A stretch of 64,000 nucleotides of DNA, from the NCBI GenBank assembly GCA_007026445.1, contig VDMD01000005.1, positions 62,001-126,000 of the forward strand. The letters run 5' to 3'. The stretch's first letter is position 1. Each line of letters starts with the position of its first letter. Under the pieces are notes generated by a model. That model did not search any database, was not told where the DNA came from, and saw only the letters and a list, made by a program, of their open reading frames with translations. Origin of the DNA: Schizophyllum amplum (taxonomy: Eukaryota; Basidiomycota; Agaricomycetes; Agaricales; Schizophyllaceae). Both the position numbers and the translations under genes were made by a program. Below are positions 1-64,000 of the stretch, in pieces.

Positions 1-130
1 CACCAACCACCGCCCTACCATCAACTAACCACCCCCTCCCCCTCCTATCTCAATACTCACAATTCCCCCTCCTCGTCTTCATCAACTAACCCTCTCCATA
101 TCATCAACTAACCACCGCCCCTCCCTCCAG

Positions 131-1978
131 CTTCGAAAAACGCATATACATCCCCCTGCCCGGACCGGAGGCGCGGCGGCACATGTTCCAGCTGAACGTG
201 GGCACGACGCCGTGTCAGTTGTCGCAGGCGGATTATCGGTGAGTTTGGGTGTGGTGTGGGTTTGGGTGTGGTGTTTGTGGTTGTGGTGGAAGGGGTGGAA
301 GGGGTGTGGGAGGTGTTCGCGTTCCGGTCTCAATCACTCAACAAGACATGCATGCTAACCTATGACCCTTTCTCCCCTCACCCCTCCCCTCACCCCTCCC
401 CTCCCCCCTCCCCTCCCTCCCACCCTTTCCCCTCCCTCCCTCCCCTCCCACCCTTTCCCCTCCCTCCCTCCCCTCCCACCCTTTCCCCTCCCCCCTCCCC
501 ATCTCCCCCCCTTTCCTCCCCCCCTTTCCCCCATATCCCACCTAACCCCCTTTCCTCCCCTCCTCCCTTCCCCCCCACCTAACCCTCCCCCCACCCACCC
601 TAGACTCCTCGCCGAAAAAACCGAGGGCTACTCCGGCTCTGACATCTCCATCGTCGTGCGCGACGCGCTCATGCAGCCCGTGCGGAAGGTGATCGGCGCG
701 ACGCATTTTAAGCGGGTGAATGCGGTGGTGCGGTCTGCGGGTGAGTTTTGGGGTTTTTTTGTGGGTGTAAGGGGTGTGGGATTGTGTGTGTGGGGGGGAG
801 GGGATGTGGGGATGTGGGATATGTTGCGGGTCCCACTTCCCTCGTTGTGCCCCATCCCTCGTCGTACCCCATCCCTCGTCGTACCCCAATCCCTCGTCGT
901 GCCCCACCCCTCGTCGTACCCCAATCCCTCGTCGATCTATCAAGCCGACTAACGCCCACGCCCAGATAATGAGGAGACGGACGAGATGAAGATGAAGTGG
1001 ACGCCATGCAGTCCGGGCGACGCGGAGGGGGTGGAGAAGACGTGCGTCACTGTTTTGCTTGCCTTTGTTTCTCTATCTATTATGTTTGCGGTTCTTGCCT
1101 CTTCGTGCCAATCCTCACTTCCCGCTTCATGTAAACCCTCACTTCCCTCTTCATGCCAGTGCTCCATTTTCTGCCTAAACCGCCGCCTTCATTCCTCTTC
1201 ACGCCATTCCTTCCTTTCCTTTACACGACTGCCTCTCGTACCCCTATGCAGCCTTTCCTCTACGCAACGCTCTTTTCGCTGCTTCCGTCCACGCAACGTC
1301 GTCAGTTACCAGCTACCTTCGCCAAGTAGCGGACTCTTGACACCACTCCCTTTACACTCCCCCTCCACACTCCCCTCTCACTACACACCCCCCTTCCCTC
1401 TACACTCCCCTCTCACTGCTCGCCCCTAACTGACCCCCTCCTTAACTGAACCCCCTCCTTAACTGACCCCCCTGCGTCCAGATGGTCCGACATCGAGAGC
1501 GACGAGCTCGAGGAGCCGCCGTTGAAGCTGAACGACTTTTTGAAGAGCTTGAGTACCGTGCGGTAAGTGTTGTGTTTTCGTTTGTTTCGGTTGTTGCGTG
1601 TCGTGTTCGGTGGATGCTGGTGGGCTGGATTCGTTGCGTATTCCCTTCGTCGAGGCGAGTCGAGGGGGTTCGGGGCGACGGCGACAGCGGAATGGCTTGC
1701 TAGCTGAACGGGGCAACTTCGCACCTGAACGAGGCAACTTCGCATCTGACCCGAGTCGACCCCGCATCCGGGGGGACTTCGACCTCGCATCAGAACGCAG
1801 CGACTTGGCATCTGACCGAGTCGACCGCGCATCTTTCCGAGGCAACCTCGCGTCTGAACGAGGCGACATCACATCCGACCGACGTGGCTGACACACACAC
1901 CCATCCAGGCCAACGGTCACCCAGGAGGACATCCGGAAGCACGACGAGTGGACGAAGGAGAGCGGGGAGAGTGCATAG
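131..1978 (+). CDS. VPS4: VPS4-like AAA ATPase of the ESCRT pathway, 3' part only
   Basis: C-terminal part of the AAA ATPase that disassembles ESCRT-III during multivesicular-body sorting, membrane scission and cytokinesis. Five exons can be joined in frame: 131-238, 604-740, 966-1041, 1482-1562 and 1909-1978. They encode the end of the AAA domain ([19 protein letters not shown]), the small helical domain with the family sequence EGYSGSDI, an acidic linker, the Vps4 C-terminal region ([19 protein letters not shown]) and the terminal helix ([18 protein letters not shown]), then TAG at 1976-1978. The MIT domain and Walker motifs lie to the left of the window. All junctions keep phase and no frame break is seen. 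The introns are unusually long (225-440 bp) and each holds its own repetitive sequence. Confidence 0.93.
362..600 (+). repeat. Pyrimidine-only (CT-rich) low-complexity tract in a VPS4 intron
   Basis: About 240 bp almost free of G on the plus strand, made of degenerate CCCCTCCCCT-type units. It fills most of the intron at 239-603. It opens long spurious reading frames on both strands that encode only Pro/Ser/Leu or Gly/Arg/Glu. Confidence 0.9.
839..938 (+). repeat. 17-18-bp minisatellite in a VPS4 intron
   Basis: About six head-to-tail units of a 17-18-bp motif of the type CCCTCGTCGTACCCCAT, with point differences between units, inside the intron at 741-965. Confidence 0.85.
1705..1885 (+). 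repeat. Degenerate ~21-bp minisatellite in the last VPS4 intron
   Basis: Repeated units of the type GAACGAGGCAACTTCGCATCT, two nearly perfect and then increasingly diverged, fill the intron at 1563-1908. Confidence 0.8.
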
Positions 1979-3360
1979 GGAGAGCATGCAGGGAGAGGGC
2001 ACACTATCACTCAGCAATACAGTTGGCAATGGTTTTCTGTTGTGGCATCGTGCCGATGGTTTTCTTTGCGATGATAACGCGCGGATGGTTTTCTTTGCGA
2101 TGACAACGCGCGGATGGTTTTTCTTTTGGCAACATGCCGACGGGGCGCGGTTTGTCGGTCGTACACAGCTGGCCATCAACTTACGGTGCGCCCGAGGGGA
2201 ATGTTTACAGTTTCCCCGTGAGTTGCCTTCGGTTTCACCGCAAGCTGCCCGCGGGGAGCTTGCAAGCTGAGCATCAATTTTGATCATCATCCGCGCTCGT
2301 GGATCATTGATACTACCCAAATATGGTACATACGTAGATCAATGGCAGCGCTGGTCAATCGTCGGTTGCAGCATCGTGCGGCGTCGGCTTCGTTGAGCAG
2401 GGTAACCTCATTCATTGCTAGCACATATAGTGATTCATAAAGTATACGGGACATGTAGGGCTGGGGAAAAGGTGCACAGGGAGGGTCGGGAACTCAGGCC
2501 GCCTCAGGGTGTGCGTCGTCATGCAGCGCATTGCTCCGCGTCCGGCGCGACCGCGTCTCTAGACGTGCATTGTACTCTCAGCGCAACAAAGGAATACATT
2601 ACGCTATTCACGAGTGAAGAGACTCTTCTTGACAAGGTCAGCATGTTGCAGGGACTCAGTTGGAATGCAACGCACCGTTGACAAAAGCAGTCGCCGACGT
2701 CAACACCCGGAACTCGACGCTGAGCGGGGCATGTCTGTCGGCTATGATGGGCCACAGCAGTGTCGAGAAGGCGTATGCAGCCAACAGTGATATACACGGG
2801 TCACCGAGAGGCGGACGAGTGGGCAGCTATGGCGCCTCGCTGTCAAAGGACTTAGAGAAAAAAGTACGAAGTCAAGCTGAAATCCTGCTGAAATCATACG
2901 TGTCGATCGAGTTTACCGGCCCAGCCTGGGCCCAGTTTACGGGCTGCCCGAGGGGAAACCCACTGTTTCTCCGGCCTTGCGGGCAGACTGCAAGCTCCCC
3001 TCGGTGCGCCCGAGAGCAGGATTGATGCTCGGTTTACAGTCTCCCCGCGGGCAGACTACGGTTAAACCGTGGGCAGACCGCAGTCTGCCCACAGATTTTT
3101 CAGTTCACGGGCGCACCGCAAGCTTGCCTCTGGCAGTGTATCCTGCAGGCCTAGTCGCTTGCTCCTGCCGGTGAACCAACGGTGAACGGCTTGAACATTG
3201 GGGGCTCGGTTTCATATTCTCTGATGATGTACGTCGTGCCACGATGGAGAACCTACGCGGCCACCAGATACATATGCGAGGACTGCATTTCGGAAAATTG
3301 CATGAGCGCTTTACTGCATACTACTTGAGTATTCTACATTATAAATACCATCAAATGAGA
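1979..3360. other. Intergenic region with simple tandem and palindromic repeats, no supported gene
   Basis: About 1.4 kb downstream of VPS4. Positions 2023-2140 hold about four units of a ~30-bp repeat built around GATGGTTTTCTTTGCGATG. Positions 2180-2270 and 2940-3130 hold diverged GC-rich units related to GCCCGAGGGGAAAC and GCGGGCAGACT, some arranged as small palindromes. Open frames here are short and have no recognisable protein features. Confidence 0.6.
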
Positions 3361-4472
3361 TCACAGAGGCTTCTTCATGGTTGAACATTGAGTGTTGGGT
3401 ACGACGCTCTGCATCATGACAATATTCATGGCAAGCGCTCTCTTCCGGGTCTCAGGCGTCACCTCGTCAGAGATGTTGACAATCAAACGACGCTTATGGC
3501 CAAGCTCGCGCCGGTTGCTCAACGTCTGCAAGAGGTCCTGGGCAGAGAGCCCCGGCACATCCAGCACAGAGAGCTTGCACAAATTGGGAAACCGGTGTCC
3601 CGGGCCAACGAGAGCAGCGACGATCGTGTCCTTCACGTTGGCGTTGGTGCGCAGGTGCAACGTAGTGAGATGGCTAGCGGCTTCCGAGGCGAGGTAGTCC
3701 TGTAGCCCTACGAGCCAACAGAAGCGCATCTCAAGGCAGACTTTCGTGAGTGTCTTCCTCTTCGGTGCTCTGGAAAGGAGCCGATAGAGCGCGGATTCGA
3801 AGTTCTTGGTCGACCTTCCGGGCCGCAGGATCTTCGCCGTCTCGAGCTGTGGGGCGCAGAGAGCTGTGAAAAGGTCCGCAAGCTGGTCCTGCGAAGCCTG
3901 ATTGCTGTTGTTGCCGCCGACGACGAAGGAAGTGAGACGGTGGGCAAATATCGGCTCTAAAAGCTGAGGAGATTTGAGCCAGGCGCCAACGGGGTCCATC
4001 TCCGCAGGGCTGCCGTCGTCAGATTCGTCGTCCGAGTCGTCTATGCTGGTCCCGTTAGGGACGACGTTGGCGACGTTTATGCCGTAGTTGGGCTTGTCGT
4101 CCCGCTCGCAAAGAGTATAGATCCAATCCACGATGTTTTCGACAGTCGCTTGGTGCCCTTCGTTGTCCGGAATGCGGTTGATGAACTTGGTTCGCGCTGC
4201 TGGAGATGGTGTAATCGATGATACGACGCCTGCTAGTCACTGTACATGAGCTTCCGGGAATACAGCCTATCGCTCAACTACGCACCTGCGGCACCTCTGG
4301 TTCTCTTCGGAGAAGGCGGCTTCACGCTACTAGCAAAGGGGGTCTTCTGCTTGCTGGCGACGCAAAGGATAAAGTATGAGCAGATACGCTACGTAGGATA
4401 GTGAGCAGGTACTCACGGGTGAATGGGGGCGCTCGGAGCAACCTTCTGCTTGTTCGACTTCGAGTTGACCAT
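3361..4472 (-). CDS. Protein of unknown function, ~320 aa
   Basis: Three exons join in frame on the minus strand: 4472-4417, 4353-4286 and 4199-3361. The ATG at 4470-4472 gives MVNSKSNKQKVAPSAPIHP. The first 45 residues are basic and rich in Lys, Pro and Ser (a possible nuclear signal). An acidic Asp/Ser/Glu stretch follows around residue 100, then an alpha-helical C-terminal half with Leu-rich segments (LTTLHLRTNANVKDTI) that resemble the repeat part of mushroom F-box/LRR proteins. No F-box is visible. Splice sites are GTGAGT/CCAG and GTGCGT/CCAG. I do not recognise a named family. The model itself is fairly secure because one long clean exon carries most of it. Confidence 0.6.
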
Positions 4473-5952
4473 GATGTGGTGAGTGAAGATGATGTATGAG
4501 GAGGAGATTCGGATGTGGTGCTCATGGCTTTCCTGCCGAGGTCTTTATACGCGACGGAGGCCAAAAAACGGATAATCCAATTGTCCATGCAGGAGATCCT
4601 CCCGGTATAGGCTTACCAAAAGCAGGTGCATGGGATCAAGAAGCGTCTCATGCGGTGTGCTTCCATTGTCCTACCCAAGTCCCACCCAGGTCCTACCCAT
4701 ACGCCGACCGACGCTATGACGACCGGGCGCTCTCCTGGACACCAAACATCAATCATCAGTCACTTCGATACTGAGGAAAACCTACAGCACTTACTGACTC
4801 GCCGAGTACCATCGGATCCAAGAAAAAAGATATCCTACTTCACTGAGCGCGTCAACTCCCTTGTGAAGTACTGCATGTAACTCCGGTCTGAGCGGGCTTC
4901 TCAAAACGGTGAACAAAGGAAAGCGTGAGTACAATTCTATTTGCGGAGTACTTTTGCTGGTCCTGGCGCGGGCACGAAGCAGCAGCTGTGCAAGGTGCAT
5001 TGTCCACGCATAGGCCAATCGCAGCAGTGCAAGCTTCTGACAATAGAGAAGCACAAGCTAGAAGGTTCGGAGCCGGGTATTTCTTTCGCGAACTTGCCGA
5101 CGCAGCTGCAACGGGGTGGCAACCGCGGGTTTCGGGGTGGGGGCAGGACAAAAGAGTGGTCATAAAAGGGAACAATGGGAGCCGGAAGCCCACCGCGCCG
5201 GTGATCCGACCGAGGTTTAAAAGGCAGCACCATGGGCCGTTTCTTTCCCCATCGTCGGACGCAGCGCCCAACTGACCGGCCAGCCCGTCAGATTGCTCTC
5301 AGGGCAAAGACTGCGTGTCTTTGCTGACCCGGCGAGGCCTATATGTGTGGGGTATTACCACGGCGTTCAAGTTGGTTGAAGATGGGTTGTCGCTGCGGTC
5401 GTTGCCGAAGCTGCCGGATGGGCAGTCTAGCCAGCGGTCGCCAGACCTGTCGCCGTTGGGCTCAGAGTGGACGTTAGCTGGGTCTTGGGGGGCTGATCAT
5501 GATCGACGGAATGTCATAAAAGTGTCCGTTGGTCTAGGAACCCCAACTCTTCGGCGCGGACGCGATGGGTGGGCCTGCGTCCATTGCGAGTGGGCTCTCG
5601 ATGTCGAATGCTGCTTGTCGTCTTCGAACGAGGACGATGGGCGGCGGACGCGTCGAGTGCTCGCAGCCCGGATCGCGCGTCGCCGTCGAAGTTGTCTGTC
5701 TTTGCACGGACGACGGAGATGGTGTTGCGTACTTCGTGGCGTCGGTCGAGCGTGGCGTAGTTCTCGCAGGTATCGCCTAGTAGATGTGCGCCTTTACTGG
5801 TGCGCAACGAACGGCGATATACCTGCTTGTCTGCGCGATGCTGCCGACTCATGCAGACGACAAATCTTTGGAACCCTCTGTCCTTTCGAGGACTTACATA
5901 AGTGCGAATGCATGTATCCAGTCCAAATCCATAGTCCATCCAAAATGCGCGC
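4473..5952. other. Intergenic, nothing recognised
   Basis: About 1.5 kb between two minus-strand genes. It contains the upstream region of the 3361-4472 gene. Several overlapping open frames exist on both strands (the longest spans 5315-5995), but they show no conserved motif, splice pattern or codon signal I can support. Confidence 0.5.
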
Positions 5953-8900
5953 TCAGATATTTGTACACCACTCTCGCAGCTCCTTCAGCCTCTGATCGTC
6001 CTTGACCAAACGTGTTCCTTCCAAAGCCTCTCCAGCGCGACGAACTAGCTTCACAAACTCGCCATCAGCTTGTACATTGGGCTGCAGCAATCAGTTAGCT
6101 CAACGTCGCAATACTAGCAGGCCATCGAAGCTTACTAATTTCAGTGTGTCCTGCATGCTTTGGTATAACGCAACAGCATAGATGATAGGGTCCTCGCCTC
6201 CTTTCGCTTGCACCCCATCACTGCATAGGTCGTCGAGATTGTCGAGTAACGCTGGATTTTGATTGGTCAGCAAAAGCACGACCGCACTAGGGTAACACTC
6301 ACTCTCGATGCTGCGAGGCCTTTGCTCCAAGAAATCGTCGAACGAGATGACGAAGTCACCATCCTCAGATCGCGCGAAGGGCAGACCGGCGAGCAAAGGA
6401 TGTCGAGCCCCGTCGACGGTAAGAACGATGGACAGAAACCGGGGCTCGATCGTAATATGGTGCATCGCCAGAGACCTCCAAAGCAGCTCCATACAGGTGT
6501 CGCGGATGGTTCTGCCTCCCAGCGCCGTATCGGTGTTGTACGCCATGGGCTCGTACGTCAGAAGGGACAGACAGAATCGCATGTCGAGCCACACAGCGCA
6601 GTCCTGACGGTCGTGCTTCAACTGCCTGAGCTGCTTGTCCATCATGCTTCCCCACGTCTGAGGGATAACATGAGCACAAGACAAAGAACAAATAAGGCGC
6701 GACTTACGAGCTGCTTCGTCTTCTTCATGATGGTATGCGCTTCGACCCAGGCGTTCATGACGGCCGACACCTCTTCGGACACACCGCGCTGCGGAAGCAC
6801 GTACTTCAAGTAGCGCCATATAGCCCAATAGTGCGTCGTCAAGGCCTGCAAAGGCCGCGTCAATCTATGCATTGCGTAGGAACAATGCTTACAACACACC
6901 TTACTCATCTCGCTGTCGAGCCCAGCCGCCTCCTCAGCAGTGAGCTTTGGCATCCGCTCGACTTCTGGCAACGCCTGTTCGGGCTGTGAGCTCTGGCGCG
7001 GCGACGCAGGAGCAATGTTCGCTAGCGCTGCGTTGAGAGCAGGATCGTCCCAATCAAAGCCGTCCTCGTCGTAGTTTTGGCTTTCTTCCTCTTCGACAAA
7101 TATAATCTCCGGACGCTCGGGTGGGGGAATCACTCCACGCCGAGCGTCAAGAATAGTAGCGAGCAATCTGAAGTGCTCTTGCATCGCCAATTCCTTATAC
7201 TCTTCCGCATCCTGGCACTCCTCCACAAATCGGGTCAGAGACGCAACTATACACGGCAAATGAGCGGCGCATCCTTCCCACAAGTCAAGAAACCACTCAC
7301 GCAGAAAATGTGGTGAGGGATACTTCGTAAGCCCGGCAACAATCTTGCGCATGCAACCCATCAACGTCAGCCCACACAGTATCGTATGATCGCTTGGGCT
7401 AGCTGCAGCTGCAGCAGCCTTGTACTCTGCCAAGAGAACCTTCATATGCACATCAAACCAGGTCAGGATTCGATCCATGGTGCTCCATTGCCCGTATCTG
7501 AGTACAGCCAAAGACATGACTGCAGCCCGCGCATCAGGTTGATCCGCGTCATTGACGATGCGTCCTTGAACTCGACATACTGAAGCGCCTGCTCCACGCG
7601 GGTGTCGCACGACGCCGGGTCGAGGTATATGGCGACAGTCATGTAGCTGATCCTGTTGAACAGCGGCGACAGCTGATGTTTGCTAGGGTTCTTGAGCGCC
7701 TCCAGGTCGAGCTTCGAGAGCGGACCCCACATGCTGAGCAGCTGACGAGCCTTGAACATGGGTACCGCCTTTCCAGACGCGGGATGCATAGCGTTGTGTA
7801 TCGATGCGCCGCCAGTCGCAAGAAGAGTGTGAAGGCCGATTCGTCTTCAACATCCTCCAGCGGAACGATGAGGTCAGACAGCTGTCCCTCGCGAATGCAT
7901 ACCGGGTAGTCGCTGTGCTTCTCCATCCGCAGATCCCCATAGTGTCTGGATTTGAATATCTCCGCCAGCTTCCGGATGACGGGAAACGCGCTCTCCTCCC
8001 CCGGATTCCAGCCGCATCGTCGCCAGAGCTGATAGCAACGAGAGACTATGAGTCGAGCGTATATCTCGCGTTGCTTGCGAGCGTACGAAGATCTCGCATC
8101 CTGAATCGGATCGGCTTCTAGACGAGTAAGACTGGTCGCATGGGGGACGATAGTCCAGCCCGCTGGGAGGATGAATTTCTGGGTCGTGAAACCATGCTCG
8201 TTGAACTGCGACAGCGCGGCTAGCCCGAACATCGTTCTCCACATGTGCTCTGCTTTGTGTAGATGATTCCTCTCGCCGCTATCCTTCAACGTCGGTTCTA
8301 CCAGCTCCCACAACGATGGCCGCTTGAGGCTACAAACGGTGTGAAGCGGTGTGTTAAGAACGTGAATGACGCAGATCCATGCTTGCATCGCCCAGCGGGT
8401 GTTGGACGAGGTGACGATAGATGGGCGAGTCTCTGTTTGCGAGACGATCCGCACGTCGTCGAGAAGATCACGCGTGCCGAACGCCATGAGAAACCCGGTC
8501 AACGCACTGGTCGCCTCCCTGAGGAGCGTCGCATCGGAATCGAAGACTGCCAGTCGTACCGCGATCTCGACGACGAAGAGCCCCACGGCGAATGTTGTGC
8601 AATCCAATGCATCAGCCGACAGGTCATCTTGGCGTAGCCCGTCGAGGAGTCGAGTGACATGCTTCGCAAGCCGCCCACACGCGCAGGTCGCTCGTCCAAC
8701 GACGCGGACTGCAAAAACCACGTCGCCAGTTCACATGCAGCCCTCATGACCCTCGCCCACTGCTCCACCTGCTGCGCGCTGTTGTCCTCTGGCAATCCCG
8801 TTGCCAGATCAAGTAGACGTCACAGAGTTTCCCAAACTGCGCCTCGTAACTCGGGAAGTCTTCTCCGGACGAGAACTTGAGACCATGGTCATTCCACGGC

Positions 8901-11900
8901 GCTGGCTCTGTAATCGTCTTGTCCGGAGACATGACCGCGAGTAAGGCGCGAAGGCTGCCACCACCGATGTACGTTGCATGGTCGAAGGCTATCCCGGAGG
9001 GCAAGACAGGAATGTCTTTCTGCAGCAAGGTATCGCCCACGGCGTGCCCCGCGGGAACGCCATGATCGGTCGTCGTCGGTCCCGAGTCTAGCACCACTGG
9101 CACAGAATGCGATGACTGCGAACGCGATTGCGGCGGTCTCGGTCCTTGCTGAGACACGCCTTGTCTAGGCTGACTTCGAGGCGACGCTGGCGGCGGCACA
9201 AACTGCAGTGCTTCATATACGTCCTCCTGCTCGAAGTCGACCGTAACGTACTTTCGCTTGCGCGAATTAGACGCCAGAGCACCGTCGGTGGTGAACACAT
9301 GTAGACCGCGAGTCCGATCTCGTTCCTTCGCCAGCTTCCGCTTCTCCTTGCGTTTCTGCCGCCAGTCGGCCTGCGGGTCGTGTGCCAGATCCACCACCTC
9401 GCCTTCTTCTGTGTGCTTGTGCGCGTGCAAACGACCGCCGGAGCGATGCCGACTACGAGACGGACCTGCCTCTTCACTCCGAGCGTTCGGGGAAGACATG
9501 CGTCCGGACGACTGGCGTTGCAGTTTTCGTCGTGACGAGTGACTGTGCTTTGTTCGTTTTCGCGTCCCGTGGCTACTGAAGTCGAGCTTGAGCTGACCGG
9601 TGCCATTCTTGCGAGCGGCTCCCGTGACGATGTTCAATCGATGCCTGCCACTCGCGGTAGGTCGTTGCTTCTTTGTCTTGCCTGTACGCACGATGCGCGT
9701 CCCGGCCAGCATGTAGTCGACAATGCTGACCTCTGCCTTGGGCTCCTGAAAATACACTCGCAGAGCGTCGTCGTCGACCTCGTCAGATCGGTCGTCCTCT
9801 ACACCCTCGTCCTCGTCGTCGTCGTCCGAGATCTCGATCGAATCTCCGACATCGCCATGCAGCATCCTGGGAGGAGGCGGGCGAACCTCTATAGCCTCAG
9901 GTATCGTATCGCTGATGACCTCGGAGTCAGAGCTATCCGGGTCCCCCTTGATTTCGCGCACATCGCGTGGTCGCGATGCAAGGCGGACCCTCGACTGCCC
10001 TGGCTGCAGGGGAACATCGTTGTCATCGTCGGAGGGCTCGTCAACAGTCGTGGCACGCGTCTGGATGCGCTTTGGGGGAGCGTCTTCCGCTGTCTTGTTC
10101 AACATAAATGCTGGATACAAGCGGCCCAGAATCTTGAGCTTTCGACGCTCTTTGGCGCTCATCTTCTTGTCGGCTTCTGTAGCGGATTCGTCGTCCTCCC
10201 CGACCGATCCGTCTGCGACGTCCTCCGTGTGGTCTACGGTGTGTTCTTCGGTGTCGTCTTCAGAATCGGATTTCGGGCTTGCTCTCGCCGACCGCCCTCG
10301 GTAAGGCGACGGGGCTTCGAAAGGTGAATTAGGCCTCGAGTTGAAGCTACCGGCATCCCACGATCGCAGGCTATGCACAGGAGATGCAGGCGAGCCCTAC
10401 AGAAAGTCAGACATACATTGGACTCGACCGGCAGAACTCACTGGAGGACTCTCGGCGCGCGGCGCAGGTACACGATTGGGCGATACAGAACGCGCAGACC
10501 TTCCGAGGCTCTCCTCTCGATGGCCGCTCTGGTCTCGTGGGCTATTCTGCTCCCCACGAACACTTTGCCTCATCAGTCGCCGACGCCGCCGTTCATCGGC
10601 CTCCTGCTCCCGCAGTCTCCTCTCTTCCTCCTTGCGTCGCTTGTCTTCCTCTCGGCGCTGCCTCTCTGCCTCCTTCCGCGCCTTCTTCTCTTCCCTCGCT
10701 CGCTTCTTCTCTTCCTTCGCCCTCTTCTTCTCTTCCTTCGCTATCTTTTTCTCTTCCCGTTCGCGCTTCATCATCTCCCGCTCTGCCTGATTGTAGTCTT
10801 TGAGGAACTCTTCGCGGCGCGAGAGCTCGTCCGAGTCGTCCGAGAGCGCCGAGGATGCAGGTGACCGCTCTCTAGTTCGAGAGCGCGAGGGGCTCCCTAT
10901 GCATATCATGAAAGTCAGCAGAGCCCCTTCGCAATGTCGCCTTAACGTACCTGCACTGCGCGCCCTTCGACGCGTTTGCTCCTGCGCCTTTTCTTGCGAT
11001 TCTTCCTCATAAGCGTCTTCAGCCGTCCGTCCATGCGCAGCGTGAAAGTTGCGAAGCTTGACGAGTGCTTCCGGATTGTTGCGCATCTGGTTGATGTATT
11101 GGATACGATCCCAGGTATAGGGATTCATATTCGCCGCGTTGCGTTGTCGGAAAGAGTATCGGCGACCGGCCTGCTCCTCTTCCACGTTCATGATGTCCAT
11201 GAGAGCGTGGTCGAGCTCCTCGTTAGCTGGTTGTTCCTGCTCTTGTACGTTGGAATTGGGGGATTCATGAGGTGAATCTCGACGCTGAGAGCGCGCGGGC
11301 GTCGTCGATGGAGAGGTTAAGGGTGATTGTGTTGGTAACGGGGTGGACAGAGGTGCAGAGGGAGCGGCGTCTCCATGTTCTTCATCCGGGATATCAACAT
11401 CCATATGCCGATTCTCGTCCAAGGTTGACGGTCTTCGGACGGGTGAGCTAAAGAGGTTGAGGGGATCGGGAGAGTATTGAGTAGCCGTTGTCCTTCTCTG
11501 TAAAGATTTCCGAGGCGTGAAGAGAGGAGAATGGGGTGCGGAGGACGTAGACTGGCGCCCGACTTGTGAGCTGGTCAACGGAGGGTCTGGTGGTATGGAA
11601 TCGGCTCGAACCGATGGTTGGGAAGGGTGTAAGTCTGGACCTCTTGTCGGGGAGCCTTCTCTGCTGCTTGGGCGAGAGGCGTCTGGCGAGTTGCGGCCAG
11701 GGGTGAAGTGCGAAGGTGCGTGGGGCACAGGGGGGCCAGGTGAAGAGAGCCAGGCGGCTGCTGACGATTGCCATGGTATATCGAGACCAGAAAAGGGCGG
11801 TTCAGACGCCCCGCGTTGAATCTACAGCCCACGTCAGCTCACAAAGGACTCCTTCCGTGAATAAATACGCGCCTTCCTCCGTTTACTTGGCCGACGATCT

Positions 11901-12004
11901 ATATTGGGGAGAGTGCGCTTGATGCCTACGATTTGCGCTCGCAGTTCTGGGTCACCTCCTTCCTCCGGGTCCGAGGTTTCAACATATTCTTGGTCGAGCT
12001 CCAT
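5953..12004 (-). CDS. MUS7: MUS7/MMS22-family replication-associated DNA repair protein (frame interrupted)
   Basis: Very long gene (~1,800 codons). The family acts with the Rtt101/Mms1 pathway at stalled replication forks. The ATG at 12002-12004 starts MELDQEYVETSDPEEGG, spliced at 11842/11822 to a Ser/Pro-rich disordered half. Exon 11821 down to about 10390 includes a Lys/Arg/Glu helical stretch at 10640-10790, followed by an acidic exon with VDYMLAGTRIVRTGK and RKNGTGQLKLDF. The helical C-terminal half has SIHNAMHPASGK, FKARQLLSMWGPL and SIVLTVDGARHPLLAGLPF, which I associate with the Mus7 conserved region. Clear introns lie at 6846-6899, 6658-6707, 6252-6302 and 6082-6135; stop at 5953-5955. 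The frame changes near 8830, 8650, 7800 and 7540, each as if one base were lost. A 62-nt intron could explain only the first. The family call is from memory of motifs. Confidence 0.7.
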
Positions 12005-12388
12005 GCAGCCAGCGCCTAACGCGATGACGGGGAGGAATAAAAGGTTTATCGTTGAGCTGGACGCGTGCCGGCGTGACAGATGGTGGCCATCAGAATCGCG
12101 ACTTGTCACAATGCACGTGAGACGTTCAACACGCGCCTCGTGCAACGTCGCGATCAAAGCATCAGCCGCTCTTTAATCCTCCTTCCATGGCCAGCGGCTC
12201 CAGTCGTGGGGGAATCCGTAGCGATTTATTGCGCCTCCATCTCATGGTGACAGTAAGGTTGGATACGACCATCTATTTCATTGCATTGAAGTCAGGTAAG
12301 TATTGCTTTGCACCGAAACTGCCCATTCAGCTCTCAACACCAACAGAACCTGCAGACTGCGGTCAGCTTACGAATGTGTCAGAGGAGA
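12005..12388. other. Short intergenic region, nothing recognised
   Basis: Lies between the start of the MUS7-like gene and the stop of the LYC1-like gene, both on the minus strand. It presumably holds the MUS7 promoter. No repeat or motif stands out. Confidence 0.4.
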
Positions 12389-13648
12389 TCACGCCCACTT
12401 CTCGTTGAACACCCATACCACGTCGTCACTCGCATAACACTTGATCGACGGGAAGTGAGCAGTCCTCTCGCTCGTCACGCCGCCCATCGTTTGCGCCTCT
12501 GCCTCCAGATTCGCCGGTAAATTCCAAAACTCCACCTTCTGGAACCCACCCTCCTTTGCCAACCCAACGACCATGCCCATAAGCTCCTTGAACTGTTCTT
12601 GACTTTGTACCCGCAGCCGCGTAAGCAGGAGGGTCTTCCGCACCGTAGGCGTCAACCCATGCACGTCCACCGACCACGTCGCATAAGCCAGGCTGCCTTC
12701 CGTCGCCTTCACGCCCCACGACTTTGTTATCAGCGGGCCATGCGGCTCACTGAGTACCAGCCGCATATGCTGGAACGCGCCCACGCCATGGTCCGGCATG
12801 AACGCCGCGACAGGCTTCCCCACCTCCTTCGCCCGCTCCATGATTTCTTTCTCCAATAGCGGAACATCCTCCTTCCAAACCTCACCCACTTCCTTCTCGC
12901 TCAACCACTCCCACCCACTCGCTGGCGCCGACACCTTCGACGCCGTGACTTCCACCTCCCAGATAGTTGACATTGCGTCCTGGGTGACCCAACCTCCTGT
13001 AGTCAACGTGTCGCCGCACGCCTTGTAGAACTCCTTCCCATATCGCTCCAGAGCGCGGTGAAGTACGCGCCGCCCGCATGGGCACCCTCGGCGGCGGGCT
13101 CCCCACTCCCGGGAAGTCCTTGAGGAACTGCTCATCCGCGAGCACCCAGTGCAGCAAGTGCATCATGTGTTTGGCGTATCCTTTGCGGCGGTTTCGGTCG
13201 GGCGTGAAGACGGACGCGATACCGTAGCAGGTGACGGTCTTCATCTCGCCATCGTAGTATCGACCCTTGCGTCGATAACTATTCAAGGCATTACTTAGTG
13301 CCGCACTCTCGAAAACGAGATAGATATCGATTCAACTCACGTCTCGCATGCGCACTTGAAGTCCAAGCTCTTGGGATGGTCTCTAGGCGCCAGCACCCTT
13401 ATTATGACGTTCAAAATCCGGAATCAATAGATGAGGGCGCAGTGGTAGTTCACGAACCAAGAAACCATCTTCCCATCTGCGGCATGCTCAAGATCGTCGA
13501 GAGCGTTGTCGCGAGCATCATATTGCTCCCTAGTATGCCCCCTTCCCCACGAAGGGAACATCCTGGAGCGATATTCGTAGATCTGCTCGGGAGTGGCAGG
13601 ATAAAGCGACAGGTTCCTCAGTTCCTCCATATCAGTCGTGGGTGCCAT
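12389..13648 (-). CDS. LYC1-like GNAT-family N-acetyltransferase (frame interrupted)
   Basis: Resembles the fungal LYC1 lysine-acetyltransferase family. Exons 13648-13458, 13397-13341 and 13278-12389 splice to ...KMVSWVLAPRDHPKSLDF and CACETYRRKGRYYDG. The acetyl-CoA-binding region reads IASVFTPDRNRRKGYAKHMM, followed by LLHWVLADEQ. The family segment ALWSD then GKEFYKACGD is present but spread over three frames: breaks near 13090 and 13045 each need one extra base. The C-terminal domain is then clean to the stop at 12389. The donor of the first intron is GTTCGT. Substrate cannot be inferred; LYC1 of Yarrowia acetylates lysine, but basidiomycete members are mostly uncharacterised. Confidence 0.8.
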
Positions 13649-14030
13649 GCTGAAGATGATTGTTGAGAGAATCGATGTGCGCAGAAGTTGGAAAAGGTGA
13701 AGGTGGCGAAAGGTCAAGAAGTAATCAGTGTAGTATCTCCGTCGCAGACAACTCGCGTCGATCGGGGTACATCTGCGTGAGTCAGCGAAGGAATATATTG
13801 ATAATTGGACGCCACGGCGGTCAGACTCCGTGCAGCGTCCGTCGTCTTCGGATGCTCAAACCCTCAAGCAACATGGAAAACAAGTCCATGAGTTATAAGG
13901 TGTACACGAGTTTACGAGTTATAGATAGTCTGCTCCAGCCGCTATGTTACACGCAATAGGGGAATCAGATTTCCTGGTATCAGTACAATATGCATGCAAG
14001 CCTCCAGTCAGTCAATGTCATACACGAAGT
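13649..14030. other. Short intergenic region, nothing recognised
   Basis: Between the 3' end of the caleosin-like gene and the start of the LYC1-like gene. Contains no motif I can name. Confidence 0.4.
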
Positions 14031-15770
14031 TCACGCTTTCGTTCCGCTCGATGGCATAGTCGGGCTAGGCGGCGCCTCCGGCTCCTTCCCTTCGCGCGAG
14101 TTCTGGAAGTTCTTGAAGATCGTCGGCAAAATCACAGCCTGCAAGTTTTCGTCAGACGAGTAGCTCACATGACACCGCCGGGGAGTCCAAGTCCGTGCGC
14201 TCTACACGGAGGCCCATGCGAAAAAAAAACCCAAGTTCTAAGAAAGACACTCACCCTCACAACCTTGCCTATATCATCCTTGAATGGGATCTCGTTCACC
14301 GGCTGCGGCGGCATCCAGAACGGCCACGTCGTACCCCACTCAAAAATGAGCAGGAGCACGCCGAAGTATTGGCGGCCCTTCTTGAAAGCCTCCTTCCAGC
14401 GCTCGAAGGCGCCAGTCTCTTTCGTGTCGGCAGTCCTAGTGGGAAGGTCAACGTCATGATCGGAGTGGTTGCAATGATCACAGTCGGTGCCATGGGTGAA
14501 GGGAGTGTCGCGGACCGCCTTGTACTTACTCGAAGAACTGCAGTGTGCGTCAGTGATACGATTCAGCAAGACAAGAAAGTGGCGTACAGTTTCCACTTCA
14601 AGGTCGTCACACCAATCCATCCGCTCGTACGTGCCCCAGTTCCTGCCCCAGCGGGTATCGTTCTGAGGTCGCGTCAGCCGGAAGATTAACATACAATCAA
14701 CATTCGCGCTCACCATCTTGTTGACATGAATCGGTAGCTTAGCGTCCATAGCCGGGACCCACGAGTCCGAGGTAGAGTAGCTGGTTAAAAATCAGACATA
14801 TAGCCAAAGCGAATGGCCCGTCATGACTTACCTGAAGACGGTGTGCAGTGCGTATGCTGCGTATCTCGCGTACTGATCCTCCAGTCCAAGGACGAGCAGG
14901 CCCTTGATGGTATCGTCAAAATTGACCACGCCGTCCGCATCCGGATCGAAGAATGTGGGCGTCTACAGCGACGCCATCAGTCTTACTATGACCACAGGAG
15001 AAAAAGTGCAAACATACCACACCACTCATGTTCATCGCCTTCATGGTCAACTGGCTCACCTGCCCCACCGCCGCCATCGGGAGCCCGTTGACCTTCTCTA
15101 ACCCCTCACCCAGCGCCTGCAACCCCTCCACAGCCTTCAACCCGCTCGCCACCGGCTGGAACACCTTCCCGCTCGTCTCCGCGGCCGTCTGCACAATGCC
15201 ACCAACGGCAGTCCCCGCGAGGTCGACCGTGCCCTTCACGACGCCTGTCGTCACATTCGCCCCCGTCTGCGCAACGTTCTTGCCGATATCGAAGCCCGTG
15301 GACGAGACGCTCTGCACAAACTGGCCGCCGGCTTTGCCGGCCTGGACGGCGGGGTTCATGACGGTGTTCGCGCCTGTGGTGAGTCCCTTGCCGACGTTGC
15401 CTCCAAAACCGGTGATGCCAGACGTGATGCCAGAGGCAAAACCGCCACCCTCCGACGGCTGCGACTGAGGGGCAGCCGACGTATCCGCTGCTGGGGGCGC
15501 TGCCTGCTTGGTGGACGGTGGCGCTGGCTGCTCGGTAGATTGCGGCTTGGGCACAGTCTCCTCAGCCGCCTGCTGCTCCGTCGGCTTCTCTTCTGCTGTC
15601 TGTGTGGCGGGGTTGAAGACATTCGCACCAGCCGAAGCCATACTACCAACCCCTTTGACGCCCGCGCTGACGCCATTGCCAACGCCGCGGACACCGGTGT
15701 CAAGGCCATCTCCAACACCTTTCACACCTTTGCCGATGTTGTCTGTCGTGCTTTTGAAAAAAGCGGACAT
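14031..15770 (-). CDS. Caleosin-like EF-hand protein with N-terminal amphipathic repeats, 440 aa
   Basis: Seven exons join without a frame error: 15770-15018, 14962-14832, 14780-14714, 14662-14588, 14537-14530, 14435-14255 and 14138-14031 (1,323 nt). Residues 1-60 are Gly/Val-rich repeats (GKGVKGVGDGLDTGVRGVG) like the 11-residue amphipathic repeats of lipid-droplet perilipins. A Pro/Gln/Ala linker and further Gly/Thr/Val repeats to about residue 240 follow. The caleosin-like part starts with an EF-hand loop, FFDPDADGVVNFDD, then YALHTVFSYSTSDSWVP, LPIHVNKM, RWGRNWGTYERMDW and GAFERWKEAFKKGRQYFG. Caleosins are lipid-droplet calcium-binding haem peroxygenases; the canonical His ligands cannot be assigned with certainty. 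The fifth exon is only 8 nt, flanked by CTGCAG and GTAAGT. Confidence 0.78.
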
Positions 15771-16386
15771 AGTGGTAGTGGGAAATGTGCAATCGGAGTC
15801 CAAAGTGAAGAGTTCTGCCCGCCACCCTCATCGTAGGTTATATGTCGCTCGGTGGAGTGGATGACGTGTAGGACGCATGTTGGCATCCATCTCTTCTGCT
15901 GCGCTGACCGGCAGGTGGCTTGCACAGGTTGCTCGCATTCCAGAGTTGACGTCAGGGACCGAAAAGAACAATGGAAAGGTACGGACTGCCTAATCCGGAC
16001 GTTTGCCTCCGTGTGCAATGTGTGACAGATGTGACCGGACGGCAAGCGGTTGCGTTTCCTCGGTACCGCGGATCGTCCAGGAGAATAGTGAGCCGATGGG
16101 TGGGATTCTATTCTACGTGAAGCACGCAAGACAAACCACAGTGTTGAACGTGGCACGCTATATAACGGTCCGGACATTGCCTGCCGAAGTTCAGATCTGA
16201 GGCTCCGAGTTGCGACTTCAAGTTGCCTTGACTTGCTCGCATTGGCAGAGTCACGATAAATCTCTCTGACCACCGACTACTTTATGAAGTTCCAAGTGGC
16301 CAGTAATTCTTGTCAGGCACCATTCGACTATATTGGATCCAATATGTCCCGCGGGGCGGTAGGTATAACGAATATCGGACAGGACA
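15771..16386. other. Intergenic region with a duplicated copy of the kinase gene's 5' flank
   Basis: Upstream region of the caleosin-like gene. Positions about 15950-16010 closely resemble 17300-17360, the region around the start of the neighbouring kinase gene; both share AGAACAATGGAAAGGTAC followed by TGCCTAATCCGGA. The rest holds nothing recognisable. Confidence 0.55.
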
Positions 16387-17310
16387 TTACCACGGAGAGA
16401 TGAACTTCCACTGCTCCATTTCTACGGTAAGTTCATCCTCATACTGTGGAAGTGCCCGCGTGATTGTCTTGACCCAGCCATGGTACCGCTGACGACGGTA
16501 CAGAGCAGAAGTCAACTCCCAGTACTCTGGCATCCACGCCGCACATCCCCAGTCAATGAGCGCGACCGGCTTGTAATCGTCGTCGACGAGGATGTTGTTG
16601 GGCGATATATCGCCATGCGTGAGACAAAGGCGGTATCGCTTCTGTCGTATCCGAGCGCAGAGATGACAGATATCTGTGTTAGCGTGCTCCGGTAAGGTGT
16701 TATAATACTGCGCGTGGAATTCGTCCTGCGAGGCAAACGGGCCAACTGCAGCATCGTGCTTGATGCGATAGCTCATGAGTGAACCACCCATGTAGCCACA
16801 GACCGAAGCGCCATACGGTGGTGGTCCGAGTCCGCGTAGCTGCGCAAGCCACCCGCCAACCGTCGCCACAAAGGTTGTGAGTTCCTCGTCGGTGTAATCA
16901 TTGAGAGAGCGGGCCTTCGCCGCAACCTCCTTGCCGGGAACGCGCGTCATGACAAAGTAAATCTCGCCACGATTGTCACGGAGAACGTCCAATATGGCGG
17001 GAACAGGGATCGTGGTATTGAGGGATATGTGTTGAGTGACGAGTGCTTCGGTGACAGTCGTGCCATATCGACGTTTGGCGTATAAGCCAAATGGCAGCTC
17101 GACGACGGCAGTGGATCCTGTATCATGTCCGTAATGTTCCAAAGCTTTGTACGCTTTCAGGCGCAGTACGGATGGTAAACATAACCAAGCCGCCCAGAGA
17201 AGGCTGGTCATTGTCAGTCGGCTGCAAGTATCATCAGAGGTGAATAGACCGGACCACATGAGGATGACTGACACCCGGTATGTGAAGACGCTGGGGTCGA
17301 CGTCAGCCAT
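16387..17310 (-). CDS. APH/choline-kinase-fold phosphotransferase, 307 aa
   Basis: Single open frame from ATG 17308-17310 to TAA at 16387-16389. It has the phosphotransferase catalytic loop LTHGDISPNNILVDDD (Brenner HxDxxxxN signature with Asp and Asn) and the metal-binding segment ALIDWGCAAWMPEYWE. Upstream, an N-lobe car­ries VVELPFGLYAKRRYG and the hinge-like FVMTRVPGKEVA. Such proteins are abundant in mushroom genomes and mostly uncharacterised; aminoglycoside resistance should not be assumed. The N-terminal 40 residues are hydrophobic (LMWSGLF, LLWAAWLCLPSVL). A 53-nt stretch there could be read as an intron, but splicing it would break the frame, so I keep it as coding. Confidence 0.85.
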   Translation of the reverse strand: MADVDPSVFTYRVSVILMWSGLFTSDDTCSRLTMTSLLWAAWLCLPSVLRLKAYKALEHYGHDTGSTAVVELPFGLYAKRRYGTTVTEALVTQHISLNTTIPVPAILDVLRDNRGEIYFVMTRVPGKEVAAKARSLNDYTDEELTTFVATVGGWLAQLRGLGPPPYGASVCGYMGGSLMSYRIKHDAAVGPFASQDEFHAQYYNTLPEHANTDICHLCARIRQKRYRLCLTHGDISPNNILVDDDYKPVALIDWGCAAWMPEYWELTSALYRRQRYHGWVKTITRALPQYEDELTVEMEQWKFISPW

Positions 17311-17963
17311 AGTGTAAGAACAATGGAAAGGTACAGGTTGCCTAATCCGGAAGTTGTCTTTGTGCATGTACGCCATCATTGTGTACGCTTGCTTGGCCAT
17401 GTGTATGCACACTTGATACACACATCTGCTGCAAATTCGATGAGCTCAAGACCTGTGCGATGTGTGGGAGTACGCACATTCCCCTCAAGCTATGTCCGTC
17501 CAGAGGGAGCAGGCTACGTGCAGTCAGTGCCACCCCATTGTGATGAATGTCAAGTTCGACAGTGGTGATTGTTGCATTATTCAGCGTGCTTATCCGCGTG
17601 CGTACGTATGTATCTACCGAATATAATGTGCCTATGGTACATGAGTGCGTAGTCTAGAGCCCTGAGGAGAGATGTAAAGGCGGGGTGAGGAAGGACATAA
17701 GGCGCGCGGTACGCGACATGGCATAAGTAGGCGAGAGCATTACTTAGATGAAGGTGAGTAGTGGAGGGCCAGTGCAGATAGATATAATGGTGGGTGGAGA
17801 GGGAGTGAGGAGGGTTCCCACAGCCGTGCTGGATGAGTGCCGTGCTTTCGTCTCGTCCGTTTAGGAAATTTGCTGCAATGATGGATCGATGGACGGGAAC
17901 CGTCTACGTCGGCGGAAGGCATTTCTCTGCGTCCAGAACCCGGGCAGCAGACCAACTCCCCGC
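17311..17963. other. Intergenic, nothing recognised
   Basis: Between the kinase start and the carrier stop, both minus strand. The right part is presumably carrier 3' UTR and the left part kinase promoter. Only short unsupported open frames. Confidence 0.4.
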
Positions 17964-19261
17964 CTATGCTCCCCACCGCAGGATGCCCTCGTATATGCTG
18001 TACATCACTGCAGCATTCGGCACACCCGCATGAGATGGGCAGAAAGCCCGCCATATAACCTGCGCATCCATCAGCATCACCTCCTTTCACCAGCAAAAAA
18101 CGTCCTCCAACTCACCTCCTCACCCCCTCCTCCTTCACCACCAGCTTAAACGTCTGCAACAGCCCAGTATATTTCGGCACCCCACTCTCCGGCACTGGCT
18201 GCCTCAACCTCGTCCGCACCACCTCATGCGGATATGTGATCAGACTCGCCACACACTTCGCCGTCCCCGCGCTCGCCAGCATCCCAAACCACTCCGCCGC
18301 GCCCCCTCGCCCATCCACGCTCTGCGACAGGCGCTTCAGGCGCTCGTAAAGCACCCACTGGATGGTGCCCTCCGTGACGCCCAGGTACGAGGCGCTGAGG
18401 CCCTTGTAGAACCCGCGGACCCCCTCCTCGCGGAAAATGCGGGTGACCATGCGTATGGAGCCAGAGGCAAAGGAGCCGCGCTCCTTGCCCTGAGTCTGCA
18501 TGAGCTGGAGGCGGGTCTTGACGACCCAGATGGGATTTGTCGCGGTGCCGGTGGCGATGCCAGCAATCGCAGCCGCAGTGAGGTGGACCCAACTTGAGGG
18601 GATTTAGAAAGGAGGAAGGAAGTGGGGGAGGTATGCATACCTTGACTCCTGTCCGTTGTTAAATTGGTGCGCGATAATTTGTTTCCCATTTCCGTATGTG
18701 AAGAAGTTAATGCTCCGTGCGGGAATGACACCGACAAGGGTTGGACCAAGACCACGGAAGAGAGCCCGTGGTGATTCCTGGACATAGATGTCCCTGCAAG
18801 CCGTTCATTAGCGGAGGAGAAAGGGGGCCAAGTAAGGGAGCTCACCGAAGGATATGGCCTGTCTCCACGAAGTTCCACAACAATCCTCGTTGAGCGGCGC
18901 GCGGTGCGTTCCCCAAGGCTAGTGTGCCTGCGATGAGCGTTGAGACGCGGGCGCGGCGTACTCGGCGGTGGGGGCCGGGGACTCACCGCCTCCAACGGAT
19001 ACGTGCTCGCTGAACAGGCTGGACTGCAGCCGCGTCTTCACAACGTCAAACGGCGAGGTGACGATGGCGCCGCACATTCCGCCCAGACTGTGCGGGGTGT
19101 GAGTGGGGGACGGGGGGTTAATGTATGCGTACGCACCCTCCGGCGACGAAGTGCTGCCATGGCTTGGCTGGAAGCGGGGCTGTCGCAGCGGTGGAGTCGC
19201 TGGACATGGCAGGAGGTACAGGTACGCTCGCCTTGGAGCTCGACGCGGTTGACGAAGACAT
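17964..19261 (-). CDS. RIM2: RIM2/SLC25A33-36-like mitochondrial (pyrimidine nucleotide) carrier
   Basis: Inner-membrane carrier of six transmembrane helices in three repeats. Exons 19261-19137, 19087-18987, 18927-18846, 18792-18641, 18592-18116 and 18059-17964 join to MSSSTASSSKASVPVPP, then the first signature SPFDVVKTRLQ, the long loop, LLWNFVETGHILR, GPTLVGVIPARSINFFTYGN, a second signature NPIWVVKTRLQL and a third YPHEVVRTRLRQ. The W in NPIWVVKTRLQ and the extended first loop fit the RIM2 subfamily. In the last exon the final helix (ending YSIYEGILRWGA) is reached only if one base is restored near 18022. Shares a 334-bp upstream region with the divergent V-ATPase gene. Confidence 0.87.
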
Positions 19262-19595
19262 GGGGACGAGGTGTTGCTCGTCGTCGGAGTACTGGTCGTC
19301 GTTGGGGGCAGCGAGCTCGTTGTGTTGCTCGTCTTTGCACGCGTCGGTGAGTTGAAGCTGACTTCAACTGGGGAATCCGCGGCTCCAAATTTTTGAATTG
19401 GGGTGACGCTCCGCCTCGGCACTTCGCGCCGCTCACTCCGGGGCGCATTTGGCGCTGTTTGGTGTGGCGTCCACGGCAAGCGCTCTCGGAGTCCTCGACG
19501 TCGCCAACGACGATCAACTGCTCTTCTGAACGCCTTACGCGCCGTCATTGCCAGCGCCAACCTTTTCCTTCACCTTCTTAGCTCCATCTGCCCAT
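19262..19595. promoter_or_regulatory. Shared upstream region of divergent carrier and V-ATPase genes
   Basis: 334 bp between the ATG of the mitochondrial carrier (minus) and that of VMA4 (plus), so both promoters must lie here unless they extend into coding sequence. No TATA box or known operator is obvious. Confidence 0.5.
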
Positions 19596-21026
19596 ATGTC
19601 GCGCCCGCTAAATGACGAGGAGGTGCTCAGCGAGATGAACAAGATGGTATGCAGTCTCCAGCCTTCCAATCACGGAACGAACTTATCACCTCTGGGGTTC
19701 TATGTACTAGCATAAACCCCCTTGACACAAATCCACATACACTCCTTCTCTACATCAGGTCATTGACATGCTCTCCCCAGGTGGCGTTCATCAAGCAAGA
19801 AGCGCTCGAGAAAGCGCGAGAGATCAAGGTCAAGGCCGATGAGGAGTTCGCGATCGAGAAGGCAAAGCTCGTCAAGCAGGAGCAACAAGCTATTGACGCC
19901 CAGTATGAGAAGAAGCGCAAAGGCGCCGAGGTGTCCCAGAAGATGTGCGTCACAATCCTTCTCGCTTGTCCCCTGTACAATCCGTTGTCTGCGCATCCCG
20001 TCCTCCTGTGCATCCCTTCCCCATGAAGCCCATTCAGCTTACTGTCCGCCCCTTCTCATCTCGTTTCCTGATCACCTCACCCCAACTCCTGGCCACTCAT
20101 CCCCATCCCTCAGCGCGCAATCCACCCTCACCAACAAGTCGCGCTTGAAGCTCCTCCACCGTCGCGAGGAGCACCTCCAGGACCTCTTCAACACCGCGCG
20201 CCAGGAGATCACCACCGTCAGCAGCGGCTCGGGCGGCCAGTACGCGCAGTACCTTGAGGGCATGATCTTGCAAGGTGCGTGGGGTGGGTAATTGCGGCTG
20301 CAGTGCAATATCGCGCGCGGGGTGATTGACAGCGCGTCGTGACTGTCTGTGCAGCGCCGGTGGGACTGTCTCGCGATGGGTCTATCGTGTGTTTGAGCGA
20401 TTGAGCCTTAGCATAATCGCGCTCGCACCATATCATCGCCCAACATGTTTCTGATCTCTCGCACACAGGCTTCCTCACGCTCATGGAGCCCTCTGTGACG
20501 ATTCACGCACGGGGCAAGGACCAAGAGGTGGCTACTCATGCAGCTGAGAGCGCTAAGCAGAATTACAAGGAGGTGCGTGAAGGCAGTATAGAATAAGGCT
20601 CGAGTGCTGATTCCCTTGTCGCAGATCAGCGGACGGGATATCTCGTTCGAGGTGCAGGGCACTCTGGCAGACGATATGTACGTTCATCCCTTCAAACACT
20701 CCTCTTCGTCTTCAATATTTCTCATCTTCCGTCCTTGACATATCCTCTACACCCTCTACCCCTTCACCGCAAACGTGTTCCTCGCATACTCACGCTTCCT
20801 CCAGTGCCGGCGGCATCAAGCTCGTCAGCGGCAACAACCGCATTACCATCGACAACACCCTCGACGAGCGCCTCAGATTGCTGGAAGATCGGGTATGTGT
20901 TGGAATCCACTATATTTCTCCTTGCGACCCTTAATTTACTGCTTGGCTGACGACTGCCTTAATAGATGCTGCCGAGATCCGAAGGATCTGTTCGGTGCGA
21001 ACGAGAACCGCAAGTTCTACACGTGA
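19596..21026 (+). CDS. VMA4: V-type H+-ATPase subunit E
   Basis: Peripheral-stalk subunit of the vacuolar proton pump. Exons 19596-19646, 19781-19944, 20114-20274, 20469-20572, 20625-20677, 20805-20892 and 20966-21026. Protein starts MSRPLNDEEVLSEMNKM, then VAFIKQEALEKAREIKVKAD, long charged helix, GFLTLMEPSVTIHARGKD, GGIKLVSGNNRITIDNTLDE, and ends DLFGANENRKFYT. All introns are in phase through exon 6. The last exon begins ATGCTGCCGAGATCCGAAGG, where the expected peptide needs two extra bases within 20 nt. With those two bases the total becomes 684 nt (227 aa), the normal family length. Confidence 0.94.
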
Positions 21027-21346
21027 GGCTTTGTATATCAGGAGGATGGGCAGAGGGCGCGACCGTACATCAGCAGTCTAGGTAGCCCTTGGAGAAGGAC
21101 TTGTTACATGACGAACTTGATATTCACAATGATACCAGTGGCATATTTGTACCGTGGTCGACAGGTAGTAATGAGTCGGCAAGTGAAGCAGGTGGTTCTT
21201 CAACTTCCAAATGGTTGAACTTGAGTGATGCGCGTCACATGACGCGGCTCCCGCGCACTGGCCAAGTCGGACCGCGCGGCGCGCACCTTCTCTCCGTTTC
21301 GACCACCTCTTCACCTCCAACTTCGTAACTCGCGCCATACCCAACC
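21027..21346. other. Intergenic between VMA4 and tropomyosin
   Basis: 320 bp holding the VMA4 3' UTR and the tropomyosin promoter; nothing else recognised. Confidence 0.4.
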
Positions 21347-22020
21347 ATGACCGACCGCATCCGTGCTGTGAGCCCATCCCTACCCTCATCCACCCGCCCA
21401 CACTCCTAACCCCCACCCCAGAGACTTGAGCAGCTGCGCACCGAGGCCGACAACGCCGTGGCCCGCGCGGAGGAGGCCGAGGCGAAGAACAAGACGCTCG
21501 AGCTCACCGTCCTCCAGCGCGACCAGGAGATTACCTCGCTGCAGCACAAGCTCAGCGTGCTCGACGCGGATCTCGAGAAAGCCGAGGGCAAGCTCAACGA
21601 GTTCAAGTCCGCGCAGGACGAGGGCGAGAGCAGCAAGCAGACGAACGAAGGTCTCCTGCGCAAGATACAGCTGCTCGAGGAGGAGCTCGACAACGCGGAG
21701 AAGAACGCAAGGGAGACCGTCGAGAAGTGCGTCTGCTTTTGTAGTCGTCGCGTCTATATTGGACTACGCGTGCGGCCTTTGTGCTACGGGATGGCTGATC
21801 GCGCGCAGGTTGCGGCAGGTGGACGTCAAGGCGGAGCACTTCGAGCGGCAAGTGCAGCGGCTCGAGCAGGAGCGCGACCAGATGGAGAAGAAGTACGAGG
21901 TGCGTCGTCGTCTCTCTTGCGATCGCCTTCCACTAACACCCCACACAGGAGGCCGAGGCGAAGTACCGCGCAAGCAAGGTCGAGCTCGACGAGCTCGTGC
22001 AGCAGATGGAGGGCCTGTAG
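21347..22020 (+). CDS. TPM1: Tropomyosin, 162 aa
   Basis: Short fungal tropomyosin that coats formin-nucleated actin cables. Four exons, 21347-21367, 21422-21726, 21809-21899 and 21949-22020, total 489 nt with no frame problem. The protein is one continuous coiled coil of heptads, from MTDRIRARLEQLRTEADNAV, through AEEAEAKNKTLEL, DQEITSLQHKL and RQVQRLEQERDQMEKKYE, to VELDELVQQMEGL before TAG at 22018. Length equals that of fission-yeast Cdc8 (161 aa). The 7-codon first exon is in the usual place for fungal tropomyosin genes. Confidence 0.92.
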
Positions 22021-22494
22021 GCGTTGCGCTCGCTCCTCTCGAGGCCCGGGACGGCCACCTATGTGCCGCTCGCGCGCCTCTCGCCCATCGATACGACCCC
22101 GATGCGTATATCTGACTCGGCTTTTGCGTCTCATAATACCTTAACTTTGTCTGCAATCGTACTAAATGGTCAAGGATCTATCAACGGTGTCCTCGTCGTC
22201 CCATGAATCGCGCCGTCGCCATTGTTGAAGTTTGTTCGAAGGTCACGCGAACAGGTTCGATGATTGCTTTCCTTCCTTCATATTCTAACTACAGATGGTG
22301 GTATGGTACTTATATCGTGTTGGGGGAACATGTACACAGACGACAGATGCGAAGGTGCAGAGGCCGTGAGAGATAGATGATGGGATAGCGGTGTTGTCAA
22401 TAAATCAGACGAGCAAAATCAAGATACGTAGCAACTACTACCCAGCTGGTCTCCGTCGCGCTTGCAATATGTGAGAGCGCGATGTGAGATCCGT
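22021..22494. other. Convergent intergenic region
   Basis: 474 bp between the tropomyosin stop and the stop of the minus-strand coiled-coil gene, thus two facing 3' ends. Nothing else recognised. Confidence 0.4.
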
Positions 22495-23718
22495 CTATGA
22501 AGCGGCCATGATGGCGTCTGTCTTGAGCCCCGCATCCTTGAGCGCGAGCTCGAACGCCTTCAGATGTCCTCCACCTCTTGCCGTCGGCTGGGCACGCCGC
22601 TCCTCGTCGACTCCTGCTCCCACTTCTCTATCTTGATCCGACTTCGCTCAGCGGCCTCCCACTCCGTGCGCCACCCGCCGAGCTTGTTCTTGAGCGCGCG
22701 TATGCGACGGCCAGCATCGGTGGTGGCAGCGCCTGTCACCTGCGCCTGCTCCGATATGGTCGTGAGGGACGTGACGAGAGATGTGGTGAGTGCGCGGATG
22801 TGTGTGAGGTGGGGCAGGGTCATAGCGGGCGTCGGCGGGCCTGACGGGGCCGGCGGTGGAGGAGGTATTTGGAAGGTGGGCACGGTGGGGGAGGAGCTGG
22901 GCGATGGTTCATCGGCGTCCCAATCTGATGAGGGAGCGCGAGCGTGGCGCAGGCTGTCCTCCATTCGTGGCGCGCGAGATGTGGTCGGCGACGTGGCGGG
23001 TGCATCAGCTTCCACCTCGTCCGCGATGTCGTTCTGCAACTCGTCGAGGTGGCTAAGGGCGTCGTTCCCGCCACCTCGCCCGCGATCTTGCGAAACTCGC
23101 GCTCGTACTCAAGCAGCTCGCGTACCTGACCCTCGCGATCGCGCACCGTCTCCTCCAGCCGGCGGATGACATCGCCCGCCAGGCGCTCGAGCGTGGACTG
23201 GTGCTGGAGGGGGTTCGCGTCGGTCGAGTCAACGGTGCGCAGGTGGACGAGGAATTTGTCGGTGAACTCGAGGTTCTGCGAGAGGACTTGCATGGGATCC
23301 TGTTCCGGCGCACGCGGGCCCTTTGTACAGTGGTGCCGGCTCGCCAAATTCGGATCCATATCCTGGGACTCGGTGGCGCCTTCGGAGACAGTATCGTCGT
23401 GCGGGCCATCGAATGAGTGATCTGCGAAGGAGGGCTCATCGACTGCGATTTCCGGATTGCCTTCCGCGGCGTGCGGGTCGCTGTCGATGCCCTCGGCGCC
23501 CTCATCGTATTCGATGCCGAACTCTTCTGCGAGAAGCCGCGAGCCCGCGCTGGGCTCTGGCATAAGCGCAACGGCTAGTCGTGGGCGAGGGAGTGCTGGC
23601 CGACCGCATTCTCGTCGGGAAGGCCGCGCAGTGACGCGCTCGACTTGCGGAGGCTGATGCTCTGACGCGAGGGCGACTTGTGCGGCGCGAGGTAGGAGCG
23701 CGCGGTATCTGCAGGCAT
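22495..23718 (-). CDS. Acidic/coiled-coil protein of unknown function (frame interrupted)
   Basis: Starts MPADTARSYLAPHKSPSRQS (ATG 23716-23718), a basic Ser-rich head, then an acidic stretch (EEFGIEYDEGAEGIDSD), a long coiled coil (FTDKFLVHLRTVDS, LERLAGDVIRRLEETV, VRELLEYEREFRKIAGEVA), a Ser/Pro linker, a second helix (IRALKNKLGGWRTEWEAAER) and the tail LKAFELALKDAGLKTDAIM ending at 22495. The frame slips by one missing base near 23580, 23062 and 22610. It seems to be a single-exon gene. The order of helices suggests a scaffold or subunit of a complex, but I recognise no family. Confidence 0.6.
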
Positions 23719-24212
23719 AGTGGCGAGGACGCGCGGGCTTTGGGAACGGCGGCAACGACGGTGAAGATGGGGTCGACGACGCGACGACGACGACGACGAC
23801 GACGAGGGTGGCGGAGTCAAGCAGCGTTGCGACGCGTTCGCCACCAACTGGAGATCACTGCGGCAGAAGGACCGGCGCCCCTATCGACATCAACCGGCGT
23901 TTGCCGCTTACGTCCAAAGTCAAACATTCCCATGACACCTGCTTGTACTTATGTCTCTCCGTGAGTGCTTTCACACCCCGCGCCCGGCGGACGCCTGCTT
24001 TGTCCTGATTCGGAGGACAATGAAAACCCTGATTCTGGGAGGGAGCGCTAGTGCATATCTGCGACATAATCTGATGACGCATAATGGGCGACCTGCATAA
24101 CCTGCATAATGGGGACCTGCACATTCCTAGCTGCCGCGTATAAATGCGCGGTCGCCCTGCCTGCTGTTCTCTCTTTTGACACAAGTCAGCTTTCCAATCT
24201 CGCAACACCACC
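23719..24212. other. Divergent intergenic region
   Basis: About 0.5 kb between two divergent genes. A (CGA)n-type repeat encoding Arg or Ser runs lies at 23770-23805. The rest is probably two promoters. Confidence 0.4.
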
Positions 24213-25838
24213 ATGTCGCTCATTGCGCGCACTGTATCGCTCGCGGCGCCGCGCCTCCCATCTCACTTTTGCACCGACCTTGCACGACGCGCTAGCGTCA
24301 TCCTTGGGTTTGCTCTTCGGACTGTGCTCTACAACGTCAACCGCTACTACGCTGGCTCTCCTTCTGTTGAGACTGCTGCCCTACCCGCATATGTCGAATA
24401 TCTTCCTACCAAGACGCTGCCATACCGCCTGCCCGGCTCCCGTACGCGCGATATGAACCGATCGCCCCTCTTCTCCCTTGACGACATTCTCACTGCCGTG
24501 CTACTCTACACCACCCTCCTGATCCTGACCGCCGTCTTCCCCTTGGTGGTGAGTATCACTTAGAGATATCTAGAATCACACTAATTGTGATTTGCAGTGC
24601 TATCAGCTAAAATGGCACATCCATCTCCTGAACGCGCTCAGCGCCGCGGTCGCACAGGCGTCCCACATCTGCCTCGTCATTCGACATGTCTTTATGGTTG
24701 CCGTGCAGGCGGCGACTCGTCTCTATGTTGTCCACATCCACGGCGTCGTTGGAAGCCGCTTGAGCTGTGAGTGTTTGATCTCGTTTACCGTGCTCACGTA
24801 CTCACGCTCGTCGCTAGCTACTGCTCGTCGCGTCGACGTCTTCGCCCGTAACACTCGCACGGCATGCGCCCTCGCGTACGCAGGACTCGTCTCCCATATC
24901 TCCTCCTACATTTTTGCCAGCTTCGACTGCATCACTTGTATGCCCCTTCCTCACCCCATTTTTTTCGTACCACTCATAAACCTCGTAGCTGCGCCTCACA
25001 GGTTGCGCTCACACGCCTCAAGGATTTACTCCTCGGCCACCGATTCTCTCGTCCGTCACACTCTACCCTTCATCCGATACCACAGTTTATCCTCTATCCT
25101 TGCCGTCGTGGACGACGTCAAAAGTGGGCGATACGAGATAAACCCTTCAAGCGCAATAGCTGACTTTCTCTCTACAGATGACACCTCTTTCACCATCCGC
25201 AAAGCGACATCCACTCTAGCCTTCATCCTTGCCGTCTATGCCAACGTAAAGAGTAAGCTTCATATGCCAGGCTCTTCAGCCAAAGAGCTAACTTCTGTCT
25301 CCAGATGTCATCTCCTCCTTCATCAACGCGACATTCAATCTGCCCCTTATCCTTGCCATCTCCGACTACATCAAGAGTGAGTGCGTCAGGATCTGCCTTC
25401 CCGGCGAATATCTGACTCACATCGTCAGATTTATTTTCCTCCTCCACCACCGCGATATGCGCGTTGCGCCCTCAAGAAGAGCTCACCATCTCCCTCTCCC
25501 TCCCCAGCTTCAGGCTCTCTCTTGTTTCTAGTCTGTTTTTTTTTCGAGGAAGGCGGTATAACCTGACTGCATTTCTTAGCCCCAGAGTCAAGACGTACAA
25601 TGCGTGCGGCGTTTGTACCGATACCCCAGTCTTGGTAGCCCGAGCCTTGGCACGGCCGAAAATACGTCACACTGTCTGCGACCACCACTGCACGCTCTCG
25701 CCGCCACGTCCTTCTACGAAGACATATGCTTCGAGAAGCGCATGCACCGATGCGCCCGAATGCCGCTGTCCTCACCTACCGACAGGCAAGTACCGAACAC
25801 GCATTCACACAGTTCCATTACTCATATTTTTGCAGTAG
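24213..25838 (+). CDS. Candidate membrane-associated protein assembled from serial phase-1 exons
   Basis: Not a recognised family. A consistent splice model is 24213-24548, 24598-24766, 24818-24937, 24989-25123, 25178-25252, 25305-25376 and 25429 onward. From the second intron on, every intron is phase 1, so exons 3-6 are symmetric units. Peptides are short hydrophobic helices: SLDDILTAVLLYTTLLILT, HVFMVAVQAATRLYVVHIHG, YAGLVSHISSYIFASFDCI. The units at 25178 and 25305 encode parallel sequences, TSFTIRKATSTLAFILAVY.NVK and SSFINATFNLPLILAISDYIK, and the exon at 24989 ends in LSSILAVVDDVK. The 3' end is unclear: the last frame closes at 25838, or the gene may continue into the next entry through a GC donor near 25790. 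Expression evidence would be decisive. Confidence 0.45.
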
Positions 25839-26044
25839 CCACAATAGTGGCACCCAAATAGCTATCAAGTCGTACGCCACAATTGGCGTCCAGCACTCTG
25901 ATGAGGCTTCTATGATAGACACGTCTTCTCCCCTATCCTTATCCTCCTCTTCCCTTCCGTCCGGCTGCCGACGACGACGACGACGACGACATCCACGCCT
26001 CCTTCTCCTACGACGATGACTGCGACGCCCTTGTGTCTTCCGAC

Positions 26045-26773
26045 ATGTCTGTCTCGACCGAATCCATTTCTCCCCCGACTGCACCCATCTCCATCTCGAC
26101 CGGACCCACGAACGCCGACCTCCGGCTCGCCGTCCCCGCCGATCAAGCCGTCCCCGCCGAGCTCATCCTCCCCGGCGGAGACGACGACCCGGCCGATCTC
26201 TCTCTCGCCGACGCCGACGAGCTCAAGACCTACCAGGCTGGCTTTTTTGCTGCCGGAGAAGCCGCCCGCGACGCAAGCGAAGCCTCGTCATTCCATGCCG
26301 ACGCCTCGTCATACAAGGCCGATCCCTCATCGTTCAGTGTCGACAGCTCCTCCTTGACCGCCACTACTGCTACTCAAGCACCCCTCCCCCATCTCCCCCT
26401 CCCCCCAATCCCCCGCCGCTTTTCCCACTCCCCGCGCGACCGCGACATCTACTGCTGGGGGTACTACGACCACGCCTTCGTCGGGGTGCTCGCCAAGCGC
26501 GGCGCGGGCGACCGGCTGTACGACGAGTACATGATGGGGATGCTCGGGTCCGAGCAGGACGTGCTGGGAAAGCACACGTCCGCACTAGGCAAGCACATGT
26601 CCCCGCCGAGCGACGAAGTGCGCGCATACCGGGTGGGGTGGCTAGACGCGAAGTACGTGACGGCGAACCCGGTACAGTCGAAGGTGCGCTCGTCGTATTG
26701 GGCGGGAGGCTTCCGGAGGGCGCACATCGATAAGTTCGATGCGGCGTATAATTATAAGCATCGGAATGATTGA
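26045..26773 (+). CDS. Ser/Asp-rich protein of unknown function, C-terminal part or separate gene
   Basis: Clean open frame from ATG 26045 (MSVSTESISPPTAPISIS) to TGA at 26771, ~242 aa. The frame is open upstream through an Asp run (GAC repeat, 25970-25990), so this may be the 3' exon of the preceding gene with one missing base near 25975. Features: Ser/Ala/Asp repeats (SSFHADASSYKADPSSF), a Pro-rich linker, then two related segments, KTYQAGFFAAGEAA and RAYRVGWLDAKYV, plus YWAGGFRRAHIDKFD. This recurring YxxGxxxA pattern may be a short internal repeat. No family recognised. Confidence 0.5.
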   Translation: MSVSTESISPPTAPISISTGPTNADLRLAVPADQAVPAELILPGGDDDPADLSLADADELKTYQAGFFAAGEAARDASEASSFHADASSYKADPSSFSVDSSSLTATTATQAPLPHLPLPPIPRRFSHSPRDRDIYCWGYYDHAFVGVLAKRGAGDRLYDEYMMGMLGSEQDVLGKHTSALGKHMSPPSDEVRAYRVGWLDAKYVTANPVQSKVRSSYWAGGFRRAHIDKFDAAYNYKHRND

Positions 26774-27154
26774 AGAGGACAGAAGGAGACACCAACGGAC
26801 GTTTCCTTATATACTTATCAGTATTTATCTTAGGACGTGGCGCTGACTTATATAGCTGACGGGCGTCTGGACTCTGTACGCACCGCGGAAGCTTGAGGTC
26901 GTGCATGTACGACAATGATGTGATAGGGAATTACTTCAAGAAGAATGGAAATATGTATTTTGTAACTTACCACCTCGTCCGGTTCGCCCCCAGGAACTCG
27001 TAGGATAACTGCATATCATCCTCCTCAACTTACACGTCGCCAACGTCGCCGGCTTCGTCGACATAGGCGACATCGTGAATGATGCACACGTCGCGAGTAT
27101 CATATTCGATTTATAACAAGACGCAGATGCCGGTCATCATTGCAGAAAGTATAC
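26774..27154. other. Convergent intergenic region
   Basis: About 380 bp between two facing 3' ends, AT-richer than the surroundings. Nothing recognised. Confidence 0.4.
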
Positions 27155-29057
27155 CTACTCTGGGGGCATCATGATATCCACGTCTCCGTTCTCGAAGGCG
27201 TCTAGTAGCACAAAAGACTTGTTATACTCAGCCTTTTCAAGTCCGTCCTTATACGTCGCGACGATCCTGACGTGTCGTATATCTCCAGGACCCACGAGAG
27301 AGTCAGAAAGCACAACAACGCGAGGTACCGGCTGCAGGCAATCAACCTTGAAGAAAAGATTTTGTTCTCGGTTGGGGTCGAGGTGTCGAACACGGGTGAC
27401 AAGATCTGTCCGATTGTTTTCAATGCATAATTCGGATATGCGTTGAATGAGGAAGATGTCGCGTGACTCAACCTGACCTACAAGACGGTGAGCTTCAGAG
27501 GACTTGAGCGTAAAATATAGTAGGGTTGAAGTTCATGTCCTGGTCCATGCCAACTCGACTTACCATGTAGTGCGGATTCTGCACAAGACTGTCGGTGAGC
27601 AGCCTGCCAGTGCCTCTTTTGACAGGACTTTGAGCAATAGTACGCCGTTCGACAGCCGCTGCAGGCCTGCCCCGGAGCATCTAGTCGCCCGCGCGTCGGA
27701 CACTGTCGTCTGGTCAAAATTACGTCTTGCAAGCTTCACGGTGCCCAGAGCTCACCTCATCGTATGCGCAGCAATACTTGACCGTGCGCCTCCATCTGGA
27801 GCGTGCGGTGTCCAAAGCAGGAAGCCGTGCCTCGTACGACTCCACCACTCTCCGGAGATAAGGAACGGCTCGTAGAGTTTGCTTCTCCGGTAAATGATCT
27901 CGATGCATCTGGTCGAAGGCGTGCAGGACGCTCCAGAGATTGAGTCCCTGGCATAGTTTTGTCGTCACCTCGTCGACCGCGCCGGATTCCAGGAGAGTGT
28001 CACTTGGTGCGAGTGCATGGTCGAGGAGGCGGGCAAGAGCGGTGAATAGACCGGCATTGATGGCCCATTCGATGGACCTGTGGTCTTGCATTACAGTGAA
28101 CAAGACAGCGATATAGCCGCACGCCGATTGCACTGCACTCCAAGCCTTGAGGGTGATATACGCATCCAGGAAGCCAACGAGTCTGTACACGGCATTACGT
28201 GGACAGGCCGACAGGGCGAGCTCGGGCACAGCTAATGTCAAGGATACCGCGCTACGGAATAACTCCTTACGTCGGATGTGAAGGTCGTGGACGTCGGGAC
28301 TGCCAACATCTTCCCGTAGCTGGCAATAACGCGACAAAGGTAGCGGGGGTAACCTCCCGTCGCTCGCAGGATGGCGTCCGCGACGTTTCGTGGTACGTAT
28401 AGTTCCTCCGCGTCTCCTGGTGTCAGGAGGAGGTGCATAGCGTTGTTTGCCCGAGTGACGAGGCCCATCGTGGGGTTCTTCCTGAAGTCTCGGCTCATGT
28501 ATCGCAGAAGATTGACCCAGATATCGACGACGTATGGCACGATCCTGGTGGTCTGTAAGAGATCGTGTAGCTGTGCCGGTTTGTACAACAGAGGCTTCAT
28601 TAACCCCTCCACCATCTGCAGAATGTCGTAGCACTCTTCGTGGTGACCCACCACAGGATCAGGCAGCACGTTCCCGTTCATCGGATGCAGCAAATCCATC
28701 CAATCCAGCACAATAGGCACATATACGAGGAGGGCGTCCAATATATGGGATGGTAAGGTCTGGCAAGTGCATGACAGTGATCCGCTGCAAAGAGCACTCC
28801 ACCGCATTAGGAGTATATGCACGACTTTAATTCGTCAGAGTCGTGTAGGCTGAGTGGAGGGTCCATAGGATCACGCCGGGGAGGACGTTTGAGTGCGGCG
28901 AAGGGATGTTCGCGGGAGAGCAGCGCCTCGTAGCGGCCACCGCTGTCTGTATCCGCTGCGAAAGTTGTGGACTGTGTGGATCCGCAAGTAAAGTTTGAGT
29001 CAGATTTATGACCTCGTCCACCAGGAGTTGAAATCGTATGTCAGTAGAGCTTGGCAT
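27155..29057 (-). CDS. MYND-type zinc finger protein (frame interrupted)
   Basis: Begins MPSSTDIRFQLLVDEVINL (ATG 29055-29057). A long helical armadillo-like region follows (LLHPMNGNVLP, PAQLHDLLQTTRIVPYVVDI, ALARLLDHALAPSD). A MYND finger near 27600-27770 has Cys pairs in KYCCAYDE and ACSGCRTAYYCSKSCQKRHW then AAHRQSC, fitting the C6HC MYND pattern. A last domain ends at the stop 27155-27157 (FFKVDCLQPVPRVVVLSDS, MMPPE). An intron with donor GTGAGC splits the MYND finger after YDE. Frame breaks occur near 28830, 28300 and at the MYND intron. Large families of such MYND proteins exist in mushrooms; they are presumed protein-interaction factors and this one lacks a SET domain. Confidence 0.72.
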
Positions 29058-29818
29058 GAGAGAATTGGGGGGTCGCCAGCGAAAATGGGGTCGAAACGCG
29101 AAGGACAAACTACAACAAACAGGCTCCGCATCTGACTATACGGCCACGTGCCCGCTGGCAGTGGCGCCAGCTCTGTCCCCTCACCGTTCACGCGAATCGC
29201 GCGTATAACTGATCAGAGAAGATACCCTGCGTGCTGCAGGAGCTCCTGTTGAGCTCCTAGCACTCCGCAAATTCTAGCCATAACGCGACAGTGGGATGGG
29301 GCCTCTAAATCTGACTTCGCGAGGACGTCGACGGCATGAATACTGCCGGCTACTACTGTCTCTCGCGGCAGACGTGGCTGACCATGTCCATGCGTAGGCG
29401 AACCGTGCACCGCACCTCAAATCGACAGATGTACGCAAGGGAGTAAGCATCCTCAAGTGCTGGCCTTCTTGAAGACGAGGAGATGATAGCAATGATGCGG
29501 ATGATTGCTTCCACCGCACTGCCCAAGCTCGAGCACCATATCATACGCGAGTACCGGAAACGATGATCCGGGAAATGGCGAGGACATGGTGGAAGAGTGA
29601 ATGGAGCGGCGCGGACGTGTGGAGATGCACTAAGTGTAAACGCACCAGTGAACGGTCCTTGACAGTCAAGGGGTGCCCTTGCCGTTTGCTCATAGCTGCA
29701 ATAGCAAGCGAGAGACTGGAGATACGGCTGGCTTGCGCACGCAAACACGATAGCGAGATGCAAAGCACGAATAAGTTAGGTCCCCCAAATGTGTATGCCT
29801 ACATCGCAAAAGCCGAGC
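29058..29818. other. Intergenic, nothing recognised
   Basis: About 760 bp between the MYND gene start and the p24 gene stop. Minus-strand open frames at 29350-29760 have no supporting feature. Confidence 0.4.
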
Positions 29819-30623
29819 TCATCGCATCTTGCGGTCCTCGAAGAATTTCTAGCACTGGGTCAGCCATCAGAACCAAGGCGCAGCCCATGTACGTACCTTC
29901 AGATGCCGCAATTGCCAAGCGCAGGTACCTAGAGCACAATAATCTGTGCTATGCTGTACCATACAGCACGCGAGTTGGTCGTTCGGAAGGTCGCGGTAGT
30001 CCGCCTCGCGCTCGCGCTGATACTGCTGTTCGCGCCGAATGTCTTCCAGCTTCACGTTCAGGTCTCGAACCTGCAGCGCGTCGTCAGTATTGGCACAGTA
30101 TTCCACTGAATCACGGCGCACCTTGCTTGCCAGCTCGCTAACATGTGTTCGATCGTGCTCGACATCCGCCTTCGTCGAGCCCACCACAATGTCCAGGTGC
30201 ATGCGAATATGCGTCCCGGAGGCGAACATGCTCGACGTCGCGTTCGTGCTCAAGCATATCAAATGGTCGCCTGATTCGTGCGAGGTGAACGTGAAGCGGC
30301 CATCCGGTGGGCCGATAGACTTGACCACATTGTGCGCGGTCTCCATCTCCTCCACCTCGACTTGTATGCCGAGCTCGGGGTTGATCAGTAGGTCTGCTGC
30401 GCGTCGGACCACTCCTTGGCCTTATATTCGCCTGCGGGTTTCACAAGTAAGCGCCAAATTCATTAGGGACGCCGCGCCACGCACCCTCGACCACGGTATT
30501 GCTTGGAAGCTCTTCGATAAAACATCGCTTCTCATTGGCGTCGAGGTAGAAGTGGACGGCGTGCACGGAGGCCACGGCATTAAGGAGAAGAAATCCGCAT
30601 AATTGAAGGGTTTTTGGCAGCAT
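29819..30623 (-). CDS. p24 family cargo receptor (EMP24/GP25L, alpha type; frame interrupted)
   Basis: Type I membrane protein of the early secretory pathway that cycles in COPI/COPII vesicles. Signal peptide MLPKTLQLCGFLLLNAVASV (ATG 30621-30623), then the GOLD domain HFYLDANEKRCFIEELPSNT with its first Cys, and SHESGDHLICLSTNATSS with the second. Coiled coil LNVKLEDIRREQQYQRERE, transmembrane AVWYSIAQIIVL, and a cytosolic tail KKFFEDRKMR with the FF and dibasic sorting signals. HFYLDANEKRCFIEELP resembles the Erp1 (alpha) subfamily. Introns: GTGCGT after GTCGAGG; GTGCGC before VRDLNV; GTACGT before the tail. Bases seem to be missing near 30395 (one), 29980 (two) and 29925 (one). Divergent from the ligase gene, 236 bp apart. 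Confidence 0.85.
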
Positions 30624-30859
30624 TTTCGTTTCCCGCCGCGCGCGCCGGTGTCGTGAATGTCGTGCAGAGGAGGGACGTGTAAGTTTGGCCGTGTTGTTGA
30701 TGCCGCCACAATTTCCACGTGCCCGGCGTGATTGGCGCCCATCTTGTCTCGCCAGTCGCGTCCCTCTTGTCCTGCCCTGCCATCATGTCGCGCCAGCCGC
30801 CTAGAAGGACTGCTTGAACGGAAACGGTGGTGGAAGAATATAATTTATACGGGACTGAT

Positions 30860-33800
30860 ATGTCTCAGACTGAAGGGAGCGTTCCCTTCTCCTTGTGAGT
30901 TACTTCCTTCGATCTACGCGTCTAGTTTTATCGAGCATACGCCCAGCTTTACTTCCCTCATCACCGCGATATCCACCATCCAACATGTAAAGGCAGGCTA
31001 TAAGGGACCTACGCCATACTACGCTTTGGACAAGTTCAAGGCATGGCCCAGCATTTCCTCACGCACTTCCCCGAACCTCCCCCACATACCACGCGCATCG
31101 TGTTCTGCCTTCTCTTCCCTGAGCTCGACTACTACCGGAAATACCATCTGCAAGAAGCGAAACTTGCACAAGCCGTAGCGCAGGCTCTGTCCTTGTCGCA
31201 TTCCCGTCTCGTCACCTGGAAGGAAGCTGGCTCGACTGGGTGCCTCGGACGCGAGATCCGCAAAGCGCTGGAACATAAGAGCTCGGCAAGTCTCCCTTTT
31301 CACATGGTTTTGCAAGCTGTAACAATCAAATCGTTTCTCAGAACCTGGACGAAGCAAGCCGTCTGAGCGTTGATGAAGTCAACGACCTCCTTGACGAGTT
31401 GGCGTCCCTCTCGCCCAACTCCGACGCGTCAATACACACCAAGTATCCCCGGGACATCCGCAGGTCCCGCCATGAAATTCTCAGTGTACTCTTCCGTCGT
31501 CTAAATCCTACCGACGCGGGTGTCCTTGCTCAAATCATCCTGAAGGATCTCATTCCTTTGCTATACCCTGTAAAACTCACTGGCTACGGCTCCGAACTCC
31601 GGGCTTACAACACGAAGAGCGTCAAGCACCTGCTTGTACAAGACGCCATGGATGTTTGGGACCCCAGTGGACGTCTGCGCCGCCTACACCGCACACACGC
31701 CAACCTGCGCTACGCTACTGAAGCCTTCGAGCGTAATGAGGAGGAATTTAAGCCTCACGTTGGAGTTATGATTCCAGTATGCCATGAGTATCTTTGCATA
31801 CTCGGTCGCACTCACCGCTGTCGCCAGATAATCCATTCCATCAAGTTGCAGGGCGTCAAGAACGCCTTCAACACATTCGCCGCAAGGTCCAGCCGTGTAT
31901 GGGTCGAGACCAAATATGATGGCGAGCGTGCACAGATTCACGTCCAAATAATGTCCGATGGTACTTCGCACATCACCATATACAGCAAGAGCGGCCGAAA
32001 CTCAACCTTGGACCGTATCGCTGTCCACTGGATTGTACGACAGGCTCTAGGCCTACCAGATCCCGAGAACGGATATGAGGGGCGACCTGACTGTCGGGTT
32101 ACGAAGAGTGTTATTCTGGATGCCGAGATGGTCGCCTGGGATACAGATCACGTCGATGGTACGTAGAACCCAGAACAAGATTGCTGCCCAGATCCTGACA
32201 TTCTCCAGAATTTTGGCGAATCCGATCTCTCGTCGAGCGCACGGCACGAGGAGTGCGACGCCGTGCGCGTCCCGCTAAGGCGAAGACCTTACATCAAGAC
32301 TTGCACGACGGCTACTCGCAGTCGTCATTGATGTCCGACTGCGACGAGGACACCTGCGAAGAAGCGCACCTCTCCCTCGTCTTCTTCGACATCATGGTCC
32401 TCAACGACGAATCTCTCCTGGGCCGCCCCTATGCGCACCGGAGGGCCCTGCTCGAATCCGTAGTCCAGCCTATCTCGAACTACTGCATGTTCTCCGAGCG
32501 GTACCCCGTGGATATACCGCGCACGTCCCAGTCTCAACAGGACAGCGATACCGAGGACGACGAGCCTAGTGACAAGGTCTCATCGCCGCCCAGCACCCAC
32601 GCCCAGCGCGCCCTCACGCAGCTATACCGCATCTTCGCGCAGCACCTCGTGCAGCGGCGCGAGGGCGTCGTAATCAAGGCGGAGGAATCGTTCTATAACG
32701 ACTACTGCCGGCAGTGGGGCAAGCTCAAGCGCGACTATATACCCGGTTACGGCGACACACTCGACCTTGCGCTCATCGGCGCTGCCTGGGACAAGGAGCG
32801 AGCGAGGACTTTGGGTGGTCAATCGTCATCAATCTGCGAACTCTGCAGTGACTGACGAGTTTCTATTGCAGTCAGCCCCTCGGCGTACACCACATTCTAC
32901 ATTGGTGCGCTCACGAATGCGGAAGATAGGAAGAAAAACGTACGCCATATTTGGCTTACTCGTGCAACCCTTACTGATCGCCATATATACAGCCCTCTAT
33001 CAAACCCAACTACCATGTCTATTTTGTGTCGTCCTACGGCCTGTCGCGACGGCAACTGGAAGACATGACCTCGCGTATAAACGCACGGTCAACGGTACTG
33101 TTCTCGGATCTGCGAATGGTACGCATCCCCTTCCTCTCGTAGACGACGCCTCATCCATGCAATCAGACCAACCCAAAGAACACACCGATCGGGCATCCTG
33201 AGTTGGAGTATACCTTGAGACTCTATGATGGGCTTGCCAAGCCGCATATCGTCTTCTGCGAACCTATGTTGGCTGAGGTATATGGTGCTGGGTTTGATGT
33301 CTCGAGAGGGAGTAAGGTAAGAAATCAGTGTTCATAACGATTAAAGGCAGCCTTTGAGCATTGCTCTCAGCCTTTCGACACCCTCTTTGCAGCAACAATC
33401 TCCTCTTTGCCATCCTTTGGCCTTTCATTCTTTTGGTACTCGCCACATACAACAGCCCTCGATACTTACTTCCTTGCAGCACTACGAACTGCGCTTCCCC
33501 CGTATCTCCAAGATCCACAACATCGAGGACCGGCCGCACACCGCGTGCAGCACCATTCAGGAGCTCAACGACCTCGCGTACGCCGTCGTTGGCCGGCAGA
33601 GCACGCAGGACGAGGTCGACGCGCTCTGGCATCGCATGACGGAGGACCCACACGACGGCGCGAGTGGCAAACGCAAGCGTGGCCCTGACGAGGACGAGTG
33701 GGTCGAGCTTCTGCGGGCCGCGGACGAGGGCCGCCTGAAGCCTGAAGAGAGGAAGAAGCGCGTCAGGGAGAGCTTTGAACGGAGTTCTGGCAGCGGCGAT

Positions 33801-34478
33801 CCAGGCAAAAGCACCTCCATCTCTGCTAGCGCGCGCAACCCCCGAAACCCAATGGCACTTCTTCCGGTTCAAGGGTCAGAAAGTCGGATCGCGCCTGCGA
33901 GCGTCATCGCTCGTTCAGCTATCACAAGAAGAAGAGCCGTCATTCACAATACAGCGCCGCTGCCCACACCGTCCGCCAGCCCTGTGCGCCCCGCGCCTGA
34001 GATCATCGACTTGTGCTCACCACCGTCAAGTATCCAGCTCTCCTCATCCCCACTCATGCCTGAAGCTCCGGCGTCCCCGTTCATTCAATTCCTCCAACAA
34101 GCCGGCGTCATCTATTACGATCTACCTCGAGGCCGCAATCATCCTCGGAGTCCGTTCGACAGCGTAATAAAGGACGCGTTGGGCGCCTCGTCGAGTTGGG
34201 TCTCCCCCGACTTGCGCGACTTCATGTTTCGCTGCGGATGGGTGTCTGAGAGGTCCCTGCTCTGCGCTTTTGGGGTCGTCATCAGCGACGTCGGAGGAGG
34301 TGCAGCGGTCGAAGCGGCAGACGGGCGTCTTAAGATCGTACATCAAATCCGCCAGGCTCGCAAGTCATTGAACGAGAAGGGCGCTGCACCTGGGCGAGCC
34401 AGATTATGGGTCTTCGATATCGACATGCTGTTGTACACCGGCCAGGATTTTTTGAGCAAGCATCTTGCCGAGTTCTAA
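30860..34478 (+). CDS. LIG4-like ATP-dependent DNA ligase lacking BRCT domains
   Basis: Nine exons: 30860-30894, 30947-31285, 31342-31776, 31828-32158, 32209-32814, 32872-32939, 32993-33118, 33167-33316 and 33480-34478. N-terminal DNA-binding domain of LIG4 type (IVFCLLFPELDYYRKYHL), then adenylation domain with active-site Lys in VWVETKYDGERAQIHV, motif III-like HLSLVFFDIMVLND, motif IV EGVVIKAEESFYND and motif V QWGKLKRDYIPGYGDTLD, then an OB fold. The last exon is a long disordered Ser/Pro tail with basic KRKRGPDEDEWVE and no recognisable BRCT repeat, unlike LIG4 proper. The second intron is GC-AG (GCAAGT donor at 31286). One base appears missing near 31040 in exon 2; all later exons are clean. 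Likely a basidiomycete LIG4-derived paralog; a role in end joining is unproven. Confidence 0.85.
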
Positions 34479-34847
34479 GCCGGCGCGCACTTCTATCCCT
34501 GTGGAGTCTTGATAGGTCTTGATACTTAGTCGTTTGCAATGATACAGTGAGTGCCTACCCGCACGGCACACATGACCCACTCATGCACAGTGCTTAGCCT
34601 CGTTATGCTCACTGAAAGCTGCCAGAAGTCACGTTCACCGTGTCCATCGTGATGCAGCTGGGCTTGTTCTTGACGGGGCCTCCGGACCGCTGCCGCCTCT
34701 ACCCCAGATTCCCCATCTCCCGACCCTGGCTTCTCTCCTATAGCCGTGGACGATCTGTGATGTCGTTCATCTCATGAGCAGTTAGACATATATATGCGGG
34801 GAAATGCTTGTCGGAGCTGCCAGCCACCTCGCTCCCCTCCATCCACC
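34479..34847. other. Short intergenic region
   Basis: Ligase 3' end and transporter promoter. Nothing recognised. Confidence 0.4.
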
Positions 34848-36687
34848 ATGCCTGTCACCTTCGCTGAGTTCCCCGCGAGAAGGCCGAAGACAAGCAATTG
34901 GAGTATCATGAGAAGAGTGCGGACATCGTTCAAGACGCAGAGTATCACTTCTCCTCAAGATCATCCGAGGAGCGCGCCTCGCTCGAGAGACGCGTCGTGC
35001 GGAAGCTGGATCTGCGCCTGCTACCCATCCTCATCATGTCCGTCGCCTGCATCTGCCTTCCAGTTATTGAGGACTGACCACGAATATGTAGCATGTACTT
35101 CTTCAACTTCGTCGACCGCTCGAACTTGGCAATGCACGGCTCGGCGGCCTCGAGACGGACCTCAACATGACGGGGACCGACTTCAACCTTGCAACATCCA
35201 TCCTTTTTATCGGGTACATCATCATGCAGCTCCCTTCCAACCTTCGTAAGTCCATCGTTTTCCTTCCATCTCTACTTCATCCTAATGTATCATGAGGCAG
35301 TCATCACAAAGATTCAACCGTCTATCTACTTGGGCTGCGTCATGACAATATGGTAGCAATTGCTTCCTCTACAAAGCAATCCCAAGCTCACATGCATCGC
35401 ACACAGGGGCCTCATCACGACCCTGACATCTCAAGCGGATACGTTCACGCACTTGCTGGTCATCCGGTTTTTCCTAGGCGTTATCGAGGCGCCCTTCTTT
35501 CCCTCAGCCATGTTTGTCATGTCCTCCTGGTATACACGCGCCGAACTAGGTCAACGCTACGCCTTCTTGTGGGTGTCCATGCAATCGTAACCTCCCTCGG
35601 CGGAACTGACAAGAACATGTTCAGCTACGCCGGCTCTGCCCTCGCGAACATGTTCAACGGCCTCATGAGCGCAGGCATCCTCTCCGACCTCGACGGTGCT
35701 CGCGGAATCGCTGGCTGGCGCTGGCTCTTCATCATCCAGGGCTCTCTCACTGTCTTCTTCGCAATCATCTCCGCTGCCCTGCTTCCCGACTATCCGCGCA
35801 CGACGCGTTGGCTCTCGCACGAGGAGCAAGCATTCGCAGAATGGCGCCTCGCGGAGGATGTCGCGGGCGCCGTTGACAGCGTCGACTCTGTCTCGCTGTT
35901 CACGGCGCTGAAGATGGCGCTGACTGACTACCGCGCGTACCTGTTCGTGATTATGCAGCATTGTAATCTGCTGTCGCAAACCTTCACGTATTTCGTGCGT
36001 TGTCGCCCTCTTACGCGTTTTCGGCCAGTTGACCCACATGCCATCTTCGCAGTTCCCGACCATCGTGGGCTCACTCGGGTATAACAGTACGCAGACGCTG
36101 CTGCTGACAGCACCGCCCTGGTTTGCTGCCTTCCTTGCGTGTCTCTTGGTGACCTGGCACGCCGCGCGTACCAATGTACGCAGCATCCACATAATGTGCT
36201 GCATGCTGCTCGTCGTCATCGGGAACATCGTCATGATCACGACGACTGCTGTCGGGCCGCGATACTTCGCTATGGTGCGTGCATACCCATTCTCAATATC
36301 CATACCGCCTCACCGAAACATGTGTAGTTCCTTCTCACCTGTGGCGCACTCTCGGCCTTTCAGGTATCCTGACGTGGGTGTCCAACTCGTTCCCGAGGCC
36401 GTTCGCGAAGCGCAGTGCAGTCATCGCTCTCGTGAACATGTTGGGCAATATCGCGTCCACGTACGGCTCCTTCCTGTATCCCTCATCCGAGGGCCCACGC
36501 TATGTTAAGGCGGCGCCGTCATGGCGGGCATCGCATTGGCGTGCGCTGTAATGGCTCTCCTCATCCGCTTCGTGCTCTCGCACGAGAACAAGAAGCTGGA
36601 AAGATCGAGGAGCTAGGCAACGCCACGAATGTCGAGGCGAACACTGCCGGCGTGAGCCATGTGAACGGGTTCCGCTTCATTCTGTAG
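34848..36687 (+). CDS. MFS transporter, anion:cation symporter (DAL5/TNA1-like) family (frame interrupted)
   Basis: Twelve-helix plasma-membrane importer of organic anions such as allantoate, nicotinate or pantothenate; substrate not inferable. Starts MPVTFAEFPA (ATG 34848); typical RRVVRKLDLRLLPILIM before helix 1, MYFFNFVDRSNL, TGTDFNLATSILFIGYI, MQLPSNL, VIRFFLGVIEAPFFPSAMF, the charged loop YTRAELGQRYAF, GWRWLFIIQGSLTVFFAI, FPTIVGSLGYNSTQTLLLT, and the C-terminal half to the stop at 36685. Introns include a GTCCGT donor near 35037, GTGGGT near 35570, GTGCGT at 35998 and 36272. Frame breaks as from single missing bases occur near 34885, 35135, 36365, 36515 and 36600. Confidence 0.87.
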
Positions 36688-36854
36688 TACTGAGAGGAGT
36701 GCACTGTTCCATGTTGTATTTGTAACGAGTTGTATGCAATTGCGAGAATAATATAATCTTACAAGCGTGAGTAGCAATATACAACGCAGAAAGCAGGAAA
36801 AGATAGCGTCCGTGTATAACCCACCGGATGTCGCTGGCCTGATGATGGCTGCCC

Positions 36855-37571
36855 TCACATGAAGAAATCTGGCTTGCGGGCGTCGATGCCATACTCGGAA
36901 AGTGCAGCGGAAAGGTCGTCCATGGTCAGCGTCGTGCGTGTTTTGTCCTGTAAGCCGCTTCGTCAGCGACTCTGCCCATTGTGCAGCGTGCAGCAACGCA
37001 CCTTGGCCGACATGCCATAGGGCGCGGCACCCCGACCGCGCGCGCCGGTCGCGGTTGTCCTGATCCGTGCATGCTGATACGCGTCCGCCGCGATATCCGA
37101 CACAAACTTCTGCGCCGCCAGCGACAACAGCCGCTTCCTGTCCCTTCATCAGCTTCCCTTCTCCGACGCAAGAAAGAACATAGCACTGACAAGCGGACGT
37201 CCTCGCACTCGAATCCAACACGCTGGAGATAGTAGTCCGTCACCTCATTCGGGATCTGGGCGCGTTCAACGCGTGAGCGGGCGCGGGCGCAGCGTGCGAT
37301 TTACCAGCGGCTCGTAGTCGTCGAGCATGAGCAGGAACTCGGCGAGCGTGCGGTCCTTGCGCGCCTCCTCGGCCTGCTGGCGCGAGGGACCTGGCGCGCT
37401 GGATGACCCTGCCGCCGCCGATGTGCTCGGCACTGCGGGCGTCGGCGTCGGCTGGTACGCAGTGGGCTGGTAAGTCGGTTGCTGTTGTTGCTGACCGTCC
37501 GCAGCTGGGGTCGAGTAGCCAGAAAGCGAGTATGAGAACTGGGTCGGCTGGGTATGCTGTTGATTCTGCAT
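36855..37571 (-). CDS. TAF10: TFIID/SAGA subunit TAF10, ~186 aa
   Basis: Histone-fold TATA-binding-protein-associated factor shared by TFIID and SAGA. Four exons without frame error. N-terminal Gln/Pro/Tyr/Ser-rich region (MQNQQHTQPTQFSYSLSGYS, poly-Gln), then the histone fold: LAEFLLMLDDYEPL spliced to IPNEVTDYYLQRVGFECEDV, then RLLSLAAQKFVSDIAADAY and TLTMDDLSAALSEYGI, ending KPDFFM. This order of helices and the IPNEVTDYYLQRVGFE signature are diagnostic of TAF10. Stop at 36855-36857. The second intron (GTCAGT donor) and third (GTGCGT) are ordinary. Confidence 0.95.
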
Positions 37572-38464
37572 TGCGAATTGTCGTGCTCGTCGTGCCCGTC
37601 GTCGTCGCCGTCGGTCGTGGTCAGAAACGTCGGAGTTTCAAGTTACCCTATTACGTAACGTCGGAGATCGAAACGCGTGTACATAACCCGCGACGCGTCG
37701 AAAATTTCTGGCGCGTCTTGTTCTCCTTCCATCTCTTCTCTCCCTTCTTCCTTTCTGAAGGCCTTCCAACCGGTGAGTCTATATTCTCCGATCTTTCTCT
37801 TATGATGCCTTGAGGCATTTGGCTTTATTCCATGTTCAATGGATGCAGAAAATTATCTCAGCTACCTTCGGGCTCTGCCCGCTTTGTCTGAACTCTTCGC
37901 TCGTGCTGCTCTAGAACGTCCTACTGACTCCCACTCCAGATCACACCATCTGCACGATCGCCATTATCGTCCGTCGGTACGGACGATCGCTTGCCGGTGT
38001 CGATTCTCCATATCCTACTTGCCCCTCGTTACACTGAAGTAAATACATCGATTATCCTTCTCCTCCCATCATACCTTGTCAAATGGCTTCTGCCTGGCAT
38101 GTCAATCTATCTGAGATCTTCTCATGTCTATGGTGCTTGCACGCAAGTGCGCTTTCCGTAAAATGAGGTGAGGGACTGGCGATTTTGCGCTGTGCAGCTT
38201 TGCGCGGAGGAGTGTGAATCGTGTCTTCCGATGTGAGGTTACAGTAGGTAAGTAGACCTTGAAGGTAGCATTGGATAATCTGGATTGGATATATTATTAT
38301 TACTAGACCTATGGTGCTCCTCTGCGACCTCCCTCTCTAATTACAAGACTGCACCAATGCATATCAAGTGCCACAGGCAAGAAAGACCCAGCTGGAGGCA
38401 TTGCATGGGCCCCGGGGATCGTCAGAGCAATTCAGCAGCAATAAATATTGAGACCCGTAGGTCT

Positions 38465-38557
38465 ACCACTCCGGAAAAGCGTGTCATCCTTGTGCAGGGG
38501 CCATGCTAATCTTCTCTGTATCGTTCCAAATTTTTCGTATGTCACCCCGAAGGGGAC
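38465..38557 (-). ncRNA. U6: U6 spliceosomal snRNA
   Basis: On the minus strand a 5' hairpin with a CCCC-UUCG-GGGG stem-loop is followed by the near-invariant U6 core: GGAACGATACAGAGAAGA (with the ACAGAGA box that pairs with the 5' splice site), TTAGCATGGCCCCTGC (the AGC triad region and likely internal A box) and AAGGATGACACG (the internal stem-loop side). The core is uninterrupted, so no intron as found in some yeasts' U6. After GACACG comes CTTTTCCGGAGTGG; whether the TTTT at 38475-38478 ends transcription or the RNA runs on to about 38465 is unclear. No TATA box is obvious upstream. Confidence 0.88.
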
Positions 38558-39984
38558 ATGATGATAGCACGACGCCCTCATCTGTTCAAGGTATGTTTGG
38601 GTAAGCTTCGACCCCGAGGGTAGGCATACATACTGTGCATAGGTAAGTAGCTCGGTACCCAATGATCCAACTGCCTTCCTCGCGGTGGCTAACAGTGGAG
38701 TATATGTAGCACGTATATACAATGACTGTCCGGACTCCGGAGTCTACACACTGTACACAGAGCAGTCTAACATAGTCAAGAGACAGAGCGGACTTGCGTC
38801 TTCGCGGGATTTGCCGGATCCCTCTCCATTCGTGAGTCATCGCATTGGTTGACTTACACAGACGGTTTAAACCCGGTTAGTAGACCAGACTTGGACGCGA
38901 TGCAGTGTACGCAAGCACCACGATACCTATGGCTGACATCGTCTTCTCCTCCCACGCGGACGGGGGAACTTGATTGAGGTCGACTTTGATCCTGTTGGGG
39001 GAAGGCTTTGTACGGACACGGAACGCGCGCTTGTTTGACGATGAACGGCGTGCGGGCAGTGATGAGTACTAGTATGGCGCTCGAGAAATGAGGGGATCGG
39101 TGCTCTTCATCGGAATTCTCTTTGAAAGACCTGCTTGGGCGCCAGAGCACGTCTGTTCACCTGTGAGGACGGCAGTTAGCTCGTGGTCAGGGATCTGTCG
39201 CGCAGCTCGTGCGTCCGGCGGGAGGTTGAGCCCCATCGCCGACTTCAACCACCGCCTTGAGGCAACACGCGCGCTTGGAGGGCACTACACTAGCGCAGAC
39301 GATGTGGTCACTGCCACCAGCAGGTCTTTGAGTTGCTCGCCTGCTGTCTCCATTTGTACCAGAACGTGGGCTGTCCAAGAATTCGACGTAGTCTCGTAGT
39401 GTTCTCGAGGGTGACAATCGGACTTTGACTTGGAGGGTGAGCCAATGAGGTCGTGCATTGACGTGTCGAGAGCAGTAGTTCGACCGCCGCGATATCACTG
39501 AAGTGATACGAGGATGAGTTACAATGTGCCACATATCATTGACTTGGCTCTGCAAAGTTCAAGATTTGAGGATGCTGGACTGCAGCTCTCGGCGTTGCGC
39601 TCGCGTCGATAGGGTGAAAGCGAGCGCGAGGATGACAGGTATATTGGGTTCAGAAGCGCCGCCAGCAAGTGCGAGAGGGTATAGGTCGCCCGGCGCATCC
39701 CAATGAACGACCGCGAATGAAAATACAGATCAGTTCTCGCAACGTATGCCGCGCAGGTCCGATGTCGTCAGAGCGGTCTGTTTGCAGTATCTTTATTTGA
39801 CGGAGAGCACTCGATATGAGGCATCCGACGGGCTTGTTGGTGTTCATTGACCTTGAGTTGTTGACGTGTTTGTTGACATTGATGTTTACCTTGCTTTACC
39901 GACCGGTTCCGGTCCGTCATCCGTCTCGTGACAGCCATCAATTTCAACCATGTAAATTGTAATGTTGTCGTCTGCAACGGTCTG

Positions 39985-40960
39985 CTGCCGTTCCTTGCGG
40001 GCTAGTCTGCTTCCAAATGCGCCCCTGTAACCGGAACGGGGCGAATTGATCTCACGTGAGCTTTTCCACGCTCGGGGACGTCTCTTTCGGGAAGGCTGCC
40101 TCCCTAATAAGGTGTTATCTCCGTGAGCGAATAAACCAAGTCCTTTCTGGCACTGGTCCTTTCCTCTACGCCCCGCCACGGCGCCAACACGGCGCCACCA
40201 CGAGAAATCACAGCTTTGGCGAGTATGAGCATTGGCACACTGATGCTGTCCAAGCTCTCGAGGATTGCTTGGCACCTGTAGCGCCAATTACGCTCGTCCC
40301 GCGGTGGCAGCCCCGGCTACTCTGGCAACCTGCTCACCGAGAGCGAAGCGCATCCTTAGAAGAGCGAGGCGGGCGGCGAGGCTATCTTCCAGCGGCTTCT
40401 CGCATCGGGCACGAAGACTTACAAGCACTGACCATAAGCAAGAGATGAATAACAGCGATCACTTGCAGCATGCCCGCTGCCAGTGGTGCAATCGCTGAGC
40501 TTACAGCGGCATGGAGGGCTATTCGTTTGGACAGAGTGTACCTCATGTATATACTCTGTCTATATGGGAAACACCGTACTTGGGCCCGTGCTGGAGGTCC
40601 CGGACATGGATCTAGAACTTATCCTGGCAAGCAAACTCAAGATCAACTCGACAGTGAACCTCCTGCCCTTGACACAAAGAGATGTGGGGTGCACTTATGC
40701 CGAGAAGTGGCTCTAGAGTCCTTACCGTACTCTGCCCAAGGTATGCGAGGAGCCGACGATGGGCTGTCCACTGTGAACTTGTACTTGTACTTGGTTACTA
40801 GTCGTTCTCGGGGATAACACCTTTTTCGGGAGGTAGCCTTCCAAAAAGAGATGTTCCCGAGCGTGGAAAACCTCACGTGACATCAATTCGCCCCGTTCCG
40901 GTTTCCAGGGCGCGTTTGGAAGCAGACGTTCCCTGAACGTCTGCCTTGGGAGACTACTTG
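39985..40960. repeat. Inverted repeat pair (~150 bp arms, ~0.97 kb overall)
   Basis: The segment at about 39990-40140 recurs in reverse complement at about 40800-40955. Shared blocks include GTCTGCTTCCAAA, CCGGAACGGGGCGAATTGAT, TTTTCCACGCTCGGG and AAGGTGTTAT. Identity looks like roughly 80-90 percent. The 660-bp centre has no coding signal. This fits a foldback-type or long-TIR non-autonomous transposon, now diverged. Confidence 0.65.
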
Positions 40961-41343
40961 CGGGCGTCTTCCGACGCGATATATTATTGAACAAAAGGAA
41001 AACCCGGGAAGGCCTGCTGTGTGTAGTGCTCCTCTAGAATGTCTTCAATTCCAAGCTGCTCGATACTGCCTCTCTCCTTCACAGGTAAACGTGGGCACCC
41101 TGGTGTGCCTCATGTCGGCTGGGCATTATCTCGGCCGAATACAGCTGAATGGGATCCTGATTGGGCGCGGCCGTAACCCGTTCAAGGGCCGGTCCTCGTG
41201 GCGCGTAACCACTCTGTGCGGTGACGATTTGTGCCCGTCTTGTCTGAAAACTTCCCACCACCCCGCATCCGAGTGACGTCCCACCCTTGTCGTTCTTTCC
41301 TCTCCTTCTCCCCATCGCTCTCTTCACGCGGGCGGTCGGGCCC

Positions 41344-43183
41344 ATGTCTGTACTACCACCCTTCCTCCTCCTCTTCTTCGCGCTCGCGACCACCCGCTTC
41401 GCCGCCGCCGCCGACCGCAACGTGACCTTGGATGACAACAGCGCGGATATCCAGTACTCGGGCGACTGGACGACGTCTGCGGAGAGCGAACTGGACTATG
41501 GAGGGACACACCAGCTGACGGAGGACGCATCTGCGACCGCGAAGCTGACCTTTACCGGTGCGTGGCACGCGCGGAGGGAGAGAGGCACGTGTGCTGACGC
41601 GCGCGGCGCGCTATATCAGGCACTGCTGTCTATCTCATGAGCCCCAAGTGGCCGTACACGGTGAACACAGCCGTGTCCGTCGACGGAGGCGGGGTCACCC
41701 TTGTTGATCTTGTTGATCACAATACCCCGAGCCAAGGTGGGGGATCGGAGACACTACAGTCGGCTGTCGTCTGGGCGGATACAGGGCTCGACAACGGCGA
41801 GCACACTCTCACGATCAGTGTGGGCGGCGGACAACAATTCGCTATCGTGGATGCAATTGTGTGAGTATCCACCGAGAGTCGGTAGAGCGGTCACTGATAT
41901 GTTCAATCTGCAGTTACACGGTCCATGAAGAGGAAACGACTTCTTCCGCCTCCAGTTCGTCCACAGAGTCATCATCACATACCAGCACCCAGACATCGCA
42001 AACAAGTACCCAGACAACCTCTTCAGAGTCGCAGACCGCCACATCAGCCTCCTCCGCGTCCGGCGATGGCAAGTCGAATGCCGGTACGATCGCCGCCGCC
42101 GTTACTGTCGCCGTTGTCGGCATGCTCGCCGTCGCGCTCACCTTCTTCTGCCTCAACCGCCGCAAGAAGAAGCAGCAGGCCGCGCAGCAGCAGCTCCAGC
42201 ACGCCCCCATGATTGAGAAGTATCCGTTTGACGCCGGCTACGGGGCGCGGGCCGAGTCCAATCACTTTGGCGCCGTCTCGCCTACGTCCACGTCCTCGCG
42301 TACCTTCATAGGCTCCCAGGGCTTCCCGTCGCCGTCTGAGGGCCCGAAGTACGCGCATTACCCTCAGTTCTCGCCAACGACGCCCGCGCATGAGCCGATA
42401 CCAGACGTAACGTCATCCTCAGCGGCACCGCATCCCTACGCGGTCGCGCCTCCGTCGCCAGCCCCACTCACGACAGCGCAGCTGCAGGAGGCCTTCCGTA
42501 CGCGCACTGTGCAGCCTGATGCGGCGACCTTGGGAGGCTGGCCAGCGCCGCCGCAGGGCCCGCAGCCTCCACTTGCGCCGAGCCGGTATGGACAAGAGTC
42601 GTACACATACACGCAAGATTCGCACCCGTACGCGCAGGACCCGAACGCGTACGCGCAAGACTCGCACGCCTATGGGCAAGACCAGCACGCATACAGCCAA
42701 TATCAGCCTGCGTATGGGCAAGCCCAAAGCTCGCACTCCACGGCGCCGAACGCGTACGTCACGCCGCCCTCGGGGGTGCACCGCCTGTCGACGATCACCG
42801 AGCTTTCGTCCGCACCGTCACTACAGCCCTCGATGCAGTCGCTTCAGGCCGTCGCCGCGCAGCCGCTGCAACCGCCCGCGGCCTTCGCCACAGACCCGTA
42901 CCGTCTGTCCGCCGCATCTTCCGAGCACGACTTGCCATACCTCTCCGCGAGCCCGACGCGGCAATCATTCCGCTTCTCTGGAGCGAGCAATGTGGGCGGT
43001 GACCCGTACGGGAGCGGCATGGCCGGGGATGCGTACGCGCGGTACACGGGCGCCCCGCCCAGCTCATCTGGAGAGCATTCGGATACGAGCTACGCGAGCG
43101 GGGTCCCGCAAGATGCGGTAGACCCTGTGCCAACGCCGAAGCGTACGCACTCCATTAAGCGCGTCCCTCCACCGGTGGCGTGA
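41344..43183 (+). CDS. Type I surface membrane protein with Ser/Thr stalk and one TM, 574 aa
   Basis: Exons 41344-41557, 41620-41860 and 41914-43183 sum to 1,725 nt with no frame break. Signal peptide MSVLPPFLLLFFALATTRFA, an extracellular domain of ~150 residues rich in beta strands (NVTLDDNSADIQYSGDW, GGTHQLTEDASATAKLTF, AVVWADTGLDNGEHTLTISV) like the ligand-binding jelly-roll domains common in Agaricomycete surface proteins, a Ser/Thr stalk (probably O-glycosylated), one helix AGTIAAAVTVAVVGMLAVAL, a stop-transfer RRKKK, and a ~370-residue cytosolic Pro/Ser/Tyr tail. The tail has a Tyr/Gln/Asp repeat array (SYTYTQDSHPYAQDPNAYAQ) at 42600-42730. A sensor or adhesion role is plausible but not shown. 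Confidence 0.78.
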
Positions 43184-43702
43184 GTGGCCAAGAACGCGGC
43201 ACGCTCGTGAGCAACTACAGCAGTGACGATCGCGACGAGTGACGAACCCCTCCACGTCCATCTCGCCCTCGCAGTTATCTACACGCTTTCGCGCTATTCG
43301 CGCATTCATACCAACGCACGCAACACATACACATACTTGCGTTTTCTTGTCTTCGCATCGTCCTGGCTGACACTTGTTTTGCTTAGCTTACTTATAACTT
43401 ATTTGTTTCTAGCATACATACCATGCGGGCTGCGCCGCGCTGCTGTTGGGGTTGGGCGCGGACTGTCTGTCCGGGTGGCGGTGTTACGTCTGGGTCACGG
43501 TGTTTGCTTTGCTTCGACTGTTGTTTACTCGACGGGGTTTTTGGGATGTTTACTTCTTCGACATGCGGGTACACTCGTTTTCACATCTATCAACATGTAC
43601 AGTAGCTATAGCGAGTGAGTCGATAGGTCCCGTAGGCCTCAGCGAGCCTGTAGGCTGGGTGCCAGATCGATTGTTACCCTTCGACGATTGTAATGATACC
43701 CT
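43184..43702. other. Intergenic, convergent
   Basis: Between the surface-protein stop and the 3' half of the broken F-box gene. Nothing recognised. Confidence 0.4.
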
Positions 43703-44019
43703 TCAAATCGACCGTACATACAATCCCTTCTGCCTGCGCGGTATGATTCGGTCCTCCTCAAACCATATGTCCGTGATCTCCTCAACCGCAGAAACCGTCA
43801 CATCGTCGATGTGACGGCGACGGTCCACGGCATGTCCGCTGCCACCTCTGCCTGCTCCCTCTCAAAACCAGCTTTGGATACGATATCGAATCGGTCTCCC
43901 GCCCATGGGCCGCGATCCGACGTCACGTCGGGCTCTCGCAAGACAAAGCGAGGTGGCTCGCCATCAGGACTTGGAAGCACCTCGGAGTGGTATGGACTGT
44001 AGCGGGACCACCACCTGAT
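43703..44019 (-). pseudogene. 3' half of an F-box-family gene, separated from its 5' half by an inversion
   Basis: Reading from 44019 to 43703 on the minus strand: ...WWSRYSPYHSEVLPSPDGEP, then GPWAGDRFDIVSKAGFE and (after one missing base near 43800) VEEITDIWFEEDRI. GxWAGDRFDIV and the E(I/V)xxIW segment are the C-terminal signature of the paralogs at 50575-51705 and 61676-62815. The sequence starts abruptly at the border of the 433-bp element. It begins with ATCAGGTG, the same 8 bases that end the 5' half at 47103-47110. The joined region would read ...ALERIRWWSRYSPY, matching ...VMARICWASSPE of the intact paralog. Confidence 0.85.
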
Positions 44020-44452
44020 AGGACCCCGGGCAATGCGCCAAGAGGTCCGATCCAAAAAGGCGGCTTTTTGGACATTCCCGTCGCACGGTTTTTTGCCAGT
44101 TTGGGGGTCTTTCAGTCGCATTGAGATCGGACACGCACTTTCAAGCCAAATTCCGTCGCACTATGGATCGGACATGGCCAGCGACAGGTCACCCCAAGCC
44201 CTGGACCTTTGCCGCGGAAGGGTTGCGCCCACCCATTGTTGGTCTGGCGTAGCGAGAAGCAGCCGGAATCCCCGAAGACCGTCGCATTATGGATCGAACC
44301 TGGCTCTCGACGCTCTCACGCGGCGCACGTTGGATCAGACCTTCGGCACGCAAACTGACCTATCCGGCGCATTGGGATCGGGCCTCGGCGGTTTCTGGGG
44401 GTCCAATCCGGCGCACAAGGATCGGACATGTAGGCGTATTGCCCGGGGTCCT
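44020..44452 (+). mobile_element. Element B, copy 1: 433-bp TIR element (hAT-like MITE)
   Basis: Ends are AGGACCCCGGGCAATGCGCC and, inverted, the same with one mismatch. Same length as copy 2 (47111-47543), which lies in opposite orientation. Left flank is CACCTGAT (44012-44019), right flank GACGTGCC (44453-44460): these do not match each other, but each matches a flank of the other copy (see finding). An 8-bp duplication fits the hAT superfamily; the element has no transposase. It contains repeated motifs such as GGATCGGACATG and TCCGGCGCA. Confidence 0.9.
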
Positions 44453-44498
44453 GACGTGCCTCGTTCGGCCCACGTCGACGGTCAACTCGAGTGGCTTT

Positions 44499-45280
44499 CA
44501 TCTGGAAGAGCGTTTTGGCTATGGGCTCCTATGATAGCAGACCATTTTCTATATAGTGCCATATAGTGCGTATAGAGCGTATAGAGCTGTAGAGCGTATA
44601 GACTGCTCGAAATTGAAATCGGGTGTTCGGGCCAAATCGCCGGCGCGCATCATCCCAGCAACAGCGCAGCGCGAAGCGCCATCTTCTGCATCCAAAAATT
44701 ACTCTAAGTCCACTCTTGTCTTGCACTTTCACGACCCTTCGGTCCACAGAAGTCAAGGCCTCTAGGTGCGTACTCCCAGTACTAAGCTAATACGTCTCTT
44801 TGAACTGACTTCCCTTCAGTCTTCAGCTTCCAGGCCTGCTGGTCCTTCTGAGTCGCGGTCACTCTACACAGCCAGTGTCTCGCCTGCCCGTTCGAATGAT
44901 CTGAACGGGCTACTCCGTCGTGGATTTATCACTCGATGTATCGTCCCGATCGTCATTCTCCCGCGGGCCGCCGCGCCATAGCTCTCTCCCCGCCGTTCCC
45001 TTAGTTGCTAGCTACACCTGTACATTATCCGTAGAATTCATGGATGTCTACCACTATGAGCTGCCCATAAACCTGCGTTCGCGCCTGCGCTCATGCCCAA
45101 CGGCGCGGCTGGGCTGCTCTGTTGCGTACCGAATGATCCCCCGACGTGAAACCATCAAAAAAGCTATTTGAAAAAGTTCTATAGGCTCTATATAGGCGTA
45201 TATAGAGGCGAGCAGTCTATGGCTCCTACGGCTCTATACGCCCTATATAGAGCCCCATAGCCAGACTGCACTTCCAGATG
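44499..45280 (+). mobile_element. Element A, copy 1: 782-bp TIR element
   Basis: Starts CATCTGGAAG and ends CTTCCAGATG (perfect 10-bp inverted ends); the similarity extends inward to about 31 bp (TGGCTATGGGGCTC-type inner part). Subterminal zones carry many TATAGAGCG/CTATATAG units. The second copy at 46128-46909 has the same length and, as far as I can see, the same sequence. No transposase. A target duplication of standard length could not be found. It lies in the upstream region of the broken F-box gene. Confidence 0.85.
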
Positions 45281-45390
45281 TTTTATCTTCACCCCTCAAG
45301 GTATGTAGATGGATGTAGCAGCCCTCATCCCTGTCCTCTGTTGTCTGACGAAGGCTCAACCACGGTAACCCTAACAAGGCGGCAGCAAGC

Positions 45391-47110
45391 ATGGGGTCTT
45401 TTGGTATATCTTGAATCTCGACTCCCGTACGTCGTGCTACATAGGAAAAGTACGCCGCTTTCCCTATGAAGACCAAGAAGATTTTCATGCCATGATTTGC
45501 CCCTTCCCTGTGTACCGGACGACCCTTCGATTCAAGAGCGACGGGGTCGATGCTCAATACCCGTCAACCAATACCAACTCTACCAACCTCTCTGCAGACG
45601 CCTGGTTCGTGTCTCTTCCAGCTCGATACCTAAGTATAACTCATGCAAATGGCTTTCAGTTTGTTCAATACATTGCCGTACGACCTACTCGACATAATCA
45701 TCGGATATCTCGAGGACTATCTCGATATCCTTTGCATTTCCTTCACGTGCCAAGCAGCTTGGTACGCGGGGCTGCGCTACATCTATGCGTTTGTGGAACC
45801 TTGGGCGAAGGGATCGGCAGGCCTTCGTGTTATTTTCGTCGGGGACGATGCCATGCCGGGGCTGCACGACATACCGCGAGGCCTTGAGCTGACCAAAGAA
45901 GAGGAATATATCATGGCGCACAGGTGCAACATTGGCCGATATGATCCCGACGCAATCTGCCCCTGCACCGAAGGCGCACAGTGCGAGTTTGAAGCGGCGG
46001 TCTCAACACGTTAGCCGATCGCTCCTTCGAGGAGGTTTTCCCTTTGGATCTTCGGCAGAGCCTTATCACCCGTCTCGCTGAACGGTATAAGGACGGGCGG
46101 ACCACCGACAGCAATGAACTGGCTTTCCATCTGGAAGAGCGTTTTGGCTATGGGCTCCTATGATAGCAGACCATTTTCTATATAGTGCCATATAGTGCGT
46201 ATAGAGCGTATAGAGCTGTAGAGCGTATAGACTGCTCGAAATTGAAATCGGGTGTTCGGGCCAAATCGCCGGCGCGCATCATCCCAGCAACAGCGCAGCG
46301 CGAAGCGCCATCTTCTGCATCCAAAAATTACTCTAAGTCCACTCTTGTCTTGCACTTTCACGACCCTTCGGTCCACAGAAGTCAAGGCCTCTAGGTGCGT
46401 ACTCCCAGTACTAAGCTAATACGTCTCTTTGAACTGACTTCCCTTCAGTCTTCAGCTTCCAGGCCTGCTGGTCCTTCTGAGTCGCGGTCACTCTACACAG
46501 CCAGTGTCTCGCCTGCCCGTTCGAATGATCTGAACGGGCTACTCCGTCGTGGATTTATCACTCGATGTATCGTCCCGATCGTCATTCTCCCGCGGGCCGC
46601 CGCGCCATAGCTCTCTCCCCGCCGTTCCCTTAGTTGCTAGCTACACCTGTACATTATCCGTAGAATTCATGGATGTCTACCACTATGAGCTGCCCATAAA
46701 CCTGCGTTCGCGCCTGCGCTCATGCCCAACGGCGCGGCTGGGCTGCTCTGTTGCGTACCGAATGATCCCCCGACGTGAAACCATCAAAAAAGCTATTTGA
46801 AAAAGTTCTATAGGCTCTATATAGGCGTATATAGAGGCGAGCAGTCTATGGCTCCTACGGCTCTATACGCCCTATATAGAGCCCCATAGCCAGACTGCAC
46901 TTCCAGATGTCCTCGAGAAGATGATTCGGAGAGTCATTCCAAACCATGAGCAGCGCCCCACCAACGACGAAGATCTCGTGTTACGCAATCTATCGCGTAG
47001 GCTCTACGTCCGCGGGACGCCTTCGCTGCCTTCCAACGGAAGTACAAGGGTATGTTTTTCGATGACATTCCCCCGCGCTTGGCGTCCGCCGCTTTGGAGA
47101 GGATCAGGTG
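45391..47110 (+). pseudogene. 5' half of an F-box-family gene, broken by element A and by an inversion
   Basis: ATG at 45391 gives a first exon with WYILNLDSRTSCYIGKVRR, parallel to WILLDMDARRKEWLGKLGE of the intact paralog (one base missing near 45400). The second exon holds the F-box NTLPYDLLDIIIGYLEDYLD, then GLRVIFVGDDAMPGLHDIPR (compare HRLICVGDYLEQDDLPPNI). After a missing base near 46010 it continues LITRLAERYKDGRTTDSNEL to 46127, where element A copy 2 is inserted. It resumes at 46910 with LEKMIRRVIPNHEQRPTNDE, LVLRNLSRRLYVR and PPRLASAALERIR, then stops dead at element B copy 2. The remaining C-terminus is on the other strand at 43703-44019. Cannot encode a full protein as arranged. 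Confidence 0.87.
46128..46909 (+). mobile_element. Element A, copy 2: 782-bp TIR element inside the F-box gene
   Basis: Same ends (CATCTGGAAG...CTTCCAGATG), length and orientation as copy 1 at 44499-45280. The short frames inside translate identically in both copies, so they have hardly diverged. Left flank CTGGCTTTC, right flank TCCTCGAGAAG. Both copies share TGGCTTTC immediately to the left, either target preference or an unrecognised part of the element. Confidence 0.87.
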
Positions 47111-47543
47111 AGGACCCCGGGCAATACGCCTACATGTCCGATCCTTGTGCGCCGGATTGGACCCCCAGAAACCGCCGAGGCCCGATCCCAATGCGCCGGA
47201 TAGGTCAGTTTGCGTGCCGAAGGTCTGATCCAACGTGCGCCGCGTGAGAGCGTCGAGAGCCAGGTTCGATCCATAATGCGACGGTCTTCGGGGATTCCGG
47301 CTGCTTCTCGCTACGCCAGACCAACAATGGGTGGGCGCAACCCTTCCGCGGCAAAGGTCCAGGGCTTGGGGTGACCTGTCGCTGGCCATGTCCGATCCAT
47401 AGTGCGACGGAATTTGGCTTGAAAGTGCGTGTCCGATCTCAATGCGACTGAAAGACCCCCAAACTGGCAAAAAACCGTGCGACGGGAATGTCCAAAAAGC
47501 CGCCTTTTGGGATCGGACCTCTTGGCGCATTGCCCGGGGTCCT
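47111..47543 (-). mobile_element. Element B, copy 2: 433-bp TIR element, inverted relative to copy 1
   Basis: Reverse complement of 44020-44452, same length, near identical. Left flank ATCAGGTG (47103-47110), right flank GGCACGTC (47544-47551). Each flank is the reverse complement of a flank of copy 1 (CACCTGAT and GACGTGCC), not of the other side of this copy. Confidence 0.9.
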
Positions 47544-47722
47544 GGCACGTCTTCGAGTCTTTGATTCTCCGACCGGCAGATCCCGCGACGATGTAAGCAC
47601 GGTGTTGGCACTCTTCCTCTGCTTGGAGCACAAGCGCCTCTGTGTATTCTATAGTGAGCTACTCATAACCTGAGTGTAAAAATCTCTATATCGTGGACCA
47701 AAATTTAGTCTTCTGATCACAT

Positions 47723-49700
47723 ATGTTAGGAGGTACCTACTGCAGCTTATGGGACGCATCTCCTCGCCTTCCTTTGGAGCTGCTCGAACGCATCGTCGAC
47801 CTGGTTCCCGACTTAAAGACCTGCTCCCAGTGCGCCTTCGTCTGCCGCGCCCTTCTCCGGCGCTGTCGCCACCGCGTCTTCCGGCAAATCAGGATCCTCG
47901 GTCCAGCGTCTCTGCGTAACCTGACCGCCGTCCTCACTCATCCATCCTGCACCGTCAAGTCCCATGTCCGTCGATTCGAACTTCGAGGACATTTACATTA
48001 CAAGCCAGATGAAGTGTCACTGGATGTGCTGCAGCGCCTGCCCAATTTGAGCACGCTGCGCGTCAAGATCATGCCGAGCGTGTACACCCAGCATCTATTC
48101 AACGACACCAACGAACATATCCGGCCTGACAACTCTAACCCTCGACCATGTCGGGTTCGTGACATTTGCCGAATTTGTCGCTGTGGTCACGGTTCTCCCA
48201 TCTCTGCGCCATCTCTCTCTGCAGTATATATTAATTGACTCGGAGACCGACGACAACACTCCATCAGCGCTAAAGGGAGAGATACTGTAGACCTGCTGTC
48301 GTGTCTTTGCTATCCCAGGCTCGACAACTGCGGCACCTAGTGTTGTGCAGGGCAGGGTAAGGCAGGGTTTTGAGGGCTTGGGCAGGGTTTCGTGGGGCAG
48401 GGTATCACTCTGAGCTGAGCCCTAGCCCTCTGCCCTCTTCTGCCCTGGCCCTCAGCTGCCCGGGGCAGGGCAGCGGGCCGCCGAGGGCTTTTCGGCATTT
48501 GCCGGTACGGCGGCGGTAGGACTTTCGGGGACTTAAAAAACATGCATACATTATCTGGTAGCACTATTAATATGTTTCCTTGCACGAAGTAGACTCATCG
48601 AGTATAGAGGTGGCGGGCAGACTCGGCAGCGAGTCGAAGCAAGAAATCTAGGTGACTCATCAAAAGTCGGTCCGATTACCGGTGCTCTTATGGCCACGCA
48701 ACACCAAACAGTTCGCGCGCTGAGCGCGCCTCTTATGAATGCGAGGCCAAAACCGTGCATCCGCACTCAAAATTTCGATTTTATGGACCCCCAGATCATT
48801 CAATGTGCTAGGCTACGGTGCCCTGGGCTTTAGGGCAGGGCAGCGGGCTGAAATTCTCAGGCCCTGGCCCCCCGGCCCTCTCAAGCCCTGACCGGGCAGA
48901 GGGCAGGGTAGGGCTTTTGAGGGCAGGGTCGGGCGGGCAGCGGGCATTTGCCCTTGCCCGCACAACACTAGCGGCACCATAGGAAAGCTTTTCCTCTTCT
49001 GGCTGATGATCCTGCCTCATCACCCGCCAATCACTCATGTTGACCTATATCTTCATATCTTCGGAGACCCAGCCTTCCTATCCCTCAGCCGCGACTGCCG
49101 GCGCAGGTGCATGCCCACTCTCAAGTCGATGCGCATCAACCCGGGCTCCAAGAGCTTCCCCGGAGAAGACTGTAAGCGACTCTGATTAGGTGCTACGTTC
49201 GATCGAGCTCAGCAAGCCTTTTAGATACATCACTAGATTTGACGCAGTTCAAATCCATACAGTCATTCACGATCGAACCCGCAGATCCAGCGGACTACCA
49301 GGGCATTTTCTCCGTGACACGCCGCTTCCTCAGCCTCGTTCTCTCTGCCCTAGGCGCGCCAGAACTTCGCAAGCTCACCGTCATCTTCGTACTGAACAGA
49401 GCATCCGTGGTAGCCACCCTAGATGCTCACATGAACTGGGCGGCGTTAGGCAATTGTATCGATCGCCATTCGTTGCTGGAGGACTCGGAGGCGAAGTTCG
49501 TGCTTTGCGGGTCTCAGTTTTTCCGGCAGAACACTGCCATCCATACAATCGAGAGCCAGATACGCAACCTGCTTCCCCACGCAGATGCGAGCGGCAAACT
49601 CCACGTACTCTTCCGCGCGCCCAACACTGACAGCAGAGCGCTGATGATAACGCAGGCTGGCCATGAGTACGATGGGGCCCAAAATGAACCGCCTTCCTGA
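47723..49700 (+). pseudogene. F-box/LRR-type gene interrupted by a 633-bp hAT-like element
   Basis: Starts MLGGTYCSLWDASPRLPLEL, with the F-box PRLPLELLERIVDLVPDLK and CAFVCRALLRRCRHRVFRQI, then Leu-rich segments (ALTLDHVGFVTFAEF, VTVLPSLRHLSLQYIL) after a frame slip near 48125. Element C sits at 48338-48970. The reading then resumes with GKLFLFWLMILPHHPPITHV and DLYLHIFGDPAFLSLSRDC, an intron with GTAAGC donor near 49170, and the typical C-terminal part (FTIEPADPADYQGIFSVTRR, LGAPELRKLTVIFVLNRASV, HTIESQIRNLLPHADASGKL) to 49698. This is a common mushroom F-box/LRR arrangement. The element either inactivates the gene or is spliced out if its ends act as splice sites, which I cannot see. Confidence 0.75.
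48338..48970 (+). mobile_element. Element C: 633-bp hAT-like MITE with perfect 8-bp target duplication
   Basis: Left end TAGTGTTGTGCAGGGCA, right end the inverted TAGTGTTGTGCGGGCA. It is flanked on both sides by GCGGCACC (48330-48337 and 48971-48978). Outer ~200 bp on each side are GC-rich, full of GGGCAGGG / CCCTGCCC units that can fold back on each other; the centre (48540-48800) is ordinary sequence. TAG/CAG-type ends and an 8-bp duplication are the hAT hallmarks. No coding capacity. Confidence 0.92.
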
Positions 49701-50574
49701 CCTGTTGCTTGGACGCGAGTGCGAGTAGGCCGTGGCACTGCCGCTCGAGCACTTTAGTCGTGTATCTGATGCATAACAAGATATTTGGAGGCGTTGAGGC
49801 AGTCTCCAGAGATCGTATACAGTCGAAACTCTCATAATGGATAGTGTCTGAGCCGCCAGAAATTTATTCATTATGAGATATTATTCATTCCCGCACTGTC
49901 ACATCCCCGTGACAGGTTGCCCGTGCGCGTGACAACACGCTACGAAATGTAACGCTGTGAGTCATGCCATTGTTCTCGATGTCGGCCCGGTCACTAACCC
50001 CCTTTCGATGTATCACTGGGTCGCCCGAAGCATCAGACAATGAATCTTCATTGTGAAGGGAGCTGTATATATTATCAGTGACCTCGATTGAGTATGCATT
50101 GATGGCACAATCCCTGCCCGTCGAAATGAATAATGCTTCTACTACAGGCCTATCCATTATTCATTATTCATGAATCACCAATTTCCCCGCATACAAGAGG
50201 GGGTGCCGCTCGTTTTTGCCCAGATCCTATCCATTATGAGAAATATGCATTCTGAGAGTATCCATTACGAGAGTTTCGACTGTAGCCGCACATCATGATT
50301 GCTTGAAAATGCACGCGGATGATTTTATTTTGACGAGAATGCTGCGCGTCCTTGCAGAATCATTCGCTGTGTGTGCCATCTAAAGCTCAGCACACAATTT
50401 CATGCAAGTTGAACCAGAATGGACTCGGCTCCGAGAGCGCGATCCGGCAGTTGCCGGATGTGACTTGTTTTGTAACGCTTTGTTGACAGAAAGTCAAGCG
50501 TCTTGGCCCGTGTTCGTTCTTGTCTCTTTCATCCACCGTCCGCCAGTTAGTCCGACTTGATCTCCCGAACCGCC
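49701..50574. other. Intergenic region containing element E
   Basis: Between the F-box/LRR gene and the F-box paralog at 50575. The middle is a mariner-like element (next entry); the right 290 bp is the promoter side of the 50575 gene. Confidence 0.5.
49820..50282. mobile_element. Element E: 463-bp Tc1/mariner (pogo-like) deletion derivative
   Basis: Inverted ends CAGTCGAAACTCTCATAATGGATA (plus strand) and its inverted counterpart with one change, flanked by TA on both sides (49818-49819 and 50283-50284), the target duplication of the Tc1/mariner superfamily. Additional ATCCATTATGAG copies lie subterminally. A minus-strand frame at 49885-50157 (DRPVVEALFISTGRDCAINA...) looks like the acidic tail end of a transposase, so this is probably an internal-deletion product rather than a true MITE. 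Confidence 0.85.
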
Positions 50575-51705
50575 ATGGGTCAAGATTGGCTTATAATTGA
50601 CATGGACTCGCGTACAAAGTACACAATGGGCAAGCTTGGTGAATCTCTATTCGACGTCGAAAGCGACGTCCGCGACATGCTTCGCGTTCGATGTCTGGTG
50701 CCTTTTTCATTCGACTTGAAGCTCGAGCCTGGACCACCGGGGCATGTAGAGAACGTTTCTAAAGGGTGAGTACCAAGCTTGATCTAGTGGCTGTCGTTGG
50801 TCACCAACCACATCTTAGCTCTATCCTGGTTCTACCCATCGAGCTCATCGACAATGTCTTCGCCTTCCTCGGCGAATATTGGATCGACCTCCTATGCCTA
50901 TCGCTCACGTCTCGCGACCTCTGCAATCTTGGTGCACGACACCTGCACAAATTCTACGAGCGAGCTTATAGCCACTCGCTTGCGAGTGGTCATCGTTTGT
51001 TATGTTTGGGCGACTACACCAAGGCCGGCGACCTTCCTCCAGGTCTCATTCTTACTGCGATGGAGAAAAATCATCTAGCAGGGCGAGGGTAGACAGTGAC
51101 AAGCCGCACAATCTTACGGCTCTCTGGCACTTGTCTCGGAGAGGTATACAAGCTATGAAGATCCCGAATCGCACTCCCTTATTGACGGCCTTCCGCGAGA
51201 GATTTGACCCTGTGCACCGGAGAGACCGCAATGCCTTCTACGACCTTTATCGACTCATGGAACAATACTGCCCAGGGAGGAGCGACCTCCAAAGGGCTAC
51301 GCCAAGCTCGTGCTCCGGAATCTCTCGCGGCGGGCCTACGTGACCAGAACGCGCCGTCGTCCAAGTTCAACGCGGTCATCGCGGCCGCATATAATGTCTA
51401 TAGCCAGCCCGGCCTCGCTCACGCCGTTCTCGTCCGCATCTGCTGGTCATCCGAGCGCGTCCACCGCCACGCCATATGACGGCCCTCTCCATCGTGGCAT
51501 TTGGGCCGGCGACCGGTTCGATATCGTGTCGCAGGATGTCTTCGAGCGTCGATGCGCTGCCGACGCGGGCAACGGAGAGCCCTGGACGGACGCTTCCGAA
51601 GACGTCCTCGCTGAGATCAAGGCTATCTGGATTGCAGAAGGTCTATTCGTGGATCGCCTGTCTGAGGAGGCGGAGGAGAGCGATGAATTGGAGTCGGCTA
51701 CCTGA
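50575..51705 (+). CDS. F-box-family protein with N-terminal MGQDW module (frame interrupted)
   Basis: Paralog of the genes at 61676-62815 and 45391-47110. Exon 1 50575-50765 encodes MGQDWLIIDMDSRTKYTMGK and LGESLFDVESDV. After an intron (GTGAGT) exon 2 from 50819 has the F-box ILVLPIELIDNVFAFLGEYW, then GHRLLCLGDYTKAGDLPPGL, LLTAFRERFDPVHRR, LVLRNLSRRAYVT, HAVLVRICWSSE and HRGIWAGDRFDIVSQDVFER, ending at TGA 51703. Slips near 51080, 51290 and 51340-51470 each need one additional base. F-box proteins recruit substrates to SCF ubiquitin ligases; the substrate of this family is unknown. Confidence 0.75.
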
Positions 51706-52093
51706 GTACGGAACACAACTGAAATGAAAACGAAGTCCATGGAGTCAATCAAGGAGAAATTGGTGAGCGGTCAATTGCATGCCTTCACGCTATCAGAGTC
51801 ACTAACGATTTGTATCTCAGAGCGCACCGGCTAGTTCCAGTCTCCAAGATCAGTATTGCATATCATAAATGTACATTTATTTCGCAGCTATAGACGCGAC
51901 CGTATCCCAAAGCCAGACAAAGAAGAAGTACAATATACAGTGTGGAAGTCGAACACAAATTTGAAGAACAACACGAGAAAGCATTATAGGCGCAACAGAA
52001 AGCGGAGGGTATGTGCGCATGTCATAAAGATACGCGGTCAAGTCGCCAAAGCGGCTCCCGCACGACGATGATGACCCTTCGAAGCTGGCCCCA
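51706..52093. other. Convergent intergenic region
   Basis: About 390 bp between two facing 3' ends. A few AT-rich tracts, nothing recognised. Confidence 0.4.
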
Positions 52094-55000
52094 TCACTTG
52101 CCACCTTGGTACTGGCTCATTAACTCTGCCACGAATTGTCCAGCTCTGGCCCCGCCGGCACACTGAACTCAGCCCCCATCCCAGGATCCCCCGGCATCGA
52201 CTGGTACCCTAGTACTGCGGCATCGCATCCAGTGTTAGGAACCGACCCCCATACGACGCGCCGGGGCCGTCGCCGCAAACGACTCCCCGCCGTACGAGGA
52301 AGGGATCCGTAGTGAACGCGCCGGGTCCGCAGTGAACGACTCCGGCGCGCCGTACTGGCCCTGCACGCTGTTGCCATAAGCTGCCGCGTAGCCCCCGCCC
52401 CGCCGCCGTACATCTGCGATGACATGTCCTTGTTGTATCGCCCAGTCTGCGGCGTGAAGCCCGCCGGTGTTTGCGGTGTGAGGTCCGCAGGCGAGGTGAA
52501 CCCCTGCGCGAGGAAGTCGAGCGCGGGCGGTTGCTGCTGCTGCTGAGCATACGCGTTTGGCTCTTGTTGCAGCATCTGCGAGGTAGAGGGGAAGTCAGAC
52601 GAGTAACGCGACCACGAGTTCTGCGCTGCAGTATGGGAGCGCTCGCCATGCAGCGGAGCCGTACTATGCATCGGCGAGGTGTTGTGCATTCGTGAAGTGT
52701 TGTGCAGTTGCATAGGGCTCGTATGCTGCATCGGGCTCGTGTGCTGCATGGGACTCGTACTATGCATCATCGCCGAATGCATCGACGTTGGCGAAGATGA
52801 CTGCGAGGGACCTCCACCATGCCCCGGGCTCCCATTATTCGTATTCGACGGCGACGACGCGTTCGACGACGTCTTCCGCGCCACCAGCCGCGACCGTCCG
52901 CCCAGCGCCGAGATCTGCTCGTCCACGTCCTCTTCCGCTTTGACGGGCGAAGTGGCGAAGTCGGGTGATTGGGGGAAGCCGCCGCTCTGCGACAGCGAAA
53001 AGCTACCGCTGTGCGAATGGGAAGAGCGGTGCGTCGGCTGCACTTGAGCGTATGACATAGGCGGGGAGTAAGCAGGGCCTGCGTCTCCCATCGCGCTGTG
53101 CACGCGATCCTTCAGCTTCTGCAAAATTGGCTGACAAGAGGGTGAGTCAATGCGAGGTCAGATCTTGTAGGGCTGATACATACCAAGACCTTGCTACTCC
53201 GTGGTATATGCTGAACAGCCGAAAACAAGGCGTACGCAGCGTTCAGATTCGCCTGCGCTGAGCGCGCAATGCGGATACGTGGGCCCTTCATCGCAATCGA
53301 GCCCAAGACGATCTAGGACCATATATCAGACGTGCACGTACACCTCTTCCAAACCCAGCACTGACCGCACACGAAAACACATGCGAGAACAAGAAAAACA
53401 TCCGCTCCGTCAGCCGCGGGTGCTGCTTGTGCAAACTAGTTACCAGCCCGACGAAGGACTGGGCGCTGTTGTACGCCGCGAGCACGCTCGCCGCGTACTT
53501 GCTCGCCATCGGGTCCGCTGGGTTCTCCTCGAGCGCGGTCGCGAAGAAGCCGCGGTGGAGGTAGAAGATGGCTATAGCGTGATGGGTCAGTACAAACTCT
53601 AGTTGAGCACGGAAGGGAGGAGTCTGGCGAGCTGCAGGAGGGGACGACTCACTGATCTCGCGTATAGCAAACGCGATGTAGCGCTGCATCGTGAGCTGCA
53701 TCGACGGCTGCGGGGCGCCCGGGCCCGACGGAGCGCCACCGAAGCCGGGCACAAGCAAGCTCGGCGGTACGTAGAAGGTGCGGACCTGCAACGTCGAATT
53801 AGATGAACAGCCATAGTCGAAGAGTAAAAGGATGGGCCATGGGGTGTGGAGCAGATGTGCAGGATGACAAGCAGTTGAAAGGGCCGTAGTACGGTGAATT
53901 AGGCCACGGTACAATGAATCCGACGACCAGACAACCGTAAAAGACACTGTCTAAGAACTAAGAACGCACCTTCCTATCGAGCTCCTGTATCGTTCGGTAG
54001 CTGGGTGTATGCGCCCCAAATGCCTGGTCCTGGATGACGCTGAGGCATTGGGCGCTGAAGCGGTGCTTCCAGGCGCTGACTGCAGTGGTGAGCGAGCGAT
54101 AGGTAGGGAGGACGGTGAGGTGGACGAAGCAAAGCAAGGTTGGAATATGCGGCAGAAAACAAGTATATGCGTCAAAAAAGGTAAATACGTGCGTCGAAAG
54201 GTGAGTATATGCGCCCGAAAATTGGAAACATGCACCCAAGCATGCATATATGCGCCACACAACAAACGTTCATGTGCGCGTCAGAGAGATGAAGAATGGA
54301 ATGCCGATCAAAGTTAGACCTCGTCAGCACACTGCTTTTCAGAACAGGCTAGGACCACGTACAGTTCATCTCCACCTCTCCTCGCTCGTTCTTGACGGGA
54401 TCGAGGGGAAATTTGGTGTCTATGTGCGTCATCGCGAACGAGGGCGGCCGTCCGAAGGTCAGACTCTGCGAATATGCGTGAGCGTGTGTGAGAGAGAACA
54501 AATAGTAACACGACATGCAAGTCAAGGACGCTACATACCTGCCACGCATCATACACAAACACCTCCCACAGAAGCGTGCGCCGCTTCTGCGCCTCGTTCG
54601 AGTCCAGGTTCCACCGGCCGCTGTCGCGATCTGCAGGCAATTAGAATTGGCTGTATGCGATCTTCACTCCACTTACGCAGTCCCAACTACAAGCATCGGG
54701 GTGTCAGTCTCCGGAGGAATGAGACACAAAGGCTTGACATACGCTCTGCGTCAGCTTGACGACGATACCCATGACCACCCAGCGGCCTTCCTTGTTAGCC
54801 AAGAACATGTAGTGGCACATGATAATCTGCGCTTCCTGTGAGCCCAGCCCTGGCAGATGGCGGCGAGCTACGCACCAATGCCTGCGTGGCAGCCACGGTC
54901 GGCTCGTCCAGAACCGAGTCAATGGCCAGGGCCGCCCGACCCAGCTGGTACCACTTGTTCGCGGCGGAGTTGAAGGGTGCTTGGTCGAGGTCCAGCAGGG

Positions 55001-56048
55001 TACCCATCGCGAGTGCCATACAAAGCACCGCGACCTCGTGCGCGGACGGCTCGGGCGGCGGGGAGGAGTCGTACGGGCTCACGGGCGGCGGATAGTATGC
55101 GGGGCGGAAGATGCAGTCAAAGAAATCTGTCTCGCCGATGGGCGTGTACATCCAAGCCGCATGTCGGTAGTAGAGGTCGCACAGGCGGTGCGCCTCGTCC
55201 GCGGAGGGGAGTGCGGCAAGAATGAGGGACTTGGCGTCCTCGGGGGTGCGGCCGGCGAAGGGGAAGGCCTGCTGCAGCCAGGCGACCTCGGGCGGGATGG
55301 CTGCGTCGAAGTAGTTGTCGCTCGCGGCGACAGGGGGCTTGTCCTCGTCGGAGGCATCGTCCTGGAGGAGATACTGCGGGGCTGTTGGCGTGAGATGATG
55401 GTGGGAGGACGAGAGCGGCGCACCCAGGAGTTGGCCGTCGTGCCAAAGAAGGTCGAGCGCCCAGACTCGGTGATGGACCTACGTCATGTGAGAAGCGACT
55501 CGCGTGGGGAAGGAAGGAAGGGGTGACAGACAGGGAGCCCATGGCGGCGGTCGTCCCTCGCGCGTCCTCGTCGATGGGGACGGGGTTCGGCTCTGCCTTG
55601 CGGTCGCGCTCGAGGGGCCGCTTGATCTGGAGGAGCTCATCGGCGAGGAGGGGGTGCTGTGTGTGCGGGTCGTGGACGGCGTGCGACTCGGCGAGCGCGT
55701 CCTCCAGCCCGCGGACGCGGTTCGCAAGCTGCTGGATCTTCTCGTGCAGGTCCTCCGTGTTCGCCAGCACGAACCGATTCCCTTTTCCGGTCGTCAACGA
55801 GTCTGTGATGCAAATGAGCAATGCGGGGGAGCGGAACCAAACTGGGGGGCGCACCGTTCGGACAGATGGCCCCGCATCCCTTCTTCTCGCAGTTCCTGCA
55901 GCGGTCTCAGCGCGGGCAGCTTTGATATGTGCCGACGTACGTGCACGGGAATATGCGACTGCATCTGCAGGGGGGGTCAGCCAGCCATCGTCTCTTCCAC
56001 ATAGGGCACATACTTGAGCTTGAGCCTGTGGCGCAGGGTTCAGTCAGC

Positions 56049-56079
<31 letters not shown>

Positions 56080-56193
56080 AGGGCACCACCGCCAGCCCCC
56101 AGAACGCCCAACGCACCTCCTGCATTCTGCGCACGACAGCGCGGCGCCTCGCTTCTTGGTCCTGGCAACCCCGGACGCGGGCTCGTCGGCCAT
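52094..56193 (-). CDS. Zn2Cys6 fungal transcription factor with micro-exon-encoded zinc cluster
   Basis: Nuclear regulator. ATG 56191-56193 gives MADEPASGVARTKKRG, then the binuclear cluster AALSCAECRRLKLKC / SRIFPCTNCEKKGCGAIC, six Cys in CX2CX6CX5CX2CX8C spacing. The cluster is split over exons 56193-56117, 56025-56014 (12 nt), 55964-55941 (24 nt) and 55895 onward. A linker and coiled coil follow (LHEKIQQLANRVRGLEDALA), then the fungal-specific regulatory domain: LYYRHAAWMYTPIGETDFFD, GLHRDSGRWNLDSNEAQKRR, LTFGRPPSFAMTHIDTKFPL. The C-terminal disordered tail has Met/His/Ser repeats (HTSPMQHTSPMQ) and a Gln run. Frame slips occur within the last 300 bp; the end at 52094 (LMSQYQGGK) is the most plausible. 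Target genes cannot be inferred from context. Confidence 0.85.
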
Positions 56194-56581
56194 GGCTTGC
56201 TGTTGTCTATGGCGGGGGAAAAGAACCACGAGGCGCAGCGGTGCTGAATCGGGATCAATCGGTCACGCACGTGCTGCCCCGATTCGATGGCCATCCGATC
56301 GGCATCATCTAGGTTTTTTTTCGGATTGCTGCTTGTCTCCTCCTTCCACCTCGACCTCATCGCAAGAGACAGGTCGCGCGCGTACCGCTCGGTGAGTCCA
56401 GCCTCTTATACTCCTCAGATGATGATCATCAGATGACGAGTCCGACCTCGTCGGCGTCAAGTTCCTTGACGCCGGTGTTCGTGACGATAAAACTTTTTTA
56501 TACCATTCATGCTTTCCTGATCCCCTTCTCCCTATCCTCGTCCTATCCTCCGTACTCATTTTTCACTTCTCCAGAACCACC
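56194..56581. other. Divergent intergenic region
   Basis: Shared upstream region of the Zn2Cys6 gene (minus) and the TSR4-like gene (plus). Contains a pyrimidine-rich stretch just before 56582, usual for fungal promoters. Confidence 0.45.
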
Positions 56582-58343
56582 ATGCCCGCCCGTACCGAAG
56601 ACGACTGGTCAGACTCGGACGACGAACTTGCCCCCTCAGAGGAGACATCCGTCCTCCTCGGCGTCCCGATGGCCCCATAGACTCAGACGCAGACATCGCC
56701 GATGCCGCTGTCTCGCGCATTGGCGGCCGCCCTGTACGCAGCTTACATACTGTAACCAATAGACCACATCTTGACTCTGGCCCCATTAAAAGGCATTCCT
56801 CCCCTCCGCCGACCCGCCGCTCGCCGGGTCTGCGTGCAAGATCTGCAAGCGGCCCACCGAGCTGATCGTCCAGCTGTGGTGCCCGCTCGAAGACAGCCCG
56901 ATGGATCGCGCACTGTACGTGTGGGCGTGCGCGCGCGCGGGCTGCCAGGCGCAGGAAGGCAGGTGGGACCGTCCCGAGCGCGTGTCGCCCGAGCTAAGAT
57001 CTGTCGCCACAGCGTGCGTGCGTACCGCGGTCTGAGATACAACGAGGCCTATGCAGAGAAGCTTGCGCAGAAGGCTGAGAAGAAAAAGGCGAAGGCTGCC
57101 GCTAAGCCTCCCCAACACCAGCAGAGAACCCGTTCGCTGTGAGTAGCTACGTGCGGTGCAACGCATTCCGCTCATGCTGTATAGATGGGCGCGAATGCCA
57201 CCGCACCAAACCCTTTCGGTCTCGGTGCACAGATCTTCGGCGCGCCACCAAGCACAACAAATGACAGCACGGAGAACGATGCAGCATCTGCCACAGACCT
57301 CGACACCGACGCGGACGCCTCTGATGCAGAATCCGACACCTCCGACACATCCACCTCCTCCCTGGTCGTTGCCCTCGCCTCCACTACCCTCGCCGACTCC
57401 CCCTGGCGCGACGCCCCCGCCTACCCGCCGCTCTACCTCTCCACCGCCGCCGAGTACGTGCCGCCAGAGCCTAAGGAGAAGGTGGGTGTCTTTGAATATC
57501 CATTGCTCCTTTTCCCATGCTGATGCCGGTATCCTGTCTTCAGAAACAACAAATCCCTACCGCCGACGATCTCGCCGATTTCAAGGATCTGGGCGAGTTC
57601 AAGGGATTGGAAAAGTACGAGAACTCGCTCGACGTAGATGCCGTGTTCGAGCGGTTCGTGCGGCGGGTGGGATTCGAGGGGGAGCAATGTATACGGTGCG
57701 TGGCCTCAAGTCCTCGCCGATCCCACACTGCACATCCACCGTCTCCGTATTCACCGCCTGCACATTCCTCTCTCTCCGCATAATCCCCTCGCTGCATATC
57801 CCTCCGCATAATCAACATAACCTGACCCACCACCAGCTAGAACTCGGCGGAACCCCTCTCCCCTTCGCCACCGACGCCGTCTACGACAAGCTCTTCCCCC
57901 TGCCCCGCGAACCTCTCATCCAGGTCACAGGCGCCGCCTTCAAAGTCACGCCCCCTGTACGGCGCACGTACGAGCCCGCCAGCGTCCCAGCGTGCCCGCG
58001 CTGTGGCGGCCCGCGCGTGTTCGAGTGCCAGTTGATGCCGAATCTGATCAATGTGTTGCGCGCGGAGGATGAGAAGAAGGAAGGGCAAGGGGCCGACAAG
58101 GGTGACAAGAACGACAAGGACGCTTCCAAAAACAACCAGGACAACAAAACCACCGACGCCGAGGCGCGGCGCAAAGAGCTCGAGCGCGCGCTCAAAGGCG
58201 GGAAGGACGCGGACGCACGGGGGCTCGACTGGGGGACGTGCATGGTGTTCTCGTGCGCTGGGGACTGCTGTTTGGGAGAGGACGGGGCGGAGGCGAAGGA
58301 GTGCTGGCGGGAGGAGCTGGTGATGATTCAGGCCGATGTATGA
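56582..58343 (+). CDS. TSR4: TSR4/PDCD2-like ribosome biogenesis factor (frame interrupted)
   Basis: Cytosolic factor of the PDCD2 family; yeast Tsr4 chaperones ribosomal protein uS5 and is needed for 20S pre-rRNA processing. Starts MPARTEDDWSDSDDELAPSE. The first zinc region reads LAGSACKICKRPTELIVQLW and YVWACARAGCQ. An acidic Asp/Ser/Thr linker follows, then KKQQIPTADDLADFKDLGEF, VFERFVRRVGFEGEQCIR and the PDCD2 C-terminal domain with VPACPRCGGPRVFECQLMPN, LDWGTCMVFSCAGDCC, ending IQADV at 58341. A low-complexity Lys/Asp/Asn insert interrupts the C-domain. Breaks as from one missing base are near 56670, 57125 and 57840 (where YELGG needs one base after the acceptor). Confidence 0.9.
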
Positions 58344-58684
58344 GGGTATACTGGAGAGTAGTATGTCCACCGGAGTGTAGCAGAGGGTGATCTATTGTTG
58401 ACCACTATAGAGAGGGACTGTCGTGTACGATCTCTACGTGTTGTATATCAGCTGTTTTGTATATCCCGGCGTCAGAGAAGCGCTTTTGTTCTCGCGAGCC
58501 CGAGCTGGTTTATTCAGGGTTTACTGTCGGAACATACGCCAGTCACAGATCACGCGTCCGTGACATGACGCGCTCGGTGACGGGGGCGCTGACTTGGAGT
58601 TTCCTTCCCCCCTCCTCCTATACACTCGTCCCTCATTGTCCAGAAGCGCCATCTTGTTTGGAATCCATCTTGTCTAAAAGCCCC
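58344..58684. other. Short intergenic region
   Basis: TSR4 3' end and promoter of the SWIM-RING gene. Nothing recognised. Confidence 0.4.
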
Positions 58685-60234
58685 ATGTCCGGCAAACGCA
58701 AGCGCACCAGCTCAGACGCCGAAGGCGCGGCGCTGCTAGCCCAGCTAGACGCGCTCTCCGATCCTCCCAGAGCGAGCCCTACCAAATCCAGATCCCCGGC
58801 AGCGAAACGCAAGAAGGTCGAGCCGCCGCTGCCGCCGAAGGCTGGACCGTCCACACCGAAGCCTACGGCTCAGTCTCTGAGGCCTAACCTCACCAAAGCG
58901 GGTCCCTCAAAAGCTGGTCCTTCGCAAGCCGGTCCTCCGAAAGCTGGTCCTTCGAAAGCCGTTCCTCGAAAGCTGTATCAAGTCCTTGAAGCTGCGCCGA
59001 GCCCGCCGCTACGCCGCCGACGAAGCGCCAAAAGAAGGTGCCAGAAGAGAAACGACCAGGCCGGCTCCGGAAGAGCTGCACTGTTGCCATCGCGCAGCGG
59101 TTGGAACGGGTGCTGGAGCAGAGGTGTTATAGGGCTCTCATAATTGGGGAAGGATGAAGTAAGTATAGGTTCTACATGGTGGATCGTTGCCGGCCGAGGG
59201 CGAGCTGAAGGAGCAATTCAGCGTGCTTGGCTCGACTGGGAATGTAAGTTGGTATGCTTGAAGGATGTGGGCTCAAGTCACATTACTAGATCTACACCGT
59301 CACGATTGCCCAAAACCCCACATGCAATTGTCAGTTCGCCAGTCTCTCTTCCCATCCGTGCGCTGTCCATATTCATGCTACCTGCCAGGCCCCGACGCGC
59401 TCAAGGGAAATCATTGCAAGCACATCGTACGTCTTTTGCGTCGGGCAAATACATTCCGCTAATAAATCACACAGATCTTCATCTTCATCAAGGGTACGGC
59501 TTGCCGCCACTTCTCCGATAGAACGGCTTGCTCACTTAGACCCAGTCCTTCAAGTACCGAGACACTCTGGCCTGTGGTATCAATCGTACGTTCTATCTGG
59601 CCTTTTTCACTTCCCAAACTCATCGTGCTGTTTCCTTCAGCGGTCTACTCACCAGCGAGCTTGAGGCCATCTTCAACAACGCCCCGACCGCGCCCAATGC
59701 CTTTGTCAAGCATATTCAGGAAGCGTATGAGCGTGCTACGGGTAAGGGTAGGCAGCCCGCGAGCGCCACTGCGCCAGCGAAGAAAATGCCCGAAGAGGGC
59801 GACGACTGCGCTATCTGCTACGACGGCATGCATGGACAGGCGGAGAGCGCGCTCGTCTGGTGTAGCGTCTGCAAGAACGCTCTGCATAAGGGGTGTTTTG
59901 ATCAATGTCAGTAGCGGTCAAGCGTCTTGAGAGCGAACTGACCCCGCACAGACAAAAACTCGGAAATGGGCCGCGGGAAGCGCTCAGTAAACTGCGTGTA
60001 TTGTCGTTCAGAGTGGCCGACGGCGGCGCCGGCAGGCGGCAAAGCGCGGATGTCGGAGGGCTACGTCAATATAGCGCATGCAGTTGGAATCAGCACGAAG
60101 AGGGATACGAGTACATGTAAGCTCTTGTTTTCGCCTGAAGGAGTTTGTTCAACTCAATGGCATCCGTAGACTATCATGGCCCAACAGGCAGTCCTGGCCG
60201 TTCAGGATATAGCCGCAAATATCGATTTTATTGA
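58685..60234 (+). CDS. SWIM-RING domain protein, probable E3 ubiquitin ligase (frame interrupted)
   Basis: Starts MSGKRKRTSSDAEGAALLAQ; a basic, Pro-rich head with tandem KAGPS repeats (58895-58965, 15-bp units). The SWIM zinc finger is VYTVTIAQNPTCNCPDALKG then NHCKHI (CxC...CxH), followed by a helical part (LLTSELEAIFNNAPTAPNAF, VKHIQEAYERATGKG) and a RING-type domain: DDCAICYDGM, LVWCSVCKNALHKGCFDQ, VNCVYCRSEW. It ends in a Gly/Tyr/Arg tail (HGPTGSPGRSGYSRKYRFY) at 60232. The SWIM plus RING order resembles ZSWIM2/MEX-type ligases. Several short introns lie at 59245-59640, and one or more frame slips near 59000 and 59130 prevent a single clean model. Confidence 0.78.
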
Positions 60235-60532
60235 AGGCGACGCTTTTTGCGGCTGAATCTAGTATAGGTACATTGTACTAAGACATGAAGCAGACGTCCG
60301 TAGACCGTCTGCATACGGAGACTAAGCTGTATATGACATGGGGTTTGGTTATTGGCGAACTTCTTGACGGTCTCGGAGTCGAAGTGCAGGTGTATAGCAC
60401 GACGTCGCTATGTAACCTTGATGTAACCCAGACTGCTTGAACGTTGAACCTGGCTTGAACTTGCGCCGCTGCACGAGCCTTCGTCCGAAAGCTGGACGAC
60501 CCCATATTGCACGAACGACAACATATTGTACT

Positions 60533-60782
60533 CTATTGGTCGTGGATATCTTCCTCCGCTATCACACTCTGGCACACCAATGCCTGCAGCTCCTTGAAAT
60601 CCACAACGCGGCCGTCACCGAGTGTATACGCACACGTCCCCCGTTTGGTATGAACTTCCTGGACGGTCCACTCTCCGCTCTGGGGGTGACGAAACAGCAG
60701 TGAGGTTAGACGGCGTACATCTTCGATGAGTTCTTCGGCAGCGTCGGAGGAAATGGGTGCGCCCAGATCCGCGAAGCAGTCG

Positions 60783-60814
<32 letters not shown>

Positions 60815-61476
60815 GTCGGCCGCGGAATATTCACCGACAAAGGTGCCGTCGAGTTCGGGGTGGACGACCCCCGGGTCTGAGCCAGAAGGTCGTCGAACGT
60901 CGCGCGTTAGTTCTATGACGAAGCGCGTGTCACTGGAATAGGTTGGTAAAATCATCTCTTGTGTAGGGAACAACAAACATATGGGATGCTATGATCGTGA
61001 AGGTCTCCCAGACATCCTGGTTGTCCAACTTGGGGAAAATATAGGACGCGAACGTCTCCCGAAACAGTAGCCACGCGAAAAAGCACGCCGTGTTCTTCCA
61101 ACACAGGCTATTAGTCGTCAGTGGAGTGCCACTCAAAATGACATCGCATCTCACCTCTCAAGATCAACGCCTGGACCGAAGATAACGACGTCAAGCATCG
61201 CGATGTATTTGGTCGTCTCTTGAGCGTTGCCGATGGCTGTGTAAAGCACAGACGGCTTGGCAGGAAGGCGTCCCTGGCCATTATCAGCCATGACGGCTAT
61301 CTCGGCGAGTATATGGTCGCGCATCCGGGGCTGTTGAGCCGCTGTTCAGCCATGACCTCAGCATTGAGAGCCTGCGCCTTCTTGTATTCGTGATCTTTGG
61401 CGAGAATTTGGCGAAGAGTCATATTAGAGCCATAGCAATTATCAAGAAGAGCATAGTTGACGCGAGGTGAACGCAT
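60533..61476 (-). CDS. Protein of unknown function with Asp-rich run
   Basis: ATG 61474-61476 gives MRSPRVNYALLDNCYGSNMT and LRQILAKDHEYKKAQALNAE. After one missing base near 61325 it reads MRDHILAEIAVMADNGQGRL, AIGNAQETTKYIAMLDVVIF and GPGVDLER, an intron (GTGAGA), then CWKNTACFFAWLLFRETF, another intron (GTTTGT), then DTRFVIELTRDVRRPSG, a nine-residue Asp run coded by GAC repeats at about 60780-60812, and a C-terminus with EWTVQEVHTKRGTCAYTLGD to 60533. No family recognised. The splice structure and conserved-looking hydrophobic core suggest a real gene. Confidence 0.5.
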
Positions 61477-61675
61477 GATGTTGGTGGAAAGAGGCAAGAC
61501 TTAGAGAGCATGAGCCCAGCATGAGCCCCTCAGTCACACAGTGACACTTGACGGTGCCGAAGATGCACGTGATTGTTACGTTATATGGCCACCGTGACCG
61601 TGACATTTGTCGAAGTCTCTTGCTTCCCACCACCACTACATCGAGGCTTCACCCTACTGCGAGAATCCCTCAAAC

Positions 61676-62815
61676 ATGGGGCAATACTGGATTCTACTCG
61701 ACATGGACGCCCGCCGCAAAGAGTGGTTGGGCAAGCTGGGCGAGAGCTTCTTCGGTATGAATGACGAGCTTTGCAAGATACTCTGCCGCGTGCCTATCCC
61801 AGCCTTTACCTTGCATCCGCAAGAGAAACCAGAATTCGAACTATGCAATGGTGCTGGGAAGAATAGGTTTGCTATCAGTTTTTGCTTCGCTCTCATGAAG
61901 CTAATATAATAACGAACCGACAGCGCGCTCATGAGGCTTCCCGCGGAGCTTATGGGCCTTGTGTTCGGCTTCCTCGCAGATGACGGTGACGTGATCGACA
62001 TGCTCTGGCTGGCTATGACTTGCCGCCAATGCTCGCGCGTCGGAGAAGCCTTTGTCAGACGCGGCCTGTTCGAGCAATACAGCGCCTCCGCCGACCACCG
62101 CCTCATTTGTGTTGGTGACTATTTGGAACAAGACGACCTTCCACCCAATATAGAGCTCTACGAGGACGAAGCAGAGGAGCTCGAAGGGAGCGTTGACGAC
62201 GAGGACGGTGAACAATGTGATGCGACTCTGTATCAGCTCCAGTGTAAAGAAGGGTTTCAAGACGACATCGACATCCATACAAAACTCCGTAGCAAGCTTC
62301 CGCACGATGACTGGCTCCTGCCTACGGTTCATTATCTCTCCACGTCAAGGATTCTACGCAGGCTCGTCCCCAAGGCGCCATGTCATTGTGGATGCGACGT
62401 GCCTCTCGTCCTCCGAAACCTCTCACGGAACGAATACGTCCGCAGCCAGGCCATGCTTGACCTCCACAAGACGGTCACGCCGGCGAATCCTGCGGACTGG
62501 TTGCCTTACCTCGGTGACGCCGTCATGGCGCGCATCTGCTGGGCGTCCTCCCCGGAAACAAGTCTCAACTACGAAGGTCCTATACAAGTTCATCGAGGGG
62601 TGTGGGCGGGCGACCGTTTCGATATCGTACCGGAGGAGTTCTTCGAGAAGGAGCGTCAAGCGGCGGAGCAGCCCTGGACTGATGTTTCCGTCGAAGTCGC
62701 CTCTGAAGTTGAGGCGATCTGGGTTGCGGAAGAGTATCTCGAGCGCAATGCGCTGCCGACCGACGGCACACCGTCCACCGCAACGAACCCAGAATCAGTG
62801 ACGGAATGTGCTTGA
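61676..62815 (+). CDS. F-box-family protein with N-terminal MGQYW module, 360 aa, intact
   Basis: Exons 61676-61866 and 61924-62815 give 1,083 nt without any break, the best model for this family. Residues 1-64: MGQYWILLDMDARRKEWLGK and LGESFFGMNDELCKILCRVP, an unknown N-terminal module. Then the F-box LMRLPAELMGLVFGFLADDG with DMLWLAMTCRQCSRVG, HRLICVGDYLEQDDLPPNI, an acidic loop, LVLRNLSRNEYVR, DAVMARICWASSPE, GVWAGDRFDIVPEEFFEKE and VASEVEAIWVAEEYLER. The donor of the single intron is GTTTGC. F-box proteins act as substrate adaptors of SCF ligases; partner unknown. Confidence 0.85.
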
Positions 62816-63329
62816 TTAACGCGCGTTTTCGCAATGCTATTCGAGTCGATGTTGGATAGGATGAATTTCGACATGGTAAGACCTTGCATAACACTACAAC
62901 AAAGATAAACTGCCTATGTTAATGAGGCCTTCGCGCGGTTCGCTACTTATCCAGGCATGATGGTATTGTGAATGATACGAAGGTCAGGCCTAAGCTGAAG
63001 CTTGAGGCAGCCTCGAGGGGCGCCAACTTCATTCAGGACACGCTGGGTGCCGAGCACGTGCGCGCGCTCTGCCTTCGAACACGAGTCGAACCCATCTTAA
63101 ACGAGACGAGCCCTACTTGAACGAGGCGAACCCTATGATACATAGCAAGAACTTCCATGCAACTACGCAAGTAGAGCAGAAGCAAAGTGAGATTTGCTAT
63201 GCACATTTGTGAGTATGATCCATGTTCGTATACTTATTCTTACAACCTTTGTTTGTTCGTGTTCGTCTACCTGTCTACTCGCTCGTCCTCATGCGCACTC
63301 ACGCCGTCCCCGTGCGTGTTTCTTCGACC
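62816..63329. other. Convergent intergenic region
   Basis: About 510 bp between two 3' ends. A short repeat of CGA(A)CCC(T)A-type units at 63075-63135 is the only feature. Confidence 0.4.
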
Positions 63330-64000
63330 TCATTCCTGGTGGTGCGTGAGCGGGTCCACATAAATGATCCCCTCGCGCTCGCTCCACGGGTATCCCCACC
63401 GGTGCAGCCACTCGCGCACGCCCGTCGCCAGGCGCGAGCGCGACGTCCCGCGCGCCGGGTCCTGCGTCCCGGTGTGTTTCTCCTCTCCGACGATAGCGTA
63501 TGCTGAGGATGGGTCAGTTGCAGCCCAGACCTCAATAACAAAGAAGAAAACTCACCAATGCCCAAGAAGTGTTCGTTCTCAAGCTGTTAATAGATTAGTA
63601 TGAGAATATAGAGGTAAAGAAGACCACGTACCCCGAGCAAGAACTGCTCCAGCACTTCGGTCGCCTCGTTCGAGTGCAGACCGTGCAAGTCGAGCACTGC
63701 CTCCATCTTCTCCTCACCCGACAGCTTCTCGCCCACATCTCGGTCGCTCGCCACACCCATCACTACGCCCATGCCCCCACCGCACGTCCGCCCGCGCCAG
63801 GTCCGGTCAAGCGGGTCGTCGCTCCACGACTGCTCTCTCGCCCGCACCGCACCCTCCGTCAGCCGCGCGCGCTCCTTCACCAAATTCGACGCCGCCGTCG
63901 CCATCTCCGTCGCCATCTTCGCATTGAGGTCGTGCCCCTCCCTGCTGAAGCGTTTCGCGGCCGCGCCATCCCCGCGGCGCCACGCATCCGCCGCGCGCGA
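63330..64000 (-). CDS. DUF1771/Smr-domain protein, 5' part cut off by the window edge
   Basis: Reads in from the right edge: ADAWRRGDGAAAKRFSREGH (DUF1771, which normally precedes Smr), NLVKERARLTEGAVRAREQS, then the Smr domain with LDLHGLHSNEATEVLEQFLL, spliced over 63596-63650 to LENEHFLGI, spliced again (GTGAGT) to AYAIVGEEKHTGTQDPARG, then EWLHRWGYPWSEREGIIYVD and the stop at 63330-63332. LDLHGL and the VGxExHTG box are the conserved Smr nuclease motifs. Related fungal proteins (Cue2 type) cleave mRNA at stalled ribosomes, but whether a CUE or other domain lies upstream is outside the window. No frame break seen. Confidence 0.88.

What the first reader, a model, noticed from the sequence alone, without database searches (positions are those of the whole stretch)
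43703..47551. Inversion between two inverted MITE copies split an F-box gene; the 8-bp target duplications prove it
Element B occurs twice in opposite orientation (44020-44452, 47111-47543). Copy 1 is flanked by CACCTGAT and GACGTGCC; copy 2 by ATCAGGTG and GGCACGTC. Neither copy has matching flanks, but flipping the 44453-47110 segment gives CACCTGAT on both sides of one copy and GGCACGTC on both sides of the other. The same flip joins ...ALERIR (plus strand, ending 47110) to WWSRYSPYH (minus strand, starting 44011) and restores a reading frame aligned with the intact paralog at 61676. All pieces agree: two independent insertions, then ectopic recombination between them.
Basis: partly seen in the sequence, partly recalled or inferred. 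Interest (0 to 1): 0.9.

Follow-up and report, generated by a model that had tools for sequence, protein, structure and literature searches.

The report
Mushroom gene split by transposon-bounded inversion
In the genome of a mushroom, a 2.7-kb piece of DNA between two copies of a small transposon appears to have been turned round, cutting a decaying gene in two; an intact version of the same gene found elsewhere shows the original order, and the event is a clear example of a known kind of rearrangement.

Summary
Two 433-bp elements (B1 44020-44452, B2 47111-47543) lie inverted, 432/433 identical, with exactly exchanged 8-bp flanks. Of 19 other two-ended copies or close kin examined, 16 have exact 8-bp target duplications, one 10-bp, two none. 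Former adjacency of the gene halves is independently confirmed: database protein P0001 matches the flipped-back pieces 95/95 residues in one frame through the junction and 33/33 beyond a later frame lesion. The organism is very probably Schizophyllum amplum.

Two claims go too far. The duplications do not prove two independent insertions plus ectopic recombination: hybrid-element insertion from a single B gives the same sequence, as PMC2775673 notes for the general case, and its discriminator, chimeric copies, has no power here. "Independent" is doubtful: 0.002-0.03 such close pairs are expected by chance. The gene also carries another transposon and about four small frame lesions, so the inversion need not have killed it.

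Odds: crossover between two locally related copies 0.55; hybrid-element insertion 0.3; assembly flip 0.08; independent arrivals plus crossover 0.05.

The parts
44020..44452 (+). MITE B, copy 1 (433 bp, imperfect 34-bp terminal inverted repeats beginning AGGACCCCGGGCAAT, six internal repeated motifs)
   Evidence: no private substitution among the 6 young copies; no Pfam match
47111..47543 (-). MITE B, copy 2, inverted, 1 private substitution
44012..44019 (+). target 1, CACCTGAT, left of B1
   Evidence: partner at 47103-47110
47103..47110 (+). target 1 inverted, ATCAGGTG, left of B2
44453..44460 (+). target 2 inverted, GACGTGCC, right of B1
47544..47551 (+). target 2, GGCACGTC, right of B2
44453..47110 (.). 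inverted segment, 2,658 bp; the 834-bp stretch of it that was queried (45291-46124) has one match in the assembly
45391..45604 (+). split F-box-like gene, exon 1 (start codon out of frame with the rest)
   Evidence: tblastn of P0001; intron 45605-45659 GT..AG
45660..47110 (+). split gene, exon 2 proximal part, interrupted by A2; small frame lesions near 45993 and 47016
43703..44019 (-). split gene, exon 2 distal part and stop; frame lesion near 43805 (short palindromic insertion)
44499..45280 (+). MITE A, copy 1 (782 bp, CATCTGGAAG..CTTCCAGATG, 2-bp target duplication TT), upstream of the split gene
46128..46909 (+). MITE A, copy 2 (identical 782/782, 2-bp target duplication TC), inside exon 2
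61676..62815 (+). relative of the split gene used for comparison (exon 2, 61931-62815, is an open frame)

Best explanation
A 2,658-bp segment was inverted by a crossover between two inverted copies of a young non-autonomous transposon (MITE B). One copy had inserted into exon 2 of an F-box-like gene (target ATCAGGTG), the other in the spacer upstream of it (target GGCACGTC); the second was probably a local hop of the first, not an independent arrival. The crossover exchanged the inner target duplications and left the 3' part of the gene outside and the rest inside, in opposite orientations. Shown: structure, exchanged duplications, 8-bp duplications across the family, former adjacency of the gene halves. 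Inferred: that the step was homologous recombination and not hybrid-element insertion, and that one copy came from the other. The structural core (B-bounded inversion, halves once adjacent) I hold at about 0.9; the figure below is for the whole statement.
For: Exchanged 8-bp flanks. 16 of 19 other two-ended copies or close kin have exact 8-bp duplications, and among the 18 copies whose flanks were compared only the window pair is exchanged. P0001 matches 95/95 residues in one frame through the unflipped junction, plus 33/33 after the next frame lesion, and has no insertion there. A two-insertions-plus-crossover model rebuilds window 43000-48500 with 1 difference, the B1/B2 substitution. PMC8225341 (passage) describes inverted, usually non-matching duplications as the mark of this mechanism. 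Rate argument: at the S. commune rate of 2.04e-11 per base per division (abstract of PMC7403608), one substitution in the 866 bp of the two copies takes as long as about 57 inversions at a crossover rate of 1e-6 per division, or 0.6 at 1e-8 (both crossover rates are recalled or assumed). In a yeast inverted-repeat reporter about half of the selected recombinants are inverted (PMC6334234, passage). The A family suggests local hopping at this spot: two identical copies 847 bp apart, of 5 full-length matches in the genome.
Against: The same product follows from one B insertion plus hybrid-element insertion. The chimeric pattern that decided for ectopic recombination in Galileo cannot be seen here: one site differs. 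B1 and B2 share no derived base that is theirs alone, and two copies at unrelated places (L013, L014) also differ by only 1, so near-identity does not show local kinship. No uninverted chromosome carrying both B copies was found; the only close relative, P0001, is a protein from a 1,297-bp contig of source 'lgn', organism not given, and lacks B. Target 2 has no independent support.
Confidence: 0.55

Rival explanations
1. Hybrid-element insertion (sister-chromatid alternative transposition): transposase paired the left end of B on one sister chromatid with the right end of B on the other and inserted this hybrid into a nearby target on one of them. One step from a single B gives the inversion, the second copy and the exchanged duplications together.
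For: String models of this route, starting from one B at either site, rebuild the window with 1 difference. PMC2775673 (section 10 part 1 read) calls the outcome 'strikingly similar' and says the copies are identical under this model; here they are 432/433 identical. It needs one insertion only, which fits the low chance of two copies this close. Alternative transposition making inversions is documented for Ac, and non-standard transposition rearrangements are cited there for impala of Fusarium (PMC8225341, passages).
Against: No direct trace. Near-identity and closeness are equally expected from a local hop followed by crossover, and two inverted copies would be expected to recombine afterwards in any case.
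Confidence: 0.3
2. Assembly flip: the genome carries two normally inserted inverted B copies, and the assembler turned the segment between the 433-bp repeats.
For: Would give exactly this sequence; no reads were available. P0001 does not exclude it because it lacks B.
Against: The window lies in a 1.36-Mb contig with no N in the window. The 834-bp interior stretch and the 1,412-bp left flank each have one match, and the first 783 bases of the right flank match nowhere else. Contigs up to 4.7 Mb suggest long reads; the technology is not known to me.
Confidence: 0.08
3. Two independent arrivals of B from elsewhere, then crossover.
For: Same flank evidence. B1 and B2 share no derived base that other members of their subfamily lack, so a common local origin is not shown. 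Two other copies share the same 8-bp target at different places, so insertion may not be uniform.
Against: Expected number of pairs this close is 0.0019 for 6 copies, 0.019 for 18, 0.034 for 24, uniform insertion assumed.
Confidence: 0.05

Closest known systems
Galileo-bounded inversion 2z3 of Drosophila buzzatii (PMC2775673)
   Same: Two inverted copies of one cut-and-paste element at the two breakpoints, exchanged target duplications, other transposons nearby
   Different: There the copies are chimeric, which decided for ectopic recombination; here they are almost identical and the question stays open. There the inversion is cytologically visible and its breakpoints lie between genes; here it is 2.66 kb and one breakpoint lies in an exon
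Ac/fAc alternative-transposition inversions of maize (PMC8225341)
   Same: 8-bp duplications, element ends at both junctions
   Different: Those carry one matching new duplication at the junctions and lose the DNA between the two elements; here both duplications are paired and no loss is needed to explain the sequence
8-bp-duplication DNA transposons of fungi (hAT, Zisupton; PMC12730594)
   Same: 8-bp duplications, terminal inverted repeats
   Different: No transposase found in B, and its ends AGGACCCC could not be tied to either superfamily here
PlavakaB elements (PMC12730594)
   Same: Element A has ends CATC..GATG and 2-bp duplications; PlavakaB is CATCA..TGATG with 2 or 3 bp
   Different: Fifth base differs (CATCT); no transposase was looked for beyond open frames (longest 88 codons), so membership is only suggested

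Membership tests
Transposon-bounded inversion with exchanged target duplications | Two copies of one element, inverted, at the two breakpoints | tested here: met
Transposon-bounded inversion with exchanged target duplications | Flanking duplications exchanged and inverted | tested here: met
Transposon-bounded inversion with exchanged target duplications | Uninverted relative with a single copy of each target | tested here: inconclusive
   Target 1: P0001 runs through the site without insert, protein only. Target 2: no relative found
Ectopic recombination (NAHR) | Copies chimeric relative to their unrecombined parents | tested here: inconclusive
   one variable site between the copies
Hybrid-element insertion | The two flanking copies identical at origin | tested here: inconclusive
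   432/433; also expected after a local hop
MITE | Short, terminal inverted repeats, target duplications, several copies | tested here: met
   433 bp, imperfect 34-bp repeats, 16 of 19 exact 8-bp duplications
MITE | No coding capacity | tested here: inconclusive
   No Pfam match. But 7 of 18 copies have a frame without stop over the whole element: 5 of the 6 young ones and L019 in the same frame, L018 in another; 85 of 2000 shuffles have such a frame
KDZ or hAT superfamily | Transposase of that superfamily in an element with the same ends | tested here: inconclusive
   A transposase-like gene (my reading) follows a B-like end at L037, but no Pfam match and no second end found; of 77 KDZ matches listed none lies within 40 kb of a listed B-like end. 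hAT transposase was not searched for
F-box proteins | F-box domain over the curated cut-off | tested here: inconclusive
   F-box-like PF12937: P0001 13.9 and P0002 14.1 bits against cut-off 24.3; the S. commune relative P0004 reaches 30.8; the relative at 61931 and the window's first piece none at E 0.1

The most novel reading that the evidence does not exclude
A non-autonomous 433-bp MITE of a mushroom made the inversion, its own second copy and the split gene in one step, by hybrid-end transposition between sister chromatids from a single insertion; the exchanged duplications usually read as ectopic recombination would then be a transposase product.
Probability: 0.3. Interest if true: 0.5.

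Novelty: new member of a known kind. Interest (0 to 1): 0.35.

Why it matters
It is an unusually clean natural case: both duplications are intact, no loss at either breakpoint is needed to explain the sequence, and an independent intact gene records the order before the event at one of the two sites. It also shows a common over-reading: exchanged target duplications show that a transposon family bounded an inversion, not which mechanism did it. The related species S. commune has the highest polymorphism known (abstract of PMC7403608); if S. amplum is similar, strains with none, one or two B copies may exist and would let the mechanisms be told apart.

Tried and rejected
Composite transposon (44020-47543 moved as a unit): rejected, outer flanks CACCTGAT and GGCACGTC do not match. 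Second haplotype of the locus in the assembly: not found with the three stretches queried. Coding role for B: no Pfam match, but a whole-length open frame exists in 7 of 18 copies, so it is doubted, not excluded. Reading frame across target 2: the unflipped site lies in the spacer between two genes; open frames span it but none looked convincing and none was searched, so target 2 has no protein test. Autonomous partner of B: left open. Partner for the copies without duplications: L017 shares no flank with the other 17 compared; L022, L042 and L043 were not in that comparison, their flanks were read by eye. Papers: searches showed 15 of 69, 15 of 372, 6 of 6, 6 of 6, 12 of 33, 12 of 184 and 8 of 2,399 papers; none listed was, by title and start of abstract, about this locus or a MITE inversion in Schizophyllum, but the lists are capped and the library is open-access only. 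Crossover rates for inverted repeats: passages found, no number for repeats of this length.

In one search I also printed two predicted flank patterns as typed constants; that is not a test. The test is.

Full report
WHERE IT IS. The window is contig C255, 62001-126000, of a 49.65-Mb assembly in 309 contigs. C255 is 1,361,241 bases long, the length given for the longest contig of P0002, which NCBI names as a Schizophyllum amplum protein; the P0002 sequence is the one read from locus L049 on C255. I take the organism to be S. amplum, an agaric.

THE OBSERVATION. B1 and B2 are 433 bp each, inverted, and differ at one base; their flanks are exchanged as described. To see what normal flanks look like I used the other family members. 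One search listed 48 matches, many of them short matches between the ends; I fetched 20 places, all the other listed places except C157:250169. Three (L023, L024, L028) show one end or a fragment. Of the 17 with both ends, 14 have exact 8-bp duplications, L010 a 10-bp one, L017 and L022 none. Two further two-ended elements with B-like ends (L042, L043) also have exact 8-bp duplications (read by eye). So 16 of 19. Six more places show a single B-like end (L037-L041, L044) and are not counted. Among 18 copies compared (the window pair and 16 others) only the window pair shares flanks in the exchanged way; L011 and L012 have the same 8-bp target at different places.

THE GENE. With the relative at 61.9 kb as query, the joined sequence gives a match through the junction. 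The stronger test is a sequence that I did not make: a database search with the read-through protein returned P0001, 391 residues, 88% identical over 98% of the query. Block by block, window against P0001: 59/70, 98/111, 39/44, 33/35, then 31/31 (residues 264-294), 66/66 (293-358, overlapping by two because the target is duplicated) and 33/33 (359-391). So 95/95 residues, 264-358, lie in one frame through the junction, which is the 8-bp target at residues 293-295, and 33/33 follow in another frame after a lesion. P0001 has neither B nor A2. It comes from source 'lgn' on a 1,297-bp contig and lacks the intron, so it may be a transcript; its organism is not given. A second search with P0001 found no other close relative: the next best is 33% identical. 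The step from about 88% (229/260) to 100% (128/128) identity is unexplained.

STATE OF THE GENE. Besides the inversion it carries element A2 in exon 2 and about four small frame lesions: at the start of exon 1 (or another start codon is used), near 45993, near 47016 and near 43805, the last a short palindromic insertion. Intact members of the family exist on C255 and C223. I cannot order the lesions, and base-calling errors could account for some. So the inversion split the gene; whether it inactivated it is open. The F-box label is weak by Pfam for this gene (13.9 bits, cut-off 24.3) and better for a S. commune relative (30.8 bits).

WHAT THE DUPLICATIONS PROVE. I built three routes from one ancestral order: two insertions then crossover; one insertion at target 2 then hybrid-element insertion at target 1; and the reverse. 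All three give window 43000-48500 with a single difference, the B1/B2 substitution. The Galileo paper says the same of the general case and used chimeric copies to decide (PMC2775673: passages, and section 10 part 1). Here that test has no power: among the six young copies B1 has no private substitution and B2 one. Maize reversed-ends inversions carry one matching new duplication and lose the DNA between the elements (PMC8225341, passages), and do not fit.

HOW LIKELY IS EACH ROUTE. Two B copies this close are expected 0.0019 (6 copies), 0.019 (18) or 0.034 (24) times under uniform insertion, so a local hop or a one-step event is favoured over independent arrival. Against this, B1 and B2 share no private base, and L013 and L014, on different contigs, are as alike as they are. 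The A family behaves alike: two identical copies 847 bp apart out of five full-length matches, expected 0.0007 pairs; the spot may simply tolerate or attract insertions. Between local hop plus crossover and hybrid-element insertion I lean to crossover, because near-identical inverted repeats should recombine faster than they mutate: 57 inversions per substitution at 1e-6 per division, 0.6 at 1e-8. The mutation rate is from S. commune (PMC7403608, abstract and outline seen); the crossover rates are recalled or assumed. If the higher rate holds, the segment may flip back and forth and its present orientation would be a snapshot.

CLASSIFICATION OF THE ELEMENTS. B: 8-bp duplications fit hAT or Zisupton-type elements (PMC12730594, passages), but no transposase could be linked to it. 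A: ends CATC..GATG and 2-bp duplications (TT, TC, CT, AT at four of five full-length copies; the right end of L032 was not read) resemble PlavakaB as described in the same paper.

VERDICT. Well supported, of a known kind.

Noticed in passing
window 48338-48970: A 633-bp hAT-like element (ends TAGTGTTGTGC, exact 8-bp duplication GCGGCACC; a 637-bp match at C113 is 99% identical) lies just after the open frame of the next F-box-like gene (47723-48238): five short-transposon insertions of three families within 5 kb.
   Followed up: partly
window 43805-43830: Short palindromic insertion in the split gene relative to P0001, with inverted homology to the adjacent bases; perhaps repair filler or a footprint.
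   Followed up: partly
P0001 against window 45393-47108 and 43706-44019: Identity steps from about 88% (229/260) to 100% (128/128) two thirds of the way along the protein.
   Followed up: no
window 44492-44498 and 46120-46126: Both A copies are preceded by TGGCTTT (directly, or with one base between), although their surroundings otherwise differ.
   Followed up: no
window 40005-40927 and 2224-3075: Two further inverted-repeat pairs with 129-bp (87%) and 62-bp (77%) arms.
   Followed up: no
L010, L011, L012: One B copy has a 10-bp duplication; two B copies at different loci share the target GGTGAGAC.
   Followed up: no
L023: A 129-bp right-end fragment of B, 100% identical to the window copy, cut off abruptly.
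   Followed up: no
L037 (C62:10100-20000) and L038: A B-like end AGGACCCCGAGCAACGC leads into a transposase-like gene without Pfam match in L037; the same end and flank occur in L038.
   Followed up: partly
whole assembly: 77 matches to the KDZ transposase family PF18758.
   Followed up: no
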